This document shows, piece after piece, positions 1 to 64,000 of a stretch of DNA of 64,000 bases. Every line of letters begins with the position of its first letter. Position 1 is the first letter of the stretch. The notes under the pieces were generated by a model that was not told the DNA's origin, did no database searches, and saw only the letters and a program-made list of their open reading frames with translations. Source of the DNA: Denitratisoma oestradiolicum (GTDB taxonomy: Bacteria > Pseudomonadota > Gammaproteobacteria > Burkholderiales > Rhodocyclaceae); assembly GCF_902813185.1 (NCBI RefSeq), contig NZ_LR778301.1, forward strand, positions 2,542,001 through 2,606,000, in the 5' to 3' direction. The position numbers were made by a program, and so were the translations under genes.

Positions 1-618
1 GCCAATCAACATGCTGCCGTGGGTATACACGGCGCCCTTGGGGAAGCCCGTCGTGCCGCTGGTGTATAGCAGCATCAGGGGATCGTCGTAACTCAGTGGC
101 GTATCGAGATTCGGCTCGTGCAGGGAGCTATCGCGCAGCATGGCCTCATAGGATAAGGGAGCCCCCTCACCCAACGTCACTGACACTGGATCGATGACCA
201 CCATCAGACGTACGCTATCCACCTGCTCGGCAGCGGCCTGAGCAACCGGCAGTTCTGATTGGGACGTGACGAGTCCCACCGCATTCGCATCATTCAGGAT
301 ATAGGCCACTTCGCCTGCAGTCAGGCGATTATTGACCGTAACCATTACCGCACCGATCTTTGCCAAGGCAAAGGCGGCCTCTACCCATTGATGGCAGTTG
401 CGCGAATACAGGGCGACCCGGTCCCCTTTCTGGATGCCTTGACGAAGCAGCGCATTGGCAAATCGACAGGCGCGCTCATTCACCTGAGACCAGGTCAGCA
501 CCGTATCCTCGAACGCCAACCCAGGGCTGTGGCCGATATTCCGAGCATTGCGGGACAGGATGTCCCCTGCTCCTTTCAGGCCGCCAAAGATGCCGTTGGG
601 TGATAGGTTTCTGACCAT
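1..618 (-). CDS. AMP-forming acyl-CoA ligase, N-terminal part (runs off the window)
   Basis: This is the N-terminal 206 residues of an ANL-family (AMP-binding) acid-CoA ligase; the rest lies beyond the left edge. The reading frame is open from ATG at 618 to base 1. The P-loop signature YTSGTTGFPKG, which binds ATP phosphates during adenylation, is visible near residues 187-197, at the usual distance from the N-terminus. The start lies 2 bases after the stop of the upstream gene (HyuB-like), so it is the fourth gene of the CoA-transferase/HyuA/HyuB operon and is probably translationally coupled. The family activates carboxylic acids to CoA thioesters via acyl-AMP; the substrate cannot be read from this fragment. 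Given the neighbours, a keto- or aryl-acid made by the carboxylase-like subunits is a reasonable guess. Confidence 0.85.
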   Translation of the reverse strand, partial: MVRNLSPNGIFGGLKGAGDILSRNARNIGHSPGLAFEDTVLTWSQVNERACRFANALLRQGIQKGDRVALYSRNCHQWVEAAFALAKIGAVMVTVNNRLTAGEVAYILNDANAVGLVTSQSELPVAQAAAEQVDSVRLMVVIDPVSVTLGEGAPLSYEAMLRDSSLHEPNLDTPLSYDDPLMLLYTSGTTGFPKGAVYTHGSMLIG

Positions 619-620
619 GC

Positions 621-2510
621 TCAGACGCAGCCCTTTTCCTGAACAACACGGCTGGTAAACCGAGGCTGAGTAGGCGGGTCGAAGGATGTGTCTTGTTTGC
701 AACGGGCCATGATCTGCTCGAGGGTTCCGCCGCGATTGAAGAGCGGCAGAGGTTCATCCCGTTCGGCGGAGAGTTTCTTGCGCAGATAGGCGGTTTCTTC
801 GCCATTGACCGAGAGATCCTCGTTCAGCACCACTCCATAGCGCCGAGCGCCGGCCGGGCTCACCAGACCCCGTGCGGCATCCAGCGCCACCTGTTCCGCT
901 GCCCGCTGCAACGGATCGCCCCATCCGCCGCCGCCCCAGGTGTTGAAGTGCAATACATCCCCGGCCTGCACCTTCACCCGATCGCACTTGGACGGTATCC
1001 ACTGCCTGCTGCCATCGGTACGCTCCAGCTCCTTGGTGCTGCGACTTCCGGGCTCACCCCCATTGACACCCCACGGGTAGGTCAGCCAGCGGTCATCATG
1101 AATCGAGATTTCTCCAGGCTCCAGGAAACGATAGGCAATATGGACCCCGTTCCCCCCCCGGTGCTTTCCCGCCCCTCCGGAATCCTCAATGGAGGCGTAG
1201 CGCTCGATCCGTAGCGGGAAGTAGGCCTCCAGGAACTCGTTCGGCACATTGGTGAATGACGGCCACAGGGAATGACCATCCGGTCCATCCCCCACCGGGC
1301 GTCCCGGGATGCCGCCAAAGCCGATTTGGAACAGCTGGTACCACTCACCCTTGCTGTTGTAGCCCGAGTACATCAGGTGGGGACTATCCGAGAAGCCTGC
1401 CGCATTCAACGCCTCTGGCGCCCCCTGGCCCAGCAGCCCACCCATGATGTCGAAGATCCGTCCCAGCAGATGGGTACGGCACGACAGGGCCGCCGGACGC
1501 TTCGGCTTCAGGATCGAGCCATCGGGGATGCGTACCTCGATCAGTTCATAGAAACCATCGTTGAACAGAATCTGGGGATCGAACAAGTTGATGAACAGGG
1601 AGCCCAGGAACATCTTGAACATCTCTTCGTTCAACAGAAAGTTCACCGAACTGATCGACTGGGGATCCGTCCCCTCAAAGTCGAAGATGGCCTTCTCCCC
1701 TTCCCGCCACATGCTGCACTTGACCTTGTAGGGCCCCATGCCCAGTCCGTCATCGTCGATGTAGTCCTCAAAGGACTGGCGCTGTTCCGGTATCACCATC
1801 TTGATAATGGCGTTCATCGCCCGCTTGTTCCGGTCCAGCATTTCCGTCATTGCCGCAATGTATTCATCGACGCCGAATCGGTCAATAATTTCATGGACGC
1901 GGCGTTCAGCCAGTCTCAGTGCTGCCACCAGGGCATTGAAGTCCGCCCGGTTCCACTCCGGCATGCGGGAGTTCCGCACCAGCAGATCCAGAATTTCTCG
2001 ATTCAATTCGCCTCGCTTGAAGATCTTCACCGGTGGCACTTGAATGCCCTCTTCGAAGATCTGGGTCGCATCCGTAGGCAGACTCCCGGGCACTTTTCCA
2101 CCAATGTCGGTCATGTGACCGAACATTGCCGCCCAACTCACCAGCCGACCGTTCTGGAAGATCGGCATCAACATCAGCCAGTCATTCAGATGACTCACCG
2201 CTCCGTTGCAGGAGTATGGGTCGTTGGTCAGGAACACGTCCCCTTCCTCGATGGTTCCTTCGTAACCGGAAACAAAGCCGTGAATGAAGGAGCCGAACTG
2301 GCCCACCACCATCCGGCCATCGCAGTGGGCAATCATCGGGAAGGCATCATGCTGTTCCCGAATCCCCGGCGACATGGCCGTTCGGAATAGGACGGCATCC
2401 ATCTCCGCCCGGGCATTGCGCAGGGCGTTCTCGATGATGTCCAGGGTAATCGAGTCCAGCTCGACCTGCTTGAAGGGCGCCGGATTGGCCTGAATGATCT
2501 TGGCAACCAT
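621..2510 (-). CDS. Hydantoinase B / acetone carboxylase alpha-type subunit
   Basis: The 629-residue protein belongs to the HyuB family, which includes N-methylhydantoinase B, the 5-oxoprolinase C-terminal half, acetone carboxylase alpha and acetophenone carboxylase subunits. The N-terminal half carries the characteristic run LDIIENALRNARAEMDAVLFRTA followed by REQHDAF and LTNDPY segments; the C-terminal half has the glycine-rich GGGGWGDP stretch typical of the family. The start ATG at 2510 has GAGGAG seven bases upstream. It follows the HyuA-like gene with an 18-base gap, so the two should form one complex. In known members HyuA hydrolyses ATP and HyuB completes hydrolysis or carboxylation of an activated substrate. 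No small gamma-subunit gene of the acetone-carboxylase type is present, so the exact reaction remains open. Confidence 0.85.
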   Translation of the reverse strand: MVAKIIQANPAPFKQVELDSITLDIIENALRNARAEMDAVLFRTAMSPGIREQHDAFPMIAHCDGRMVVGQFGSFIHGFVSGYEGTIEEGDVFLTNDPYSCNGAVSHLNDWLMLMPIFQNGRLVSWAAMFGHMTDIGGKVPGSLPTDATQIFEEGIQVPPVKIFKRGELNREILDLLVRNSRMPEWNRADFNALVAALRLAERRVHEIIDRFGVDEYIAAMTEMLDRNKRAMNAIIKMVIPEQRQSFEDYIDDDGLGMGPYKVKCSMWREGEKAIFDFEGTDPQSISSVNFLLNEEMFKMFLGSLFINLFDPQILFNDGFYELIEVRIPDGSILKPKRPAALSCRTHLLGRIFDIMGGLLGQGAPEALNAAGFSDSPHLMYSGYNSKGEWYQLFQIGFGGIPGRPVGDGPDGHSLWPSFTNVPNEFLEAYFPLRIERYASIEDSGGAGKHRGGNGVHIAYRFLEPGEISIHDDRWLTYPWGVNGGEPGSRSTKELERTDGSRQWIPSKCDRVKVQAGDVLHFNTWGGGGWGDPLQRAAEQVALDAARGLVSPAGARRYGVVLNEDLSVNGEETAYLRKKLSAERDEPLPLFNRGGTLEQIMARCKQDTSFDPPTQPRFTSRVVQEKGCV

Positions 2511-2528
2511 GCCTCTACTCCTCGTTTG

Positions 2529-4598
2529 TTATTGACCGCCGTTGGGACGGATCAGGATGTTGCCTACCCGGTCCACCGTACCTGTGTAGCCCGGCAGAAT
2601 CAGGGTCGTCGTATCCATCTGGGCGACGATCGCCGGACCGGCCACCGCATTGCCGCTCTTGAGTTTGTTCCGATCATAGATATGGCCCGAATGCCACGCC
2701 CCGTCGGCATAGATCCGCGTTTCCTCAATCCGCGCCGCACTGGCGTCCGCATTACCCGTCGCCAAGGCCTCGGCTTCCACCACGGGCTCCCGGCCTAGCA
2801 CCACGGCACGCAGATTCACCAGCTCATGGGGCGCCTCCAGAGCAAAGGTGTACAGCTGGGTATGCAGCTCATCGAAACGGGCTTCCACTCCCGCCAGTCC
2901 GCTTCGGGCAAACTCCTCCGGGCTAGTGCTGAGCGTCAGACGCATCCCCTGGCCGTGGTAGCGCAGGTCGATCTGATATTCCACTTCCTGTTCCTTGCGG
3001 GGCACCCCTTCGGCATCCAGGGTTCCTGACGCCGTTTCCTTCAACTCGGTCAGCAGCGCCAGCACTTCCGCATCGCTGGTTTCGCTGCAACGACGAATGA
3101 AGGTGCGCGAGGCTTCGTTTCTCAGCCGGGTGGTGGCATCGCCATAGGCACACAACACGCCGGGCGCGGGCGGAATGATCACTGGCCAAGCCCCGGTCAG
3201 CCGCCCCAGCGCATTGGCATGGAGCGGCCCGGCACCACCGAAGGCCACTAGCGCAAAGTCCCGCGGGTCGTAGCCCTGCTCGATGGATACCAGTCGCAGG
3301 GCGCCGAACATGTTCTCATTGACGATGTTGATCACCCCCTCCGCCGCATCCTCGATGCTCTTGCCCAGGGCGTCGGCAATGGAACTCAGCGCTCGTTGGG
3401 CTGCCGTGCGGTCGATTTTCATGTCCCCTCCCAGCCGGGAGTTGGCGGGCAGGTAACCCAGAACGACATTGGCGTCAGTCACCGTAGGCTTGTCACCACC
3501 CTTCATATAGGCGGCCGGCCCCGGTACGGCGCCCGCACTTTGCGGTCCCACCCGCAAGGCTTTGGTCAGTTCCGGCACATAGGCAATGGAGCCACCGCCG
3601 GCTCCCACGGTACGCACATCGATGGACGGCGCTCTTACGGTCACATCGCTGACCCGAGTCTCCCGTCGTGTCTGGGCTACACCATTCTGGATCAGGGCCA
3701 CGTCGGTAGAGGTTCCCCCCATGTCGAAGGTCAGCAGGTCTTTGAACCCCGACTGGCGAGCAGTCCACAACGCACCAGTGACGCCCCCCGCCGGGCCGCT
3801 CATCAGCAGATTTACAGGTGCGTCGATGGCAGCGTCCACCGAGGCCAAGCCGCCGTCCGAGCGCAGCACATGGAGTTTGACGCCTGGCATCTTACGATCC
3901 AGTTCCCGGTGCAGGTTCTGCATGTAGCGCGCTACTTCCGGACGCACGTAGGAGTTCACCACGGTGGTCTCGGTGCGTTCGTACTCGTACATCTCCGGCA
4001 TTACGTCGCTGGAGATGGAAACGATGATTCCAGGCAATTCCTCATGAGCAATTTCCTTGATGCGTCGCTCATGGGCACCGTTGGCGTAGGCGTTGATCAG
4101 ACATACGGTCAGGGCTTCGATTCCCTTGTTCCTGAGACTCTGCAGATCCTGCCGCAGCCGGTCCTCGTTCAGTGGCCGAACTATCTCGCCCCTGGCCCCC
4201 ATGCGTTCATCGGCTTCGATGGTGTTCTCCAGGGGGGCCATCAGGGGACGCTTGTTGTAAGTCACCCAGCCACCCAGACCACCAGGCACGAAGGAGCGAG
4301 CCATCTGCAGTACTTGACGATAGCCTTCGGTGGTCACCAGCCCCACCCGCGCCCCAGAGCCCGTCAGCACGGTGTTGGTGGCTACCGTGGTACCGTGCAT
4401 GACATGGCTGATCCCCGCCGGATCAATGTCGTTCTGTTCGCACAGCCGATTGATGCCGTTCAGGATCCCCTGGGATTGGTCCCCGGGCGTCGAGGGAACT
4501 TTGGCCGAGTAGGTCTTGCCTGTCCGCTCGTCGATGAGTAGTAGGTCGGTGAATGTGCCGCCCACATCCACACCCAGTCGATAATGCTTGTCTACCAT
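2529..4598 (-). CDS. Hydantoinase A / acetone carboxylase beta-type ATPase subunit
   Basis: The 689-residue protein is a HyuA-family ATPase of the ASKHA fold. The phosphate-binding motif DVGGTFTD is at residues 11-18, and a second motif, DMGGTSTDVA, lies near the middle of the chain. The start chosen is ATG at 4598, giving MVDKHYRLGVDVGG, with a GGGGGAGAGG ribosome site just upstream; a longer frame begins 22 codons earlier but would run into the preceding gene's end. In acetone and acetophenone carboxylases and in ATP-dependent hydantoinases and oxoprolinases this subunit phosphorylates substrate or bicarbonate. It sits between a family III CoA-transferase and the HyuB-like gene in a tight leftward operon. 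Family assignment is certain; substrate is not. Confidence 0.88.
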   Translation of the reverse strand: MVDKHYRLGVDVGGTFTDLLLIDERTGKTYSAKVPSTPGDQSQGILNGINRLCEQNDIDPAGISHVMHGTTVATNTVLTGSGARVGLVTTEGYRQVLQMARSFVPGGLGGWVTYNKRPLMAPLENTIEADERMGARGEIVRPLNEDRLRQDLQSLRNKGIEALTVCLINAYANGAHERRIKEIAHEELPGIIVSISSDVMPEMYEYERTETTVVNSYVRPEVARYMQNLHRELDRKMPGVKLHVLRSDGGLASVDAAIDAPVNLLMSGPAGGVTGALWTARQSGFKDLLTFDMGGTSTDVALIQNGVAQTRRETRVSDVTVRAPSIDVRTVGAGGGSIAYVPELTKALRVGPQSAGAVPGPAAYMKGGDKPTVTDANVVLGYLPANSRLGGDMKIDRTAAQRALSSIADALGKSIEDAAEGVINIVNENMFGALRLVSIEQGYDPRDFALVAFGGAGPLHANALGRLTGAWPVIIPPAPGVLCAYGDATTRLRNEASRTFIRRCSETSDAEVLALLTELKETASGTLDAEGVPRKEQEVEYQIDLRYHGQGMRLTLSTSPEEFARSGLAGVEARFDELHTQLYTFALEAPHELVNLRAVVLGREPVVEAEALATGNADASAARIEETRIYADGAWHSGHIYDRNKLKSGNAVAGPAIVAQMDTTTLILPGYTGTVDRVGNILIRPNGGQ

Positions 4599-4614
4599 GT
4601 CTCGCCTCTCCCCC

Positions 4615-5832
4615 TTATTGAATGACGCCGTCTCGCCGCAACGCTTCGAGGCGAGATGACTCATAACCTAGCAATTCCTTCAGCACTGCTGTCGTGTGCT
4701 CCCCCAACAGTGGCGGCGCGCTGAAGCTGCCATCCACCGATTCCGACAGCTTCACCGGATTCCCGGGTAACTGGATGGTTTCTCCGCTTTGCAGTTGCAC
4801 ATCCACCACCATGTTGCGTGCCAACACCTGGGGGTCGTTGAGCGCGTGGGCAAAATCATTGACCGGCGCACAGGGAATCCGTGCCTCTCTGAATTTCTCC
4901 AGCCAGTACTCCGTGGTGTTCTGCGCCAACTCTTCTTGCACAATGGCGTCGATCTTGGCCTTCTCCGCATACCGCCCCGGCTGCTTGCGGTATTTCTCTT
5001 GCCTCAGCTCTTCCCGCGTAATCACGCCGGTAAACTTCTCGTAAAAGGCATCGCCAATACACGCGATGATCAGATAGCCATCCTGAGTCTTGTAGCTGTT
5101 GTAGGGCACGTGCACAAAATGTCCGTTGCCCATCGGTTCGGGCGTATCCCCAGACAACAGGTACATGGTCGCCATGTAGTTCAGCAAGGAAATCTGTACG
5201 TCCAGCATGGAGATATCCACGTGCTGACCGATACCCGTCTGCCCCCGGGACACAAGGGCGGCCAAGATGCCGACAACCCCGAATACGCCACCACCCAGGT
5301 CTCCAATGGGAATCCCGGAGCGCAACGGTTCGCCCCCGGGATAGCCGGTGATGGACATACCACCACCCATGCCCTGCACCACCTGGTCAAAAGCCGGCCG
5401 GTGAATTCCAGGACCTGTCTCCCCAAAACCCGACACCGAGCAGGTGATGATTCGGGGATTGATCGCCGAGAGCGTGGCATGGTCAATCTTCAGCCGCTCG
5501 GTTACGCCTACGCTGAAGTTGTCCAGAACGATGTCAGCATGCTTCACCAATTCGTAGAACACCTCCCGACCCGCTTCGCTCTTCAGATCAACACAGATGC
5601 TTTCCTTGCCGCGATTGAGTGTCAGGTAGTACGCACCCATTCCCTGCCTCGAATAGGCCTCGCTTTCCGCCAGCAACTGGCGCGTACCTTCTCCACTCCC
5701 GGGTGGCTCAACCTTGATCGTCCTCGCACCCAGATCCGTCAATATCATCGCCCCATAGGGCCCTGACAGCATGTGCGTCAGATCCAGGATCACTACCCCG
5801 GACAACGCACCCTTCCCCTTCTTTTCTCCCAT
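4615..5832 (-). CDS. Family III (CaiB/BaiF) CoA-transferase
   Basis: The 405-residue protein opens with VVILDLTHMLSGPYGAMIL and contains DLGARTIKVEPPG, the hallmarks of family III CoA-transferases, which move CoA between organic acids through an aspartyl-CoA thioester. ATG at 5832 is preferred over GTG at 5842-5844 because GGAG lies six bases before the ATG. It is the first gene of the operon continuing with HyuA, HyuB and the acyl-CoA ligase; only 16 bases separate it from the HyuA start. A sigma54-type promoter lies 40-54 bases upstream. Having both a CoA-transferase and a CoA ligase in one operon suggests two activation steps or alternative CoA donors for the carboxylated product. Confidence 0.9.
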   Translation of the reverse strand: MGEKKGKGALSGVVILDLTHMLSGPYGAMILTDLGARTIKVEPPGSGEGTRQLLAESEAYSRQGMGAYYLTLNRGKESICVDLKSEAGREVFYELVKHADIVLDNFSVGVTERLKIDHATLSAINPRIITCSVSGFGETGPGIHRPAFDQVVQGMGGGMSITGYPGGEPLRSGIPIGDLGGGVFGVVGILAALVSRGQTGIGQHVDISMLDVQISLLNYMATMYLLSGDTPEPMGNGHFVHVPYNSYKTQDGYLIIACIGDAFYEKFTGVITREELRQEKYRKQPGRYAEKAKIDAIVQEELAQNTTEYWLEKFREARIPCAPVNDFAHALNDPQVLARNMVVDVQLQSGETIQLPGNPVKLSESVDGSFSAPPLLGEHTTAVLKELLGYESSRLEALRRDGVIQ

Positions 5833-5871
5833 CAACTTCTCCACACCATAACTTCAGTTACATCAGACATA

Positions 5872-5886
5872 GCAAGAGATAGGCCA
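5872..5886 (-). promoter_or_regulatory. Sigma54 (-24/-12) promoter of the CoA-transferase/HyuAB operon
   Basis: Read on the minus strand the sequence is TGGCCTATCTCTTGC, matching the sigma54 consensus TGGCAC-N5-TTGC with both the GG and GC dinucleotides at the exact 12-base spacing. Transcription would start near 5860, leaving about 28 bases of leader before ATG 5832. It sits just downstream of the terminator at 5922-5953, so the operon is insulated from the gene behind it. Paired TGAAACAC repeats are 105 bases upstream. Confidence 0.72.
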
Positions 5887-5921
5887 GCTACACATAAATC
5901 CATCAACACATTGTTTTTATG

Positions 5922-5953
5922 AAAAAAAAGGCGCCAAAGCGGGCGCCTTTTTT
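5922..5953 (-). terminator. Intrinsic terminator, symmetrical (bidirectional form)
   Basis: An inverted repeat AAAAAAGGCGCC / GGCGCCTTTTTT with a six-base loop (AAAGCG) lies about 100 bases after the stop of the FAD-oxidase gene. On the minus strand the GGCGCC stem is followed by eight U residues. It should end the VOC/FAD-oxidase transcript before the CoA-transferase promoter. Confidence 0.85.
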
Positions 5954-5967
5954 ATGCACGACTGTCT

Positions 5968-6020
5968 ATGTTTCCAACTACGTTACGACATGAAACACAA
6001 CTTGAAACACACTCATTTCA
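5968..6020. promoter_or_regulatory. Putative enhancer (UAS) for the sigma54 activator, site A
   Basis: Two direct copies of TGAAACAC begin at 5991 and 6003 (12-base period), with an inverted TGTTTC at 5969-5974 and TTTCA at 6016-6020 on either side. The distance to the sigma54 promoter (5886) is 105 bases. A second cluster of the same word lies 103 bases upstream of the other sigma54 promoter, in front of the VOC gene. Assignment as the binding site of the regulator encoded at 8881-10869 is inference. Confidence 0.55.
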
Positions 6021-6048
6021 TTGGGATGTCGTGAAATTTCCAGCCAGA

Positions 6049-7638
6049 TTATCGGCGAGCGACCGCCCCGCGCCCAAGGCCAAGAACGCCCGGATTAACA
6101 ATGCCTTTGACATCTACCGCATTTTTAATTGATTGGAGCACGTTCTGATAAGCTGCGGAGACTTCTTCCAGATAGGGATAAGTGCGCCCGATCTGGAAAT
6201 TGATAGCACCGTGCTTTGCTAGCACGTCCGCCACTTCGCGCCAAAGTTTGAAAACGAACTCCCGAACTTCAGCCCGATCCGGACGCTCCAGCCACGCCGG
6301 CGCCACGGTTTCATCAATCGCCTCCGCATGTAGACTGGTGACTTTGTCATACCAATAGAAACAGGGCTCAAACAAAACACCATTGGGCACGTTAGTCGTT
6401 AGCGGGGAATACAGTACCCCCAGACGCTCAAAATCATCGCTATAACTGGCGATCAACTGCTCGGCTTCCTCCACAGCCTGAACAACATTTCCCAAGGGAA
6501 TGATTCCATGAACCGGAACCCAGCGCTGTCCGTCCACTCCTAGCGCTGAACGCAGCGGAGGGAAAGGTCGGCCGCGCATGGCCTTTGGTATTACCGGCGC
6601 AATGACCGTTCCTCGACATCCCTCGACAATAGCCTTCACTTGCGCCAGTTGATCGACTACATCCTGCTGGCTTCGCCCCTCCACCGTAAGATGCAGGGAA
6701 TAGGGGGCGACCTCTACCTCACTAGTGCCAGCCATGGCCATTTCTGCCACATTCTTTAATCCAGCCAGCAGGGACTTGCCCGATTTCACGACGCCCAGCG
6801 CGGTCTTGGTAGCCTCGGACAATTTGCGCCCGGTCTGGGCTGAATTTTTTGCCTTGTACGCATCAATGCCAAAGGTCTCCACCCCGAGACCCGCCTGAAC
6901 CAAGCCGACCTGAGCATTGAGCATGGATGCAAAATCAGGAAAGGCATAAGAGCCGTACTCGACGTATTCAGACTCTGGAATCAGGCGCAGCGTGATCTCC
7001 ACCTTGAACCCCATGGAACCCGTATCGCCGATAAATACGCCAGTCAGGTCGGGACCGCCCCAGCGGGTAAACGGAACACCGCATGCCCTCGCTCCAGCAC
7101 CTGTTTTCAGAAGTGATCCGTCAGCCAGCACCATCGTCAGCCCCAACACCGACTCAGCTGCACTGCCATGACGCACCGAACCGAAAAATACGCTGTTCTG
7201 GGATACGGTGCCGCCAACAGTGGCCCGCAAACCAGACAAGGGCCCCCAGTAGGGTGTTCGTAGTCCGGTGTCTGCCAGTGCCTCACGCAGTTGGGCCCAG
7301 GTGCAACCCGCCTGCACCGTCACATAACGATTCACCGGATCAATCTTGATCACCCGATTTAAATCGCGCAAATCCATCATGATGGCATTGGGATTATCTG
7401 CCACATAACCCCCGGTATATGACATACCGCCGCCACGTGGAACTACAGGTAATCCATGCTCGTGGGCCACTCGAAGTACGGCGCTTACTTCGTCAACCGA
7501 GACTGGCTTAACTACACATTGAGGGGGACTGCCACTTTGAAACAAATCGCGGGAAAAGTGATCTCGGGTTGCAAGATCATCAGCAATCCGCTCACGATCG
7601 ATCACCGTCCCCAGTATCTCCACAATGCTACTGACCAT
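6049..7638 (-). CDS. FAD-linked oxidase (GlcD / vanillyl-alcohol-oxidase superfamily)
   Basis: The 529-residue protein has the PCMH-type FAD-binding domain in its first half: KPVSVDEVSAVLRVA, PRGGGMSYTGGYV, GCTWAQLREAL and the VGGTVSQNSVFFGSVRHGSAAESVLG segment that contacts the flavin. The C-terminal half is the FAD-oxidase C domain, ending with VDVKGIVNPGVLGLG, the usual closing motif. ATG 7638 has GGAGGAG upstream. The family oxidises 2-hydroxy acids, alkylphenols or related alcohols with electrons passed to an acceptor; the sequence is closer to the glycolate-oxidase GlcD subgroup than to cresol methylhydroxylase, but I would not name a substrate. It is co-transcribed with the VOC gene (79-base gap) and ends at the terminator at 5922-5953. 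Confidence 0.82.
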   Translation of the reverse strand: MVSSIVEILGTVIDRERIADDLATRDHFSRDLFQSGSPPQCVVKPVSVDEVSAVLRVAHEHGLPVVPRGGGMSYTGGYVADNPNAIMMDLRDLNRVIKIDPVNRYVTVQAGCTWAQLREALADTGLRTPYWGPLSGLRATVGGTVSQNSVFFGSVRHGSAAESVLGLTMVLADGSLLKTGAGARACGVPFTRWGGPDLTGVFIGDTGSMGFKVEITLRLIPESEYVEYGSYAFPDFASMLNAQVGLVQAGLGVETFGIDAYKAKNSAQTGRKLSEATKTALGVVKSGKSLLAGLKNVAEMAMAGTSEVEVAPYSLHLTVEGRSQQDVVDQLAQVKAIVEGCRGTVIAPVIPKAMRGRPFPPLRSALGVDGQRWVPVHGIIPLGNVVQAVEEAEQLIASYSDDFERLGVLYSPLTTNVPNGVLFEPCFYWYDKVTSLHAEAIDETVAPAWLERPDRAEVREFVFKLWREVADVLAKHGAINFQIGRTYPYLEEVSAAYQNVLQSIKNAVDVKGIVNPGVLGLGRGAVARR

Positions 7639-7717
7639 GCTTAATCTCCTCCAAATATAAAAATTCGAACTACCAAGATCGATTCAATTACCGCTTTTAG
7701 ACGAAGCCGGCTGGAAA

Positions 7718-8641
7718 TTAGTCAGGCAGCCACACCTCAAACCATTCTCCCGCCATGCCCTGGAAAACCTTAAGCGTGCCTACTCCATCACCGCCAGAAG
7801 CAATGCTCCATCGAGCATCCTTCCCACACTCATCCTCACTTTCCCCTGGCCAACCGAGGAACGAAATCATCCTGATTCCCGTCATGCAACCCATTGAGGA
7901 GGAGCCTCTTTGATCAATCGAAAACTCAGGAACTTCATCAATTTCAATCAAACTGGGCCCACAAAGCTGCACGGTACCTACTGGACGAACGGCCTCAGGA
8001 TCCACCCCCAATGCACTATTCAGCGAAGAAACTCTGGTGTTGAAGCGCAGACCCGGCTTCGGAACGAATTTCTCGTAAAGTTGCATGGCAGGCTCTCGTT
8101 GTACCGCGCCTAACACGGGGATAAAGAGTCGTTCCGCAGTATGAATTGCCCGCGCGGGCAATTCAAAAGGCGCCACAGGCGCTCGTAGCTCGGTCAAATA
8201 AAGAACCTCACCCGAAGTCCCTGCGACCTGCATGGCCCAAATATGATCACTAACCCCCAGCGGATAGGGCTCCCCCAGGATCTCAAAGGGACTATTTTTC
8301 AGCCGCTGCGCTAATGCACTTAAATTGGCAACACTAACCTCCAGTGCCAGCCAGCCTTGCGCCCCGAAATGCTTTGCCGGAGCCGCTTCAGGTACTTCTA
8401 ACAATCGCAGCCAATGGGTTGATACGTCGTTTGGCGCCGCCCCCATAGTGACCATCCGCTTTCCGGCAAGAGATGGCATATTCCATGCTTGTGCAAGTGG
8501 AAACGAGACATACTCATCTGCAATTAGTACTAGATCGAGAAACTTCTGATACTGGTTTATCACTGCATCAAGCGACCTAACGACTACTGTCCCGCACTGC
8601 GCCGGCCCTAAACGAATTCTTTGAAGCCCCTCATTAACCAT
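7718..8641 (-). CDS. VOC-superfamily protein (glyoxalase/dioxygenase fold)
   Basis: The 308-residue protein resembles vicinal-oxygen-chelate proteins: a beta-alpha-beta opening GTVVVRSLDAVINQYQKFLDL, a GWLALEVSVANLSALAQRL segment and a GTSGEVLYLTEL strand suggest two paired modules. Start ATG 8641 (MVNEGLQR) is chosen because CGAGG lies five bases upstream and because a sigma54 promoter at 8702-8716 would give a transcript beginning near 8690, inside the longer TTG-started frame. Members include glyoxalases, extradiol dioxygenases and CoA-ester epimerases; no clear set of metal ligands can be assigned from sequence alone. It heads the two-gene operon with the FAD-linked oxidase and shares its regulation with the HyuAB operon. 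Confidence 0.65.
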   Translation of the reverse strand: MVNEGLQRIRLGPAQCGTVVVRSLDAVINQYQKFLDLVLIADEYVSFPLAQAWNMPSLAGKRMVTMGAAPNDVSTHWLRLLEVPEAAPAKHFGAQGWLALEVSVANLSALAQRLKNSPFEILGEPYPLGVSDHIWAMQVAGTSGEVLYLTELRAPVAPFELPARAIHTAERLFIPVLGAVQREPAMQLYEKFVPKPGLRFNTRVSSLNSALGVDPEAVRPVGTVQLCGPSLIEIDEVPEFSIDQRGSSSMGCMTGIRMISFLGWPGESEDECGKDARWSIASGGDGVGTLKVFQGMAGEWFEVWLPD

Positions 8642-8701
8642 GCTGACCTCGATAGTTGTTACAGCTGAAACGCTACAAATAGTTTTGTAATTTCTGACAA
8701 A

Positions 8702-8716
8702 GCACAAAAGGGGCCA
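8702..8716 (-). promoter_or_regulatory. Sigma54 (-24/-12) promoter of the VOC/FAD-oxidase operon
   Basis: The minus-strand sequence TGGCCCCTTTTGTGC keeps the GG and GC dinucleotides at correct spacing, with GTGC instead of TTGC at -12. Transcription would begin near 8690, about 50 bases before ATG 8641. TGAAACA repeats begin 103 bases upstream. Confidence 0.65.
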
Positions 8717-8816
8717 GTCCGCACAGCGTTCACTAGCAGCTGTTTTTTAATACTTTTTTAGGCATAGCAAATGCATGACACCAACACTTGCAACGACAGA
8801 GCCATTCCAGCAACAA

Positions 8817-8836
8817 TGTGAAACACAATGAAACAT
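8817..8836. promoter_or_regulatory. Putative enhancer (UAS) for the sigma54 activator, site B
   Basis: TGAAACAC (8819-8826) and TGAAACAT (8829-8836) form a direct repeat with 10-base period in the divergent region between the VOC gene and the regulator. The word matches site A at 5991-6010. Its position 45 bases before the regulator's GTG start would also allow autoregulation. Confidence 0.55.
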
Positions 8837-8880
8837 CTATGAGTCACACAACCTCATAGCGCCCATAACAGGAGGGAGTC

Positions 8881-10869
8881 GTGTTAGCGAATTCAGGACG
8901 TTCGGGAAAGCACTGCCAGCAGCGGAGGCCACGCATTGCAGTATTAGGATACAAAGCTGTCAGCGCATTGATTCATACCCTTTTGCCCGAGTACGGCAAC
9001 CATGCGGACTTTGAAGTTCACGAGGTTGTATTTGACAATGCGCTGTCGCTTGGCCGAAAAATCGAAAAAGATGGACTTGCCGACGTCATTTTATCGGCCG
9101 GCGCAAATGCCGTAATTCTGAAATCAGCACTTTCGATGCCAGTTGTTTCTATCAAAATCTCTGGCTACGACCTTCTCCATGCATTGCAGCGAGCCAGTCA
9201 AATTTCCAAGCGGGTTGGCATCGTCGTCTATCGCGAAAATATTGCTGAACTGGACGAATTCAAGGATTTATTGAAAATTGATATCGTTCAGCGCCCCTAC
9301 CACAGCATTGAAGAAGCAGAAATCTGCTTTCAGACCTTTAGAAATGACGGCTACAGGGTAATTGTAGGCTCTAGCGTCGCCGTTGAACTGGCCGAGAATG
9401 CGGGCCTGAAGGGAATACTGGCTTACAACATTGGCGCCGTTCGCGATGCCATAGAGGATTGCCTTCAAATATCCGCAATAGCCATTATGCAAGCATCGCG
9501 CTTCGACGAACTCCACAATGTCTTACAGCATTTGCATGAGGCCGTGCTCGCCGTAGATCACACACAAAGAATCATCGCAATCAACCCACCAATGGAAAAC
9601 ATCATTGGCCTCCGTCGGTCGGACATCATTGGAGGCAACCTGAAGGATGTCGTCCCAGAACTCTCCCTGGATCGAGTCATTTCTCGCGGTGACAAAGAAA
9701 CCGAAGTCATCATCAGCTTTTCAGATAAAACCTTTGTTGCAAACCGTATCCCCTTCATGGAGAACGGCATCGTTTCCGGGGCAGTCCTGACGCTGCACGA
9801 TGCCAAATCCATTCAGCGAGCAGATACAACCATTCGTTCGCAACGCAAGACCCGTAATCTTGCAGCACGGTATAGCTTTGCCAATATTTCCGGCCGCTCC
9901 CCCGAATTTCTGCGCGTAATCAAAACGGCAGAGCGTTACGCCAGAACCAGTTCGACGATTCTGATCACCGGACAGAGTGGGTCAGGAAAAGAAATGTTTG
10001 CACAAGCGATTCACAATGCCAGCAGCCGCCAAAACGGCCCTTTTGTTGCAATTAACTGTGCGGCGTTTCCTGAGGCACTTTTGGAAAGCGAGCTTTTTGG
10101 CTACGAAGAAGGTGCGTTTACTGGATCTCGTCGAGGCGGCAAACCTGGATTATTGGAAACAGCACATACCGGCACAGTTTTTCTTGACGAGATCGGCGAC
10201 ATGCCGATAACCCTTCAGACTCGACTACTACGGGTACTTCAAGAACGGGAGGTCGTACGAATTGGCGGTGTGATGCCTGTAGGTATTGATGTACGAATCA
10301 TCGCAGCAACTCACCAAGACATCCCTGAACGCATTCGTCAGGGTCAATTTCGTTCAGACCTTTTTTACCGTCTGAATATTTTAAGCTTCAGAATCCCAAC
10401 ACTTGCCGACAGAAAACAGGATATCCCTGTCCTGGGTTTAAGCCTTTTGTATTCCAGCTTGAGAAGGCTCGGATCAAGCATTCCAGCTGATCAGGCTCTT
10501 GCTCCGCTATTGCCGCTACTGATTGAGTATTCTTGGCCAGGTAATGTTCGGGAGCTGGAAAACATCATGGAGCGCTTTTCTGTTTTCCTTAGTCAGCACT
10601 CCGACATAAGCACAGTAGACTATGAATCCTTCCGCGCTGAGATTCCAGAACTAAATGCTTACCCGGACTGCCATAGTCTTAACAATGACGCGCAATATGC
10701 CACTCAGGGCATCTATGGGCAAGATGGTCAAATTGATTCTGAGGCCATAAATCGGGCGTTATCTCTAGCAAAAGGCAGCAAAAGTCGAGCTGCTGAAATC
10801 TTGGGGATTAGTCGCACCACGTTTTGGAGACGCCTCAAGGAGCTAAATTTTGACGACCATCTCATTTGA
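8881..10869 (+). CDS. PrpR-type sigma54-dependent transcriptional activator
   Basis: The 662-residue enhancer-binding protein has four parts: a PrpR N-terminal sensory domain (about residues 18-195), a PAS domain (about 205-315), the AAA+ sigma54-activation domain (about 335-570) and a Fis-type helix-turn-helix (about 625-660, SRAAEILGISRTTFWRRL). Walker A GQSGSGKE (364-371), the sigma54-contacting loop GAFTGS (411-416) and Walker B GTVFLDEIGD (431-440) are intact, so it should be active. GTG 8881 is preferred because AGGAGG precedes it by five to six bases. PrpR-N domains sense small metabolites such as CoA-linked or acid intermediates. It is encoded divergently from the VOC operon and very likely controls both sigma54 promoters at 5872 and 8702. 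GC content is low compared with the region right of 15000. Confidence 0.92.
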   Translation: MLANSGRSGKHCQQRRPRIAVLGYKAVSALIHTLLPEYGNHADFEVHEVVFDNALSLGRKIEKDGLADVILSAGANAVILKSALSMPVVSIKISGYDLLHALQRASQISKRVGIVVYRENIAELDEFKDLLKIDIVQRPYHSIEEAEICFQTFRNDGYRVIVGSSVAVELAENAGLKGILAYNIGAVRDAIEDCLQISAIAIMQASRFDELHNVLQHLHEAVLAVDHTQRIIAINPPMENIIGLRRSDIIGGNLKDVVPELSLDRVISRGDKETEVIISFSDKTFVANRIPFMENGIVSGAVLTLHDAKSIQRADTTIRSQRKTRNLAARYSFANISGRSPEFLRVIKTAERYARTSSTILITGQSGSGKEMFAQAIHNASSRQNGPFVAINCAAFPEALLESELFGYEEGAFTGSRRGGKPGLLETAHTGTVFLDEIGDMPITLQTRLLRVLQEREVVRIGGVMPVGIDVRIIAATHQDIPERIRQGQFRSDLFYRLNILSFRIPTLADRKQDIPVLGLSLLYSSLRRLGSSIPADQALAPLLPLLIEYSWPGNVRELENIMERFSVFLSQHSDISTVDYESFRAEIPELNAYPDCHSLNNDAQYATQGIYGQDGQIDSEAINRALSLAKGSKSRAAEILGISRTTFWRRLKELNFDDHLI

Positions 10870-10870
10870 T

Positions 10871-11059
10871 TCAATTCATGCGCGCAGACCTTGCTATCCA
10901 GACAGTGAGCGGTGGGCGTGGATTGAGCGGCCCGCAGGACGATCTGGCGAAAGGGGTATAGCGCAATCCTGTAACGCCTAAACGCTTCCAGAAAATGGAC
11001 TGATTCAGGCCCAAGGACTTCCGGTAAGTGGCAATGTCGCCAAAGTTCAGTTTAGCCAT
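10871..11059 (-). pseudogene. Decayed phage-type helix-turn-helix regulator
   Basis: The start MAKLNFGDIATYRKSLGLNQ (ATG 11059) resembles small HTH repressors of mobile elements that open with a YR..LGLNQS.FW..IGVTQ pattern. After KRLGVTG the similarity stops and the rest reads like frameshifted sequence rich in Arg and Pro, so I regard it as a broken gene. A longer frame starts at 11131 but has no better start. The tail ends 2 bases after the stop of the convergent sigma54 activator. It probably marks the left, decayed side of the integrated element carrying the Gp2-like, AlpA-like and integrase genes. Confidence 0.5.
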
Positions 11060-11166
11060 TATCAATAGCCCTTTGACATATAGGCAATGAATTCTATGGC
11101 ATGGAGCTAGAAAGTCAAACATCCTCTCCATCTGCTTGACTACATGGCACTGGATTCTGGGAGGTT

Positions 11167-11820
11167 TTACCTCCTACTTGCCCCAAAGCTATGGACTCCG
11201 TTCCCATAATGCTTCGTGGCTGCCTTACAGAGGTAACTTGCTCGATTGAAGAAGTCGGCAATCGACTGAATATCGCCTCGTTTCAAAAGACGGAAAGGGC
11301 TTTCAGGGAACTCGACTAAGCCAAGCACCTGATGAACGGTAAGCCCTAATGCCGATGCCAATGCTTCATGGAGGCGATTGAAGAGGTTCACGCGTCCGAT
11401 CTCGTACTGCCCAAGGGTGCAGTAGGCGTCGTAGTTCAAAAAAAAAGCCAGGTGATAGTGTGGGACACCATGCTGACCTAGTTCCCTACACCACACATAG
11501 CGGACAGCAGTGTCATGAGCATAGGCTTTAACCTCTAGTGCCATATTCCGGTTGTGTCGTATCTTCGCCCTAAAGGAGGCAATGAACCGCTCCATGACTG
11601 AATTATCGTCATGGCCTGGTCCATAGTGTTCGACTGGGAATCTAAGATCGACCCTGAAAGCGAATACCCGTCCATATTCGTCAAGGGCTTGGTGGATGAC
11701 TTGCCAGAGTCGATCCAAGTATTCAGTTACGAGTGGGCCCTTTTGCGTTTGAACTGGATAGCCCAGATACTGGGCGTCATAGTAAAGGGAGAGATTGGGA
11801 TTTTGGTCATGCCGTTTCAT
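11167..11820 (-). CDS. Inovirus Gp2 / YagK-YfjJ C-terminal family protein
   Basis: The 217-residue protein matches the family found in P4-like prophages and inovirus-like elements (YagK/YfjJ C-terminal domain). Recognisable segments are FRVDLRFP near residue 55, FIASFRAKI, YVWCRELGQHGVPHYHLAFFLN and a C-terminal SYLCKAATK. The HYHL pair inside a hydrophobic strand recalls the HUH replication-nuclease fold, and the family is often assumed to act in replication initiation; that is inference. ATG 11820 follows AGGAGG by six bases. It lies 450 bases downstream of the AlpA-type gene in the same orientation. GC content is near 50 percent, well below the right-hand chromosome. Confidence 0.7.
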   Translation of the reverse strand: MKRHDQNPNLSLYYDAQYLGYPVQTQKGPLVTEYLDRLWQVIHQALDEYGRVFAFRVDLRFPVEHYGPGHDDNSVMERFIASFRAKIRHNRNMALEVKAYAHDTAVRYVWCRELGQHGVPHYHLAFFLNYDAYCTLGQYEIGRVNLFNRLHEALASALGLTVHQVLGLVEFPESPFRLLKRGDIQSIADFFNRASYLCKAATKHYGNGVHSFGASRR

Positions 11821-12271
11821 GTGAGTGCCTCCTAACGCATTTCATATCGTTAGGGCTTCAGGTAATTTTTACCTTGGCACATCGTTTGCAGCAGAGGAGG
11901 TGAGCGTCCTTACCCTCTCAGATACCCATTTCATCAGTCCAATCTACTCTGGAAGGCATATAGCCAGTAGCTATCTACTACTAGGCTATATATTGTTATT
12001 AGTATTACCAATACCGAGAGACTGCTTTGCCTAGTTTCCTACGAGATCAGAGTTCGGAGATGCCTAAGCTCTCGGGTAATTGGTTGAGTAGGTAGCTCTC
12101 GGAAAATATCAGGAAGCCGCTCTTGATCTGCAATGAACCGTGATGGGTTGTAGACCGTAGTGTCATGACGGTAGTCATCATGTCATTCGGTTCCCGTGTG
12201 TGAAGGCCCTAATGTCAGATCAAGTCTGAACTTCTACAAATTCAAAGACAAGTGAGTTATCCGACGCCGTG
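11821..12271. other. Non-coding gap inside the integrated element
   Basis: I see no convincing gene here. The stretch around 11985-12012 is AT-rich (TATATATTGTTATTAG) and could hold a promoter for the Gp2-like gene, but no clear -35/-10 pair or operator stands out. Short open frames on the plus strand lack ribosome sites and family features. Confidence 0.5.
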
Positions 12272-13501
12272 TCAATGACTATCTCTTTTTTTGGAATCGG
12301 CCGCTAATGAATCGACAAAGGCAGATATGTCAGACTCGTACCACTTGTTGATGCCATTGGCCTTCAGTGGCTGAGGAAAATTCGGGTTGTATGACGGCGA
12401 ATCTGGGGTCGAGTAGTTGTAGATCGTCGGGCGTGAAACATCAAGAAGTTCCATGACCTCTTTCATTCCAATCAACCGCCCCTTGGCCGAACCATTTTCG
12501 TATGGGGAGACTGCAACGCTCCCGACAGTTTTGTGCTTCTTAGAATACCTTGATTTATCGTTTTCTGAGTCGGCAATGCTGTCAGATTGTCTGGACACTG
12601 GGCCGCTGTTGCCAAGTACGCTGGGCGATTCTGCGAGAGGGCTAGGGGCGTTCTTTTTTGCTGAATCGACTTCGCAACTAATCGCAGCTGCATCGGAAGT
12701 CAATGCTTGTTGGTGTTGTGCGATTTCCTCTGTTGAACTTTCTGCAACAGATCGATTTACTACTGCACCTTCTGGAGGAACAGAAACCTGGCTGAGAAGT
12801 CGCTCAAGCCTTTTTTGAGCAAGGGTTTTCCGATATTCCTTGATGCCCAATTGGATCAATTCTTGTGGAAAGCCGTATAGGAAGCCATCAGGAGTCGATG
12901 GAGGTTCGACTTGTTCTGGCTCACTTATCTGTTCTCGCCAACCGCACCCTGAAGCATAGGCTCGATCCAACAGTCCCTTTTTGCCAAGATACTGAATGGC
13001 CTCATGCCTCGCGAAATAGACACCCTGCGTCAAATGCGTGCAATTGCGCCGTGACGAATCGACCAAAAACACACGCCCCCCCAACGCAAGCTTCTGTAGC
13101 TCTTCTTTTTCGACCTTAAACAGGGTGAGCCTTTTCTCTCGATCACGATCCAAGCTCGCGGTCGTGAGAAAGGTCGGCACGATGTCAGGCGCCCCCTCAA
13201 GCTGAATGAACTTGATGATGAAATCTGTCGCTGTGTCTGGAGAAATCGGAAATCTAAGTGAGGGCAACTCGTGCAGATGGTCCTTAATAAATCGCCACTG
13301 GGCTTCTTTCACAACCGGAGGAAGCCAATCAATGGGGCCTCCGGGAAACGTGTGAAACGAGAAAAGACCACCCGTAATACAGTCAATCCCCGTTGCTCTA
13401 TGCCTAAAGGGGATTTGAAGATTAACCACAAGCGTAACCATTTCGTTCCAGGGAACTATTTCCTCAGGAAACAGGATAGTTTCTCGATTCTCATGCGTCA
13501 T
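12272..13501 (-). CDS. Element-encoded protein with C-terminal AlpA-type helix-turn-helix
   Basis: The 409-residue protein has two unequal parts. Residues 1-215 form a domain I do not recognise (FPEEIVPWNEMVTLVVNLQI ... HTFPGGPIDW ... KEAQWRFIKDHL). Residues 220-340 are a Ser/Glu-rich linker without motifs. The last 65 residues, GMKEVMELLDVSRPTIYNY followed by NFPQPLKANGINKWYESDI, are an AlpA/excisionase-like winged HTH. AlpA proteins activate integrase or excision genes of P4-like elements. Its ATG overlaps the last 11 bases of the integrase gene, which implies translational coupling and a single int-alpA transcript. The long N-terminal extension is unlike the usual 70-residue AlpA proteins. 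Confidence 0.65.
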   Translation of the reverse strand: MTHENRETILFPEEIVPWNEMVTLVVNLQIPFRHRATGIDCITGGLFSFHTFPGGPIDWLPPVVKEAQWRFIKDHLHELPSLRFPISPDTATDFIIKFIQLEGAPDIVPTFLTTASLDRDREKRLTLFKVEKEELQKLALGGRVFLVDSSRRNCTHLTQGVYFARHEAIQYLGKKGLLDRAYASGCGWREQISEPEQVEPPSTPDGFLYGFPQELIQLGIKEYRKTLAQKRLERLLSQVSVPPEGAVVNRSVAESSTEEIAQHQQALTSDAAAISCEVDSAKKNAPSPLAESPSVLGNSGPVSRQSDSIADSENDKSRYSKKHKTVGSVAVSPYENGSAKGRLIGMKEVMELLDVSRPTIYNYSTPDSPSYNPNFPQPLKANGINKWYESDISAFVDSLAADSKKRDSH

Positions 13502-14720
13502 CGCGGCACTTTCTGGATAAATGAGCCAACGGGCTTGAAAGGAACTCGCCCCACCCGGCCATCATAGCCCGACGCTTTTCTAGCACATCACCACGTCGAT
13601 AGGCGGCTTCAACTTTATTTTCTATGACGTGAGCCAATGCCTGCTCGGCAAGTTCTCTAGGGTAATTTGTACGCTCGCTTACCCAGTCACGAAAAGTAGA
13701 GCGAAATCCATGGGGTACCGCGTCAACTTTCATTCGTCGCATGAGTGCCGTTAGCGTCATGTCAGACAACATCCCCCCCCTCGGCGCAGGGAATACCAAT
13801 CCGGAGCGATCAGACTCCTTTACAGCATCCAATATTTCCATTGCTTGGGAATTGAGCGGAACGCGATGTTCCTTGCCGGCTTTCATCCGATCTTTTGGAA
13901 CTGTCCATAAGGCAGCAGGCATATCAATCTCCTCCCACCGAGCCCCCCTCACTTCACCACTGCGAGCAGCAGTGAGAATTGCAAACTCCAACGCCAAGGC
14001 CGAAACACCTGACTGCATACGCAAACTGGCAACAAATGCGGGAGCCTCGTCAATTGGCAATGCACGATGGTGCTCTACAACTTTTATCTTGCTTGGCGCC
14101 GGTAATAGCTTGTCAAGCAATCCCTTCCATCGGGCAGGATTGTCGCCAGACCGGTAATTGCGCGCAGAAGCCCAATCCAACACGGATTCGATCCGACCCC
14201 GAACTCGTGATGCTGTCTCGTTTTTCTCTTTCCAAATCGGCTTCAGCGCTGTCAGTACGTGCTCCACCGATATATCCCTCACCAATACTTTGCCGAAGAA
14301 AGGATACGCATAGGTAGCCAGCGAGCTTGCCCACTGGGCTCGATGCTTCGCGTTTCGCCAAGCATCTCCATGAGAGTCCAAGTAGCCCTCCGCAGCTTTC
14401 TCGAACGTGATGGCACTTGCTTGTTGCGCCTTGATTCGGCTTATGACGACCTTCCGCTGATGGATTGGGTCGTGACCGTTCGCAACCTCTTCGCGTATTC
14501 GCCGAGCTTTATCTTTTGCTTGAGCCAAGGTGACTGTCGGGTAGCCACCGAGTCCGATATGCCTACGCTTGTCACCAACGACAAGTCGCAGTACCCAAGA
14601 ACGTGCGCTGACGCCATTGACGTACAAGTACAAGCCCACGACTCCACCAACCGCATGGTGTCCGGGCACAGTCAATCGACTGACTTCAATCGCTGTTAGC
14701 TCTCGTGCTATCTTCGCCAT
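13491..14720 (-). CDS. P4-family tyrosine integrase
   Basis: The 409-residue site-specific recombinase has the N-terminal arm-binding DUF4102 domain (residues 1-90, with LGGYPTVTLAQAKDKARRIR), a central SAM-like core-binding domain (about 104-200) and the C-terminal catalytic domain. Catalytic residues are all present: Arg253 in LTAARSGEVRG, His337 and Arg340 in HGFRSTFRDW, His364 in ALAHVIENK and the nucleophile Tyr374 in AAYRRGD. P4-type integrases use tRNA 3' ends as attachment sites, consistent with the tRNA-Ser end 170 bases from its start. It reads away from that border. The gene looks intact, so excision may still be possible if the other att site survives. Confidence 0.93.
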   Translation of the reverse strand: MAKIARELTAIEVSRLTVPGHHAVGGVVGLYLYVNGVSARSWVLRLVVGDKRRHIGLGGYPTVTLAQAKDKARRIREEVANGHDPIHQRKVVISRIKAQQASAITFEKAAEGYLDSHGDAWRNAKHRAQWASSLATYAYPFFGKVLVRDISVEHVLTALKPIWKEKNETASRVRGRIESVLDWASARNYRSGDNPARWKGLLDKLLPAPSKIKVVEHHRALPIDEAPAFVASLRMQSGVSALALEFAILTAARSGEVRGARWEEIDMPAALWTVPKDRMKAGKEHRVPLNSQAMEILDAVKESDRSGLVFPAPRGGMLSDMTLTALMRRMKVDAVPHGFRSTFRDWVSERTNYPRELAEQALAHVIENKVEAAYRRGDVLEKRRAMMAGWGEFLSSPLAHLSRKCRDDA

Positions 14721-14888
14721 CGCCCAATCTCTATTTCCACCATCCTTTCTACCATAGAAAATTTAATTGCGTTAGACGAATTTTTACAGAATTATTGACG
14801 AATCTTTACGCTTGTTGTTAATATTCAGTTCGTTATGCTCATAACTTTTTAGAGAGTTAGACATTGTTTGACGTACTAAAGGCAGACG

Positions 14889-14900
14889 CCCTCTCCGCCA
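14889..14900 (+). other. tRNA-Ser 3'-end sequence, probable attachment site (attR)
   Basis: CCCTCTCCGCCA equals the acceptor stem, discriminator G and CCA end of many bacterial tRNA-Ser genes. No T-arm precedes it, so it is not a whole tRNA. It is followed after ten bases by a strong terminator, as a native tRNA gene would be, and it marks the point where GC content jumps. With the tRNA reading rightwards, the intact tRNA-Ser should lie left of the island, outside the window. Confidence 0.5.
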
Positions 14901-14910
14901 AGTACCAAGC

Positions 14911-14940
14911 AACAACGCCCCTTCCGGGGCGTTGTTGTTT
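14911..14940 (+). terminator. Intrinsic terminator after the tRNA-Ser end
   Basis: Stem AACAACGCCCC / GGGGCGTTGTT (11 perfect pairs) with a TTCC loop, followed by GTTT on the plus strand. It fits the original terminator of the tRNA-Ser gene; on the minus strand it may also end the Baeyer-Villiger monooxygenase transcript. Confidence 0.75.
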
Positions 14941-15000
14941 CTACAGCCGTACGCGCCAACGGGACAGGAGTGTCACACCCCCGCCCAGGACGAATCCGAC

Positions 15001-16476
15001 CTATCCCACCAGTTCGAAGGCATCAAGCTTGGGCGTCGCCATCTCTTCGGCGAAGCGGTCATAGCTCCAGGGCCAACTGGCGGGCACGCCTTCGGCGTCC
15101 AGATACCAGCTCGTGCAGCCGGAAGCAAAGATGGTCTTCTTGGCCGCTGCGATGCGCCGCTGCTCGTAATCGTCCATGGCCTCGGCGCTGACACTGATCT
15201 CCCGACAGCGGCCTGCCTCGATCTGGGCGATCAATTGCTCGATGTAGGTCCACTGCCGTTCGGCGATGTCGATCAGGGAGAAGTTGCCGACGGGACCGGT
15301 GGGGCCATTGAGGAGGAAGAAGTTCGGAAACTCCGGAATGGAAATCGCCAGATAGGCCTTGGGCCGCTTGGCCCATACTTGGTCCAGGTCCATGCCGCCC
15401 CGGCCCAGCACCGTCATGGGGCGGACGAAGCGGTCAGCCTTGAAACCGGTGGCCAGCACCAATACGTCCAGGGGATGAAGGACCCCGTCCTTGGTGCGAA
15501 TACCCTCCGGCTCCACTCGCTCTATGCCTTCCACTACCACGGCCACGTCGGGATGCTGGACTGCCTGGTAGTAATCGGGGGAGTAGATCAAACGCTTGCA
15601 GGCGGCACGATAGTTGGGGCGAAGTTTCTCGCGCAGGATCGGGTCCTTTATGCTCTTTTCCAGATTGTCCTTGACGACCGCTTCGATGCCCTTGATCTGG
15701 GCTGAGTCGCAATCAATGATGGCGTCGGTGAAGCTGCGGACATTCGTCAGGTAGGTTTCGTTGTAGCGCTCTTTGTCCACCAGGGCCGGATCCGCACGGA
15801 AGGCGGCAATCTGCTCCTCGGTGTAGGGAATGTTTTCCACCGGCATGATCCATTGGGGAGAACGCTGGAAGTGGATGAGTTTGCCAGGGCGACCGACCAG
15901 AGCCGAAACGATCTGAACACCGGTGGAGCCATTGCCGACGATGCCCACCCGACGACCATCCAGGGGCACGCTGTGGTCCCAGCGGGCACTGTGGAACTTG
16001 GCGCCGGCAAAGGTCTCCAGCCCCGGGATATCGGGGTAGTTGGGGTGATGCAGCACCCCTGTCGCGGCGATGACCACATCCGCGGTGTCCTTCAGGCCGC
16101 CGGAGGTGGCAATCTGCCAAGCGCCATTCTCAAAGACGCAGCGGGTGACTTCCTGATTGAAATGCGTCAGCTCACCGATGCCATATTCCTTGAAGACGCC
16201 CTCGAAATAGGACTGAATCTCCGGCCCGGGAGCCAGGTAGCTGCTCCAGTTGGGATTGGGCGCAAAGGAATAGGTATAGGCATGGGCCGGAACGTCGCAG
16301 TTCAGGCCGGGATAGGTGTTCTCACGCCAGGTGCCACCGATGCGATCGGCCTTTTCATAGAGCGCAACCTGTCGATGGCCGGACTGGCGCAGCCGGATGG
16401 CCGCCAGAATGCCGGCCATACCGGTGCCGATGATGACAAATCGAAGTTCTCTCTTCTTGGCTTTGATTCCGTTCAT
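15001..16476 (-). CDS. Type I Baeyer-Villiger monooxygenase (FAD/NADPH)
   Basis: The 491-residue flavoprotein has both Rossmann motifs: GTGMAG for FAD near residue 18 and GNGSTG for NADPH near residue 185. Between them is the Baeyer-Villiger fingerprint FAGAKFHSARWD, fitting FxGxxxHxxxW[PD]; the second family motif, GGTWRENTYPGLNCD, is also exact. Such enzymes insert oxygen next to a ketone to give esters or lactones, for example in cyclic-ketone or steroid breakdown. ATG 16476 is used because GAGAGAGACGAG precedes it; the frame extends 33 codons further upstream without family similarity. It stands alone, diverging from the HD phosphodiesterase across an AT-rich 187-base gap. Confidence 0.9.
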   Translation of the reverse strand: MNGIKAKKRELRFVIIGTGMAGILAAIRLRQSGHRQVALYEKADRIGGTWRENTYPGLNCDVPAHAYTYSFAPNPNWSSYLAPGPEIQSYFEGVFKEYGIGELTHFNQEVTRCVFENGAWQIATSGGLKDTADVVIAATGVLHHPNYPDIPGLETFAGAKFHSARWDHSVPLDGRRVGIVGNGSTGVQIVSALVGRPGKLIHFQRSPQWIMPVENIPYTEEQIAAFRADPALVDKERYNETYLTNVRSFTDAIIDCDSAQIKGIEAVVKDNLEKSIKDPILREKLRPNYRAACKRLIYSPDYYQAVQHPDVAVVVEGIERVEPEGIRTKDGVLHPLDVLVLATGFKADRFVRPMTVLGRGGMDLDQVWAKRPKAYLAISIPEFPNFFLLNGPTGPVGNFSLIDIAERQWTYIEQLIAQIEAGRCREISVSAEAMDDYEQRRIAAAKKTIFASGCTSWYLDAEGVPASWPWSYDRFAEEMATPKLDAFELVG

Positions 16477-16614
16477 GCTCGTCTCTCTCTCTGTGGTGTC
16501 GTCGGGGCGATATGGTTTTAGGGAAAATCTTGCCCCATTACAAATGCTACCTGAGGCAGCCATCAAAAGAAACAAATCGATTAAATGGTTTCTTATTAAA
16601 ACGATGAAAAATAA

Positions 16615-16633
16615 ACCATGATAAAGTCATGGT
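16615..16633. promoter_or_regulatory. Palindromic operator candidate between BVMO and HD phosphodiesterase
   Basis: ACCATGA-TAAAG-TCATGGT is a perfect 7-base inverted repeat with a 5-base spacer in the AT-rich divergent region, 31 bases before ATG 16664. The size and symmetry suit a dimeric regulator (for example TetR- or AraC-like). No regulator gene is adjacent. Confidence 0.4.
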
Positions 16634-16663
16634 ATTTAATCCACCCAGCCTGCCGGAGACTCC

Positions 16664-17620
16664 ATGAGTCAAACCTACAGCCCCGACCAGACCGCCTGGG
16701 ACATCACGGGAACCGTCCGCATCAGCGATCCTGAAGCCGTCCATCGCGACATTTCCAGCCTGCTTTCCACCCATTACCCTGATCTGCAAGCCTCGCCCTA
16801 TCTGGTCCGGGCCTTCCGGGACTTTGCCGACATCTATGCCGGGCGCTATTCCGGCTACAGCGCTTGCGACACCCCTTATCACGATATCCAGCACACCCTG
16901 GACATGGTCCTGGCCTTCGCCCGGCTGCTGGCCGGTCATCAGATGAGCGTACCGGCAGAACAGAAAATCCCCCAGTCCCTGGCCCTGCTGGGACTGATCA
17001 CCGCCCTGTTCCACGACGTGGGCTACATCCGCCACCAGTCTGACCACAAGCGTCGCAATGGCGCCGAATACGCCCGGGAACACATCAGCCGCGGGGCGAC
17101 CTTCCTCAAGAGCTACCTGAAGCGGATCGGCCTGTCCGATCCGTTTCACCTGGCTTCCCGGATGATTCATTACACCGGCTATGAAATTCCCCTCAGGGAA
17201 CTGCATCTGGCGAACGCCGAGCACACCGTCGCCTGCATGCTGGGTACCGCCGATTATCTCTCCCAGATGTCCGATCGTGCCTACCTCGAAAAATGCCTGG
17301 AACTGCTCTACCACGAGTTCGTCGCCGGCGGCCTGGACAGCCCCTATTTCTCGGCCAAGGACATGCTGCTGAAGACGCCTCAGTTCTTCCACATGGTCAT
17401 GGAAAGATTACAGGTCAGCCTGGGAGATGTGCGGCGTTACATGTCCATCTATTTTGGTGGCACAAACCTTTACGAACTCAAGATGCGGAATCATGTCTCC
17501 TATCTGGAGGCCATCCTGCAATCGGGGGGTGACATGCGCAAATTGCGACGCACCTATCCACTGCGCCGGGAGCGGATGGCCGTGGCGTCCACCCTCGGAG
17601 GCGCCACCTTCCGGACCTGA
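16664..17620 (+). CDS. HD-domain protein resembling class I cyclic-nucleotide phosphodiesterase
   Basis: The 318-residue soluble protein carries the class I PDE signature PYHDIQHTLDM (residues 71-81; compare YHNxxHAxDV) followed by FHDVGY with the metal-binding His117-Asp118 pair and, further on, MIHYTGY and LGTADYLSQM, which supply the remaining metal-site residues. Eukaryotic PDEs with this fold hydrolyse 3',5'-cAMP or cGMP; in bacteria the same fold appears in a small number of proteins with unproven substrates. GGAGA lies six bases before the ATG. There is no sensor domain. It is followed by rlmI on the same strand after 75 bases. Confidence 0.75.
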   Translation: MSQTYSPDQTAWDITGTVRISDPEAVHRDISSLLSTHYPDLQASPYLVRAFRDFADIYAGRYSGYSACDTPYHDIQHTLDMVLAFARLLAGHQMSVPAEQKIPQSLALLGLITALFHDVGYIRHQSDHKRRNGAEYAREHISRGATFLKSYLKRIGLSDPFHLASRMIHYTGYEIPLRELHLANAEHTVACMLGTADYLSQMSDRAYLEKCLELLYHEFVAGGLDSPYFSAKDMLLKTPQFFHMVMERLQVSLGDVRRYMSIYFGGTNLYELKMRNHVSYLEAILQSGGDMRKLRRTYPLRRERMAVASTLGGATFRT

Positions 17621-17695
17621 ACAGCCTGCCTCCCTCTTGCATCCCGCCGCATCAGAGGCCATCATGGCGCCCCTCTTTTCGGCTCCTTCCGCACC

Positions 17696-18907
17696 ATGGC
17701 GCAACTGATACTCGAATCCGGCAAGGACCGCTCCCTTTCCCGTCGCCACCCCTGGATCTTTGCCGGCTCCGTGGAACGCCTGGAAGGCCGGGCCCGCCCC
17801 GGCGACACGGTGGAGGTACTGGCCCACAACGGCCGCCCCCTGGCCCGGGCGGCTTGGAGCCCCGACTCCCAGATCCGCGCCCGGGTCTGGAGCTTCGATC
17901 CGGCGGAATCCATCGACGACGCCTTCTTCAAACGCCGGGTGGCCGCCGCCGTGGCCCGCCGTGCCGCCCTGCCGGAACTGGCAGGCCAGAGCGGGCTGCG
18001 CCTGATCCATGCGGAATCCGACGGCCTGCCCGGCGTGATCGCCGACTGCTACGGCGACACGGTGGTGATGCAGCTCACCAGCGCAGGCGCGGACAAGTGG
18101 CGCAATGCCATCGCCGGCGCCCTGGCCAAGGCCACGGGCTGCGCCCGGATCTACGAGCGCTCCGATTCCGAAGTACGCGCCCTGGAAGGCCTGGAGCCCC
18201 GCACCGGCTGGCTGCTGGGCGACGCACCGAAAAGTCCCCTGTTGATCGAAGAGCACGGGGTGCGCATGGGCGTGGACATCGAGAGCGGCCACAAGACCGG
18301 CTTCTACCTGGACCAGCGGGACAACCGCCACCTGCTGGGGGAATTGTCCCAGGGCAAACGGGTGTTGAACTGCTTTTGCTACACCGGCGGTTTTTCCCTC
18401 CAGGCCCTGGCCGGCGGCGCCGCCCGGGTGGTCTCGGTGGACAGCTCCCAGCCCGCCCTGGACACCGCCGCCGCCAACCTGGCCCTGAACCCCCAACTGG
18501 ACGCCAGCCGCGCCGAATGGCGCTGTGCCAACGTCTTCGACGAGCTGCGGCGCCTGAAGCCCAAGCGGGATGACATGGCCACCGGGGGCGAGGAATACGA
18601 CATCATCATTCTCGACCCACCCAAGTTCGCCCCCTCGGCCCGCCACGCCGACCAGGCCAGCCGGGCCTACAAGGACATCAACCTGCACGGTTTCAAACTG
18701 CTGGCACCGGGAGGCTTCCTGATGACCTATTCCTGTTCCGGCGGCATCAGTCTGGAACTGTTTCAGAAAATCGTCGCCGGCGCCGCCCTGGACACCGGCC
18801 GCAATGCCCGCATCGTGCGCCGTCTGCAAGGCGCAGCCGATCATCCTATCGATCTGGCCTTCCCGGAAGGGGAATATCTCAAGGGTCTGCTGGTGCAGGT
18901 AGACTGA
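17696..18907 (+). CDS. rlmI: 23S rRNA (cytosine-1962-C5)-methyltransferase RlmI
   Basis: The 403-residue protein has an N-terminal PUA domain (residues 1-80, with HPWIFAGSVERLEGRARPGDTV), the central linking domain and a C-terminal SAM-dependent methyltransferase. Visible motifs are GHKTGFYLDQRDNR, VLNCFCYTGGFSLQAL for SAM binding, ILDPPKFAPS (the catalytic motif IV DPPxF) and SYSCSGGIS-type motif VI (TYSCSGGIS) with the catalytic cysteine. This is the full arrangement of RlmI/YccW, which methylates C1962 of 23S rRNA in the 50S subunit. Length equals E. coli RlmI. Start ATG 17696 matches the family N-terminus. Confidence 0.93.
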   Translation: MAQLILESGKDRSLSRRHPWIFAGSVERLEGRARPGDTVEVLAHNGRPLARAAWSPDSQIRARVWSFDPAESIDDAFFKRRVAAAVARRAALPELAGQSGLRLIHAESDGLPGVIADCYGDTVVMQLTSAGADKWRNAIAGALAKATGCARIYERSDSEVRALEGLEPRTGWLLGDAPKSPLLIEEHGVRMGVDIESGHKTGFYLDQRDNRHLLGELSQGKRVLNCFCYTGGFSLQALAGGAARVVSVDSSQPALDTAAANLALNPQLDASRAEWRCANVFDELRRLKPKRDDMATGGEEYDIIILDPPKFAPSARHADQASRAYKDINLHGFKLLAPGGFLMTYSCSGGISLELFQKIVAGAALDTGRNARIVRRLQGAADHPIDLAFPEGEYLKGLLVQVD

Positions 18908-18928
18908 GCCTCCATTCAAGGAGAAACC

Positions 18929-20008
18929 ATGCTCCCCATCCGACTGCTGACTGTCCTGCTCCTTGCCCTGACCTTGAACCTGCTTGCCCAGGCCACTGAA
19001 ACAGCACCGACGCTACCCCCCTTCCCCACCCTGCCCGCCGCCACCCGGATGACGGAAACCACCGTCGGTGATATCTACTTCGATACCCGCAGCCCCTACG
19101 ACTTCGACATGCTGATCGCCCCCGGCGCCGATCTGCCAGCCCACAGAAGCATGGGACGCCTGTTCCTTCCGGCAAATGCAAGTGCGAAGCGTCCGGTACC
19201 CGCGGTAGTACTGGTCCATGGCAGCGGCGGCATCTCCCCGGGCCGCGAGATGGAATACGGCGCCCTGCTGGCCGCCGACGGCTATGCCGCCCTGGTGATC
19301 GACTACTACCGGCCCCGGGGCATGACGGAAACCACCCCCTACCTGGCCAAGATTCTCGGCGTGACCGAATTCGATGCCGTGGCCGACGCCTATGCCGGCC
19401 TGCGGGCCCTCAATGCCCACCCGGCCATCGACCCCAGACGTGTCGCCGTGATGGGATTCTCCTACGGCGGCATGGCGGTACGCATCGCCCTGGATGCGCG
19501 GGTGCGGGAGGCCCTGGCCCCGGACCTGCCGCCTTTCGCCGCCCATGTGGATTACTACGGCCCCTGCTTCCAGGATTTCAAGGTGACCCGCAGCACCGGC
19601 GCCCCCCTGCTCAGTTTTCGGGGCGGAGAGGATGCATCCAACGATCTGGTGGCCTGCGCTGCCCGGGAAGCCCAGTTGCGTCAGGCCGGCGCGGAAGTCA
19701 GCTCGGTAATCTATGCCCGGGCCGGCCATGCCTGGGAGAACCTCGCCCCCCGGGCCCTGAACAAGAACCCCTATCTGGCCGGCTGCACCCTCAGCTACGA
19801 TGCCGCAGGCTATCCCTCGGTGGACGGAACACCCCTGATCCCGACAGGCGCCCCAAGGGAACGCCAGCAGCGCTTCCTGCTGCGTACGGCTACCAGCAAG
19901 ACCCTGGGCCCCTGCGTCAAGACCGGCTACATCGTCGGCCGGGACGAGGCCACCCAGGTCCAGTCCGACTACCAGATGCTGCGCTTCCTGCGCCGGACCC
20001 TGAACTGA
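18929..20008 (+). CDS. Exported alpha/beta hydrolase of the dienelactone-hydrolase type
   Basis: The 359-residue protein begins with a signal peptide (residues 1-23, ending LLAQA-TET). The mature part is an alpha/beta hydrolase: the oxyanion-hole stretch VVLVHGSGG, the nucleophile elbow GFSYGG and a late ARAGHAW with the catalytic histidine. Dienelactone-hydrolase-family members hydrolyse lactones and esters; the prolonged insert after the histidine (residues about 275-330) is unusual. AAGGAGA lies six bases before the ATG. It follows rlmI by 21 bases and precedes a putative metal-uptake cluster. Substrate unknown. Confidence 0.75.
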   Translation: MLPIRLLTVLLLALTLNLLAQATETAPTLPPFPTLPAATRMTETTVGDIYFDTRSPYDFDMLIAPGADLPAHRSMGRLFLPANASAKRPVPAVVLVHGSGGISPGREMEYGALLAADGYAALVIDYYRPRGMTETTPYLAKILGVTEFDAVADAYAGLRALNAHPAIDPRRVAVMGFSYGGMAVRIALDARVREALAPDLPPFAAHVDYYGPCFQDFKVTRSTGAPLLSFRGGEDASNDLVACAAREAQLRQAGAEVSSVIYARAGHAWENLAPRALNKNPYLAGCTLSYDAAGYPSVDGTPLIPTGAPRERQQRFLLRTATSKTLGPCVKTGYIVGRDEATQVQSDYQMLRFLRRTLN

Positions 20009-20063
20009 ACGAAAATCCGGAATCGTTGCCAAAGCTTCCTTGCCCGGTTACCCTGCGCCCCCG

Positions 20064-20399
20064 ATGAAGCGCCGCCCCTCCCCCATCCTTGCCGTCTTCG
20101 CCGCCCTGCTGCTGCTTTGCGCCCAGCAGGGGGCCTACGCACACCTGATCGGGCATCTTGGCGTTTCGAATCAGGTCACGGTCCAGCTGGATGAGCAGGG
20201 GCACAATGCCGCCCAGGCCCTGGCCGATAGCTGCACCACCTGTATCGCCCTGTCGGCCCTGGGGGGCCTGCCTCCTGCCCCTGTCCCGGCGCCGCCCCTG
20301 GCCCAGGCCCAGGAGGCGGAGCCTTCCTTCGACGCCGCCCCCCTTCCCGCCCCACCCCGCCCCCACCAGCGCGCTCGCGCCCCGCCGCTCCTGCCCTGA
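20064..20399 (+). CDS. Small exported protein with His and Cys pairs (putative metal-related)
   Basis: The 111-residue product begins MKRRPSP and has a signal peptide ending at about AYA. The mature part contains HLIGHLG and a CTTC pair inside DSCTTCIALSALGG, then a long Pro/Ala-rich tail. The pattern recalls DUF2946-like small exported proteins seen next to copper- or zinc-related porins and receptors, but the match is weak. ATG 20064 is chosen over the TTG at 20040. It precedes the porin gene by 56 bases and the substrate-binding protein and permease for divalent metals, so a metal-responsive role is plausible. A hairpin separates it from the porin. Confidence 0.55.
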   Translation: MKRRPSPILAVFAALLLLCAQQGAYAHLIGHLGVSNQVTVQLDEQGHNAAQALADSCTTCIALSALGGLPPAPVPAPPLAQAQEAEPSFDAAPLPAPPRPHQRARAPPLLP

Positions 20400-20413
20400 A
20401 GCCGATTGAGCCG

Positions 20414-20434
20414 CCACCCCGTGGGGTGGTGTTT
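20414..20434 (+). terminator. Hairpin with short T run before the porin gene
   Basis: CCACCC-CGTG-GGGTGG followed by TGTTTT forms a GC-rich stem and weak U-tract between the small exported protein and the porin. It could be a leaky terminator or attenuator that lowers porin expression relative to the upstream gene. Confidence 0.4.
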
Positions 20435-20455
20435 TCCATTGCTTTGGAGCATTCC

Positions 20456-21904
20456 ATGTCGAACATCCGTGCACTTCCCCTGGCGGCGGCCATCGCCCTC
20501 GCCTGGCCGGCCCTGGGCCTGACCGCCCCATCCGCACCATCCAGCAACTCAGCCGAATTGCAGGCCCTGCGCGACGAACTGCGTCAGTTGCGGGACCACT
20601 ACGAACAACGCATCAGCGCCCTGGAGCAACGCCTGGTTCAGACGGAATCCAGCGCCGGCAAGGCCGAAACCACGGCGGCCCGGGCCGAGTCGGCCGTCGC
20701 ATCGGCCAGCGTATCCGCCCCGCCACGGCCCGCCGCCGAGAGTGCCTTCAATCCCGCCGTGTCCCTGATCCTCTCCGGGATGTATGCCAACCTGAAGGAC
20801 AATCCCCGGGGCCGGCCCTACGCAATCACCGGTTTCATTCCCTCCAACGGCGAGATTGCCCCACCGCCCCGCAGCTTCAACCTGGGGGAATCGGAGCTGT
20901 CCCTCAGTGCCAATGTGGATCAGGTGTTCCGTGGCCAGCTCACCCTGGCCCTGCCCCCCGAGGAGGGTGCAGCCCCCGCCGTGGAGGAGGCCTTCATCCA
21001 AACCCTGGGCCTGGGCAATGGCGTGAACTTCAAGGCCGGCCGCTTCCTCTCGGGCATCGGTTACCTGAACGAACAGCACACCCATGCCTGGGACTTCTCC
21101 GACGCGCCCCTGGCCTACAAGGCCTTCTTCGGTGGTCAGCAACGGGGTGAAGGCATCCAGCTCAAGTGGCTGGCTCCCAGCGACACCTTCCTCGAGTTCG
21201 GACTCGAAGCCGGACGGGGCGGCAGCTTCCCCAGCACCGACAACAGCAAGAACGGCTTCCAGACCGGCAGCGCCTTCGTGCACGCGGGGGGCGACCTCGG
21301 CATCGAGAGCACCTGGCGCGCGGGGCTGTCATTCGTCGGCAGCAAGCCCCGGGATCGGGGCTACGCCGATCTGGACGCGGGCGGCATCGCCACCGCCAAC
21401 GCATTTTCCGGCAGCAGCCGAACCTGGGTGGCCGACTTCGTCTGGAAATGGTCGCCGGACGGCAATGCCTCCCAGGGCTATCTGAAGATCCAGGGCGAAT
21501 ACTTCGCCCGCCGCGAGACGGGCACCCTGAGCTGCGCCGACGGCGATGCCACGACGCCGGGGAATTGCGGCGGTGGACTGTCCGATAGTCTCGCCAGCCG
21601 CCAGTCCGGCGGCTATGCCCAGGCGGTCTACAAGTTCGCCCCCACCTGGCGCGCCGGCTACCGCTACGACCGGCTGAACAGCGGTACTTTGAATCTGGGG
21701 GCCGGCCTGAACCCCGCCGACTACCCCGTCCTCGGCGCCCACAACCCGAGCCGCAATACCGTAATGGCCGACTGGTCCCCTTCGGAATTCTCCCTGGTGC
21801 GCCTGCAATTCGCCCGGGACAAGTCGCGGGCAGACGGCACCGATGACCAGATCTGGCTGCATTACATCGTCAGCCTCGGCGCCCATGGCGCCCACAAGTA
21901 CTAA
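20456..21904 (+). CDS. Outer-membrane porin, metal-uptake associated
   Basis: The 482-residue protein has a signal peptide (to about GLTA-PSA), an N-terminal coiled coil (residues about 38-85, ELQALRDELRQLRDHYEQR) and a beta-barrel with alternating hydrophobic strands, ending in LHYIVSLGAHGAHKY. The RYDRLNSG segment and QFARDKSR are typical of porins sometimes labelled zinc-regulated TonB-independent outer-membrane proteins. ATG 20456 is preceded by GGAG. Together with the downstream substrate-binding protein and permease it suggests outer-membrane entry of a divalent metal. The final TAA stop is the first three bases of an intergenic repeat copy. Confidence 0.7.
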   Translation: MSNIRALPLAAAIALAWPALGLTAPSAPSSNSAELQALRDELRQLRDHYEQRISALEQRLVQTESSAGKAETTAARAESAVASASVSAPPRPAAESAFNPAVSLILSGMYANLKDNPRGRPYAITGFIPSNGEIAPPPRSFNLGESELSLSANVDQVFRGQLTLALPPEEGAAPAVEEAFIQTLGLGNGVNFKAGRFLSGIGYLNEQHTHAWDFSDAPLAYKAFFGGQQRGEGIQLKWLAPSDTFLEFGLEAGRGGSFPSTDNSKNGFQTGSAFVHAGGDLGIESTWRAGLSFVGSKPRDRGYADLDAGGIATANAFSGSSRTWVADFVWKWSPDGNASQGYLKIQGEYFARRETGTLSCADGDATTPGNCGGGLSDSLASRQSGGYAQAVYKFAPTWRAGYRYDRLNSGTLNLGAGLNPADYPVLGAHNPSRNTVMADWSPSEFSLVRLQFARDKSRADGTDDQIWLHYIVSLGAHGAHKY

Positions 21905-22061
21905 CGCTCATGGAAGCCAATTTTCCACCCCCATCCATGAAATACGCGAAAGGCAGGAAGGCCCACCCCCTCCCGGCCTCCCCCTCTCCGGGGGAGGTGA
22001 CGATGCCGGCTCGCTACGCTCGACGGCCACACTCGGCTCCGTTGATGCTGTTTCACGTTAA
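21902..22061 (+). repeat. Intergenic repeat, copy R1
   Basis: It begins TAACGCTCATGGAAGCC and ends TGTTTCACGTTAA. A central part contains CCTCCCCC...GGGGGAGG (a stem-loop) followed by CGGCTCGCTACGCTCGACGG. The first 45 bases match copy R4 at 36458 at about 90 percent, and the right half matches R2 and R5. It fills the whole gap between the porin and the substrate-binding-protein gene, and its first three bases serve as the porin stop codon. Confidence 0.8.
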
Positions 22062-22070
22062 GGAAAAATC

Positions 22071-22970
22071 ATGATTCGCACGTTCCTATGGATTCTGCTG
22101 TCCCTGATTGCCGCCCCCGCCATGGCGGGCGTGAACCTCTTCGCCACGGTGCCCGAATGGGCAGCCCTGGCCCGGGAAATCGGCGGCGACCAGGTGACGG
22201 TGTTCACCGCCACCCAGGCCCTGCAGGACCCCCACCATGTGGAAGCCCGGCCTTCCCTGATCGCCCGCCTGCGCTCGGCGGATCTGGTGTTGGCCACCGG
22301 CGCCGAACTGGAGGTAGGCTGGATGCCCCTGGCCCTGCGGGAATCGGGCAACGGCAAGGTGCAGCCCGGCCAGCCGGGCTATTTCGAGGCCGCCGGCGTC
22401 GTGCGCATGCTCGAAGTCCCCGGCCGGCTGGACCGGGCCGACGGCGACGTCCATGCCGCCGGCAACCCCCACATCCAGACCGACCCGCGCAACATCCTCA
22501 AGGTGGGCGAGGCCCTGGCCAAACGCCTGGGAGAACTGGACAACACCCATGCCCCCACCTACGCCGCCGGCTACCGGGCCTTCGCCGAACGCTGGCGCAC
22601 CGCCATCACCCGCTGGGAGACAGCCGCGGCCCCCCTGCGCGGTCAGCCGGTGGTGAGTCAGCACAAGGCCTGGCCCTATCTCTTCGACTGGCTGGGCCTG
22701 AAGGAAGTGGCAACCCTGGAACCCAAGCCCGGGGTGGAACCCTCGGCGGCCTACCTGGGCAACCTGCAAGCGCGACTGGCGGGCAATCCGCCCCGCTTCG
22801 TGATCCGTACCGCCTACAACTCCCCCCGTCCCGCCGAATGGTTCTCCCGGGAAACCAAGGTACCGGTGGTGGTGCTGCCCTTCACCGTGGGCGGAAACGA
22901 TCAGGCCAAGGACCTCTTCGGTCTCTTCGACGACACCGTGGCCCGGCTGCTCAAGGCCCTAAAACCATGA
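22071..22970 (+). CDS. Metal ABC transporter substrate-binding protein (ZnuA/TroA family)
   Basis: The 299-residue protein has a signal peptide (to about AMA-GVN) and the ZnuA/TroA fold: FATVPEWAALAREIGGDQV, then ALQDPHHVEARPS, where the first histidine ligand lies, GNPHIQTDPRN with a second histidine, and VVSQHKAWPYLF with a third. The fourth ligand region is less clear, so zinc versus manganese cannot be decided. The His-rich loop of classical ZnuA is missing. AAGGAAAAATC precedes the ATG. A permease gene follows after a repeat copy, but no ATPase gene is present in the window. Confidence 0.83.
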   Translation: MIRTFLWILLSLIAAPAMAGVNLFATVPEWAALAREIGGDQVTVFTATQALQDPHHVEARPSLIARLRSADLVLATGAELEVGWMPLALRESGNGKVQPGQPGYFEAAGVVRMLEVPGRLDRADGDVHAAGNPHIQTDPRNILKVGEALAKRLGELDNTHAPTYAAGYRAFAERWRTAITRWETAAAPLRGQPVVSQHKAWPYLFDWLGLKEVATLEPKPGVEPSAAYLGNLQARLAGNPPRFVIRTAYNSPRPAEWFSRETKVPVVVLPFTVGGNDQAKDLFGLFDDTVARLLKALKP

Positions 22971-22975
22971 AATTC

Positions 22976-23140
22976 AGCCGGCCAAGCCGGAACCAAACAG
23001 GGGAAGCTTCGATAACGAGTCATGCAGCCCGGCCGGAAAATCGAATTAAGGCCCGCCCCCTCCCATCCTCCCCCTCACGGGGGAGGCGACTGACTTAGCT
23101 CGCTGCGCTCGACGGTCACACTCGGTTCCGTTGATACTTT
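22976..23140 (+). repeat. Intergenic repeat, copy R2
   Basis: It begins AGCCGGCCAAGCCGGAACC and ends CGTTGATACTTT, with the shared core CCTCCCCCTCACGGGGGAGG and GCTCGCTGCGCTCGACGGTC. The left part matches the reverse complement of copy R3 at 32542-32711. It occupies the gap between the substrate-binding protein and the permease, where an ATPase gene would normally be expected. Confidence 0.78.
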
Positions 23141-23160
23141 ACCCAATTGAGGTTTTGAGA

Positions 23161-23925
23161 ATGAACGCCATCGACTTTTCCCTGCTGGTCGTGCCTTTCC
23201 TGGCAGGGCTGCTGGTGCTGTCCACCCATGTGCCCCTGGGCCGGGAGGTTCTGGGTCGGGGCATCATCTTCATCGACCTGGCCATCGCCCAGGTAGCCGG
23301 ACTGGGCGTGATCCTGGCCCAGTTCTGGCAAGGGGAGGAAGCCGCCGTGGGCAGTTCCCTGACCCAGCTCACCGCGGCGGGGGCCGCCTGCGCCGGAGCC
23401 CTGTTGCTGACCTGGACCGGTCGGCGCTGGCCGGAAATACAGGAAGCCCTGATCGGCCTGCTGTTCGTGTTCACCGCCTGTGCCGGCATCCTGCTGCTGG
23501 CCCACGACCCCCATGGAGGCGAACATCTGACAGACCTGCTGGCGGGCCAGATCCTCTGGGTCGGCGGCAGCCAGTTGATCCTGCCGGCCCTGATCTACGG
23601 GGCCCTGCTGGTCCTGTGGTTCCTGGCCCGGCAACGCCTGGGAGACGCCGGCTTCTACCTGATCTTCGCCCTGGCGGTGACCTTCTCGGTGCAACTGGTA
23701 GGGGTGTTCCTGGTCTTCGCCAGCCTGATCGCCCCGGCCCTGGCCAGCCGCCACCGCCCTGGGTGGGACGGGCTCGCCCTGGCCTATGGCATCGGCGCCC
23801 TGGGTTACGGCCTGGGGCTGGCGGCCTCGGCCCTCTGGGACCTGCCCGCCGGTGCCGCCACCGCCGCCCTGCTCTGCCTGCTGGCCCTGACGGGACTGCG
23901 CGGAAGGAAGACCATCCCGGGGTAA
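23161..23925 (+). CDS. Metal ABC transporter permease (ZnuB/MntB family)
   Basis: The 254-residue protein has about seven to eight membrane segments and the ABC-3 family features: LGREVLGRGIIFIDLAIAQVAGLGV near the N-terminus (the coupling-helix neighbourhood) and LVGVFLVFASLIAPALAS towards the C-terminus. It would form the inner-membrane channel for a divalent metal, fed by the substrate-binding protein at 22071-22970. ATG 23161 follows GAGG by eight bases; a frame extension of ten codons lies in the repeat. The partner ATPase (ZnuC) is not encoded nearby. hslV follows after 30 bases. Confidence 0.82.
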   Translation: MNAIDFSLLVVPFLAGLLVLSTHVPLGREVLGRGIIFIDLAIAQVAGLGVILAQFWQGEEAAVGSSLTQLTAAGAACAGALLLTWTGRRWPEIQEALIGLLFVFTACAGILLLAHDPHGGEHLTDLLAGQILWVGGSQLILPALIYGALLVLWFLARQRLGDAGFYLIFALAVTFSVQLVGVFLVFASLIAPALASRHRPGWDGLALAYGIGALGYGLGLAASALWDLPAGAATAALLCLLALTGLRGRKTIPG

Positions 23926-23955
23926 ACTGCGGGCTTCATTTGCGGAGCATCCCCC

Positions 23956-24492
23956 ATGGAGCAGTATCACGGCACCACCATCCTTTCCGTGCGGCGCGGC
24001 AATGCCGTGGCCCTGGGCGGCGACGGCCAGGTCACCCTGGGCAACATCGTGGTCAAGGCCAGCGCCCGCAAGGTGCGGCGCCTCTACAACGAAAAGATCC
24101 TGGCCGGCTTCGCCGGCGGCACAGCGGACGCCTTCACCCTGTTCGAGCGCTTCGAGGCCAAGCTGGAAAAACATCAGGGCAACCTGGTCAGAAGCGCCGT
24201 GGAGCTGGCCAAGGACTGGCGCACCGACCGCATGCTGCGCCGCCTGGAAGCCATGCTGGCGGTGGCGGACCGGGAAAGCTCCCTGATCATCACCGGCAAC
24301 GGCGACGTGCTGGAGCCGGAACTGGGCATCGTCGCCATTGGCAGCGGTGGCCCCTACGCCCAGGCGGCGGCCCGGGGCCTGCTGGAGAACACCGAACTGA
24401 GCCCCGCCGAGATCATCAAGAAGTCCCTGACCATCGCCGGGGACCTGTGCATCTACACCAACCAGAATCATCTGATTGAAACCTTGGAGTGA
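23956..24492 (+). CDS. hslV: HslV peptidase of the HslVU protease
   Basis: The 178-residue protein starts [15 protein letters not shown]. The catalytic N-terminal threonine (TT after processing), [10 protein letters not shown] and [21 protein letters not shown] are diagnostic of HslV. It forms a double hexamer that degrades proteins unfolded by HslU. The full-length chain and conserved [14 protein letters not shown] and [10 protein letters not shown] segments indicate a functional protein. hslU follows after 128 bases that contain an extragenic palindrome. Confidence 0.97.
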
Positions 24493-24493
24493 G

Positions 24494-24564
24494 GCGTCAT
24501 TCCGGCGAAGGCCGGAATCCAGGAAAATAAACGAACTGGACCCCGGCTTTCGCCGGGGTGACGG
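24494..24564. repeat. Extragenic palindrome between hslV and hslU
   Basis: Two nested hairpins, TTCCGGCGAAGGCCGGAA and CCCCGGCTTTCGCCGGGG, are separated by TCCAGGAAAATAAACGAAC and bounded by GTCA and TGAC. This is the widespread proteobacterial repeat with consensus TCATTCCGGCGAAGGCCGGAATCC-N-TGGACCCCGGC written here in pieces. It splits an otherwise compact operon. Confidence 0.8.
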
Positions 24565-24620
24565 ACTTAATCAGCATTTCCCTCGCTCCTCACCCCTTAC
24601 TCCTCACGCCCCCCGCACCC

Positions 24621-25952
24621 ATGACCCAAATGACGCCCCCGGAGATCGTCTCCGAACTCGACAAGAACATCGTCGGCCAGGGCCGCGCCAAGCGCGCCGT
24701 GGCCATCGCCCTGCGCAACCGCTGGCGCCGGGCCCAGGTGGCCGAGCCCCTGCGCCAGGAAATCACGCCCAAGAACATCCTGATGATCGGCCCCACCGGC
24801 GTCGGCAAAACCGAGATCGCCCGTCGCCTGGCGCGACTGGCCAATGCCCCCTTCATCAAGATCGAGGCCACCAAGTTCACCGAAGTGGGCTATGTGGGCC
24901 GGGACGTGGACACCATCATCCGCGATTTGGTGGAGACCGCCATCAAAGACGGCCGGGAACAGGCCATGCGCCTAGTGCGGGACCGGGCCATGGACGCCGC
25001 CGAGGACCGGGTGCTGGACGTGCTACTGCCGCCGGCAAGGGCCGTGGGTTTCGGTGAATCCGCTCCCGCCGATGACAACACCACCCGGCAGAAATTCCGC
25101 AAGAAGCTGCGGGAAGGCGAATTGAACGAAAAGGAGATCGAGATCGAGGTGGCCGCACCCGCCGCCCAGATGGAAATCTTCGCTCCGCCAGGCATGGAGG
25201 AACTGACCCAGCAGATCCAGGGCATGTTCCAGAACATCGGCAACGGCAAGCGCCGCAGCCGCAAGATGAAAATCGCCGAGGCCCTGAAGGCCCTGACCGA
25301 CGAGGAAGCCGCGCGCCTGATCAACGACGAGGAAGTGAAGGCCCAGGCCCTGCGCAACGTGGAACAGAACGGCATCGTCTTCCTGGACGAGATCGACAAG
25401 ATCGCCAGCCGGGGCGAGACCCAGGGCTCCGACGTCTCCCGCCAGGGCGTGCAGCGGGACCTGCTACCCCTGGTGGAGGGCACCACGGTGTCCACCAAGT
25501 ACGGCATGATCAAGACCGACCACATCCTGTTCATCGCCAGTGGCGCCTTCCACCTGTCCAAGCCTTCGGACCTGATCCCGGAATTGCAGGGGCGCTTTCC
25601 GATCCGGGTGGAGCTGGACTCCCTCTCGGTGGACGACTTCGTGCGCATCCTCACTCAGACCGACGCCTGCCTGACCCGCCAGTACCAGGCCCTGCTGGGC
25701 ACCGAGGACGTGGTACTGGAATTCGCCCCGGACGGCATCCTGCGCCTGGCCGAGATTGCCTTTCAGGTCAATGAGAAGACCGAGAACATCGGCGCCCGCC
25801 GGCTTTACACCGTGATGGAAAAGCTGCTGGAGGAAGTCTCCTTCGAGGCTGGCCGCCAGTCGGCCCAGCAGGTCAAGGTAGACGCCGCCTATGTGGACGG
25901 CCGCCTGGGCGAGCTGGCGAAGAATGAAGACTTGTCCCGCTATGTGCTGTGA
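24621..25952 (+). CDS. hslU: HslU ATPase of the HslVU protease
   Basis: The 443-residue AAA+ unfoldase begins [20 protein letters not shown]. Walker [10 protein letters not shown], the [15 protein letters not shown] pore-loop region and Walker B FLDEIDKI are intact, followed by the intermediate domain (about residues 110-240) and [21 protein letters not shown]. The C-terminal SRYVL docks into HslV. ATG 24621 is chosen because the HslU family starts here; an earlier frame start at 24558 reads through the palindrome spacer. No clear ribosome site precedes the ATG. Confidence 0.96.
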
Positions 25953-26019
25953 ACATGGATAGCAAGACTTGCCGGGAGACAACGTGCTCCCGGTATCCCG
26001 CACGGTGATTTAGCACCCC

Positions 26020-26898
26020 ATGGACTTGGCCCTGCGCATTCTTTCCATCCTCTTCCCCATGTTCGCCCTGGTGGGGATAGGCTATTTTTACGGCCGCCGC
26101 CACGAATCCGACATGTCCGTGGCCAACCGGCTCAACATGGACGTCTTCGTCCCCGCCCTGGTGTTCTCGGCCCTGGCCAACAAGGCCTTCGATCTGGCGA
26201 CTTACGGGAATCTGGCCTTGGCCATGGCCATCCAGATGCTGGGCTCCGGTGCCGTGGGCTGGGGAGTGGCCCGTCTGACCGGCATCCAGCCCCTGACCCT
26301 GGCCCCCACGGCGATGGTCAACAACAGCATCAACCTCGGCGTGCCCCTGGCAGTGCTGACTTTCGGCCCGGACATTCTGCCCCTGGCCGTGGTGCTCTTC
26401 GTGGTCTCGACCACGATCCATTTCTCCTTCGGCGTCTGGCTGCTGGATCATCATGCCAAGCTGCGCGGACTGTGGCTGAAGCCCGTGGTCCTGGCCACTA
26501 TGGCCGGCCTGGCTGTTGGCTCCATGGGCATGCCCATGTGGGAGCCCCTGGCCCTGTCGATGAAAATGCTGGGCGATATCTCCATCCCCCTGGCCCTGTT
26601 CAGCCTGGGCGTGCGCCTCACCGAAGGCGCCTTGAAGGGCTGGCGTATCGGGCTGGTGGGCGCCGTCACCCGCCCCGTGGCCGGCATGGTCCTGGCCTGG
26701 GCCGCAGCCCGGGGACTGGGGCTGGATACACGCCAGAGCGAACTGCTGTTCCTCTACGGTGCCCTGCCACCGGCGGTGATGAATTACGTATTCGCCGAGC
26801 GCTACCACCAGGAACCGGACAAGGTGGCCTCCATCGTCCTGGTGGGCAATATGGCCTCGGTGGTGTTCCTGCCCGTAGCCCTGGCGCTGGTGCTGTAG
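26020..26898 (+). CDS. AEC-family (auxin efflux carrier-like) transporter
   Basis: The 292-residue protein has about ten membrane segments with the AEC features FPMFALVGIGYFYGRR, LNMDVFVPALVFSALA and NNSINLGVPLAVLTFGP, where the broken-helix Asn/Gly motif lies, and a mirrored C-terminal half with GALPPAVMNYVFAERY. Bacterial AEC proteins export or import small organic acids such as malate or malonate. It stands alone after hslU and converges with the large sensor gene, with six bases between the stops. Substrate unknown. Confidence 0.85.
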   Translation: MDLALRILSILFPMFALVGIGYFYGRRHESDMSVANRLNMDVFVPALVFSALANKAFDLATYGNLALAMAIQMLGSGAVGWGVARLTGIQPLTLAPTAMVNNSINLGVPLAVLTFGPDILPLAVVLFVVSTTIHFSFGVWLLDHHAKLRGLWLKPVVLATMAGLAVGSMGMPMWEPLALSMKMLGDISIPLALFSLGVRLTEGALKGWRIGLVGAVTRPVAGMVLAWAAARGLGLDTRQSELLFLYGALPPAVMNYVFAERYHQEPDKVASIVLVGNMASVVFLPVALALVL

Positions 26899-26904
26899 CA
26901 GAAC

Positions 26905-29900
26905 TCAGTCGAGCAGGTTGCCGCCCACGCAAGCGGTAATGTAGGCATAACAGGTGCGAGGGTCATCGGCCAGATCCAGAAAGGAGATGGTGCGACGCTG
27001 CCAATCGCGGAAATCGGGAACATTCCGCACCAGGGAGATATCGCGCAGGGCCATACCCCAGTCCTGGAAGACCCGCCGCTGGGCTGGCCCCTCGATGACA
27101 AGGCGGACATCCTGGTGGCGTGGGTCCGTCCGGATGCGATCCATCAGCTGAGCAATTGCCTCCCGTCGCCCCTCCAGCATCTGCATGAAATAACCATCCT
27201 GATGGATCAGGCAGCCGGTAATGCCCTCCGCACGATTGCAGTTTCGCGCCTGTTTCAGCAGGCTGGCGAGATCGTCGGCCGACATGGGTGCCGTCGCCCG
27301 GCTCACATAGATCAGGAAATGGAGTGACACTTCCTCGGCGGGACTGCCAGTCCGATTCATTTCAGCATTCACCCGATCGATGAACTGTTCCATCATCAGG
27401 GGCTGGTGAAAATAGTAGCCTTGGCAATAATCGCAATGATGGGCCCGCAGTTCCATCTGCTGTTCAACATTCTCCACGCCCTCCGCCACCAACTGGAGTC
27501 CCAGTGCCCGGCCCAGGCCGGTAACGGCACGGATCACCGCCCGATTTTCCTGGCTTTTCTCAATGCCATCCACGAAAGCCCGGTCGATTTTCAGCACATT
27601 GACCGGCAGCCGGGTCAATTGGGAGAGGGACGAATAGCCGGTACCGAAGTCGTCCACCGCCAGACGCAGCCCCAGATCCGTCAGGCGACGCAACATCCGC
27701 AAATTGGCGTCCACATTCGCCATCAGGGAAGTCTCGGTGATTTCCAGCAACAGGCGGGAGGCATCGGCCCCGGTTTCCTTAAGGATGGAGACGAAATCCT
27801 CGACCAGGGACTCCTCGCCCAACTGCCGAGCCGAGAGATTCACGGAAACATAGGGAGCCGCCCCGCCCCAGCGGGAACGCCAGTTCACCTCTGTCTCGCA
27901 GGAGCGACGGAACACCCAGCTACCGATAGGCACAATGGCCCCGGTCAACTCCGCGATGGGAATGAATACTCCCGGGGACATTTCTCCTTCGGGGGGATGC
28001 CAGCGCAGCAAGACCTCGCCACCCACAATTCGGCCGCTCTCGGTCACGACAATGGGCTGGAACCGCAGCGAAAGCTCGTTGCGCTCGATGGCCAGACGCA
28101 AGCCATTGGTGATGCTCAACCGGTGCCGGGCCTTTTCCTGCAGGCTTTCGTTGAAGAACTGCCAGCCATCCCGTCCGTGCAGTTTCACCGCATACATCGC
28201 CGTATCGGCGTAACGCAGCATGTCGTCAGCGGAATGGGTGCTCCCCGTGCCGATGGCGACCCCGATGCTGGCGGTCACGAACAGGGCAGACAGCCCTTCC
28301 ACCTCGACAGGCACACGTAGGATGTCATTGATCCGGTCGGCCAGAGCTGCCACGACAGCTGGCTGCTCAAGCTGTTCACAGAGCACCACGAACTCGTCCC
28401 CCGCCAATCGGGCCACGGTGTCCCCAGGCCGCACCTGGGCGATCAGGCGATCGGCAACCGCCTTCAGCGCCATATCGCCAACGGCATGGCCATGGCTGTC
28501 ATTGATCAGCTTGAAACCATCCAGATCCACGAACAACAGGGCCACGCTCAAACCGCTACGCCGAGACCGATGCAGGGCATTGGTGAGACGTTCCCGAATC
28601 AGATCCCGATTAGGCAATCCGGTGAGCGGGTCATGGGTGGCCCGCCAGGTCAGGCTCTCTTCCGCCAGCTTGCGCTCGGTGACGTCGCGCAGGGTGGCCA
28701 CCAGCAGCCAGTCCTGTCCATTACGGAATTTGGCGATGGAAGCTTCGAGCGGGAAAAAACTCCCATCCTTGCGATAACCGGTCAGCTCACTGCGACCTGC
28801 CATGCGGCGCTCATGCTCATCCCCGGCGATAAACGCCTTGACCAGTTCTGCATGACGCTGCCGGAAATGGGGTGGCAGCAACAGGTGTATCGACATACCG
28901 AGCATTTCCTCGGGGTCGTAACCGAACATCTTGCAGGCACTGGGATTGGTCTCAGTGATAAGACCATTGGCATCAGCCGCCAGGATCGCCATGTCCGCCA
29001 GGGAAAGTATCTGCTGGGCCGTGCCGACGCGGCGCATCGCGGCCCCCACTTCTGCCGCCAGGCGGGCAGCCACCTGGGGTGATGTTTGCGATTCGTGCAT
29101 CCGCATCACCTGTATCTGGTCCTGGTAGCGTTCCGGAATGCAGGGCGGGTTTACACCAAAGTCCTCGACGATGCTGAAGGAACCATCGGCATTGCAGCGG
29201 GACAGATAGGTATGAACGCTGGCATGGTGGGTCCTGGCATCCATCTCGACCAGTCCTTGCGGTCCCCGGACTAGAACCCGCTCCAGGGCATCCACCAGGG
29301 CCTCCGCCTCCGTGGCACCGGCAGCCTCAACGGCCCGGGCAAAGGCATGAACGCAGAGGTAGGCACCCTCGCCGAAATTGGTGAGCACGCCGTTGCCTTG
29401 GGGCCAGATACCATTGATGCCCGGTTGGCGCGCCAGCCGTTCGAGATAACATCGGTTCTCTGGGGTATCCAGAGTCATGAAATAGGTATTGCTGGAATAG
29501 AAGCCCTCCCGGACATGGGGCGGCAGGCAAGCCGCCATCACCTCGTCGTAGTGCCCCATCACCACGGCCATGTGCTTCTTCAGGCCCATTTCGGTAAAGC
29601 TGTTCAACAAGGCGATCTGGTCCGCGCCAGCGAAATAAGGCACGAACACGTCGGCCCCGGAATTGCGCACCTGATGCAACAAATGCTCGATCGACTCCCT
29701 GGATGCGCCCAGGGGCAGGTACTCCTCACCAACGATATCGCCTTCCACCCTTGCCAGAGCGAGCTTGGCCGCATCCACCGAACCTCGGGGCCATTCGTAA
29801 TTATTGCCCGCGAAGAACATCTTCGGCCCGTAGCGCGCCGCCATATAGGGGATCATGCGGTCGATCTGCTGATTCGGCAGAGCAGCGAAATTAAAAAAGT

Positions 29901-30240
29901 AGCGGCCGGCGATGCTGCCTTCGTAGAAGGAAAAGTTGAGCAGGGGAATCCGCTTCGACTCCGCCACCTGTGCCGCGACGGCGATCCGCGAATTGGACAG
30001 CAGATTGCCAATGATGGCGACACATTCATGGTCGTCCACCAGACGGCAGGCGGCCGGTACCGCCGTCACCGGCAGGCTGCCATCATCCTCGACCACCAGT
30101 TCCAGCCGGCGACCGAGAATGCCGCCCTGTTCGTTGATCTCCTCGCAAGCGATCCGAGCGGCCCAGGTGATCTCCGGACCGTAGATGTCGACCAGGCCTG
30201 TCAGAGGAGGCATCAGGCCAAGTCGAATTGGATTAGTCAT
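26905..30240 (-). CDS. Ligand-binding/PAS/GGDEF/EAL/BLUF fusion, c-di-GMP turnover sensor
   Basis: This 1111-residue soluble protein joins five modules. Residues 4-375 form an ABC-type type I periplasmic-binding fold of the amide/urea group (IRLGLMPPLTGLVDIYG, EEINEQGGILGRRLELVVED) but without signal peptide or membrane helix, so it should act in the cytoplasm. Then PAS (about 405-520), GGDEF (530-695, active site AGDEF 613-617, inhibitory RPGD 604-607), EAL (705-955; EVL 742-744, NLSARQ, ITET, DDFGTGYS, KIDRAFVD, VAEGVEN) and BLUF (972-1080) with flavin-site Tyr978, Asn1002, Gln1020 and Trp1061. Both catalytic domains look active. ATG 30240 (MTNPIRLG) is chosen at the fold's edge; the frame opens 35 codons earlier. 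It is a candidate for coupling a small ligand and blue light to c-di-GMP. Confidence 0.9.
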   Translation of the reverse strand: MTNPIRLGLMPPLTGLVDIYGPEITWAARIACEEINEQGGILGRRLELVVEDDGSLPVTAVPAACRLVDDHECVAIIGNLLSNSRIAVAAQVAESKRIPLLNFSFYEGSIAGRYFFNFAALPNQQIDRMIPYMAARYGPKMFFAGNNYEWPRGSVDAAKLALARVEGDIVGEEYLPLGASRESIEHLLHQVRNSGADVFVPYFAGADQIALLNSFTEMGLKKHMAVVMGHYDEVMAACLPPHVREGFYSSNTYFMTLDTPENRCYLERLARQPGINGIWPQGNGVLTNFGEGAYLCVHAFARAVEAAGATEAEALVDALERVLVRGPQGLVEMDARTHHASVHTYLSRCNADGSFSIVEDFGVNPPCIPERYQDQIQVMRMHESQTSPQVAARLAAEVGAAMRRVGTAQQILSLADMAILAADANGLITETNPSACKMFGYDPEEMLGMSIHLLLPPHFRQRHAELVKAFIAGDEHERRMAGRSELTGYRKDGSFFPLEASIAKFRNGQDWLLVATLRDVTERKLAEESLTWRATHDPLTGLPNRDLIRERLTNALHRSRRSGLSVALLFVDLDGFKLINDSHGHAVGDMALKAVADRLIAQVRPGDTVARLAGDEFVVLCEQLEQPAVVAALADRINDILRVPVEVEGLSALFVTASIGVAIGTGSTHSADDMLRYADTAMYAVKLHGRDGWQFFNESLQEKARHRLSITNGLRLAIERNELSLRFQPIVVTESGRIVGGEVLLRWHPPEGEMSPGVFIPIAELTGAIVPIGSWVFRRSCETEVNWRSRWGGAAPYVSVNLSARQLGEESLVEDFVSILKETGADASRLLLEITETSLMANVDANLRMLRRLTDLGLRLAVDDFGTGYSSLSQLTRLPVNVLKIDRAFVDGIEKSQENRAVIRAVTGLGRALGLQLVAEGVENVEQQMELRAHHCDYCQGYYFHQPLMMEQFIDRVNAEMNRTGSPAEEVSLHFLIYVSRATAPMSADDLASLLKQARNCNRAEGITGCLIHQDGYFMQMLEGRREAIAQLMDRIRTDPRHQDVRLVIEGPAQRRVFQDWGMALRDISLVRNVPDFRDWQRRTISFLDLADDPRTCYAYITACVGGNLLD

Positions 30241-30325
30241 GAGGTATGCAGGGAGTAGTTCATGGGCGATATAACCCTGATGATTGTATAGATTATCCCT
30301 ACCCGACAACCGCCCTGGGAGCAGC

Positions 30326-31333
30326 TTAAGTCGAACGTAAAACACCGGATCTGGCTCGCAACTGACCGCAGCCCCCCTCCACGTCCTGGCCGGCGGAATG
30401 GCGCAACTTGGTCAGGATGCCGCGCCGATGGAGGCGGCGGGCCATTTCCGCCGCCTGCTCCCAGTCGGGGCGACGGAATTCGAGGCCCTCGATACGGTTG
30501 TAGGGAATCAGGTTCAGCACCGCGTACTTGCCCGTCAGCAAGCGGACGACGCCTTCCAGCTCGTCCTCACCGTCGTTGATTCCCGCCAGCAGCGTCCATT
30601 GATACTGGATCGGATAGCCGGTATGGCGGGCGTAGTCCTCGGCCAGATCCACCAGCTCGGCCGGTTCCATCGGCGGGGCCTTGGGCAGCAAGCGGCGCCG
30701 CAGTTCGGAATTTGTGGTATGCAGGGACAAGGCCAGGGCCGGCTTCACCACGCCCCGGGGCAGGCGCTCGAAGACACGACGATCGCCCACGGTGGAGAAG
30801 ACCAGATTCTTGTGGCCGATGGCTCCCTCGGTACCCAGCAATTCGATGGCTTCAAGCACATTGTCCATGTTGTGGGCCGGCTCCCCCATGCCCATGAACA
30901 CCACCTTGCTGACAGGCCGCCGGGAGCGGGCCAGCACCACCTGGGCGATGATTTCCGCGCTGCCCAGTTGCCGCAGCAGTCCATCCCGACCGGTCATGCA
31001 GAACACACAACCCACCGCGCAACCCACCTGGGTCGAGACACAAAGCCCGCCCTTGGGCAGCAGTACGCTCTCCACCGTCTGGCCGTCAGCGAGCCCGATC
31101 AGCAGACGGGAACCATCCTCTCCCGGGTGCTCGGAACGCAGGCGGGCCAGGCCCTCCAGTTCCAGGGCCAGATCGGGCAGCGCCTGGCGCAAGGCCAGGG
31201 GAAAGAATTGTTCGGAGCGGTGGGCACTACCGTCCAGAGGGAGGCGTTGCAGCCATGAGCGGAGCAGCACCTGCTCATGGCAGGCCTTGGCACCCAGAGC
31301 CCGCAGGCGCTGGCGGAGATGTTCGATGCGCAT
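30326..31333 (-). CDS. RlmN-like radical SAM RNA methyltransferase (paralogue)
   Basis: The 335-residue protein has the radical SAM cluster motif Cys105-x3-Cys109-x2-Cys112 preceded by Cys98 in LCVSTQVGC, and a C-terminal Cys322 in EGGCGQL; these match the RlmN residues that form the cluster and the covalent RNA intermediate. MGMGEPAHNMDNVLEAI is the family's GEP motif. RlmN methylates C2 of A2503 in 23S rRNA and A37 of some tRNAs. The gene is isolated from the ndk/pilF/ispG context usual for betaproteobacterial rlmN and is about 45 residues shorter than E. coli RlmN, so a paralogue is more likely than the housekeeping copy. Confidence 0.85.
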   Translation of the reverse strand: MRIEHLRQRLRALGAKACHEQVLLRSWLQRLPLDGSAHRSEQFFPLALRQALPDLALELEGLARLRSEHPGEDGSRLLIGLADGQTVESVLLPKGGLCVSTQVGCAVGCVFCMTGRDGLLRQLGSAEIIAQVVLARSRRPVSKVVFMGMGEPAHNMDNVLEAIELLGTEGAIGHKNLVFSTVGDRRVFERLPRGVVKPALALSLHTTNSELRRRLLPKAPPMEPAELVDLAEDYARHTGYPIQYQWTLLAGINDGEDELEGVVRLLTGKYAVLNLIPYNRIEGLEFRRPDWEQAAEMARRLHRRGILTKLRHSAGQDVEGGCGQLRARSGVLRST

Positions 31334-31537
31334 GAAAGGAATACGAGGCGGGCATGAATGTGCCCGTGACCCGGCAGTCTACTTCACGGCTTCCCATTGA
31401 TCGTGGCTTACGGAACAGGATCGGCAGCCGCCAGCCCGAATACCTTGAAATTCTGCCGGTTTTGCGGCGGGGTCAGACGAGTGGGTAATGACCCTGACGC
31501 CCTGCACAGCATCACCAAGGCGAACCCAACCGACCAC

Positions 31538-32521
31538 TCAGCCTTGGCGGGTCGGATACATCATCACCACCTCGGCACTCAAAGCCACCGCATCCCGCTG
31601 GTTGAGCATCTGTAATCCGCAGGTCAGGAGACCCATGCCGGGACGTGTCCGGGATGTCCGTGCAGAGAGGGTCCGGTAGCGGCAGCGCAGGGTGTCGCCC
31701 AGATAGAAAGGAGCATGGGCCTGCCAACGGTCGCAAAGGTGCCCGGCCTGGCCACTGTCCGGCGTACCCATACGGCACCACTCCTTGAGCCAGAGGGCAA
31801 AGCCGATATCGAAGGCCAGCATGGGCTGGACGATACGGGCACCGAACCGCCCGGCCCGGGCAAACTCCGCATCGCCATGATGGCCGCCATTGTCGCCGGT
31901 GAAGCCGCCATAACCGACCACGTCCGCCTCGGTCAGAGTGCGGCCCTCGGTCTGGCCGGCATGGCTGCCAGGCTGGAAGTCCTCCAGGAAATAGACACGT
32001 CCCGGTACCGGATCGAATTCCTCGGCTGGCCAGGGGACCCGCGCTGAATCGGGCAGACGTGCGCCCGACGATGCCGGCAGTTGCAGCAGCAGGTGGCCAT
32101 CCGTGACCGGCTCGTCCCGCTGGTTGAGCATCTGGAAGCGAGTCTGCACAGGGCCGAACCCACGCCCCTCCGCAGCCTGGCGTTCCATACGCCAGCGACA
32201 GCGCAGGGTGTCGCCGGGCAGGACCGGGCTGCGGTAATTCACCTCGCAGCCGGAAAGGTAGGCCTCCGGATGGCGCCGCCCCACTGTCAGCGGCGCCTCC
32301 TGGGACAGGCTGCCCAGGGCCCAGCTGCCGGAAATCAGGCCATGGGCGATACGGCTGCCATAGGGCAGGCTGGCGCCGTAATGCTCGTCCAGATGAATGC
32401 GGTTGTAGTCGCCGGTCAGACAGGCGAAGGTGGTGATGTCCTGCCCCCCCACGGTACGGGGTGAGGTCTCCCCTTCCAGGAGGGCAGGATAGTCGGCGTG
32501 AAGCAGAGCGGTCTTGGGCAT
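31538..32521 (-). CDS. Double hot-dog MaoC-like hydratase
   Basis: The 327-residue protein contains two MaoC-type hot-dog domains. The first has the hydratase-2 active-site pattern as GDYNRIHLDEHYG...GSRIAHGL (residues about 37-62); the second, residues about 165-325, has a degenerate GDNGGHHGDAEFA...RIVQPML. R-specific enoyl-CoA hydratases and (3R)-hydroxyacyl dehydratases use this architecture with one active half. The ATG at 32521 has no strong ribosome site. It lies downstream of an alcohol dehydrogenase, separated by a repeat copy. The role may be in CoA-ester or PHA precursor metabolism; that is inference. Confidence 0.75.
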   Translation of the reverse strand: MPKTALLHADYPALLEGETSPRTVGGQDITTFACLTGDYNRIHLDEHYGASLPYGSRIAHGLISGSWALGSLSQEAPLTVGRRHPEAYLSGCEVNYRSPVLPGDTLRCRWRMERQAAEGRGFGPVQTRFQMLNQRDEPVTDGHLLLQLPASSGARLPDSARVPWPAEEFDPVPGRVYFLEDFQPGSHAGQTEGRTLTEADVVGYGGFTGDNGGHHGDAEFARAGRFGARIVQPMLAFDIGFALWLKEWCRMGTPDSGQAGHLCDRWQAHAPFYLGDTLRCRYRTLSARTSRTRPGMGLLTCGLQMLNQRDAVALSAEVVMMYPTRQG

Positions 32522-32541
32522 GGCGTGTTCGATGAAAGGAT

Positions 32542-32711
32542 TTAGCGTAATGGAAACAGCAAATCAAACCTACGAGCGAAGCGAGCCAAGACAGTCACCT
32601 CCTCCGCGAGGGGGAGGCTGGGAGGGGGTGGGCCTTCCTGCTGCTTTTCCGGCCAACCGGCATCGTTCTTCATCGAAGCCTTCCCTATTTGGTTCCGACT
32701 TGGCCGGCTTA
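32542..32711 (-). repeat. Intergenic repeat, copy R3 (inverted)
   Basis: The reverse complement begins TAAGCCGGCCAAGTCGGAACC and ends CATTACGCTAA when split at the core; it matches copy R2 (22976-23140) over most of its length, including CCTCCCCCTCGCGGAGGAGG and GCTCGCTTCGCTCG. The first three bases in repeat orientation are the stop codon of the adjacent alcohol dehydrogenase gene, as in copy R1 with the porin. Confidence 0.78.
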
Positions 32712-33740
32712 CGGTATCAGCACCACCCGCCCCGTGGCCCCCCGGGCGTCCAGCAGCCGATGAGCCTCGGCGGCCTCGGCCAGGGGCAGGCGGGCGTGGA
32801 TCAGGGGCCGGAGCCGGCCATCCCGCACCAGTTCCATCGTCTGGCGCAGGGCGGAGCGGGTGATATTGTCGGAACCGATGATGGACAGGCTTCGCACCAG
32901 GATATAGCCCAGGTTGAGTTCGAAGCGACGAGCATCCACATTGCCCACCACGACCACCCGGCCATGGGCGCGCAGGCTGCGCAGGCAGCCATTGAGGGTG
33001 GGCGCGCCGACGCAATCGATGGCCGCATCCACGCCCTCACCACCGGTTTCTGCCATCACCTGCTTGTGGAAGTCGCCCGTGCCATTGACGATCACGTGAT
33101 CCGCCCCCAGAGCCCGCAGGCTGTCAGCCTTGGCGACGCTGGAAGTAACGGCCCAGACCGTGGCCCCCAGCAGCTTGGCGGTCTGAAGGGCGGCGGAGCC
33201 AACCCCACCGCTGGCCCCGGTGACCAGCACCCGCTCCCCCAGCACCACGCCGGCGGCATGAGCCGTGTTATTGAAGCCGACGCCGGTGGCGGAATACAGG
33301 GTGGCCGCCACATCATAAGGAATATCCGGCAGTAGCCGCTCCAGACCCCGCTCGTGGGCCAGAACGTATTCGGCGTAGCCACCGTCGGCCGTCAGGCCGA
33401 AGGTCTCGTTGCCGAGCAGGCAGCGGCGCTCGTCACCCCCCAGGCAGTGCTCGCAGTGGCCGCAACTGGCGGTGTATAGATTCAGTACCCGGTCTCCCAC
33501 TGACCAGCGCTCCACGCCCGGCCCTATGGCCATTACCTCGCCGGCGAATTCATGGCCCGGGATGATGGGCGTCCGGATCATGGGCACATCGCCGCGCCGG
33601 TCGATCACGTCCCGGTAGCCCACGCCGCAGGCATGGACCCTGACCAGCACGTGGCCCGGCGTCACTGTCGGCGTCGGTACCTCCTGATAGACCAGTCTGG
33701 ACGGATCTCCGACCTGTTGCAAGACCACAGCCTTCATCAT
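32709..33740 (-). CDS. Zinc-type medium-chain alcohol dehydrogenase
   Basis: The 343-residue MDR-superfamily protein has the catalytic zinc region (ACGVGYRD near residue 38 and PGHEFAGEV), the structural zinc cysteines CGHCEHC...RRC (residues about 92-106) and the nucleotide-binding motif GASGGVGSAALQ. It oxidises alcohols or reduces carbonyls or enoyl groups with NAD(P). The catalytic-site pattern shows Tyr-Arg-Asp instead of the usual His-second-shell arrangement, so quinone-oxidoreductase-like chemistry is also possible. GGAGGCGAC precedes the start; two consecutive ATGs exist. The stop codon overlaps repeat copy R3. Confidence 0.82.
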   Translation of the reverse strand: MMKAVVLQQVGDPSRLVYQEVPTPTVTPGHVLVRVHACGVGYRDVIDRRGDVPMIRTPIIPGHEFAGEVMAIGPGVERWSVGDRVLNLYTASCGHCEHCLGGDERRCLLGNETFGLTADGGYAEYVLAHERGLERLLPDIPYDVAATLYSATGVGFNNTAHAAGVVLGERVLVTGASGGVGSAALQTAKLLGATVWAVTSSVAKADSLRALGADHVIVNGTGDFHKQVMAETGGEGVDAAIDCVGAPTLNGCLRSLRAHGRVVVVGNVDARRFELNLGYILVRSLSIIGSDNITRSALRQTMELVRDGRLRPLIHARLPLAEAAEAHRLLDARGATGRVVLIP

Positions 33741-34002
33741 GTCGCCTCCAATGCCATGAGGAACTTTTTAACACGGACAGAAGGCCACCCGAAGCATGGC
33801 GGGTTAAATGCGAACGGGGAGGCGTGATGACGCAGGTGGGCAACGTGGAGCAGACATTGCTGGCCCCCATGACGCGGGGAGTCCGCAGAAGCTGACGGAG
33901 AAGTTCGACACGAATGAAAGTGAAGGCGAAGCGAACCTGAAACCGCCCACGATCGAGTCGCCGGAGCACCCCCCGAATCATGCCATCATCAAACCCGTGC
34001 GA

Positions 34003-34566
34003 TCAGCCGCCGGGAATGACGATGATCAGCAGCAATGCCCAGGCTATCAGTCCTACCCCCATGATTCCGTAGGCGATGGATGCCGCCTGGGTGTCATCCC
34101 TGACCTTAAGCAGCACCGCCACCCCGTGATAGATGACGATGCAGGCCAGACCAAGGGCCAAGCAGCAGAGGGCGACATTGAAGAAGATGTTGGGCACGAA
34201 GAGGCCAAGAGACGACAGCCACAGAGGAATGGGAGCAGCCACAGCCAGCAGGGCTGCATGGCTGCGATCGGCGGCAAAACCGTTGATGGCGGCGATCCAG
34301 CGGATGACATGGGCCATGGCAAGCACCGTGGCCAGCTCGGCCACCAGGAAGATCAGACCGATGCCAAGCCAGTTGCGGGCGGCGAGGCCTGGCATGAATA
34401 TGTCGCCCTGATAGGTACCGGCGTAATAGAGCATGACCGGGGGCAGCAAGGAGAGGGGAAGGACGATGGTGAAAAAGACCCGGCTCAGGGAGGGGTGGGT
34501 GCGGCCCAGGAAAAACCAGGCTGTCCGAATCACCGAAGATAGGTTTGCACACTGGTAGGTGGTCAT
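34003..34566 (-). CDS. Yip1-family inner-membrane protein
   Basis: The 187-residue protein has five to six hydrophobic segments and the Yip1 domain pattern: HPSLSRVFFTIVLPLSLLPPVMLYYAG, a central GIGLIFLVAELATVLAMAHVI and FVPNIFFNVALCCLALGLACIVIYHGV. Bacterial Yip1 proteins have no settled function. ATG 34566 (MTTYQC) follows AAAGGAT. It diverges from a MarR regulator, with the palindrome ACATCATGATGT between them, so it is probably repressed by that regulator. Confidence 0.72.
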   Translation of the reverse strand: MTTYQCANLSSVIRTAWFFLGRTHPSLSRVFFTIVLPLSLLPPVMLYYAGTYQGDIFMPGLAARNWLGIGLIFLVAELATVLAMAHVIRWIAAINGFAADRSHAALLAVAAPIPLWLSSLGLFVPNIFFNVALCCLALGLACIVIYHGVAVLLKVRDDTQAASIAYGIMGVGLIAWALLLIIVIPGG

Positions 34567-34628
34567 GGCACGATCCTTTCGCAATGGCGACCAACCGCTA
34601 GACAGCTGGCCCGGACGGATAACATATC

Positions 34629-34640
34629 ACATCATGATGT
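34629..34640. promoter_or_regulatory. MarR-type operator candidate
   Basis: ACATCATGATGT is a perfect 12-base palindrome in the 95-base gap between the divergent Yip1-like and MarR genes, inside an AT-rich stretch. It is the expected size and place for a MarR dimer site. Confidence 0.55.
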
Positions 34641-34661
34641 ATTTTTTAGGCGATCCCCGAA

Positions 34662-35078
34662 ATGAAGTCAAGCAGGCCCGACAAGATTCTTGAAAAACCC
34701 GACCTGGAGCGTCTATCCCACTTCCGTTTTCAGCTTAGGCAGTTCCTCCGGGTGAGCGAAGACCTGTGCCGCGAGGCACGAATCACACCCCTGCAGTATC
34801 AGTTGCTGCTGCATGTACGAGGAATGCCGGGCCGCGACTGGGCCAACATCGGTGAACTGGCGGAGCGTCTACAGGCCAAGCATCACGGGGTGGTCGCCCT
34901 GGTGACCCGTTGCGAGCAAGCGGGTCTGGTGGAGCGCCGGCAGGGAACGGAGGACCGCCGCCAGGTGGAGGTTCACCTGACGGCTCGCGGGGAGAAAATC
35001 CTCCTCCGACTGGCCGAACTGCACCAGCCGGAATTACAGCGCCTGCGGGATGAGTTCGCCCTGCCAGGCTGGATGTGA
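34662..35078 (+). CDS. MarR-family transcriptional regulator
   Basis: The 138-residue protein has the winged-helix MarR fold: ITPLQYQLLLHVRGMP, NIGELAERLQAKHHGVVALVTRCEQAGLVERRQ (recognition helix) and the beta-wing GTEDRRQVEVHLTARGEKIL. The DRR wing motif is intact. MarR proteins usually repress themselves and a divergent gene and respond to phenolic or oxidant ligands; here the divergent gene encodes a Yip1-like membrane protein. The downstream SnoaL-like gene is convergent, with 8 bases between stops. Confidence 0.9.
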   Translation: MKSSRPDKILEKPDLERLSHFRFQLRQFLRVSEDLCREARITPLQYQLLLHVRGMPGRDWANIGELAERLQAKHHGVVALVTRCEQAGLVERRQGTEDRRQVEVHLTARGEKILLRLAELHQPELQRLRDEFALPGWM

Positions 35079-35086
35079 CGACCGAC

Positions 35087-35503
35087 CTATTGTGCCATCG
35101 CGGCCATCAGGCGACTGAAGTCCCAGAATGCGCGCAGGGAAAGAATTTTGCCGTCGGCATCCACCTTGTAGATGGTGACCATCGGGGTTTCCGAAACGGT
35201 GCCGTCAGGCATGGTGGTGCGCCCCACCCAGACATTGGCGCATTCGTCACCGCAGGGATAGGAAGCGTGAATCTCGTAGTCGAAGCGGCTGCCACCGGCG
35301 GTGATAATGTTGTCGTAGAAGGCGGCGACGGCAGCCTTGCCACGATGGCCCAGACCATCCGGATTGAAGAGGGAGGGCCCGACCGGGTCCTGCACCACGC
35401 AATCTTCAGCAAAGAGGGCCAACCAGTCATTGCGGCGGCCTTCCTTGACCATCTGGGGAGAAATGAAACTGGCCAATTGTGCCGGGGTCTTGGCTTCCAT
35501 CAT
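35087..35503 (-). CDS. SnoaL/NTF2-like protein (ketosteroid-isomerase fold)
   Basis: The 138-residue protein has the NTF2-like cone fold signature: NDWLALFAEDCVVQDPVG at the N-terminal helix and strand, GHRGKAAVAAFYDNII, and TIYKVDADGKILSLRAFWDF at the C-terminus. Such proteins act as isomerases, cyclases or ligand-binders; Asp in EDCVVQDP is where ketosteroid isomerases carry their catalytic base. AAGGAG lies six bases before ATG 35503. In an organism with a Baeyer-Villiger monooxygenase a role in cyclic-ketone or steroid metabolism is conceivable, but nothing here shows it. Confidence 0.7.
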   Translation of the reverse strand: MMEAKTPAQLASFISPQMVKEGRRNDWLALFAEDCVVQDPVGPSLFNPDGLGHRGKAAVAAFYDNIITAGGSRFDYEIHASYPCGDECANVWVGRTTMPDGTVSETPMVTIYKVDADGKILSLRAFWDFSRLMAAMAQ

Positions 35504-35758
35504 GTATCGCTCCTTGTGGTTTATGAATTATTAGGAGTTCGATGATAACTCCACCCGATCCTTATCGTCCGTTACGGGAGACCAGGCCATTTGTCCGCAT
35601 TTGTCGTCGCACCACCCTGCATTGCATGGGATGAGGTATAAATCCTGACGATGGTCAAGCCCTGTGGAGACGATCCGTAGGGCTGCAAAAATTTGCCGCC
35701 GCCCAGAAAACACTGTTTACCCGGCACCCATAACATCCCATATCTAAACGGAGGAACC

Positions 35759-36298
35759 ATGAATAAAGCGACTCAGCCCGATGGACTCGAACCCCCGGCG
35801 ACCGACCCGGCCCCGATGACCCCGGCCAAGGGTTTTCTGGTATTGATGGCCTTGGTGGTGGTCATTGCGGCATTTCTGGTTCTCAGCCACACCATCGGCG
35901 TCACCGAAACCTGGGCCGCGTTTCTGTTCCTGCTGTATTGGGCCGGCATCGACCATGCCGACTTTGGCAAACTACCCGCCGCCATCGTCGGTGGAGTAAT
36001 GGGCCTGCTGATGGTCTATCTGATGCAGCAGGCACCGCTGTGGCTGGGGACGACTACTGGCGGCGCGGTCTTGCTCGGCACCGTACTGCTTCTGGTCTAT
36101 TGCCAGATCATGGGCTGGCTGCCCATCGCCGTGAACATGATGACCATGCTTTACCTCACAGTAGGCTCCGCGCCGGTGATTCAGGCGGCATTCCAGTTGC
36201 CTGGGACCCTGGCCGCCCTGGCCCTGAGCGTCACCTATTTTGCCGGGCTGGTCTGGGTCGGCAGCCAGGTGCAGAAGATGAGAAGTGCCAAGGCATAG
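35759..36298 (+). CDS. DUF1097-like inner-membrane protein
   Basis: The 179-residue protein has a hydrophilic N-terminal 35 residues followed by five to six membrane segments (GFLVLMALVVVIAAFLVL, TWAAFLFLLYWAGI, LPAAIVGGVMGLLMVYLM, GAVLLGTVLLLVYCQIMGW, ALALSVTYFAGLVWV). The layout is similar to small DUF1097 membrane proteins; function unknown. GGAGGAACC precedes ATG 35759, which decides the start over a frame beginning 22 codons earlier. The gene stands alone. Confidence 0.6.
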   Translation: MNKATQPDGLEPPATDPAPMTPAKGFLVLMALVVVIAAFLVLSHTIGVTETWAAFLFLLYWAGIDHADFGKLPAAIVGGVMGLLMVYLMQQAPLWLGTTTGGAVLLGTVLLLVYCQIMGWLPIAVNMMTMLYLTVGSAPVIQAAFQLPGTLAALALSVTYFAGLVWVGSQVQKMRSAKA

Positions 36299-36546
36299 CT
36301 TGGCAAAGGCAGCGAAAAGCTTGTAGGTTTCGCTGCCCCAGCCCCGCCTCCCCGGCACGATCCGAGGAGCGCGGAAGGCAACACCCTCGCTAGAGACAAC
36401 GACCTTTCCGCCCACAGTCCTGCGGACGCTTGAGTTCTGTTGCCTCTGGCCCTGCCCTAACGCCCATGGAAGCCAATTTTCCGCCCCGATCCATGAAATA
36501 CGAACAGTAGGCTGAGGTCCGATCGTTCCCTGTAACCGTCCATGGA
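36299..36546. other. Non-coding stretch before the nasA control region
   Basis: No gene is seen. It includes a 45-base fragment of the intergenic repeat (36458-36502); the rest shows no clear structure. The NtrC-like sites of nasA start directly after it. Confidence 0.6.
36458..36502 (+). repeat. Intergenic repeat fragment, copy R4
   Basis: TAACGCCCATGGAAGCC and GAAGCCAATTTTCC followed by ATCCATGAAATACG match the first 45 bases of copy R1 at 21902 with only about four differences. The remaining stem-loop and GCTCGCT portion is missing, so this is a truncated copy. Confidence 0.75.
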
Positions 36547-36582
36547 TGCACCGAAATTGTGCCCATGCACCGGGACAATGCA
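36547..36582 (+). promoter_or_regulatory. Tandem NtrC-like binding sites upstream of nasA
   Basis: TGCACC-GAAAT-TGTGCC (36547-36563) and TGCACC-GGGAC-AATGCA (36566-36582) both fit TGCACC-N5-GGTGCA with two mismatches at most in each right half. The sites are offset by 19 bases, about two helical turns, and lie 66-101 bases upstream of the sigma54 promoter at 36648, as expected for an enhancer. Confidence 0.55.
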
Positions 36583-36647
36583 GGAATATCGATCCAGCAG
36601 GCACCCTTCCCACCTCTATTGGTGCCCGCAGCAAGGCCGGCAAGCCA

Positions 36648-36662
36648 TGGCACAGGGTTTGC
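36648..36662 (+). promoter_or_regulatory. Sigma54 (-24/-12) promoter of nasA
   Basis: TGGCACAGGGTTTGC is a perfect match to TGGCAC-N5-TTGC. The transcript would begin near 36674, only about two bases before ATG 36676, which would leave an almost leaderless mRNA and exclude the AGGG ribosome-site-like word at 36666-36669. Confidence 0.6.
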
Positions 36663-36675
36663 GTCAGGGCTGCCC

Positions 36676-39396
36676 ATGAACGAGACGAAATCCACCTGCC
36701 CCTATTGCGGCACCGGCTGCGGACTGATCATTGAGCACGACGGTCAGCGCATTTTCAACGTTCGGGGCGACCCGGATCACCCCGCCAATCACGGCAGGTT
36801 GTGCACCAAGGGCGCCACCCTGCATCTCACCGTGGCGCCCGAGACCGCAGGCCTGCGCACCACCCTGCCGCAACTGCGCACCGGCAAGAACACAGCGCGC
36901 CAGACTATGGCCTGGCCGGCGGCCCTGGACCATGCCGCCCAACGCTTCGCCGAGGTAATCCGGGATCATGGCGCAGATGCCGTGGCCTTCTACATCTCGG
37001 GCCAACTGCTGACGGAGGACTACTACGTCTTCAACAAGCTGGCCCGGGGCCTGGTGGGCACCAACAACATCGACAGCAATTCCCGGCTGTGCATGTCCAG
37101 CGCCGTGATGGGCTACAAGCTCACCCTGGGAGCCGACAGTGTTCCCTGCGCCTACGAGGATATCGACGCCGCCGACTGCCTGCTGATCGCCGGCGCCAAC
37201 ACCGCCTACGCCCATCCCATCGTCTTCCGCCGCATCGAGGACGCCCGGGCCGCCCGGGCCGGCCTCAAGCTGATCGTGGTGGACCCGCGCCGCACCGACA
37301 CGGCCGCCGCCGCCGACCTGCACCTGGCCCTCCAGCCCGGCAGCGACATCGCGCTCTACCAGGCCATGCTCCATGTGCTGTTGCAGGAGAAGCTGGTGGA
37401 TCGCGACTACATCCATCAACACACCGAGGGCTTCGTGGCCCTGGAAGCCGCTGCCAGGGAAATGTCCCCCGCCGTGGCCGCCGGCATCTGCGGCCTCAAG
37501 GCCTCAGATATCGTCACCGCCGCCCGCTGGTTCGGCGCCGCCGACTCCGCCAGCCTTTCCCTCTGGTGCCAGGGCCTCAACCAGTCGGCCACGGGCAGCC
37601 ACAACAGTGCCGCCCTGATCCAGCTCCACCTGGCCACGGGCAAGATCGGCCGTCCCGGCTGCGGCCCCTTCTCCCTCACCGGCCAGCCCAATGCCATGGG
37701 GGGCCGGGAAGCAGGCGCCATGGCGACCCTGCTGCCCGGTCATCGTGACCTGGCCGATGCCGACGACCGGGCCGAGGTGGCCCGCCTCTGGGACATCGAC
37801 GCCCTGCCGGACAAACCCGGCCTGAGTGCCGTGGAGCTGTTCGACGCCCTGGGCCGGGGCGAGATCAAGGCCCTCTGGATCGCCGGCACCAATCCGGCCC
37901 AGTCCCTGCCCGACAGCCAGCGGGTGCAACAGGCCCTGGCGGCCTGCGAATTCGTCGTGGTGCAGGACATCTACCAGGATACGGAAACCACCCCCTATGC
38001 CGACCTGCTGCTGCCGGCGGCGGGCTGGGGCGAAAAGGAAGGCACCGTCACCAACTCCGAGCGCTGCATCAGCCGGGTCCGTGCCGCCCTGCCCCCGCCG
38101 GGACAGGCCCTGCCCGACTGGCGCATCGCCGCCGATTTCGCCCTGGCCCTGGGCCGCTACCTGGGGCGGGAGGAACAGGCCCAGCGCCTGTTTCCCTACA
38201 CCTGCGCCGAAGAGGTGTTCAACGAACACCGGGAAACCACCCGGGGCCGGGACCTGGACATCGGCGGCCTCTCCTATGGACTGCTGGAGCAACGCGGCCC
38301 CCAGCAATGGCCCTTCCCCGTCGGCGCCACGAGCGGCCAGGTGCGACTCTATGGCGATGGCCGATTTCCCACCCCGAACGGCCGGGCCAGATTCATCGTG
38401 CCTGTGGTGGAGGGAGTGGCCGAGGCGCCGGACGCCCGCCATCCCTACCAGCTCAACACCGGCCGCCTCCGTGACCAGTGGCACGGCATGAGCCGCACCG
38501 GCAACGTGCCACGCTTGTTCAGCCATGCCCCGGAACCCCAGCTCGACATGCACCCGGACGACATGGCACGCCACGGCCTGAAGAACCAGGACCTGGTGCG
38601 GGTTGCCAATCCCCGGGGCAGCTTCGTCGCCAAGGCACGGGCCTCCGAGGCCATGGCGCCGGGCCAGGTATTCATGCCCATGCACTGGGGTGGCCGTTTC
38701 ATGGCCGGCGCCGGGGTCAATGGCGTTACCCTGCCCCGCTTCGATCCCCTCTCGCGGCAGCCCGAACTCAAGCACTGCGCCGTCACCCTGGAGAAACTCC
38801 AGAACCTCTGGCCTCTGGTGGCCCTGCGCCGCGCGCCGGCCGGGAAGGGCGCCACCACCCTGGCCCTGCGCCAGGCCCTGACGCCCTGGATCAATCGCTG
38901 CACCCACGCCACCCTGACCCTGACTGGCCGGGAAGAACCGGTCCTGGTGTTCCAGGGCTGGGCCGAGTCCCCCTGGTCGGCGGAGCAGTTGGCCGACTTC
39001 GACCAGGCCCTGGGGCTGCATGACCACAGTCTTTATTTCGCCGACGACCGGCGGGGAGTCTCCAAACGGGCGCTGATGCAGGACGACCGGCTGATCGGGG
39101 TACGCCTGGCCGGCGAGACCCTGGCCGCCGAGTGGCTGGAAGACCTGATGGCCGCCGGCAAACCCGTGGCCGGCCTGCGCCGCTGGCTGCTGGCCCCCCT
39201 GACCCAGCCTCCCGCCGGCCAGGTGGGCCGGGGCCGGGTGGTCTGCAACTGTCTGGACGTGAGCGAAGGTGAAATCCTCACCGACCGGGCGGAGGGCCTG
39301 GACCTGCCGGCCCTCCAGGCCAAGCGCAAGTGTGGCACCTCCTGCGGCTCCTGCCTGCCGGAAATCCGGAGACTGCTGGCTACGCCGCTTCACTGA
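36676..39396 (+). CDS. nasA: Assimilatory nitrate reductase catalytic subunit
   Basis: The 906-residue molybdopterin enzyme starts MNETKSTCPYCGTGCGL, with the N-terminal 4Fe-4S cluster cysteines CPYCGTGC and, 26 residues later, the fourth in GRLCTKG. NSRLCMSSAV supplies the cysteine that ligates molybdenum in this family. VVDPRRTDTA, TGQPNAMGGREAG and the C-terminal MGD-binding domain (about 580-700) follow. A C-terminal BFD-like 2Fe-2S domain (CNCLDVSE...CGTSCGSCLPEI) is fused, as in NasA proteins that accept electrons from a separate reductase. It reduces nitrate to nitrite in the cytoplasm. No nitrite reductase or nitrate transporter gene is adjacent. Tandem NtrC-like sites and a sigma54 promoter lie just upstream, consistent with nitrogen control. 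Confidence 0.93.
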   Translation: MNETKSTCPYCGTGCGLIIEHDGQRIFNVRGDPDHPANHGRLCTKGATLHLTVAPETAGLRTTLPQLRTGKNTARQTMAWPAALDHAAQRFAEVIRDHGADAVAFYISGQLLTEDYYVFNKLARGLVGTNNIDSNSRLCMSSAVMGYKLTLGADSVPCAYEDIDAADCLLIAGANTAYAHPIVFRRIEDARAARAGLKLIVVDPRRTDTAAAADLHLALQPGSDIALYQAMLHVLLQEKLVDRDYIHQHTEGFVALEAAAREMSPAVAAGICGLKASDIVTAARWFGAADSASLSLWCQGLNQSATGSHNSAALIQLHLATGKIGRPGCGPFSLTGQPNAMGGREAGAMATLLPGHRDLADADDRAEVARLWDIDALPDKPGLSAVELFDALGRGEIKALWIAGTNPAQSLPDSQRVQQALAACEFVVVQDIYQDTETTPYADLLLPAAGWGEKEGTVTNSERCISRVRAALPPPGQALPDWRIAADFALALGRYLGREEQAQRLFPYTCAEEVFNEHRETTRGRDLDIGGLSYGLLEQRGPQQWPFPVGATSGQVRLYGDGRFPTPNGRARFIVPVVEGVAEAPDARHPYQLNTGRLRDQWHGMSRTGNVPRLFSHAPEPQLDMHPDDMARHGLKNQDLVRVANPRGSFVAKARASEAMAPGQVFMPMHWGGRFMAGAGVNGVTLPRFDPLSRQPELKHCAVTLEKLQNLWPLVALRRAPAGKGATTLALRQALTPWINRCTHATLTLTGREEPVLVFQGWAESPWSAEQLADFDQALGLHDHSLYFADDRRGVSKRALMQDDRLIGVRLAGETLAAEWLEDLMAAGKPVAGLRRWLLAPLTQPPAGQVGRGRVVCNCLDVSEGEILTDRAEGLDLPALQAKRKCGTSCGSCLPEIRRLLATPLH

Positions 39397-39399
39397 ACC

Positions 39400-39555
39400 T
39401 AACGCGCATGGTCACCACGCCACCACCGAGGATGAAAATGCGCAAAGGCTAATTGAACGCCCCCCACCCCCGTACCCCACCCCGGGGCGGGGCTACCCAT
39501 CGGCTCGCTACGCTCGACGGTCACACTCGGCTCCGTTGATACTGTTTCACGCTAA
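39400..39555 (+). repeat. Intergenic repeat, copy R5
   Basis: It begins TAACGCGCATGGTCACC and ends TGTTTCACGCTAA; the core is CCCCGGGGCGGGGC followed by CGGCTCGCTACGCTCGACGG. Copy R6, 340 bases further on, is its inverted partner: AATGCGCAAAGGC and AATTGAACGCCCCCCACCCC are shared in opposite orientation. The two flank hemP. Confidence 0.8.
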
Positions 39556-39611
39556 GCCGCCAGCGCTTGAGGCAAATCAAGAAATTTCTTCCGCCCCTTC
39601 CATTTGGGAAT

Positions 39612-39634
39612 TGTTCTCATGTAAGATGAGAACA
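39612..39634. promoter_or_regulatory. Palindromic operator upstream of hemP (Fur-like position)
   Basis: TGTTCTCAT-GTAAG-ATGAGAACA is a perfect 9-base inverted repeat, 28 bases before the hemP ATG. hemP is a classic Fur target, and ATGAGAA/TTCTCAT words occur in Fur boxes, but the symmetry and 5-base spacer are not the standard 19-base box, so another iron- or heme-responsive regulator is possible. Confidence 0.55.
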
Positions 39635-39662
39635 GTTCCTATCTTATCTTCACTTGCCTGCC

Positions 39663-39869
39663 ATGAATGAGAAACCTCAAGCCCGCGCTTGCCCTCCCGC
39701 CAGCCCCCTGCTGGCGGCGGTCTCCGGCCATGGCGGCGGCCAGGCCGCGCTGCCCACCTGCAACAGCCACACCCTGTTCGACGGCGGCAAGGAACTGGTG
39801 ATCCTCCATCACGGCGAGTCCTACCGCCTGCGCCAGACCCGTCAGGGCAAACTGATCCTCACCAAATAG
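39663..39869 (+). CDS. hemP: Hemin uptake protein HemP
   Basis: The 68-residue protein ends with the HemP signature: LFDGGKELVILHHGESYRLRQTRQGKLILTK. The first 35 residues are a variable Pro/Ala-rich stretch. HemP is a small iron-regulated protein associated with heme uptake; in some Betaproteobacteria it activates the heme-receptor operon. ATG 39663 is used rather than TTG 39654. A perfect operator palindrome lies 28 bases upstream, and two inverted repeat copies enclose the gene. No heme receptor gene follows in this window. Confidence 0.85.
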   Translation: MNEKPQARACPPASPLLAAVSGHGGGQAALPTCNSHTLFDGGKELVILHHGESYRLRQTRQGKLILTK

Positions 39870-39897
39870 GCGCTAATCGGATAAGCCATGACAAATC

Positions 39898-40046
39898 GTG
39901 AAAAGAATTTCGAGCGAAGCGAGCCGATGAGTAGCCCCGCCCTGGGGCGGGGATGGGGGTGGGGGGCGTTCAATTTGCCTTTGCGCATTGATTCCTCGGG
40001 GGTGGTGTCGGCGACCATGCGCGTTGGCTCCGGCTTGACCGGCTTA
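39898..40046 (-). repeat. Intergenic repeat, copy R6 (inverted partner of R5)
   Basis: In reverse complement it begins TAAGCCGGTCAAGCCGGAGCC, like R2 and R3, continues with AACGCGCATGGTC and AATGCGCAAAGGC, like R5, and has the core GCCCCGCCCTGGGGCGGGG with CGGCTCGCTTCGCTCG. It therefore links the two sequence variants of the family into one longer element. Confidence 0.78.
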
Positions 40047-40057
40047 GGAAATTAGCC

Positions 40058-40270
40058 ATGTACGTCTGCGTCTGCCATGCTGTGACCGACCGCGACATCA
40101 GTGCCGCCGTCGCCCAGGGTTGCGGCAACTTGCGGGAACTGCGCCAGCAACTGGGCTTCGGCACCTGCTGCGGCCGCTGCAACAGTTGCGCGCGTAAGGT
40201 CATGACGGAATCCATGCACGCCCACGCGCCCCATCCACGGATAGACGCGGCCCGTTGCGTCGGGGCCTGA
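40058..40270 (+). CDS. bfd: Bacterioferritin-associated ferredoxin
   Basis: The 70-residue protein has the BFD 2Fe-2S cysteines CVC near residues 4-6 and [10 protein letters not shown] at 35-44. Bfd donates electrons to bacterioferritin to release stored iron. The last 15 bases are followed directly by bfr, whose ATG is 15 bases after the bfd stop; the two are one operon. The C-terminal 15 residues ([17 protein letters not shown]) are an extension rich in histidine, unlike the short E. coli Bfd. Confidence 0.93.
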
Positions 40271-40284
40271 CCCAGGAGACTTCC

Positions 40285-40767
40285 ATGAAAGGCGACAAGA
40301 AGACCATCCAGTTGCTAAACAAACAGCTCGTGAACGAACTGACCGCAGTCAACCAGTATTTCCTCCACGCGCGGATGTACAAGAACTGGGGATTCCAGGC
40401 CCTCGGCAAGCACGAGTACGAGGAGTCCATCGAGGAGATGCACCACGCCGACCACCTGATCGAGCGCATCCTGTTCCTCGAAGGCCTGCCCAATCTCCAG
40501 GCCCTGAACAAGCTCCTGATCGGCGAGAACGTGCCGGAATGCCTGGCCGGCGACCTCACCCTGGAACAGGGCGCCCACACCGACCTCAAGACCGCCATCG
40601 CCCACTGCGAGAGCGTGCACGACTACGTTTCCCGGGACATCCTCCAGGAAATCCTCGACGACACCGAAGAGCACATCGACTACCTGGAGACCCAGATCGA
40701 GCTGGTGGACAAGGTCGGGCTCCAGAATTACCTGCAATCCCAGATGGGAGCCCCGTCCAGCTCCTGA
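40285..40767 (+). CDS. bfr: Bacterioferritin
   Basis: The 160-residue four-helix protein forms 24-mers that store iron with heme between subunits. Heme ligand Met52 (EEMHHADH) and ferroxidase residues Glu18, Glu51, His54, Glu94 and His130 are present by position relative to E. coli Bfr. The position of Glu127 is Thr (DDTEEH), with a glutamate one residue later, so the second metal site may be altered. AGGAGA lies seven bases before ATG 40285. It follows bfd directly, and a GGCGGC-ATCA-GCCGCC hairpin lies 13 bases after the stop. Confidence 0.94.
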
Positions 40768-40875
40768 TCCCCTCTTCCCGGCGGCATCAGCCGCCGCCCC
40801 ATCAGCCAGCCAGCCCAGCCATCCCCGATGGCGGCAAGCCAGCCAAAGATTATTGTCCCCCTTTGGAGGTTTGCC

Positions 40876-41427
40876 ATGTCGTTCCCGCTTCGTCCCCTCG
40901 CTCTCGCCGCCCTGGCCGCGGCTTCCTTTTCCGCCGTCGCCCTGGAATATCCCATCGGTTCCCCCCAGAATGTCGCCGGTCTGGAAGTGGCCGCCGTCTA
41001 TCTCCAGGCCGTGGAGATGGAGCCCGAGGGCCACATGCGCCGCGCCACGGATTCCGACATCCACCTGGAAGCCGATATCCATGCCCTGGCCAACAATCCC
41101 AACGGCTTCCCCGAGGGCGCCTGGGTTCCCCATCTGCTGGTCAGGTACGAATTGACCAAGCTGCCTTCCGGCGAGGTCATCAAGGGCGACATGATGCCCA
41201 TGGTGGCCAGCGATGGTCCCCACTACGGTGACAACGTCAAGCTGAAGGGGCCGGGCAAGTACAGAGTCAAGTTCACGGTCTATTCGCCCAGCGCCCGGGA
41301 AAATCCCGATGGCAACCACTTCGGCCGCCATACCGACCGGGCCACCGGCGTGCGCCCCTGGTTCAAGCCCGTCGAAACCGAGTGGGAGTTCACCTACGCC
41401 GGCATCGGCAAGAAGGGCGGGTATTGA
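40876..41427 (+). CDS. ftrA: P19-type periplasmic iron-binding protein (FtrA)
   Basis: The 183-residue protein has a signal peptide (ending SAVA-LEY) and the P19/Tp34 fold: YPIGSPQNVAGLEVAAVYLQAVEMEPEGHM, DIHLEADIHAL and GPHYGDNV. The conserved Glu, His and Met residues of P19 form a dimeric copper/iron site. In Bordetella and Brucella FtrA works with FtrBCD to import ferrous iron. GGAGG precedes ATG 40876. The porin gene follows with a one-base gap, ahead of ftrB, ftrC and ftrD. Confidence 0.88.
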   Translation: MSFPLRPLALAALAAASFSAVALEYPIGSPQNVAGLEVAAVYLQAVEMEPEGHMRRATDSDIHLEADIHALANNPNGFPEGAWVPHLLVRYELTKLPSGEVIKGDMMPMVASDGPHYGDNVKLKGPGKYRVKFTVYSPSARENPDGNHFGRHTDRATGVRPWFKPVETEWEFTYAGIGKKGGY

Positions 41428-41428
41428 G

Positions 41429-42853
41429 ATGAAACTACTCCGCAACACCATGGTCGCGGCCATGGCGGGAGCCTTCGCCCTGCCCGCCTGCGCCAACGAC
41501 GACCTGAGCGTCCTCAAGGCCGAGTTGAAGCGCCTGTCCGAACGCATCGAAAGCCTGGAACGACAGAACCGGGAAATGGAAAAGTCCCTCGACAGTCAGC
41601 GCGTCAGCGAGAGCGAGCCGGAGCTGGTGACCCGCCTCAAGGCCGTGGAGTTCCAGACCCTCTCGATGCAGAAGCAGGCGCGCCAGATCGAGGCCCTGGA
41701 AGGCATCACCGTGGGTGCCAGCCTCACCGGCCTGGTGCAGAAGGTCGGCGCCCGGGGCACGGCAAGCGGCCTGGCAGAGACCCGTGCCAACTATCGCGGC
41801 GACATTTCCGTGACCCTGCCCGGCGGCGAAATGGGTAACACCGAAGGCAAGATCTTCGGCCACTTCCGCTTCGGCCAGGGCAATGGCATCGGCCTGCGGC
41901 CAACCTACACCAGCAGCGCCAACACCACCGCCTTCGAAGTCGGCAGCACTCCAGCCGACGACTCCTTCGGCATCCTGGCCCAGGCCTGGTATCAATTGAC
42001 GATTCCGCTGATGGACGACGGCCTCAAGGCCAATGCCCGGGAACACCTGCATCTTACGGCGGGCAAGATTGACCCCTTCGTCTTCTTCGACCAGAACGTG
42101 GCGGCCGACGACGAATCGGCCCGCTTCATGAACAATACCTTCGTGCATAACCCTCTGCTGGATTCCGGCGGCGATATCGGCGCCGATGCCTACGGCTTCG
42201 CTCCGGGCGCCATCGTCCAATATGTGAACCAGCGCGAAAAGGGTTCGGAGTGGGGTCTGTCCCTGGGCGTCTTCGGTTCTGGCCCGGGCGCCAACTTCAC
42301 CGGCTCCCTCTCCGGCCCCCTGGTCATCGCCCAGGCCGAGACCGCCGCCCGCTTCAACTATCTGCCCGGCAACTACCGCGTCTATCTCTGGCGCAACGGC
42401 CGGGGCGCCGGCTACGACGGCGTTGAGCAAAAGCATGCCGGTATCGGCGTTTCCGTGGACCAGAAGGTCAGCGACGAGCTGACCCTGTTCGGCCGCCATG
42501 GTCGCCAGACCCAGGGCAAGGTAAGGTTCGACCGCGCCCTTACCCTCGGCGCCGAACTCGCCGGCAGCCCCTGGGCCCGAGCCGCCGACAGCATCGGTCT
42601 CGCCCTCGGCGCCCTGCGCACCAGCGGCGACTTCCGCAACGACGCGCCAACGGTAGACGCCGACGGCGATGGCACACCCGACTTCGGCTACCCGGCCGGC
42701 GGCACGGAGAAGCAGATGGAAATCTACTATCGCTACAGACTCAACAGCCATGTGGAGCTGACGCCGGACTTCCAGTGGATCCGCCGGGCCGGCGGCGACG
42801 GCAATGCGCCGACGGTCAAGGTATTCGGGCTTCGGGCCAGGGTAGGATTCTGA
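41429..42853 (+). CDS. Outer-membrane porin embedded in the ftr operon
   Basis: The 474-residue protein starts with a signal peptide (to about PACA-NDD), then a coiled coil (LSVLKAELKRLSERIESLERQNREME in part, residues about 26-65), and a 16- or 18-stranded beta-barrel ending LRARVGF with the C-terminal phenylalanine recognised by BamA. A TPDFQWIRR strand and DADGDGTPDFGYP loop are visible. It begins one base after the ftrA stop and ends two bases before ftrB, so it must be co-translated with the iron importer. FtrABCD systems do not normally include a porin; here it may admit iron or an iron complex through the outer membrane. Confidence 0.75.
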   Translation: MKLLRNTMVAAMAGAFALPACANDDLSVLKAELKRLSERIESLERQNREMEKSLDSQRVSESEPELVTRLKAVEFQTLSMQKQARQIEALEGITVGASLTGLVQKVGARGTASGLAETRANYRGDISVTLPGGEMGNTEGKIFGHFRFGQGNGIGLRPTYTSSANTTAFEVGSTPADDSFGILAQAWYQLTIPLMDDGLKANAREHLHLTAGKIDPFVFFDQNVAADDESARFMNNTFVHNPLLDSGGDIGADAYGFAPGAIVQYVNQREKGSEWGLSLGVFGSGPGANFTGSLSGPLVIAQAETAARFNYLPGNYRVYLWRNGRGAGYDGVEQKHAGIGVSVDQKVSDELTLFGRHGRQTQGKVRFDRALTLGAELAGSPWARAADSIGLALGALRTSGDFRNDAPTVDADGDGTPDFGYPAGGTEKQMEIYYRYRLNSHVELTPDFQWIRRAGGDGNAPTVKVFGLRARVGF

Positions 42854-42855
42854 GT

Positions 42856-43212
42856 ATGATCCGCCCCTTCCTCGCCCATGCCGTCCTGGTGCTTGGCCTC
42901 TGGTTCGTCCTGGGCTGGGCTACGGAAACTCGGGCAGCACCGGAGGAAGCCGTCACCTTCGCCGTCGTGATCAAGGGCGGGCATATTCTCCCGCCCCGGC
43001 TGGAAGTCCCGGCCGGACGCAAGATCAGGCTCACGGTCAGGAACGAGGGACCCGGCCCCAGCGAATTCGAAAACCTCAGTCTGCGGGTCGAGAAAGTGCT
43101 GGCGCCGGGGGCCTCCTCCTTCCTGGTGATCCATCCGCTGCAACCGGGAAGCTACCGCTTCATCGACGAATTCCATCCGGACACTTCCGAAATGCTGTTG
43201 ATCGCCCGCTGA
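42856..43212 (+). CDS. ftrB: Cupredoxin-like periplasmic protein (FtrB)
   Basis: The 118-residue protein has a signal peptide (ending TRA-APE) and a compact beta-sandwich: FAVVIKGGHILPPRLEVPAGRKIRLTVRN and FENLSLRVEKVLAPGASSFLVIHPLQPGSYRFIDEFHPD. It matches the EfeO-type cupredoxin domain called FtrB in ferrous iron systems, thought to help oxidise Fe(II) before transport. It sits between the porin and ftrC with gaps of 2 and 9 bases. ATG 42856 is decided by this spacing. Confidence 0.83.
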   Translation: MIRPFLAHAVLVLGLWFVLGWATETRAAPEEAVTFAVVIKGGHILPPRLEVPAGRKIRLTVRNEGPGPSEFENLSLRVEKVLAPGASSFLVIHPLQPGSYRFIDEFHPDTSEMLLIAR

Positions 43213-43221
43213 GGCCCTGCC

Positions 43222-44031
43222 ATGCTCAATTCCCTGATCGTCGTCTTTCGCGAAAGCCTGGAAGCCATGCTGGTGGTCGGTGTGCTGCTGGCCTGGATCG
43301 CCCGCCAGCCCGACCCCGGTGGACTGCGCCGCAGCCTGTGGGCCGGCGTCGCGGCCGGGCTGGGTCTCGCGCTGGCACTGGGCTTTGCCACCTTCGCCGC
43401 CCAGAGCCAGCTGGCGGGCGATGCCCTGGAGAAATTCCAGGTCGGCATGGTGCTCTTCGCCGCGGCGCTGATCGTGCAGATGGTGCTCTGGATGCATCGT
43501 CATGGCCGCCACATGCGACGCGAACTGGAAACCCGAGCCGGGCATGCCGCCGGCGCCTTGGGGCTAGGCGCCGTCACGGCCCTGGCGGTGGCACGGGAGG
43601 GCGCCGAAACTGTAGTCTTCCTCTATGGCCTGGGCCTTGAAGGCAACGGCGGCCTGCTCGCCGGAGCATTCGCCGGCTTTGTCCTGGCCGCCGCCACGGC
43701 CTGGCTGGTGGCTCGCGGCGCACGCTTTCTCAGCTATCGCGCACTGTTCTCGGCGAGCGAAATCCTGCTCCTGATCATTGCCAGCGCGCTGCTGGCGGCT
43801 GGCGTTGACCGGATGATCGGCCTCGAATGGCTACCGCCCCTGCTCGATCCGGTATGGGACAGCTCCAGCCTCCTCGACGACAGCAGCGGCGTCGGCCGCT
43901 TGCTGGCTGACTTCACCGGCTACCGGGCACGCCCCTCTGCCAGCCTGCTGCTCGCCTATGGGAGTTTCTGGTGCTTCTCCCTCTGGCGTCTCGGCCGCGC
44001 CACGCCAGCCCCGGCCAACGGGAAAGTGTGA
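43222..44031 (+). CDS. ftrC: FTR1-family high-affinity iron permease (FtrC)
   Basis: The 269-residue protein has seven membrane segments and both REXXE-type iron motifs: RESLEAML at residues 10-17 and REGAETVVF near 134. These carry Fe(III) across the inner membrane in Ftr1/EfeU proteins. The gene begins 9 bases after ftrB and ends 2 bases before ftrD, forming a strict operon. The C-terminal loop (PVWDSSSLLDDSSGVGRLLAD) is typical of the bacterial family. Confidence 0.92.
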   Translation: MLNSLIVVFRESLEAMLVVGVLLAWIARQPDPGGLRRSLWAGVAAGLGLALALGFATFAAQSQLAGDALEKFQVGMVLFAAALIVQMVLWMHRHGRHMRRELETRAGHAAGALGLGAVTALAVAREGAETVVFLYGLGLEGNGGLLAGAFAGFVLAAATAWLVARGARFLSYRALFSASEILLLIIASALLAAGVDRMIGLEWLPPLLDPVWDSSSLLDDSSGVGRLLADFTGYRARPSASLLLAYGSFWCFSLWRLGRATPAPANGKV

Positions 44032-44033
44032 CC

Positions 44034-45515
44034 ATGACAAGCCACACCCTCCACTTCATGCCCCCCCCACCGAGGCGCGGTCGTCTGGCCCGCCTCGGTG
44101 ACTGGATGGCGCGCCATCGCGGTGCCATCCTCGCCATGCAGTGGATCATCGTCGTCTTCTATCTGGTGCTGGTGGCCCTGCCCGCCTTCCTGCCCCATCC
44201 TCATCCGGAAGCGCGACTCTTCTCCTCCGACTTCGGCGCCGCCTCCAGCGTCGATCCCACATTTTCAGTCGATGGTGGCCAATCACGGGTGGAGAAAATT
44301 CCCTACGCCGCCTCCTGGCGCGACCGGCTGGTGCTGCTCGCCCAGTACCTGTTCTGGGGCCTCTGGTGGCCCTTCGTGATTCTCTCGATCCTGCTCATGG
44401 GCAGGGTCTGGTGCGGCGTGCTCTGCCCCGAGGGTGCCCTGACCGAATTCGCCAGCCGCCACGGACGCGGCGGCCCCATCCCGAAATGGCTGCGCTGGAA
44501 TGGCTGGCCCCTGGTGGCCTTCATCCTCACCACCGTCTACGGCCAGTTGATCAGCGTCTATGACTATCCCCAGGCGGCGCTGCTGATCCTCGGCGGCTCC
44601 ACCGTCGCCGCAGTAGCCGTCGGCTGGCTCTACGGCAAGGGCAAGCGCGTCTGGTGCCGCTATCTCTGCCCGGTCTCCGGCGTCTTCGCCCTCCTGGCGC
44701 GACTGGCCCCGGTGCACTTCCGCGTCGACCGCGCTGCCTGGGACGCCTATCGGCAACGCACCTCTGCCGTTGATTGCGCGCCTCTGCTCGACGTCAAGCA
44801 TTTGAAGGGCGCCACCCAGTGCCACGCCTGCGGCCGTTGCAGCGGCCACCGCGACGCCGTGACCCTGAGCGCCCGCTCCCCCAATGGGGAAATCCTCGGC
44901 GGCCCGCCTCCGACGACCCACGAAGCCCTGCTGCTGATCTTCGGCATGCTCGGCATCGCCCTCGGCGCCTTCCAGTGGAGCGTCAACCCCTGGTTCGTGC
45001 GGGGCCGACAGGCGGTCGCGGAATGGCTGGTGAATCGGGACATCCTCTGGCCCCTGACGGACAGCCCGGCTTGGTGGTTGCTGACGGCCTACCCGGAAGC
45101 CAACGATGTCTTCACCTGGCTCGACGGCGCCGCCATCCTCGCCTACATCGGCATCGTCACCCTCGCCCTCGGCGGTGCAACGCTCCTTGCCGTGGGCGGC
45201 GCGGCCCGGCTGGCCGGCGCCGACTGGCGGCGGCTGGCCCTGGGCCTCACACCCCTTGCCGGTATCGGTCTGTTCCTCGGCCTGTCGATGATGACCGCCA
45301 CCCACCTGCGCGCCGAAGGCCACGCCCTGCCCTGGCTGCCCTATTTGCGGGGCGCCCTGCTCGGCCTGGCCCTGGCCTGGTCGGCCTGGCTTGGCCTGGG
45401 GCTGCTGCGCGCCGACACCCCGCGGCGGTCCCGCCTCGTCGTGGCCTACGCCCTCTGGCTGATGCCCCTGACCGCCGTCGGCGGCTCCTGGGTGCTGGTG
45501 TTCTACGTCTGGTAG
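44034..45515 (+). CDS. ftrD: Polyferredoxin-like membrane protein (FtrD)
   Basis: The 493-residue membrane protein has about ten hydrophobic segments and two NapH-type CX3CP motifs, WCGVLCPEG and WCRYLCPVS, plus a CHACGRC pair that suggests a further Fe-S site. FtrD is thought to take electrons away from iron oxidation by FtrA/FtrB. ATG 44034 is chosen because it follows the ftrC stop by two bases; a longer frame begins inside ftrC. The stop abuts the stop of the convergent AHSA1-like gene. Confidence 0.88.
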   Translation: MTSHTLHFMPPPPRRGRLARLGDWMARHRGAILAMQWIIVVFYLVLVALPAFLPHPHPEARLFSSDFGAASSVDPTFSVDGGQSRVEKIPYAASWRDRLVLLAQYLFWGLWWPFVILSILLMGRVWCGVLCPEGALTEFASRHGRGGPIPKWLRWNGWPLVAFILTTVYGQLISVYDYPQAALLILGGSTVAAVAVGWLYGKGKRVWCRYLCPVSGVFALLARLAPVHFRVDRAAWDAYRQRTSAVDCAPLLDVKHLKGATQCHACGRCSGHRDAVTLSARSPNGEILGGPPPTTHEALLLIFGMLGIALGAFQWSVNPWFVRGRQAVAEWLVNRDILWPLTDSPAWWLLTAYPEANDVFTWLDGAAILAYIGIVTLALGGATLLAVGGAARLAGADWRRLALGLTPLAGIGLFLGLSMMTATHLRAEGHALPWLPYLRGALLGLALAWSAWLGLGLLRADTPRRSRLVVAYALWLMPLTAVGGSWVLVFYVW

Positions 45516-45962
45516 CTAATCGGCGATCTCGGCCTCGACGAGCTTGGCCAGCAGGGTGAGGGATTCCTGCCAACCGAGATAACAGGCATCTGGGGGAATT
45601 ACATCGGGTATCCCTTCCTGCACGATGTTCAATTCGGTCCCGCAAGAAACCTTGCTCAGGCTTATCGTCGTCTGCATTTCCCCGGGCAGGTTCGGATCAT
45701 CGAATTTATCCGAATACCTGATGCGTTCATGAGGTACCAGCTCCAGATATTTTCCGCTGAAGGAATGGCTATGGCCGGTGGTGAAATTCGTGAACGACAT
45801 TTGGTAGGCGCCGCCTACCTGGGCATCCATATGGTGAACCTTGCAAGTGAATCCGTTGGGCGGCAGCCATTTGGCCATGGCATCCGCGTCGAGGAACGCG
45901 CGATAGAGCTTCTCGGGCGTTGTACGCAATACACGATGAAGCCGGATGGTGTTGGTTGGCAT
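45516..45962 (-). CDS. AHSA1/SRPBCC-domain protein
   Basis: The 148-residue protein has the START-like AHSA1 fold: LHRVLRTTPEKLYRAFLDADAMAKWLPPNGF, GGAYQMSFTNF and LGWQESLTLLAKLVEAEI. Members bind hydrophobic ligands or assist chaperones; the ligand is unknown. AAGGAG lies eight bases before ATG 45962. The stop is directly adjacent to the ftrD stop, so the two transcripts converge without a visible terminator. Confidence 0.8.
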   Translation of the reverse strand: MPTNTIRLHRVLRTTPEKLYRAFLDADAMAKWLPPNGFTCKVHHMDAQVGGAYQMSFTNFTTGHSHSFSGKYLELVPHERIRYSDKFDDPNLPGEMQTTISLSKVSCGTELNIVQEGIPDVIPPDACYLGWQESLTLLAKLVEAEIAD

Positions 45963-46151
45963 GATCAATTCTCCTTACGTCAAGTGCCGAGTCGGTGACA
46001 GCGGGGTGCGTTGACGCCCTCTGTTTTATAGTGCATGAGCTTGCCTCGACCATAACGGCATTGCTCTTACTGGTTATTTGACGACCGCCGTCGCACAGTG
46101 CACATGACTGCAGCACACTTCGGCCGCCCCCCGCCAAATGCCATTTCGGCC

Positions 46152-47195
46152 CTAACGGACCACCTGATTGCGTCCCAGACTCTTGGCCTGATACAGATTG
46201 CGGTCGGCACCGGACATCAGGGCATCAAGGGTACGCCCTTCTTCCGGATAGACGGCGCAGCCGATGCTGACCGTGGTGTGAATGGTGTTGCCGCCTGCGT
46301 GCATTTGGTCCACTGCCCGGCGAATTCTCTCGGCGACATCCAGGGCACCGGCAGCGGTGGTTTCCGGGAGAAGGACAACGAACTCGTCTCCCCCGTGACG
46401 GGCCAACACGTCGGTGTAGCGCAACTGTCCCTGAATGCTTTTCACCAGGTCCTTCAGCAGGACATCGCCGGCCTTGTGTCCGAAGTCGTCGTTCACCTGT
46501 TTCAGGTTGTCACAGTCGATCATGAGGATGGACAGTGCCCGGTTGTAGCGTACCGCCTGGCCGAACAAGCGATCGGCCAGGATGGCAAACCCGCGCCGGT
46601 TGAGAATTCCCGTGAGATCGTCACTCTCCGACATCAGCTTTGCCTTGTTGAGACCATAGCGGATATCCGAGGAAAACATGGTGGTGATGTACGCCACCAG
46701 GATGAAGGGTGCGAATTCGGCCAGAACACCGCCGAGACTGCTAAGGGATGTCAACTCGCCAATGGAGTCATAGTCACCGAGCAGCACGAAGCAGGTGGCG
46801 ATCAGCGCAAGTTCCAGCAGGGTGGTGATCTTCCCCAGCGTCAGAGCACTGGTGATGATCACCAGCAGGTAGGAGTTGATCAATGGACTGTCAAGCTTGC
46901 CGGTGTGCCATAGCGACCAGGTGACGAAAGCCGTCATGATCCAGGTCTCCACGGCGACCTTCCAGCGGGATTCGCGCTTGAAGAAATGGGTGTAGCGGAA
47001 CCCCATGATGCATGCCGTATAGGCCAGCAGCCCGGATACGATCGCCGCCTTGTCCTCCGGGTGTCCGCCCCCGAATGCGTAATAAAGCAGTACCAGAACC
47101 AGCAGCAGCCATTCGATCTCGGCCACCGTGCGCGAGATGCCGCGCAGTTCCTCCTGCTCCAGGGAAACGGCATTTGAATCGACAGTGTCCGACAT
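46152..47195 (-). CDS. Membrane-bound diguanylate cyclase
   Basis: The 347-residue protein has about six membrane segments (residues 25-170) and a cytoplasmic GGDEF domain (about 185-345). The active site HGGDEF and the inhibitory site RYTD, five residues upstream, are intact, so it should make c-di-GMP and be feedback-regulated. The membrane part is not a named sensor domain I recognise. It stands alone; AGGGAG precedes the ATG at a slightly long distance. It is a second c-di-GMP enzyme in the window, besides the BLUF fusion at 26905-30240. Confidence 0.9.
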   Translation of the reverse strand: MSDTVDSNAVSLEQEELRGISRTVAEIEWLLLVLVLLYYAFGGGHPEDKAAIVSGLLAYTACIMGFRYTHFFKRESRWKVAVETWIMTAFVTWSLWHTGKLDSPLINSYLLVIITSALTLGKITTLLELALIATCFVLLGDYDSIGELTSLSSLGGVLAEFAPFILVAYITTMFSSDIRYGLNKAKLMSESDDLTGILNRRGFAILADRLFGQAVRYNRALSILMIDCDNLKQVNDDFGHKAGDVLLKDLVKSIQGQLRYTDVLARHGGDEFVVLLPETTAAGALDVAERIRRAVDQMHAGGNTIHTTVSIGCAVYPEEGRTLDALMSGADRNLYQAKSLGRNQVVR

Positions 47196-47276
47196 GCGCG
47201 TGCGGCTCCCTGAAATGTACGACTGACATCATTATGCCAAAGACCCGCAGGCAGGCGCCTGGCGCCGGCTCACTGG

Positions 47277-47768
47277 TCAAAAAATGCCCAGCGCCAGTCC
47301 CGCAGCCAAGGTAGCCCCCAGTTCCACACAGCGCTTGATGTCGTCGGGCGCGATGCGTTTGGGGCGCAGGATTTCCTCCGGCGCCTGGGCATGGGTGCAG
47401 ATGATCAGGGGATCGCCGGCCGCCCTGAGCCGCCAACCGGTGGCGATGCGTTCGATCTGACGAGCGGCATTCGACCCGTCACTGCCAGCGCAGATCATTG
47501 ACGCATAAGGACGGCCATTGATGCGGTCGAGGGCGGCGTAATAGGTACGATCGAAAAAATCCTTCATCAGTCCCGACATGGCGGCAAGGTTCTCGGGCGT
47601 GGCGAACAGGTAGCCGTCCGCCGACAGCACATCATCCGCGCAGGCCGTCGAGGCGTGACGCAAATTTACGCTGACCGTAGCATCGGCGTTCGCGCCGGAA
47701 GCGGCGGCTTCCGCCATCTGACGGGTGCCGCCGGTCATGGAGTGATAGACGATGAGCAGGGTTTTCAT
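47277..47768 (-). CDS. Flavodoxin-fold NAD(P)H-FMN reductase-like protein
   Basis: The 163-residue protein begins MKTLLIVYHSMTGGTRQMAEA, the FMN phosphate-binding loop (SxTGxT pattern), and has ATPENLAAMSGLMKDFFDR with the usual PEN/Y flavin contact, then AGSDGSNAARQIERI. It is of the WrbA/flavodoxin-like group. ATG 47768 is used because all similarity begins there; a longer upstream frame has no relation to the family. It lies 62 bases downstream of the hemerythrin gene and may be in the same transcript. Confidence 0.82.
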   Translation of the reverse strand: MKTLLIVYHSMTGGTRQMAEAAASGANADATVSVNLRHASTACADDVLSADGYLFATPENLAAMSGLMKDFFDRTYYAALDRINGRPYASMICAGSDGSNAARQIERIATGWRLRAAGDPLIICTHAQAPEEILRPKRIAPDDIKRCVELGATLAAGLALGIF

Positions 47769-47830
47769 GGTGATGGGTCCGCCAACAGGATGGTCATGCG
47801 GAGAATCATCAGATCGCGTAACAAACCTGA

Positions 47831-48367
47831 TCAGCGACCTCGGCTGCGCCGCGTCGTCATCGCCTGGCTCAGGACCATGATGTCCCGGGGCGTCAGGAGC
47901 CGGCGCGCGAGGGGCAGCATTTCCCGATTTTCCCGTTCGATATGCCGTCGATAGCGGGAGGCCAGCAGTTGGACCGATGGCTCGTCCAGGGCCGTACTGG
48001 TTCCGTCGGCCAGGGCCACGAGTTGCTGACGCACGGCATGCCACGCGGAAGACATCAAGGCATGATCCGCCAGAAGGTCCTGTATCAGTATCCGTACCTC
48101 CTCGGCCGCGCTCCCTTCAGCCCGGACCATAAGCTGGGGGAAAAGGTCTTGCTCCTCGTCCTCATGATGGTGCTGACCGGCAGTGTCAAAATAGCGCAGA
48201 ATGGCCCGGGCCGCTTGGCAGGCCTGCTTGTCCGCCCCGTGGACCGGCAGGTGGTCCAGCAACCGCTCCAGGGTTTTCAGCTGGGCCTCGATGCGGCCAT
48301 GGCAGGCCTCAAGGATTTCCAGGGGTTCATCCAGGGCTGGGGCCGTGGGCAGCAGGGAATCGGTCAT
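47831..48367 (-). CDS. Hemerythrin-domain protein
   Basis: The 178-residue protein is a four-helix hemerythrin-like protein: His in LEACHGRIEAQL, the QHHHEDEEQDLFP helix, LLADHALMSSAWH and YRRHIERENREMLPL provide the di-iron histidines and carboxylates. Such proteins bind oxygen or protect against NO and peroxide. Its ATG overlaps the SirB2 stop (ATGA), so the two are translated together. A Crp/Fnr regulator is encoded divergently upstream of the pair. Confidence 0.87.
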   Translation of the reverse strand: MTDSLLPTAPALDEPLEILEACHGRIEAQLKTLERLLDHLPVHGADKQACQAARAILRYFDTAGQHHHEDEEQDLFPQLMVRAEGSAAEEVRILIQDLLADHALMSSAWHAVRQQLVALADGTSTALDEPSVQLLASRYRRHIERENREMLPLARRLLTPRDIMVLSQAMTTRRSRGR

Positions 48368-48762
48368 GGGATCACTCCGGTGAGAAAGCCGCGGGGATCC
48401 TTCAGGATCGCCACGGAAACAATGTAGCCGGCCACTACCAGGGCGGCACCCCAGGCGGTCAGCCGGATGGAAAGAGTAGGACCGAAGCGGAAAGCCACCA
48501 GGCCCAGGCCGACATAGGCCAGCAGACCCATCACCTTGGCGGTCACCCAGGGCACAACGAAAGGGTACTGATCCGACAGCACCACCATCACCACCGCCGC
48601 CGCCAGCAACAGGGAGTCATTGGCATCCACCATGAGACGCAAGGAACGCTTCCTGAACCAGGGCGAGGCCCGAACCATCAGCAGACCTCGAATCAGGAAG
48701 CCGCCGATACTGATGAAGGCGCACGTCAGATGCACCTGCTTGAGCAGTGGATAACTATTCAT
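48364..48762 (-). CDS. SirB2-family inner-membrane protein
   Basis: The 132-residue protein has four membrane helices in the SirB2 pattern: YPLLKQVHLTCAFISIGGFLIRG, NDSLLLAAAVVMVV, VTAKVMGLLAYVGLGLVAFRFG and WGAALVVAGYIVSVAI. Conserved histidine in QVHLT is typical. Function is unknown. ATG 48762 follows no strong site. It heads a two-gene operon with the hemerythrin gene through a 4-base ATGA overlap and diverges from the Crp/Fnr gene. Confidence 0.83.
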   Translation of the reverse strand: MNSYPLLKQVHLTCAFISIGGFLIRGLLMVRASPWFRKRSLRLMVDANDSLLLAAAVVMVVLSDQYPFVVPWVTAKVMGLLAYVGLGLVAFRFGPTLSIRLTAWGAALVVAGYIVSVAILKDPRGFLTGVIP

Positions 48763-48854
48763 TGCCAGCAATCGCCTGTTTCAGGAAACTAGAAAATCCG
48801 CCCGCAAACCCGGCCTGCTGCGCTATATTGCCGCAGGATAAAAAAGGGATGCAC

Positions 48855-49544
48855 ATGAAAGAAAAACTGGACATCACCGGAATTCTCTCCCATCTGCCTT
48901 TGTTCCAGGCCCTGTCAGTCGAACAAATCGCCGAACTGACCCAGGGCACCCGCGAAATTCGCCTGGCGAAGGGGGAGATGCTGTTCAGGAAAGGAGATCC
49001 CACCAAGGGGTTTTTCGTGGTCATCTACGGTCAGATCAAGCTGGCGCTTCCCTCCGCCCAGGGGGCGGAAAAGGTGGTCGAGATCCTTGGTCCTCAACAG
49101 AGTTTCGGTGAGGCGGTGATGTTCATGGACAAGCCCTATCCGGTACACGCCGAAGCCCTGGCCGACATGTTGCTGCTGCATATTTCAAAGCAGACGGTGG
49201 AAGACCTGCTGGAGCGGGACACGACCTTTGCCCGGCGCATGCTGGCAGGCATGTCCCGGCGTCTGCACTCCTTGATCACCGACGTGGAATCCTACTCGCT
49301 GCGTTCCAGCACTCAACGGGTTATCGGCCATCTGCTCCAGAACTGCCCGCCGGAATGTGAGAAAGACGAACCCGTGGAAATAGAACTGCCCACTTCGAAG
49401 CAGGTCATCGCCTCCCGCCTCAACCTGACCCCGGAAACCCTGTCGCGCATTTTTCATGAGCTGTCCAGTTCCGGCATCATTTCGGTCCATGGCAAGAAGA
49501 TCACGGTCCACTGTGCGCAACGCTTGCGGGCATTCGATCTATAG
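48855..49544 (+). CDS. Crp/Fnr-family regulator (DNR-like)
   Basis: The 229-residue regulator has an N-terminal cyclic-nucleotide-binding-like domain (KGEMLFRKGDPTKGFFVVIYGQIKLAL) and a C-terminal winged HTH with TSKQVIASRLNLTPETLSRIFHEL. The cysteine set that holds the Fe-S cluster in FNR is missing, and the cNMP pocket is not well conserved, so a DNR/NarR-like NO sensor with heme is the nearest known type. ATG 48855 has AAGGG six bases upstream; ATG 48849 is the alternative. Its last 44 bases overlap the convergent membrane-protein gene. Confidence 0.85.
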   Translation: MKEKLDITGILSHLPLFQALSVEQIAELTQGTREIRLAKGEMLFRKGDPTKGFFVVIYGQIKLALPSAQGAEKVVEILGPQQSFGEAVMFMDKPYPVHAEALADMLLLHISKQTVEDLLERDTTFARRMLAGMSRRLHSLITDVESYSLRSSTQRVIGHLLQNCPPECEKDEPVEIELPTSKQVIASRLNLTPETLSRIFHELSSSGIISVHGKKITVHCAQRLRAFDL

Positions 49545-50787
49545 CCCGCCGATAGACCCGCAGCGCTCCCACCAGATTCCAGCCCAGCCAGGCCGACGAA
49601 AGCGCGAAGGCCAGCCCCGCCGTCCGGGTCAGGGAAGGCATCCAGAGAGCCGCCGTCAGCAGGGCCAGCGCCAGCAGATGGGCCACGAACTGTCCCCTGG
49701 CCAGCCGCTCAGGAATCATCTCCTTCATGTTGGGCGCTGCGACAGCGAAAGGCCCCCGCCGCTGGATATGCAGCCAGCAAAGAAAGGGCACGATCTTGTA
49801 GAGCATCCCACTCACAGCGGAAAGCAGCACCCCCAGGAGCATCCAGAGGCCCAGCAGCAGTTCGGTGCGCGCCCCACCCCACCAATCGCCCACCAGCCCC
49901 CACCCGATCAGGGTCACTGCCAACATGAAGACGGCAGACAGGCGGAAATAGGCAAAGGTCGTGTCGCTCAACTTTCTTCTTCTTTTCGCTTGTAGAACCA
50001 GGGTGAGTATCGCGAAGAGCGCCAGTAGGGCCAATCCCAGAACCTGGGCGATTGTCGGAGCAATCGACCAGTCCAGCGTCCTGGATGAGCCGACAGCAAC
50101 AACCAGGAAAAGTGCCGGCGCATAGCCTCGCTCGAACCAGCGCGGATAGGGCGGGGTAATCTGGAACATGGGTACCACCACGGTTGCCACACTGCCCAGC
50201 AGGGCCATGGACCAGGCCCCCAGTGCCCAGGCCAGATGCACGTTGGTGATGGCATGGGAAAGGGGTTGCCCCTCAGCCATGGCGCCTGCCAGCAGCGTTC
50301 CCAGGGCCACTGTCACACCCAGGGCCAGCAGGGGCCATTTGAAGGCCGCTGACAAAGCACTGTTGGCGGGCGTCCGAGCCAGGGCCAGCAGCATTGTGGC
50401 GACAAAGCCGCCCAGAGCGAGGACGAAAGCCAGGGCCGCAATCAGAAACAGGCGGGGAATCTGCCAGATGAATGCCGCCACCAGTGCCAGGGTCGCCACC
50501 ACCAGAAGCGGATGCACGAGATTCGCCACCAGGCGAGGATGAGCGATGTTAGCCCCGGTCACTACCGGCACAAACTGGAAACAGGCGCCCACCATGACCT
50601 GCAACAGTATTCCCGTCCCCACCAGGTGTGTCAGGGCGAGGAGCCCGGGCATCCAGCGCGACAGGAATACTTGGGGCCCCAGCAGCACCAGCGCCCCCCC
50701 CGTCACCACGCCAAAAAGGCAAGCAGTAATAAAGAATCGCAGGGGGACCGAAAAGGCAGGCGCCTGGTCAAATGACAGATTGCCCAT
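49501..50787 (-). CDS. Polytopic membrane protein, heme-copper-oxidase-subunit-I-like
   Basis: The 428-residue protein has about twelve membrane helices. Histidines lie inside helices at LALTHLVGTG, NIAHPRLVANLVHPLL, LSHAITNVHLAWALG and FLCWLHIQ, an arrangement reminiscent of subunit I-like or NnrS-like heme proteins, but I cannot align it securely to a named family. Its neighbours (DUF2249 protein, hemerythrin, Crp/Fnr regulator) point to NO or low-oxygen physiology. It begins 6 bases after the DUF2249 stop, and its end overlaps the regulator gene by 44 bases. Confidence 0.6.
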   Translation of the reverse strand: MGNLSFDQAPAFSVPLRFFITACLFGVVTGGALVLLGPQVFLSRWMPGLLALTHLVGTGILLQVMVGACFQFVPVVTGANIAHPRLVANLVHPLLVVATLALVAAFIWQIPRLFLIAALAFVLALGGFVATMLLALARTPANSALSAAFKWPLLALGVTVALGTLLAGAMAEGQPLSHAITNVHLAWALGAWSMALLGSVATVVVPMFQITPPYPRWFERGYAPALFLVVAVGSSRTLDWSIAPTIAQVLGLALLALFAILTLVLQAKRRRKLSDTTFAYFRLSAVFMLAVTLIGWGLVGDWWGGARTELLLGLWMLLGVLLSAVSGMLYKIVPFLCWLHIQRRGPFAVAAPNMKEMIPERLARGQFVAHLLALALLTAALWMPSLTRTAGLAFALSSAWLGWNLVGALRVYRRAIDRMPASVAHSGP

Positions 50788-50793
50788 CAGACA

Positions 50794-51012
50794 TCAGGCC
50801 CGCCGAATGTGGATTTCGTTGCTGCCATCGGCCCGCCAGTTCTCTTCCCAGACGTAGCCGTTCCGTTGCAGTATTTGATAAAGGGGCTTGGGCTGGCAAT
50901 TAAGGATCAGCACCAGCTTGTCACTGCCCGCCATGGAGTCAAGGGCCTCCAGCGCCAACTCCAGCGGTTCGGGCGGCTGCATGTCCCGTCCGTCGATTGT
51001 CTGTACCACCAT
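50794..51012 (-). CDS. DUF2249 (TusA-like fold) small protein
   Basis: The 72-residue protein has the DUF2249 pattern: TIDGRDMQPPEPLELALEALDSM then KLVLILNCQPKPLYQILQRNGYVWE. The fold is similar to TusA sulfur-carrier proteins, but the TusA cysteine lies elsewhere; a single cysteine (NCQPKP) is present. DUF2249 proteins are frequent in denitrification and NO-response clusters. AGGAAA precedes the ATG. It is followed after 6 bases by the polytopic membrane protein and lies 38 bases from the second hemerythrin gene. Confidence 0.83.
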   Translation of the reverse strand: MVVQTIDGRDMQPPEPLELALEALDSMAGSDKLVLILNCQPKPLYQILQRNGYVWEENWRADGSNEIHIRRA

Positions 51013-51050
51013 GGTATTTCCTAAGTCAGGGACAAATCCCGTAATGCCAT

Positions 51051-51497
51051 TCAGGCAATTGTGATTTTTTCGCGTAGCCGCTCAGCCAGACCATCCGATT
51101 CAGCCAGACGCTGATCGCACATTGGATAGAGGATGTTCTCCTCCTTGAAATTATGCTGTTGCATCAGGATCAGCAGGGTCTCTCCGGCACTGCAAAACTG
51201 CCCGGATCGACGGGACTGCAAAGCCTCGGCCATCTGTTCGAGCAGACCACGCATCTGTCCATGCTCCATACGCATGACCTGAGTCGGTCCACCACTCATA
51301 CCCATGGCATCTTCGAAAGCCGGGAACAATATCTGCTCTTCTGCTGTGAAATGACTTTCCAGTTCCGTAGTGAAACGGCCGAAGGCCTCTGCGCAGCACG
51401 GCCAATCATTGGAGTTAGCGGCAGCCTCGGCGTCAGCAAATAAGTCATCGCAGTGCCGATGGTGATGACGCAGGGGATCGGTGATGATCATGATCAT
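51051..51497 (-). CDS. Second hemerythrin-domain protein
   Basis: The 148-residue protein has the hemerythrin helices: HHHRHCDDLFADAEAA, LESHFTAEEQILFPAFED, MRMEHGQMRGLLEQM and MQQHNFKEENILYPM, holding the di-iron ligands. The start is uncertain: ATG 51497 and 51491 both lack a good ribosome site, and the frame opens as far as 51614, overlapping the upstream gene. It is read in the same direction as the DUF2249 and membrane-protein genes. With the other hemerythrin at 47831 it makes two within 4 kb. Confidence 0.82.
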   Translation of the reverse strand: MIMIITDPLRHHHRHCDDLFADAEAAANSNDWPCCAEAFGRFTTELESHFTAEEQILFPAFEDAMGMSGGPTQVMRMEHGQMRGLLEQMAEALQSRRSGQFCSAGETLLILMQQHNFKEENILYPMCDQRLAESDGLAERLREKITIA

Positions 51498-51600
51498 GAA
51501 GGCAAGGAATGGTGGGGCATTTTGTGCAATGCCGGCCAGGGTCTCCTTGATGGGCATCAAGGAGAACTGCTGGCGCGACCACCCCACGGAACTCCAGCGA

Positions 51601-52845
51601 TCAGGGCAACGCAATCCGCTGGTCCTTGCTGAACTGATAGTCGCGGAATACGTGCTCCGCAGTGAGCAACTGATAATTGCCGTCCGGCAGAAGGCGGGTT
51701 GTGTCCTTGAGCCGGTAGGTGTAGTGCCCGCAGGTCCAGCAATCGAAATTGCGCATGTGGGTGCACAGACAGGTCTTGTCCATCACCGAGAGGCGTTTCG
51801 CGTCCGGATGTGCCAGGACCTCCCGGTTGTACGCATCGATATAGGAACAGTGCCCGGCGCCATCCAGCAAGTAGCCGTAGGCCTCGCAATTGGGTTTGAT
51901 GCCGTTGCCGATCGCAGGACTGCTCTTCAGCATGCGCATGGGATATCCGGTGGGGGAGATCGTATTGACCTCGATATCTGCCTCCTGCGCCTTCAGGTAT
52001 TCCTGCTTTACGTTGTCGGGAAGACCGCATTCGGCGGTGATGGTAAACCGCGTCGCGACCTGTACTGCGGCCGATCCCTTTTCAAGAAAGGAGACTGCAT
52101 CGGTGCCGGTAAATATTCCCCCTGCTGGAATCACGGGAATATCAAGCTTCTCCGTCTGCAAATAAGCCAGAATTTCCGCAACAATGGCATGGAGATCGTA
52201 CTTTTGCCAATCGTCGGCACCGAAACCCAGATGCCCTCCGGCCAGGGGGCCTTCGATCACCACGTAATCCGGCATCCGGTTCAGCTTGGCGTTCTTGCGC
52301 AGGAAAAGCTGCAAGGCGCGCAGGGATGAAACGATGATGCCGAGCTTGGCGTCGCGGAACCGGGGATGCGCCTCCATCAGGGCAAAGGAACCCAAGTGCA
52401 GGCCGGCAGAGAGAGTGATGCCATCCACCCCCGCGTCCAGAGCGGAATTCAGGCGCACCCGCAGGGTCTCCCGGGGGCCGTTCATGGTGAGCTTTTCCAT
52501 GCAGTTGATGAAGATCATGCCCTCACCACGCTTGGCCTCCATGGCGCGACTGACATGCATCTTGGTCGCTTCGGCCAGTTGCCCGAGATCGAACTGGACA
52601 ACGGACTTGTCGGAATTCTCGACGTTGAACTTGTAGAGCTTCAGCTTTTCCTTGACATAGCGGGTCTTGAAGCGTCGATCCGAAATTGTCGGCACCATGG
52701 CGTCGGAAATGTGTCCGATCCCGCCCAGGCGCGCGACTTCCAAGGCCAAAGCCGCATTGGAAATATCGACGCCCATTCCGCCCAGCATGATTGGCACCAG
52801 TTCCCGGTTACCAAAGCGCAGGCGGAAATCATCCACGCAATTCAT
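51601..52845 (-). CDS. Nitronate-monooxygenase-like flavin oxidoreductase with C-terminal cysteines
   Basis: The 414-residue TIM-barrel flavoprotein shows GGMGVDISNAALALEVARLGGIGHI at the N-terminus, PDYVVIEGPLAGGHLG and IPVIPAGGIFTGTD for FMN binding, and GSAAVQVATRF. Nitronate monooxygenases and related NAD(P)H:quinone reductases share this pattern. A C-terminal extension carries six cysteines: Cys320, Cys333 and then Cys359-x-Cys361, Cys369-x2-Cys372 with nearby histidines, suggesting a metal or Fe-S site. ATG 52845 follows GAGAGGA. Substrate unknown; it probably starts the operon continuing with the hemerythrin gene. Confidence 0.8.
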   Translation of the reverse strand: MNCVDDFRLRFGNRELVPIMLGGMGVDISNAALALEVARLGGIGHISDAMVPTISDRRFKTRYVKEKLKLYKFNVENSDKSVVQFDLGQLAEATKMHVSRAMEAKRGEGMIFINCMEKLTMNGPRETLRVRLNSALDAGVDGITLSAGLHLGSFALMEAHPRFRDAKLGIIVSSLRALQLFLRKNAKLNRMPDYVVIEGPLAGGHLGFGADDWQKYDLHAIVAEILAYLQTEKLDIPVIPAGGIFTGTDAVSFLEKGSAAVQVATRFTITAECGLPDNVKQEYLKAQEADIEVNTISPTGYPMRMLKSSPAIGNGIKPNCEAYGYLLDGAGHCSYIDAYNREVLAHPDAKRLSVMDKTCLCTHMRNFDCWTCGHYTYRLKDTTRLLPDGNYQLLTAEHVFRDYQFSKDQRIALP

Positions 52846-52937
52846 TACTATCCTCTCACCCGCAGTCCGCGGTCGGCTGTCGCCAGCCACAAAAAGGCGT
52901 AATGATAGTGCATCTGCTCCCCGACCGCTGATTCTCC

Positions 52938-54680
52938 TCAGCTTTCCAGGACATAAGTTCCAGGGGCGTCAGCAAGCGCCGGATAGGCTGCGGTCGTCAC
53001 TGCGGGCGCAGCGCCCAGTTTTCCGGACTGAGGATTGAGCCAGGCCATCCAGTCCACCCACCAACTTCCCTCGTGATGCTGGGCACGGGACTGCCAGCTT
53101 TCGCCGGTATCGTGCCGTTCCACATCCGACACCCAATATTCGCGCTTGGGCGGCATCACCACCGGATTGACGATGCCGAGGATGTGCCCGGAGGAAGACA
53201 ACACGAAACGCTTCGTGCCCGCAGTAAAGTTATTGACGCGAAAGGCCTGGCGCCAAGGCGCGATATGATCATCGGCCGCAGCCACGGCATATATCGGCTG
53301 CACGATCCGCTGCAAGTCAATGGGCTCCCCAGCCACTTCCAGTGCATCCGGCTTGATCAGCTTGTTATGCAGATAGAACTCCCTCAAATACCAGGCATGC
53401 ATCGCCGCCGGCATCCGGGTGGCATCCATATTCCAGTAAAGGACATCCATCGGTTGCAGCTTTTCCCCATATAGGTAGCCGTGCACAACATAGTGCCAAA
53501 TCAGGCTGTTGGAGCGCAGTAGGCGAAAAGCCAGCGCCATCTGCTTACCGTCCAGATAGCCCTTCTCCTCCATGGCATTGGTAAGCCAGCGTACGCTGCC
53601 CTCATCGACAAACACCTCGATATCGCCTGGCCTCTTGTAATCCACCAGGGCGGTAAACAGCGTGACCGACTTCACCGGTACCTGATCGACCGCATAGTGC
53701 ATGTTGGCCCAGGCCATGTAGGTGACCAGGGCGGCGCCGCCGATGCAGTAGCCCACGGCATTGACCTGCTGCGCACCGGAGATCGACCGGGCCACCTCGA
53801 TGATCCGTGCAATGCCGTCCGTCAGATAGTCGTCGAAACTCACCTCGCGCATTTCCGCAGAGGGATTCTTCCAACTCGTGATGTAAACGTCGTAGCCTTG
53901 GTCGAGCAGATACTTGACCATGCTTTTTCTGGGCACCAGGTCCAGCAGATAGAACTTGTTGATCCAGGGCATCACGATGACCAAGGGGATTTGATGCACG
54001 CGCCTGACCGTTGGCGTGTAGTGGATCACCTCCAGCAAATAGTTGCGGAAAACCACTTTTCCGGGCGTAGTGGCCAGGGTCTCGCCCACCTTGAAGTCAT
54101 CCGGATTGGTCATCCGGATATTGCCCAGCCGGACATCCTCCATGAAATTTTGAAAACCCCGAAGGATGCTCTCGCCATTGGTCTCCACGGCCTTTCTCAG
54201 GGCCACCGGGTTGGTCAGCAGGAAATTGGTCGGCGCCACCGCATTGAGCCATTTGCGCCACCAGAAGGCGGCCCGGCGGCGATCCTTGCTGGATAGGCCC
54301 GGCGTTTCGTAGAGCATGTCCTGAATCTGGTGCGTAAACGTCAGATACCACTCCTTTGCGATATCCCAGGTAGCCGACTCGGTCCAAAGAGTATCGGCGA
54401 AACGGTTATCGTCGGGATGAGGTTGCACCACGTCGTCGCTCGGCCTCCCCAGGGAGCGCATCCAGGAATGCCATTGCAGCGCCCACATCCGCTGGGAAAA
54501 GCTCGCCAGGACATTGCCCAGTTCCATGGGGTGGGCCAGCCAGGCCAATTGGGCGTGGAGCAAGGGTGTCGCCATCCCCATCGGATCGAAGTTGCCCTCG
54601 ATGGCTTTCTCGATGGCACGCAAGGCCTTCCAGGGCGGTGCCGGTTCCGCCGGGGTATTGCCAGGGTTGGGCATGCTCAT
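52938..54680 (-). CDS. phaC: Class I poly(3-hydroxyalkanoate) synthase
   Basis: The 580-residue protein has the PhaC N-terminal domain and alpha/beta-hydrolase core with the lipase-like box GYCIGG at residues 310-315; Cys312 is the nucleophile. The catalytic Asp lies in AAADDHIAPW and the His in SSSGHILGIVNP. Length and motif agree with class I synthases, which polymerise short-chain 3-hydroxyacyl-CoA into storage granules. GGAG lies seven bases before the ATG. It is isolated from phaA/phaB, and diverges from a UspA-type gene. Confidence 0.93.
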   Translation of the reverse strand: MSMPNPGNTPAEPAPPWKALRAIEKAIEGNFDPMGMATPLLHAQLAWLAHPMELGNVLASFSQRMWALQWHSWMRSLGRPSDDVVQPHPDDNRFADTLWTESATWDIAKEWYLTFTHQIQDMLYETPGLSSKDRRRAAFWWRKWLNAVAPTNFLLTNPVALRKAVETNGESILRGFQNFMEDVRLGNIRMTNPDDFKVGETLATTPGKVVFRNYLLEVIHYTPTVRRVHQIPLVIVMPWINKFYLLDLVPRKSMVKYLLDQGYDVYITSWKNPSAEMREVSFDDYLTDGIARIIEVARSISGAQQVNAVGYCIGGAALVTYMAWANMHYAVDQVPVKSVTLFTALVDYKRPGDIEVFVDEGSVRWLTNAMEEKGYLDGKQMALAFRLLRSNSLIWHYVVHGYLYGEKLQPMDVLYWNMDATRMPAAMHAWYLREFYLHNKLIKPDALEVAGEPIDLQRIVQPIYAVAAADDHIAPWRQAFRVNNFTAGTKRFVLSSSGHILGIVNPVVMPPKREYWVSDVERHDTGESWQSRAQHHEGSWWVDWMAWLNPQSGKLGAAPAVTTAAYPALADAPGTYVLES

Positions 54681-54761
54681 TTCACAGCTCCAGGATTCGC
54701 TTTGCGTCCATGATATCCTGCCACTATGGATCAGCTACAACTGACTCAAGGAGGTTCCACA

Positions 54762-55205
54762 ATGTTCAGGCATATTCTTGTTCCCACTGACGGCTCCGAG
54801 TTTTCCACCGACACCGTCAAGCGCGCCATCGGTTTTGCCCAGGAGACGGGAGCGACCATCACCTTCTTTTTCGCCAAGCCCGATTATCCCGTCGCGCTTT
54901 ATGGGGAAGGCGCACTGATCGACCCCACCACCCCGGAGAAGTTTGCTGAAATGGCCGACCAGCAGGCCGCTGAAATACTCAGCGCCGCCGAAGCGATCGC
55001 CAAGGCAGCCAACGTATCCTGCAACTCCACCAGCACTACCAATAATGTTCCCTGGGAGGCCATCATCGAGGCGGCCAAGGAGACCGGCTGCGACCTGATT
55101 TTCATGGCCTCCCATGGCCGTCGTGGACTTGCCGGACTGCTGCTGGGATCGGAAACCCAGAAGGTGCTGACCCATACAAAAATTCCGGTGCTGGTCTATC
55201 GGTAG
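54762..55205 (+). CDS. Universal stress protein A family
   Basis: The 147-residue protein begins MFRHILVPTDGSEFSTDT and has the ATP-binding signature GRRGLAGLLLGSETQ, followed by the last strand IPVLVYR. This is the UspFG-like ATP-binding class. AAGGAGG precedes ATG 54762, which decides the start over a frame 12 codons longer. It converges with ccoH, separated by 10 bases. Confidence 0.93.
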   Translation: MFRHILVPTDGSEFSTDTVKRAIGFAQETGATITFFFAKPDYPVALYGEGALIDPTTPEKFAEMADQQAAEILSAAEAIAKAANVSCNSTSTTNNVPWEAIIEAAKETGCDLIFMASHGRRGLAGLLLGSETQKVLTHTKIPVLVYR

Positions 55206-55215
55206 CCGACTTGGC

Positions 55216-55749
55216 TTACTGACTCCGCAGATCGGCAGGCCCCGGCCCGCCGATCATGATTTCCCTGGCCGCCGGTAGCACCACATTCCCCATCAACCGC
55301 CAGGTCTGGATATCGTCCTCGATCAACACAATCCAATGCCCCGTCGCTGGTAGCCGGAACTGGCCGATGTATACCCCGTCCTGCACCGGCAGTACCTGAG
55401 TCTGGTCCAACCCCGCCCGCGTTGGATGGGAGACCGTCACATACAGGGCCGCCGGCGGGCGAAACAAGGGGCTGTCCGCGAACAGGCGAATCTCGGTTCG
55501 CCCTTCGGCGACGAGCACACCCGCCTTCAATCCGAAGGCTTCGGCCTGGTTGCTGCGGGCGATAGTCTGGTTAGCGGCCAATCCCTTCCGGTAGTAATCC
55601 TCGGTCACCAGGCCATCACTAGTGGACATCGCAATCCACAGGGTGATCATGCTGGCAACCACCACAATAAACGGCCCGGCCATCAGTAACCAGGGCCACC
55701 GTTCCCGATACCAGGGTGTGCCGACAGGGCCGGAATTCATGGTTTTCAT
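55216..55749 (-). CDS. ccoH: FixH/CcoH cbb3-oxidase assembly protein
   Basis: The 177-residue protein has one N-terminal membrane helix (WPWLLMAGPFIVVVASMITLWIAM) followed by the FixH signature LVTEDYYRKGLAANQTIAR and a periplasmic beta domain. CcoH is needed for stable assembly of cbb3 cytochrome oxidase. Its ATG overlaps the ccoG stop by the tetramer ATGA, so start 55749 is supported. It is the last gene of the ccoGH unit. Confidence 0.92.
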   Translation of the reverse strand: MKTMNSGPVGTPWYRERWPWLLMAGPFIVVVASMITLWIAMSTSDGLVTEDYYRKGLAANQTIARSNQAEAFGLKAGVLVAEGRTEIRLFADSPLFRPPAALYVTVSHPTRAGLDQTQVLPVQDGVYIGQFRLPATGHWIVLIEDDIQTWRLMGNVVLPAAREIMIGGPGPADLRSQ

Positions 55750-57164
55750 GGCAGGAAGAAGGTCGCTTTCTCGTGAACTCGCGCCTTGTCGTCGGTCGGT
55801 GAGGCCACGTTGATGTGGATTCGATTGGCGCCACGCTTTCCTGAATCCAGCGGTGCCCGGATTTGTATTGTCACTGGAACGACGCTGGCCGGTCCCACTG
55901 CCACTGTACGGATGCCCTCCAGGTGAATTCCCGGCAGACCCTCCACCTCGATATGGAAGGTCTGTGGTTGCTCGGAGACGTTCATCACTTGCAAACGGTA
56001 GACGTTCTCGATCAGTCCGTCCTCCACCTCCCGGGACAGGGTCGCCCGATCCCGGATCACATCCACTCTCAGGGATGGCTTGGTCGCCAGCCCCCAGGCG
56101 AAGGCAATACAGATGGCGGCAAGCACGGCGCTATAAATCACCACCCGGGGCCGGATAATGTGCCCCAAGATATCCTTCCACCCCCAATGCTGCTCAACGG
56201 CATGTTCTGTCGAGTAGCGGATCAGACCCATGGGATAGCCCATCTTGTCCATCACTTGGTCACAGGCATCAATACAGGCGGCACAACCGATGCATTCGTA
56301 TTGCAGACCCTGGCGAATATCGATGCCAGTGGGACAGACGGCAACGCATAGCCCGCAGTCCACGCAATCCCCGAGCCCCTGCTGGCGATAGTCGATCTTC
56401 TTGGAACGGGGGCCACGGGGTTCTCCTCTTTCCTCGTCGTAGGTGATAACCAGGGTATCGGGGTCAAACATTACCCCCTGGAATCTTGCGTAGGGGCACA
56501 TGTACTTGCACACCTGCTCCCGCAAATGTCCGGCCAAGAGATAGGTAAAACCACCATAGAAAAAAATCCAGAAACTCTCCCAGGGTCCCAGGTTGAAAGA
56601 CCAGAAAGATCCCCAGAGCGTTTTGACCGGAGTGAAATAGCCGACCAGGGTAAAGCCCGTCCAGGCCGACAGTAGTATCCAGGAAGAATACTTGCCGGTT
56701 TTACGAATGAATTTTTCCGCGTTCATCGGCGCCTGATCCAGACGCATACGGGCATTCCGATCCCCTTCGAAGACCTGTTCGATCCACATGAAGAGTTCTG
56801 TATAGACCGTCTGAGGACAGGCATAGCCACACCAGAGACGCCCCCCCACGGCAGTGAACAGGAACATGGCATAGGCACAAATGATCAGCAGCACTGCCAG
56901 GAAGAAGACATCCTGGGGCCACAGGATCAGGCCGAAGATATAGAACTTCCGTTCCACCAGATCGAACAACACCGCCTGGCGACCGTTCCAGGGTAACCAG
57001 CAGAACCCGTAGTAGACCAGTTGTGTCAGCCAGACCAGTACCCAGCGCCAGGTTGCGAAACGTCCCGACACGGAGCGTGCATAGATTTTTTTCTGTATCT
57101 CGTAGAGCGGCTCTTCGGCCGACTCGGAGATATTTGGCGGATACCCTGGGGATTCGGCGCTCAT
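55746..57164 (-). CDS. ccoG: CcoG (FixG/RdxA) polyferredoxin for cbb3 oxidase assembly
   Basis: The 472-residue membrane protein has about five membrane segments, CX3CP motifs WCGYACPQ and CKYMCPYA, and two 4Fe-4S ferredoxin motifs CVDCGLCVAVCP and CIGCAACIDAC. CcoG is the cupric reductase that supplies Cu(I) for the oxidase centre. A C-terminal periplasmic domain (about 370-472) is present. It is separated from ccoP by a strong terminator, so it may have its own promoter in the 78-base gap; an ATCAG-N6-CTGAT inverted repeat at about 57173-57190 could be part of it. Confidence 0.94.
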   Translation of the reverse strand: MSAESPGYPPNISESAEEPLYEIQKKIYARSVSGRFATWRWVLVWLTQLVYYGFCWLPWNGRQAVLFDLVERKFYIFGLILWPQDVFFLAVLLIICAYAMFLFTAVGGRLWCGYACPQTVYTELFMWIEQVFEGDRNARMRLDQAPMNAEKFIRKTGKYSSWILLSAWTGFTLVGYFTPVKTLWGSFWSFNLGPWESFWIFFYGGFTYLLAGHLREQVCKYMCPYARFQGVMFDPDTLVITYDEERGEPRGPRSKKIDYRQQGLGDCVDCGLCVAVCPTGIDIRQGLQYECIGCAACIDACDQVMDKMGYPMGLIRYSTEHAVEQHWGWKDILGHIIRPRVVIYSAVLAAICIAFAWGLATKPSLRVDVIRDRATLSREVEDGLIENVYRLQVMNVSEQPQTFHIEVEGLPGIHLEGIRTVAVGPASVVPVTIQIRAPLDSGKRGANRIHINVASPTDDKARVHEKATFFLP

Positions 57165-57199
57165 GATCTATATATCAGCAAATTCTGATGTTTCAGATT

Positions 57200-57234
57200 A
57201 AAAAAATCTCCCCGGCCAAGGACCGGGGAGATTT
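57200..57234 (-). terminator. Intrinsic terminator after ccoP
   Basis: Stem AAATCTCCCCGG / CCGGGGAGATTT, loop of seven bases, followed on the minus strand by a run of U. It lies just after the ccoP stop (57243) and would separate ccoNOQP from ccoGH. Confidence 0.85.
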
Positions 57235-57242
57235 CAGCAGGT

Positions 57243-58202
57243 TTATTTGGCCTCGGGCACCACCGGGTCAGCACTGGGTGGAGTTGCCTTGGCGCCACCA
57301 CCCAGGCCATAAACATAGGCCGCCAGCAGATGCACTTTTGCGTCGCCGAGAAACTCGCCAAAGGCCGGCATGCGGTTCTGGCGTCCCTTGGTGATGGTCT
57401 CGACGATTACATCCTCGGAACTGCTGTAGAGCCATACCTTGTCGGTCAGGTTCGGCGCCATACCCACCGTGCCCTTGCCTTCCGGGCCATGACAGGCACC
57501 GCAGGACGGAGCAAATAACTCCTGCCCTCGCTGAACACGCACCGAATCCGCAGTCAGACCAGAGAGCGATCGCACATAATGGGCCAGATCCCTGATTTGA
57601 TCGGTGGTCAGATCAGGCTTCAGACCCTTGGCCGGCATCATGGCATCACGCCCCTTGAGTATGGTTTCCTTGATCTGCTCAGGAGAACCACCCCAAAGCC
57701 AGTCGCTGTCCGTCAGATTGGGAAAGCCACGCGTACCCTTTGCATCGGCGCCATGACACTGGGCGCAGTAGGTCAGAAACAGACGCTGCCCGGCTTCCTT
57801 GGCCCGTGGATCGGCGGCAACCGCTGCCAGACTCATTTTCAGCAAAGGGCCATAGGCCTGGACGAATCGCTCGTCGGCGACCTGGCTTTCCTTCTCATAC
57901 TGGCCACGCATGGTCCATGAGAAAGAGCCGCCGTAGGTTCCCAACCCCGGATAGAGAGCCAGATAGACCAGGGCAAAAACCACTGTCAGGTAAAACATCC
58001 AGCGCCACCAGGAAGGCAGGGGATTGTTGTACTCCTCCAGATCATCGTCCCAGACATGACCAGTCGTCTGACCGGCGGAATGCTTGGCGGCACCTTGGAT
58101 CCAAAGCAGTACCCCGCAACCAATGACGCTCGCCAGGGTGAGTCCGACCACATAGATGTTCCAAAAGCCGCTAACGAAATCGCTCGTATTCTTGAAGTCC
58201 AT
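57243..58202 (-). CDS. ccoP: cbb3 oxidase diheme cytochrome c subunit
   Basis: The 319-residue protein has two N-terminal membrane helices (residues about 10-35 and 65-85) and two cytochrome c domains with CAQCH and CGACH heme motifs and their methionine ligands (MMPAKG, RMPAFG). CcoP carries electrons to CcoO and CcoN. DLEEYNNPLPSWWRWMFYLT is the conserved family segment between the helices. GGAAACGAAAA precedes the ATG. It follows ccoQ by 12 bases. Confidence 0.96.
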   Translation of the reverse strand: MDFKNTSDFVSGFWNIYVVGLTLASVIGCGVLLWIQGAAKHSAGQTTGHVWDDDLEEYNNPLPSWWRWMFYLTVVFALVYLALYPGLGTYGGSFSWTMRGQYEKESQVADERFVQAYGPLLKMSLAAVAADPRAKEAGQRLFLTYCAQCHGADAKGTRGFPNLTDSDWLWGGSPEQIKETILKGRDAMMPAKGLKPDLTTDQIRDLAHYVRSLSGLTADSVRVQRGQELFAPSCGACHGPEGKGTVGMAPNLTDKVWLYSSSEDVIVETITKGRQNRMPAFGEFLGDAKVHLLAAYVYGLGGGAKATPPSADPVVPEAK

Positions 58203-58214
58203 TTTTCGTTTCCT

Positions 58215-58391
58215 TCACTTATCCGTGGAGCCCGCACCCGTGCCGCCTGGGACAGAGTCGTCGTCCAGGGGCAGGTTTGCCGCCTCGTCAAAAGCCTGCT
58301 TGCGTTGGCCCGAATAGGCCCACCACACAATGCCGACAAACAAGACGAAGGTCAGCACCGTAAACATCGAGCGCAGGTCGTTGATATCCAC
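58215..58391 (-). CDS. ccoQ: cbb3 oxidase subunit IV (CcoQ)
   Basis: This 58-residue gene is easily missed because it starts with GTG. The translation begins VDINDLRSMFTVLTFVLF and has one membrane helix (residues about 9-27, ending VWWAYSGQRKQAFDEAA), the typical CcoQ/FixQ pattern with a short acidic tail. GAGG lies seven bases before GTG 58391. It is placed between ccoO (4-base gap) and ccoP (12-base gap), the canonical position. CcoQ stabilises the oxidase complex. Confidence 0.92.
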   Translation of the reverse strand: MDINDLRSMFTVLTFVLFVGIVWWAYSGQRKQAFDEAANLPLDDDSVPGGTGAGSTDK

Positions 58392-58395
58392 CTGA

Positions 58396-59007
58396 TTACC
58401 TCGCCTGTTTGAGCGCCGTGCCCATCCCTTGCAGGTAGGCGATCAGGCACTCGATCTCGGACTTACCCTCCACGGCCTGCTTGGCACCGGCAATCTCCTC
58501 ATCGGTATAAGGAACGCCAACCTTGCGCAAAGCCTGCATCTTGAGTTCGATGTCGCCGGTTTTCGCTGGACGATCCAGCCAGTAGTAGGCAGGCATGTTC
58601 GACTCCGGCACCACGTCACGGGGATTCAGCAGGTGAGTGCGATGCCAAAGATCGGAATAACGGCCGCCAACCCGGGCCAGATCAGGGCCGGTACGCTTGG
58701 AACCCCACTGGAAGGGATGGTCATAGACAAACTCGCCCGCCACGGAATAGTGGCCGTAACGCTCGGTTTCGGCACGGAAGGGACGAATCATCTGGGAATG
58801 GCAGTTGTAGCAGCCTTCTCGGATGTAGATATCCCGACCCACCAGCCGAACCGGGTCGTAGGGCTTGACCAGTTCATTGACAGGGGTGGTGGTAGACTTT
58901 TGGAAGAACAGGGGGACGATCTCCACCAGACCGCCCACGCTCACCACGAGGATGACCAGGACGATCAACCATCCTAGATTTTTCTCGATTTTTTCATGGG
59001 TCAACAT
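58396..59007 (-). CDS. ccoO: cbb3 oxidase monoheme cytochrome c subunit
   Basis: The 203-residue protein has an N-terminal membrane anchor ([20 protein letters not shown]) and one heme motif, [14 protein letters not shown], with later methionine SNMPAYYWL. This is the CcoO/FixO family. ATG 59007 (MLTHEKIE) follows AAGGAG and is favoured over the 24-codon longer frame. It lies 19 bases after the ccoN stop. Confidence 0.96.
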
Positions 59008-59026
59008 AGTTTCAACTCCTTGCGAA

Positions 59027-60451
59027 TCAGGCGTGATGACCGGCCGGCAGCACCACCGGCGCATTGAAAGCCTTGCCACCAGCGATGGTCCGGAACATGT
59101 TGTAAGCCATGATCACCATGCCAGCGAGGAACATCAGGCCCCCTACGATACGAATCGTCCAGAATGGATACGATGCCTTGACGCTCTCGACGAAGGAGTA
59201 GGTCAGTGTGCCGTCCTCGTTGGTCGCCCGCCACATCAGTCCCTGCATTACACCGGCGATCCACATGGACGCGATGTAAAGCACCACACCGATGGTGGCT
59301 ACCCAGAAATGGACGTTGATCAGACTGGTGGAATGCATCTCCTTGCGGCCGAAAAGGCGCGGCAACAAATAGTAGATGGAACCGATGGAAATCATCGCCA
59401 CCCAGCCCAGGGCACCAGAGTGCACGTGACCGACCGTCCAGTCCGTGTAATGGGACAAGGCATTCACCGTCTTGATCGACATCATCGGACCTTCAAACGT
59501 GGACATACCGTAGAAGGAAAGGGAGGTGATCATGAACTTCAGGACAGGGTCGTCCCGCAGTTTATGCCACGCGCCAGAAAGGGTCATGATGCCGTTGATC
59601 ATCCCACCCCAACTTGGGGCCAACAGAATCAGGGAGAAGATCATGCCCAGGGACTGGGTCCAGTCCGGCAAGGCGGTGTAATGCAGATGGTGAGGACCCG
59701 CCCACATATAGGTGAAGATCAACGCCCAGAAGTGCACCACCGAGAGCCGGTAGGAATACACGGGACGGCCGGCCTGCTTTGGAACAAAGTAATACATCAT
59801 TCCCAGGAAACCCGCGGTCAGGAAAAAGCCCACCGCATTGTGTCCATACCACCACTGAACCATCGCATCCTGAACCCCGGCATAGGCAGAATAGGACTTG
59901 GTCAGGGTCACCGGAATTTCGGCGCTATTGACCAGATGAAGCAGGGCCACCGTCAGAATGAAGCCGCCGAAGAACCAGTTGGCCACATAGATATGAGGGG
60001 TTTTGCGCTTCATGATCGTGCCGAAGAACACAATGGCGTAAGACACCCACACCACGGTGATCAAAATATCGATCGGCCATTCCAGTTCGGCGTACTCCTT
60101 ACCGCTGGTGAAACCCAGGGGTAAAGACACGGCGGCCAGCACGATGATCAGCTGCCAGCCCCAGAAGGTCAGGGCTGCCAGTGCCGGCGCGAAAAGCGGC
60201 GCATGGGAAGTCCGCTGCACACAATAGTAAGAAGTTGCGAACAACGCACAGCCGCCAAAAGCGAAAATCACGGCATTGGTGTGCAAAGGTCTGAGACGGC
60301 CATAGCTCAACCATTCGACCACGTTGAGTTCAGGCCAGACCAACTGGGCGGCGATGATCACCCCCACCAGCATGCCAACGATGCCCCAAATTACGGTCAT
60401 CACGGCGAACTGGCGCACGACTTTATAGTTATAAGTCGATTGCGACTGCAT
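59027..60451 (-). CDS. ccoN: cbb3 oxidase catalytic subunit I
   Basis: The 474-residue protein has twelve membrane helices and all histidine ligands of the low-spin heme and heme-copper centre: [38 protein letters not shown] with WAGPHHLHY, and [17 protein letters not shown]. The tyrosine-histidine arrangement is that of C-family oxidases with high oxygen affinity. GAGGGG precedes the ATG. An FNR/ANR box lies about 80 bases upstream, consistent with induction at low oxygen. Confidence 0.97.
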
Positions 60452-60529
60452 GATGGATACCCCTCAAGAACAAGAAAATAAATAAACCCTGCCGACGGAG
60501 AGGATACACGCCATTAATCCCGTCGCTTT

Positions 60530-60543
60530 TTGATTTGCGTCAA
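60530..60543. promoter_or_regulatory. FNR/ANR box upstream of ccoN
   Basis: TTGAT-TTGC-GTCAA matches TTGAT-N4-ATCAA with one mismatch. Centred at 60536.5, it would place a class II start site near 60495, about 44 bases before the ccoN start codon. The rest of the 302-base gap between ccoN and ccoS holds only the terminator at 60662. Confidence 0.75.
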
Positions 60544-60661
60544 ATTCTACTGCATAGCAGCACAAATTGTTCCTCGCATTAACTCATCGAAGGCCTGCGC
60601 AGACCGGGTATAACTGTCTCAATACCCCTATTCAATAGTCAACATGAAAAATGTCTGGGCG

Positions 60662-60689
60662 AAAAAAAAGGGTGCGCAAAAGCGCACCC
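60662..60689 (-). terminator. Intrinsic terminator after ccoS
   Basis: GGGTGCGC-AAAA-GCGCACCC with eight A residues on its left gives, on the minus strand, a GC-rich hairpin followed by eight U. It ends the ccoI-ccoS transcript before the ccoN promoter. Confidence 0.85.
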
Positions 60690-60753
60690 CCAACCCCAAC
60701 AGAGAGACATCAAGTCCGGCGGCATGACCGCCAAACTCTCCATTGAAGTATGG

Positions 60754-60972
60754 CTATTTTTCCGTTTGGGATCGTTGACCTACATCAACGCCTTGGATCG
60801 ATTGCACCAAGCCATCATCCGACGCAGAAAAATTGTCATTGTCCATCAGGACCCGATAAGCAGGTCCCTCCAGGTCCTCGAACTGACCATTGCGCAATGA
60901 CCACCAGAAAATCCCGGCGATGACGAACACCAGCAACAGGGACAAGGGCACCAACAAATAGAGAATTTCCAT
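60754..60972 (-). CDS. ccoS: CcoS (FixS) cbb3-oxidase maturation protein
   Basis: The 72-residue protein has one membrane helix (MEILYLLVPLSLLLVFVIAG) and the family motif FWWSLRNGQFEDLEGPAYRVLMDND. CcoS is needed for cofactor insertion into CcoN. Its ATG shares bases with the ccoI stop (TAATG), so translation is coupled. The tail after the motif (SASDDGLVQSIQG) is longer than in many homologues. Confidence 0.94.
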   Translation of the reverse strand: MEILYLLVPLSLLLVFVIAGIFWWSLRNGQFEDLEGPAYRVLMDNDNFSASDDGLVQSIQGVDVGQRSQTEK

Positions 60973-63446
60973 TAGATCCTTGCCTTGATGGTTCCAGAAA
61001 CTGCTAGGCGTTGCAGGCGCAAGGCATTGAGTACCACAAGCAATGAACTGCACGACATACCAATACCCGCCATCCAGGGGGTGATCCAGCCAGCCATGGC
61101 CAGCGGAATAGCGGTCAGGTTGTAGCCGAAAGACCAGGTCAGATTCTGTCGCACAATCCTCATCGTACGACGGGACAGTTCAAAACCATCGACAATTGCT
61201 GTCAGACTTTGGCCCAGCAACACGATATCTGCCTGGGTACGAGCCAGATCCGTGCCCTGCCCCATGGCGACCGATACCTGAGCCTGAGCCAGAACAGGCG
61301 CGTCATTGACGCCGTCGCCCACCATCGCAACATGCATCCCTTCCCGCTGCCAATCCTTGATGCGCTGATGCTTGTCCTCCGGTGACAGTTCCCCCTCGGA
61401 TTCATTGATGCCCAGTTCATCCGCAACCCTCTGCACCACCGGGGTACTATCTCCACTGAGCACAGCCAGACGCAATCCATGTTGATACAAACCCGACACC
61501 ATGGCCCCAGCTCCATCCCGCAACGAATCCGTGAGGCGGAAAAACCCCAGCCAGCCGGTACCATTGGCCAAGGCCACGGCGGTATCACCAGCAGCCTGCC
61601 AGCCTGCCACCCTTTCCGGCACAGGCATTCCGTGGAGTCCAGCGCTGAAATGCGGGCTCCCCAGGCGCACGACCTCACCCTCGAAACAGGCCTCGACACC
61701 GGCCCCGGTACGGACCCGCAATTCGGTGACCCGTGGAAGCTTCTCCTGACCAACCCCAGCCCGCAATCCAGCCGCAATGGGATGCTCGGACGAGAGTTCC
61801 AGAGCCGCTGCCAACTCTCTGAGCCTCTGCTCGGGCCAGTTCCGACAGCAATAGACTTCTTTCAGAACCATGTGCCCCTGGGTCAGGGTTCCGGTCTTGT
61901 CGAAGGCAAAACACGTCACCCGCGCCAGAGCCTCAATGGCATGACCCCGAGTAACGAGCAGCCCCCGGGAGGCCAGGGCACCGATAGAAACCGTCATGGC
62001 TGCCGGCGTCGCCAGGGAAAGAGCACAAGGACAACTCACCACCAGCACGGCCACAAACACCTCCAGCATCCGCCCCGCATCAATGAAATACCAGGTCGCC
62101 GCCGTCACCACAGCCAGCACCAGCAAGGCTGCAACAAAGCGGGCCGCCACCCGATCCGCCATGCGTACTGTCTCCGGTCGCTCAGCCTCCGCTTGCTCCA
62201 TCAGGCGCCGAATGGACGCCAGCCGGGTCTGCTCCCCCGTCCTCAGGACACGAAAGACCAGCGGACTTGCCAGATTGACACTGCCGCCGGTCACCTCGTC
62301 GCCGACATTCTTGGCTACCGGGCGGCTCTCCCCCGTCAATAGGGACTCATCCGCCGCACCCTCCCCCTGCACCACCACTCCGTCAGCGGGTATTGCCTCA
62401 CCGGGTTTGACCAGCAGCAGATCGCCTACATTCAATTCGGCCACCGCAACCCGTTCCGACTCCAGGGCCGGGAAATGTAGCAGACGGGCAGCGAAGGCCG
62501 GCGTGGCCCGAGCCAGGGTTTCAACACCTCGCACCGCCTTTTGCCGCGCCATCAATTCCAGGTAGCGCCCGCCCAGCAGGAAAAACACGAACATGGTCAC
62601 TGAGTCGAAATACACCTCACCCTGTCCGGAGACAGTCGCCCACAGGCTGGCCGCAAAGGCGGCACCGACACCAAGAGCCACCGGCACATCCATCCCCACA
62701 CGACGCAACGCCATGTCCCGCCAGGCGCTGCGAAAGAAGGGCGCCGCCGAATAAAGCACCACCGGCAGGGTCAGGATCAGGCTGGCCCAGCGCATCAATT
62801 GCTCGATGTCGGCGGTCATCGTGCCCTCTTCCGCCAGATACACTGGCACGGCATACATCATTACCTGCATCATGCCGAAGCCTGCGACAAACAGCCGCCA
62901 TAGGGCCGACTTGCGCTCGGACTGAGCCAGTTGCTCCGACTTGGCAACATCGTAAGGATGGGCGCGATAGCCGATGGCGGCAATCGCCTCGAGAATATGG
63001 GACAGCCGGGTCACCCGCTCATCCCAGCGCACCCGCATGCGGCGGGTGGCATAGTTGATATCGACCGCCGTCACCCCCGGCTGGCGCCCCACATGGGCCT
63101 CGTTGAGCCAGACACAGGCAGCACAGGTGATACCCTCCAAAATCAGCGCCGCCTCTCGCTCATGTTCCCCGACGGGCCGAACGAAATTCTTCTGCACTTC
63201 GGGGTGATCGAACAACCCCAGGTCTTTCAGGGCCTGGGGCACCGCCTCCCGAGGGCTTTCCGGCAGGGCATCCCGATGCTGGTAGTAGTCGTCCAGACCG
63301 TTGGCGACGATGGCCAGGGCCACCGCCTGACAGCCGGCACAACACATGGCCTGCGGCTTACCGCCGATCTCGACGGGGAAATCGGCATCCGCAGGAACAG
63401 GCAGACCACAGTGATAGCAGGAAGGAACAGCCTCAGGTGCAGACAA
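60972..63446 (-). CDS. ccoI: CcoI copper-transporting P1B-type ATPase
   Basis: The 824-residue ATPase has an N-terminal CYHCGLPVP and CCAGCQAV metal-binding stretch, an HMA domain with GITCAAC, eight membrane segments, the ion-path motif SCPCALSLATP, the phosphorylation site DKTGTLTQ and GDGVNDAP. It exports Cu(I) for the cbb3 centre. The start is TTG 63446: no ATG precedes the conserved N-terminal cysteines, and the first internal ATG would lose them; GAGG lies nine bases upstream. It is followed by ccoS with overlap. Unusually, ccoIS lie upstream of ccoNOQP and apart from ccoGH. Confidence 0.94.
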   Translation of the reverse strand: MSAPEAVPSCYHCGLPVPADADFPVEIGGKPQAMCCAGCQAVALAIVANGLDDYYQHRDALPESPREAVPQALKDLGLFDHPEVQKNFVRPVGEHEREAALILEGITCAACVWLNEAHVGRQPGVTAVDINYATRRMRVRWDERVTRLSHILEAIAAIGYRAHPYDVAKSEQLAQSERKSALWRLFVAGFGMMQVMMYAVPVYLAEEGTMTADIEQLMRWASLILTLPVVLYSAAPFFRSAWRDMALRRVGMDVPVALGVGAAFAASLWATVSGQGEVYFDSVTMFVFFLLGGRYLELMARQKAVRGVETLARATPAFAARLLHFPALESERVAVAELNVGDLLLVKPGEAIPADGVVVQGEGAADESLLTGESRPVAKNVGDEVTGGSVNLASPLVFRVLRTGEQTRLASIRRLMEQAEAERPETVRMADRVAARFVAALLVLAVVTAATWYFIDAGRMLEVFVAVLVVSCPCALSLATPAAMTVSIGALASRGLLVTRGHAIEALARVTCFAFDKTGTLTQGHMVLKEVYCCRNWPEQRLRELAAALELSSEHPIAAGLRAGVGQEKLPRVTELRVRTGAGVEACFEGEVVRLGSPHFSAGLHGMPVPERVAGWQAAGDTAVALANGTGWLGFFRLTDSLRDGAGAMVSGLYQHGLRLAVLSGDSTPVVQRVADELGINESEGELSPEDKHQRIKDWQREGMHVAMVGDGVNDAPVLAQAQVSVAMGQGTDLARTQADIVLLGQSLTAIVDGFELSRRTMRIVRQNLTWSFGYNLTAIPLAMAGWITPWMAGIGMSCSSLLVVLNALRLQRLAVSGTIKARI

Positions 63447-63549
63447 AGGAGAAGACCTCAGAAACCTCTCGGGCAGCCCGACGGTCCCCGCAGAAGGCCG
63501 TGATTTTAACCATAGAGGGAAGCAAAGCCTGCACAGTCAGGCCTGACCG

Positions 63550-64000
63550 TCAATAATCCTGCCCGGCGAAGGCTGCTTTCAGATGTTCAATGAACAGTCG
63601 CAGGCGCAAGGGTATCTGTCTTTGGGGAAACACCGCACTGATGGCCAAGGGTGGCGCGGCGTAATCCTCCAGAACTGCAACCAGTCGCCCTGCCCGCAGG
63701 TCTTCGCCCACCTCCCAACGGGAACGCCAGGCCAGTCCCCTCCCTTGCAAAGCCCACTCACGCAGGGCGGATCCGTCATTGCACTGGAGCCGGCCCTTGA
63801 TCTTCACCAACTGGGTTTCGCCTCGCTTCGCGGCGTCCCGAAACAGCCATCCAGCCTGCTGCACCAGGGGCAGACATTCGTGATTCGCCAGGTCGTCGGG
63901 CATCGCCGGAATGCCCCTCCGGGCCAGATAATCGGGACTCCCCACCAGCGCCCGTCGCACCTCTCCCAAGCGCACCGAAATCAGATTGGAATCCGTCATT
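63550..64000 (-). CDS. LysR-family regulator, C-terminal part (runs off the window)
   Basis: The 150 residues visible are the second half of a LysR substrate-binding domain: ISVRLGEVRRALVGSPDYLARRGIP, HECLPLVQ, NDGSALREWALQGRGLAWRSRWEV and the closing PLRLRLFIEHLKAAFAG. The N-terminal HTH lies beyond base 64000. It is read in the same direction as ccoI, with 103 bases between them, and is probably unrelated to the oxidase cluster. Confidence 0.88.
   Translation of the reverse strand, partial: MTDSNLISVRLGEVRRALVGSPDYLARRGIPAMPDDLANHECLPLVQQAGWLFRDAAKRGETQLVKIKGRLQCNDGSALREWALQGRGLAWRSRWEVGEDLRAGRLVAVLEDYAAPPLAISAVFPQRQIPLRLRLFIEHLKAAFAGQDY

Follow-up and report, generated by a model that had tools for sequence, protein, structure and literature searches.

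The window analysed here, a 64,000-nucleotide stretch of the Denitratisoma oestradiolicum genome, contains a gene that is read on the minus strand as a single open frame of 1111 codons starting with MTNPIRLGL; the plus-strand reading of the same positions contains four stops (Table 1). An earlier note on this DNA had described a 1111-residue open reading frame without naming its strand, and this frame proved to be real. An in-frame GTG at 30345, upstream of the ATG, would extend the protein by 35 residues. The upstream neighbour (30326-31333) was assigned by Pfam to the radical-SAM genes; it is co-directional with the window gene and presumably RlmN-like, and no clear ribosome-binding site was seen in the 85-bp gap between the two. 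Downstream lies a membrane transport gene (26020-26898, plus strand), which is convergent with the window gene, the two ends being 6 bp apart. The Pfam search revealed Peripla_BP_6, PAS, GGDEF, EAL and BLUF in that order, all above the curated cut-offs, which agrees with the domains read in the earlier note. An assembly frameshift or a fusion of two genes was ruled out, as relatives from other species align across residues 1-1109. Receptor and BLUF were also found together in single open frames of relatives in the named-genome loci.

When 887 open reading frames around the relatives (L011-L089) were clustered, no conserved partner gene that might hint at the ligand was found beyond signalling proteins and the synteny of close relatives, in a set that was built by crude calling of open reading frames and in which most neighbours carry no annotation. 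One distant binding-protein match, with 26% identity, was located near the relative in L016. The D. oestradiolicum genome contains one BLUF domain in all; matches to one part or another of the protein occur at 54 places, almost always in its PAS, GGDEF or EAL parts. A second GGDEF protein of 347 residues is encoded in the window (46152-47195, minus strand; Pfam GGDEF, 146.8 bits). Two GGDEF/EAL-like stretches of the same genome (G000:C1:283159-284742 and G000:C1:201163-201819) each contain an in-frame TGA and are either pseudogenes or sequence errors.

Table 1. Features of the window gene, with positions counted in the window.
Feature	Positions	Strand	Basis
Whole gene, PBP-PAS-GGDEF-EAL-BLUF, 1111 aa	26905..30240	-	Open frame, Pfam, full-length relatives
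Gap between radical-SAM gene and ATG, 85 bp	30241..30325	-	Open frames, Pfam
Type-I periplasmic-binding (AmiC/UrtA-like) domain without signal peptide, residues 4-372	29125..30231	-	
PAS domain, FixL/DosP-like, residues 409-524	28669..29016	-	Pfam, PDB sequence matches
H463, at the position of the presumed FixL heme-ligand His in the HMMER alignment	28852..28854	-	Alignment and conservation
GGDEF (diguanylate cyclase) domain, residues 534-691	28168..28641	-	Pfam, 145.5 bits
RPGD inhibitory-site motif, residues 604-607	28420..28431	-	Alignment
AGDEF active-site motif, residues 613-617	28390..28404	-	Alignment
EAL domain, residues 714-947, with Q728, E742, N801, E833, E836, D863, D864, K884, E920 and Q940	27400..28101	-	Pfam, 232.3 bits
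BLUF domain, residues 973-1064, with Y978, N1002, Q1020, W1061 and M1063	27049..27324	-	Pfam, alignment
Segment after BLUF, residues 1065-1105	26926..27048	-	Position, conservation

Both motifs that the earlier note had named in the GGDEF domain, AGDEF and an intact RPGD inhibitory site, are present, and the A variant is a putative diguanylate cyclase. Some relatives differ at D581 and G614, and the window domain may either make c-di-GMP or bind GTP only. The catalytic set claimed for the EAL domain comprises ten positions, which we take to be the metal- and substrate-binding set, and all ten were kept in 76 of 76 rows. The window protein is expected to be a light-stimulated phosphodiesterase.

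The BLUF match scored 106.2 bits against a Pfam cut-off of 25. The Tyr, Asn, Gln and Trp read earlier lie where they had been placed, and a Met is also found at 1063; we take these five positions to be the flavin-switch residues. Among members longer than 1080 residues, Asn and Gln were each present in 93 of 93 and Tyr and Trp each in 92 of 93, while Met was present in 82 and replaced by Leu in 11. The segment that follows the domain is a probable helical cap, as judged from its position. A BLUF match was absent from 14 of the 58 receptor-GGDEF-EAL locus proteins, one of which (L058) is truncated at the end of its contig; light is therefore a dispensable input.

The Peripla_BP_6 match covered residues 4-353 with 225.7 bits, and the fold comparison with VIA-align placed the receptor in the AmiC/UrtA type-I binding fold. 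In line with the earlier note, hydropathy gave no sign of a signal peptide or a membrane helix: the 19-residue mean peaked at 1.66, compared with 2.34 in the neighbouring permease, which served as a control. In the relatives, no strongly hydrophobic segment was found ahead of the shared motif IRLGLMPPLTG, the highest 18-residue means being 0.7 to 1.6. Export or membrane anchoring was thus ruled out by the hydropathy of the protein and its relatives, and the receptor lacks the export signal of an ABC transporter binding protein. The receptor was also the most conserved domain, with a mean pairwise identity of 0.735 over 61 full-length rows, many of them retrieved by the receptor search, which biases the comparison; the corresponding values were 0.712 for GGDEF, 0.713 for EAL, 0.605 for PAS and 0.506 for BLUF.

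The ligand pocket was compared with that of the urea-binding protein UrtA. Passages of the UrtA study report that mutation of Q144 or N246 strongly lowered or abolished urea binding and that W120 was needed too (PMC10392092). Among the UrtA urea contacts S122, Q144, Y190 and N246, the window receptor keeps the first and third as S82 and Y148 and has F105 and A204 in place of the other two. The phenylalanine was aligned to Q144 in 33 of 33 receptors and the alanine to N246 in 32 of 33, and W120 corresponded to L80 in all 33; the alignment has a gap near residue 230 and is less sure there. The mapped pocket positions were identical in 32 or 33 of the 33 receptors, histidine-kinase fusions included. 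Urea is an unlikely ligand, because two of the four residues with which the urea receptor forms hydrogen bonds are missing from this near-invariant pocket, whereas short amides other than urea may remain candidates. The earlier description of an amide/urea-type receptor therefore stands for its fold and is not supported for urea itself.

Pfam placed PAS at residues 409-520 and PAS_9 at 419-522, with about 55 bits each. The best PDB match of this region was the heme-PAS domain of FixL (E 1.1e-14), and the heme-PAS domain of DosP came after one further kinase. H463 occupies the place of the FixL histidine that we take to be the proximal heme ligand, and the window protein thus has the proximal His that marks the FixL and DosP heme-PAS domains. 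R483 lies 20 residues past H463; the distal Arg of FixL, presumably the oxygen-contacting residue, was paired by HMMER with the adjacent residue owing to one extra residue, as the stretch from H463 to the KDG motif is by inspection one residue longer than in FixL. In the protein-search set, His was found at the H463 position in all 162 ungapped receptor-bearing domains (3 gapped), namely 125 of 125 in five-domain proteins (3 gapped) and 37 of 37 in those without BLUF. The counts were 8 of 10 ungapped in BLUF proteins without the receptor (3 gapped), 5 of 40 in other GGDEF-EAL proteins (27 gapped) and 0 of 18 domain rows (4 of them gapped) at nine other c-di-GMP loci of the same genome. In the locus set, 61 of 80 rows had this His and 9 were gapped; a Nitrosomonas receptor-GGDEF-EAL protein (L053) had Tyr, and the other misses fell chiefly in L071-L089. 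The second PAS domain of L080 also carried His at this position. These alignments suggest that the window PAS may bind heme, a character that the earlier reading missed. Given its closeness to FixL and DosP, the protein may also respond to a gas such as oxygen.

To describe the spread of the architecture, we used residues 1-375 as the query of a protein search confined to long proteins, which scored 7999 candidates and gave 826 matches. Among the 120 matches listed, 84 carried BLUF and 36 did not, some of the latter being perhaps incomplete; the 84, with the window protein among them, carry all five domains, and the rarity that the earlier note had supposed for a receptor at the front did not hold. 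Named genomes were scanned as well; 79 loci were retained, of which 76 were used; L036, L066 and L067 were dropped, as they had no frame with a near-complete receptor. All five domains were present in 44 of the 76 receptor-bearing locus proteins, 14 were GGDEF-EAL proteins without a BLUF match, and 18 had another or an incomplete rear, including eight histidine kinases described below, L065 (a Pfam match to GGDEF and none to EAL), L083 and L084 (both cut) and L022 (a short frame). The five-domain hosts belong to several proteobacterial classes, Desulfamplus and a Nitrospirae bin, and include Sulfuritalea, Azonexus, Simplicispira, Gallionella, Sideroxydans, methanotrophs, Ectothiorhodospira, Magnetospirillum and a Magnetococcales bin.

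In a GGDEF-EAL tree of 82 rows, built by a quick method with SH-aLRT only, BLUF presence changed 9 times and receptor presence 3 times; these counts are approximate, as L058 is cut and P0141 and P0147 are perhaps incomplete at the N-terminus. Most receptor-less PAS-GGDEF-EAL-BLUF proteins formed one group inside the receptor-bearing tree, with weak support (SH-aLRT 80). Such proteins (P0127-P0129, P0137-P0140, P0163 and others) mostly keep the PAS His. Because of the homologue counts and the changes on the tree, the five-domain order is an established one and no one-off fusion, and the window protein is a member of a widespread family. Of 150 genomes of the same bacterial family, 9 carry the receptor, and a sample of 398 genomes across the phylum had it in 18, the D. 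oestradiolicum genome being included in both counts; it was found in neither of two congeners. This patchy spread is as expected for a gene that was transferred or often lost.

The same receptor was found by Pfam at the front of histidine kinases in eight loci (L071, L072, L073, L075, L076, L079, L082 and L089), and, as judged from these sequences, it is shared with soluble histidine kinases. The kinases of L071, L072, L073, L075, L076 and L089 come from several phyla, and some have extra PAS and GAF domains. In three Magnetococcales loci, an HD-GYP response regulator directly follows a receptor-PAS protein (L079:7089-8168, L082:5347-6525 and L087:11233-12300); Pfam identified a histidine kinase in L079 and L082, the two that were scanned. 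The receptor may therefore reach c-di-GMP by a second route. In the open literature, we found no description of cytoplasmic AmiC-type kinases. Other BLUF fusions were bacteriophytochrome-type histidine kinases with the order PAS_2-GAF-PHY-HisKA_3-HATPase and a C-terminal BLUF (P0125 and P0133, scanned); P0124, P0130-P0132, P0134 and P0143 are of the same type by precomputed domains. Their BLUF domains were 57-64% identical to the BLUF part of the window protein, and these proteins are possible red/blue dual photoreceptors.

Taken together, we consider it probable, at about 0.6, that the window protein is a c-di-GMP phosphodiesterase/cyclase of the BldP kind, soluble in the cytoplasm, which integrates blue light with a metabolite and perhaps also with oxygen. 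Observed directly were the five domains, full residue sets for EAL, BLUF and GGDEF, the missing export signal, a ligand pocket that hardly varies and the histidine placed as in FixL. The metabolite-plus-light enzyme predicted by the earlier note is a reasonable reading. The enzyme would probably be a dimer. A flavin bound to the BLUF domain at the C-terminus would absorb blue light and so raise the phosphodiesterase activity of EAL, while binding of a small intracellular metabolite would close the N-terminal Venus-flytrap domain. The GGDEF-EAL output would be set jointly by this closure and by the state of a PAS domain that may carry heme and respond to oxygen.

The protein could instead be simply a blue-light phosphodiesterase whose receptor and PAS domain serve as structure or are vestiges, without any sensing role. 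BldP appears with light-activated phosphodiesterase activity in a table of a review (PMC8846402), and the receptor-less PAS-GGDEF-EAL-BLUF group fits this as well, but conservation is higher in the receptor than in BLUF, subject to the search bias given above, the receptor's pocket is shared by proteins with quite different outputs, and by the approximate tree counts BLUF comes and goes more often than the receptor. We regard this explanation as unlikely. It is quite improbable that the ligand is urea or a short amide, as the earlier note suggested, and that nitrogen status is thereby tied to light, given the residues that replace Q144, N246 and W120 of UrtA. The PAS domain raises a separate question, since a PAS domain that binds FAD or nothing, leaving light and metabolite only, would be compatible with the rest of the integrating enzyme. 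Table 3 of the same review lists PAS domains of some c-di-GMP enzymes that bind FAD (PMC8846402), and some unrelated PAS domains also have His at the H463 position. Against this, FixL and DosP were the best PDB matches, and the His is kept in the GGDEF-EAL branch but absent from the aligned place in the receptor-following PAS domains of L071-L089. We give a PAS domain without heme an even chance.

According to the review, SBP_bac_3 is the sole member of its PBP clan that has been investigated in c-di-GMP networks; the Periplas_BP domain appears there as a putative sensor whose function is not known, and the PBP-clan domains are termed periplasmic (PMC8846402). In the family described here, a near-invariant type-I receptor lies in the cytosol and is joined directly to c-di-GMP enzymes in one chain. 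The ligand, once found, would reveal which metabolite is coupled to c-di-GMP in unrelated bacteria, and with a fixed pocket this can be tested directly. The conserved cytosolic receptor and the possible heme are two candidate inputs open to direct tests, the five-domain order itself being already established. A bolder proposal, which we put forward tentatively and hold to be doubtful as a whole, is a three-input gate in which a cytosolic receptor for a widely shared metabolite, an oxygen-sensing heme-PAS and a blue-light BLUF domain act on one GGDEF-EAL pair. This gate would serve the choice between attachment and movement in redox and light gradients, the receptor would be a new class of cytosolic sensor, and its metabolite would act on c-di-GMP along two converging paths, the second through the HD-GYP-linked kinases.

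Among known systems, BldP (Ryu et al. 2017) is said to have C-terminal EAL-BLUF modules and a light activation that depends on oxygen, which the PAS His could explain. With residues 1000-1216 of a Marichromatium protein as the query, five-domain proteins were found in Allochromatium palmeri and A. tepidum, and in the tree these group with other Chromatiaceae proteins. Because two other Allochromatium species carry the five-domain protein, BldP of A. vinosum is probably, by analogy with its congeners, a relative of the window protein with the same architecture, and the light response of the family has probably been studied already. In a review table, the BldP proteins of A. vinosum and Magnetococcus marinus stand as BLUF phosphodiesterases that are activated by blue light (PMC8846402); a Magnetococcales bin (L047) carries the five domains of the window protein. 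A 2014 census names a BLUF-GGDEF/EAL protein of Methylomicrobium alcaliphilum, with output and photosensor as in the window protein, and its passages on this protein name no receptor domain (PMC4844311). Proteins of Methylomicrobium sp. wino1 (L027) and Methylotuvimicrobium buryatense (L030) carry all five domains. No description of the receptor-BLUF order was found in the passages of open-access papers that the search covered.

UrtA resembles the window receptor in fold, with 26% identity, but is a transporter component and has the two essential urea contacts that the window receptor lacks. AmiC of Pseudomonas aeruginosa has 23% identity and is a separate protein that acts on AmiR. In BlrP1 of Klebsiella pneumoniae, which was matched by sequence in both parts in the PDB search, a BLUF domain controls an EAL phosphodiesterase as here, but it is N-terminal (11-108 of 413) rather than C-terminal, and the review describes it as linked to EAL only (PMC8846402). 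DosP (PdeO) of Escherichia coli matches the PAS domain and the catalytic parts of the window protein, which scored 365 bits against the NCBIfam DosP cut-off of 857. DosP and AxPDEA1, which stand in the review table as heme-PAS phosphodiesterases (PMC8846402), share PAS, GGDEF and EAL with the window protein; unlike it, they have neither the receptor nor BLUF.
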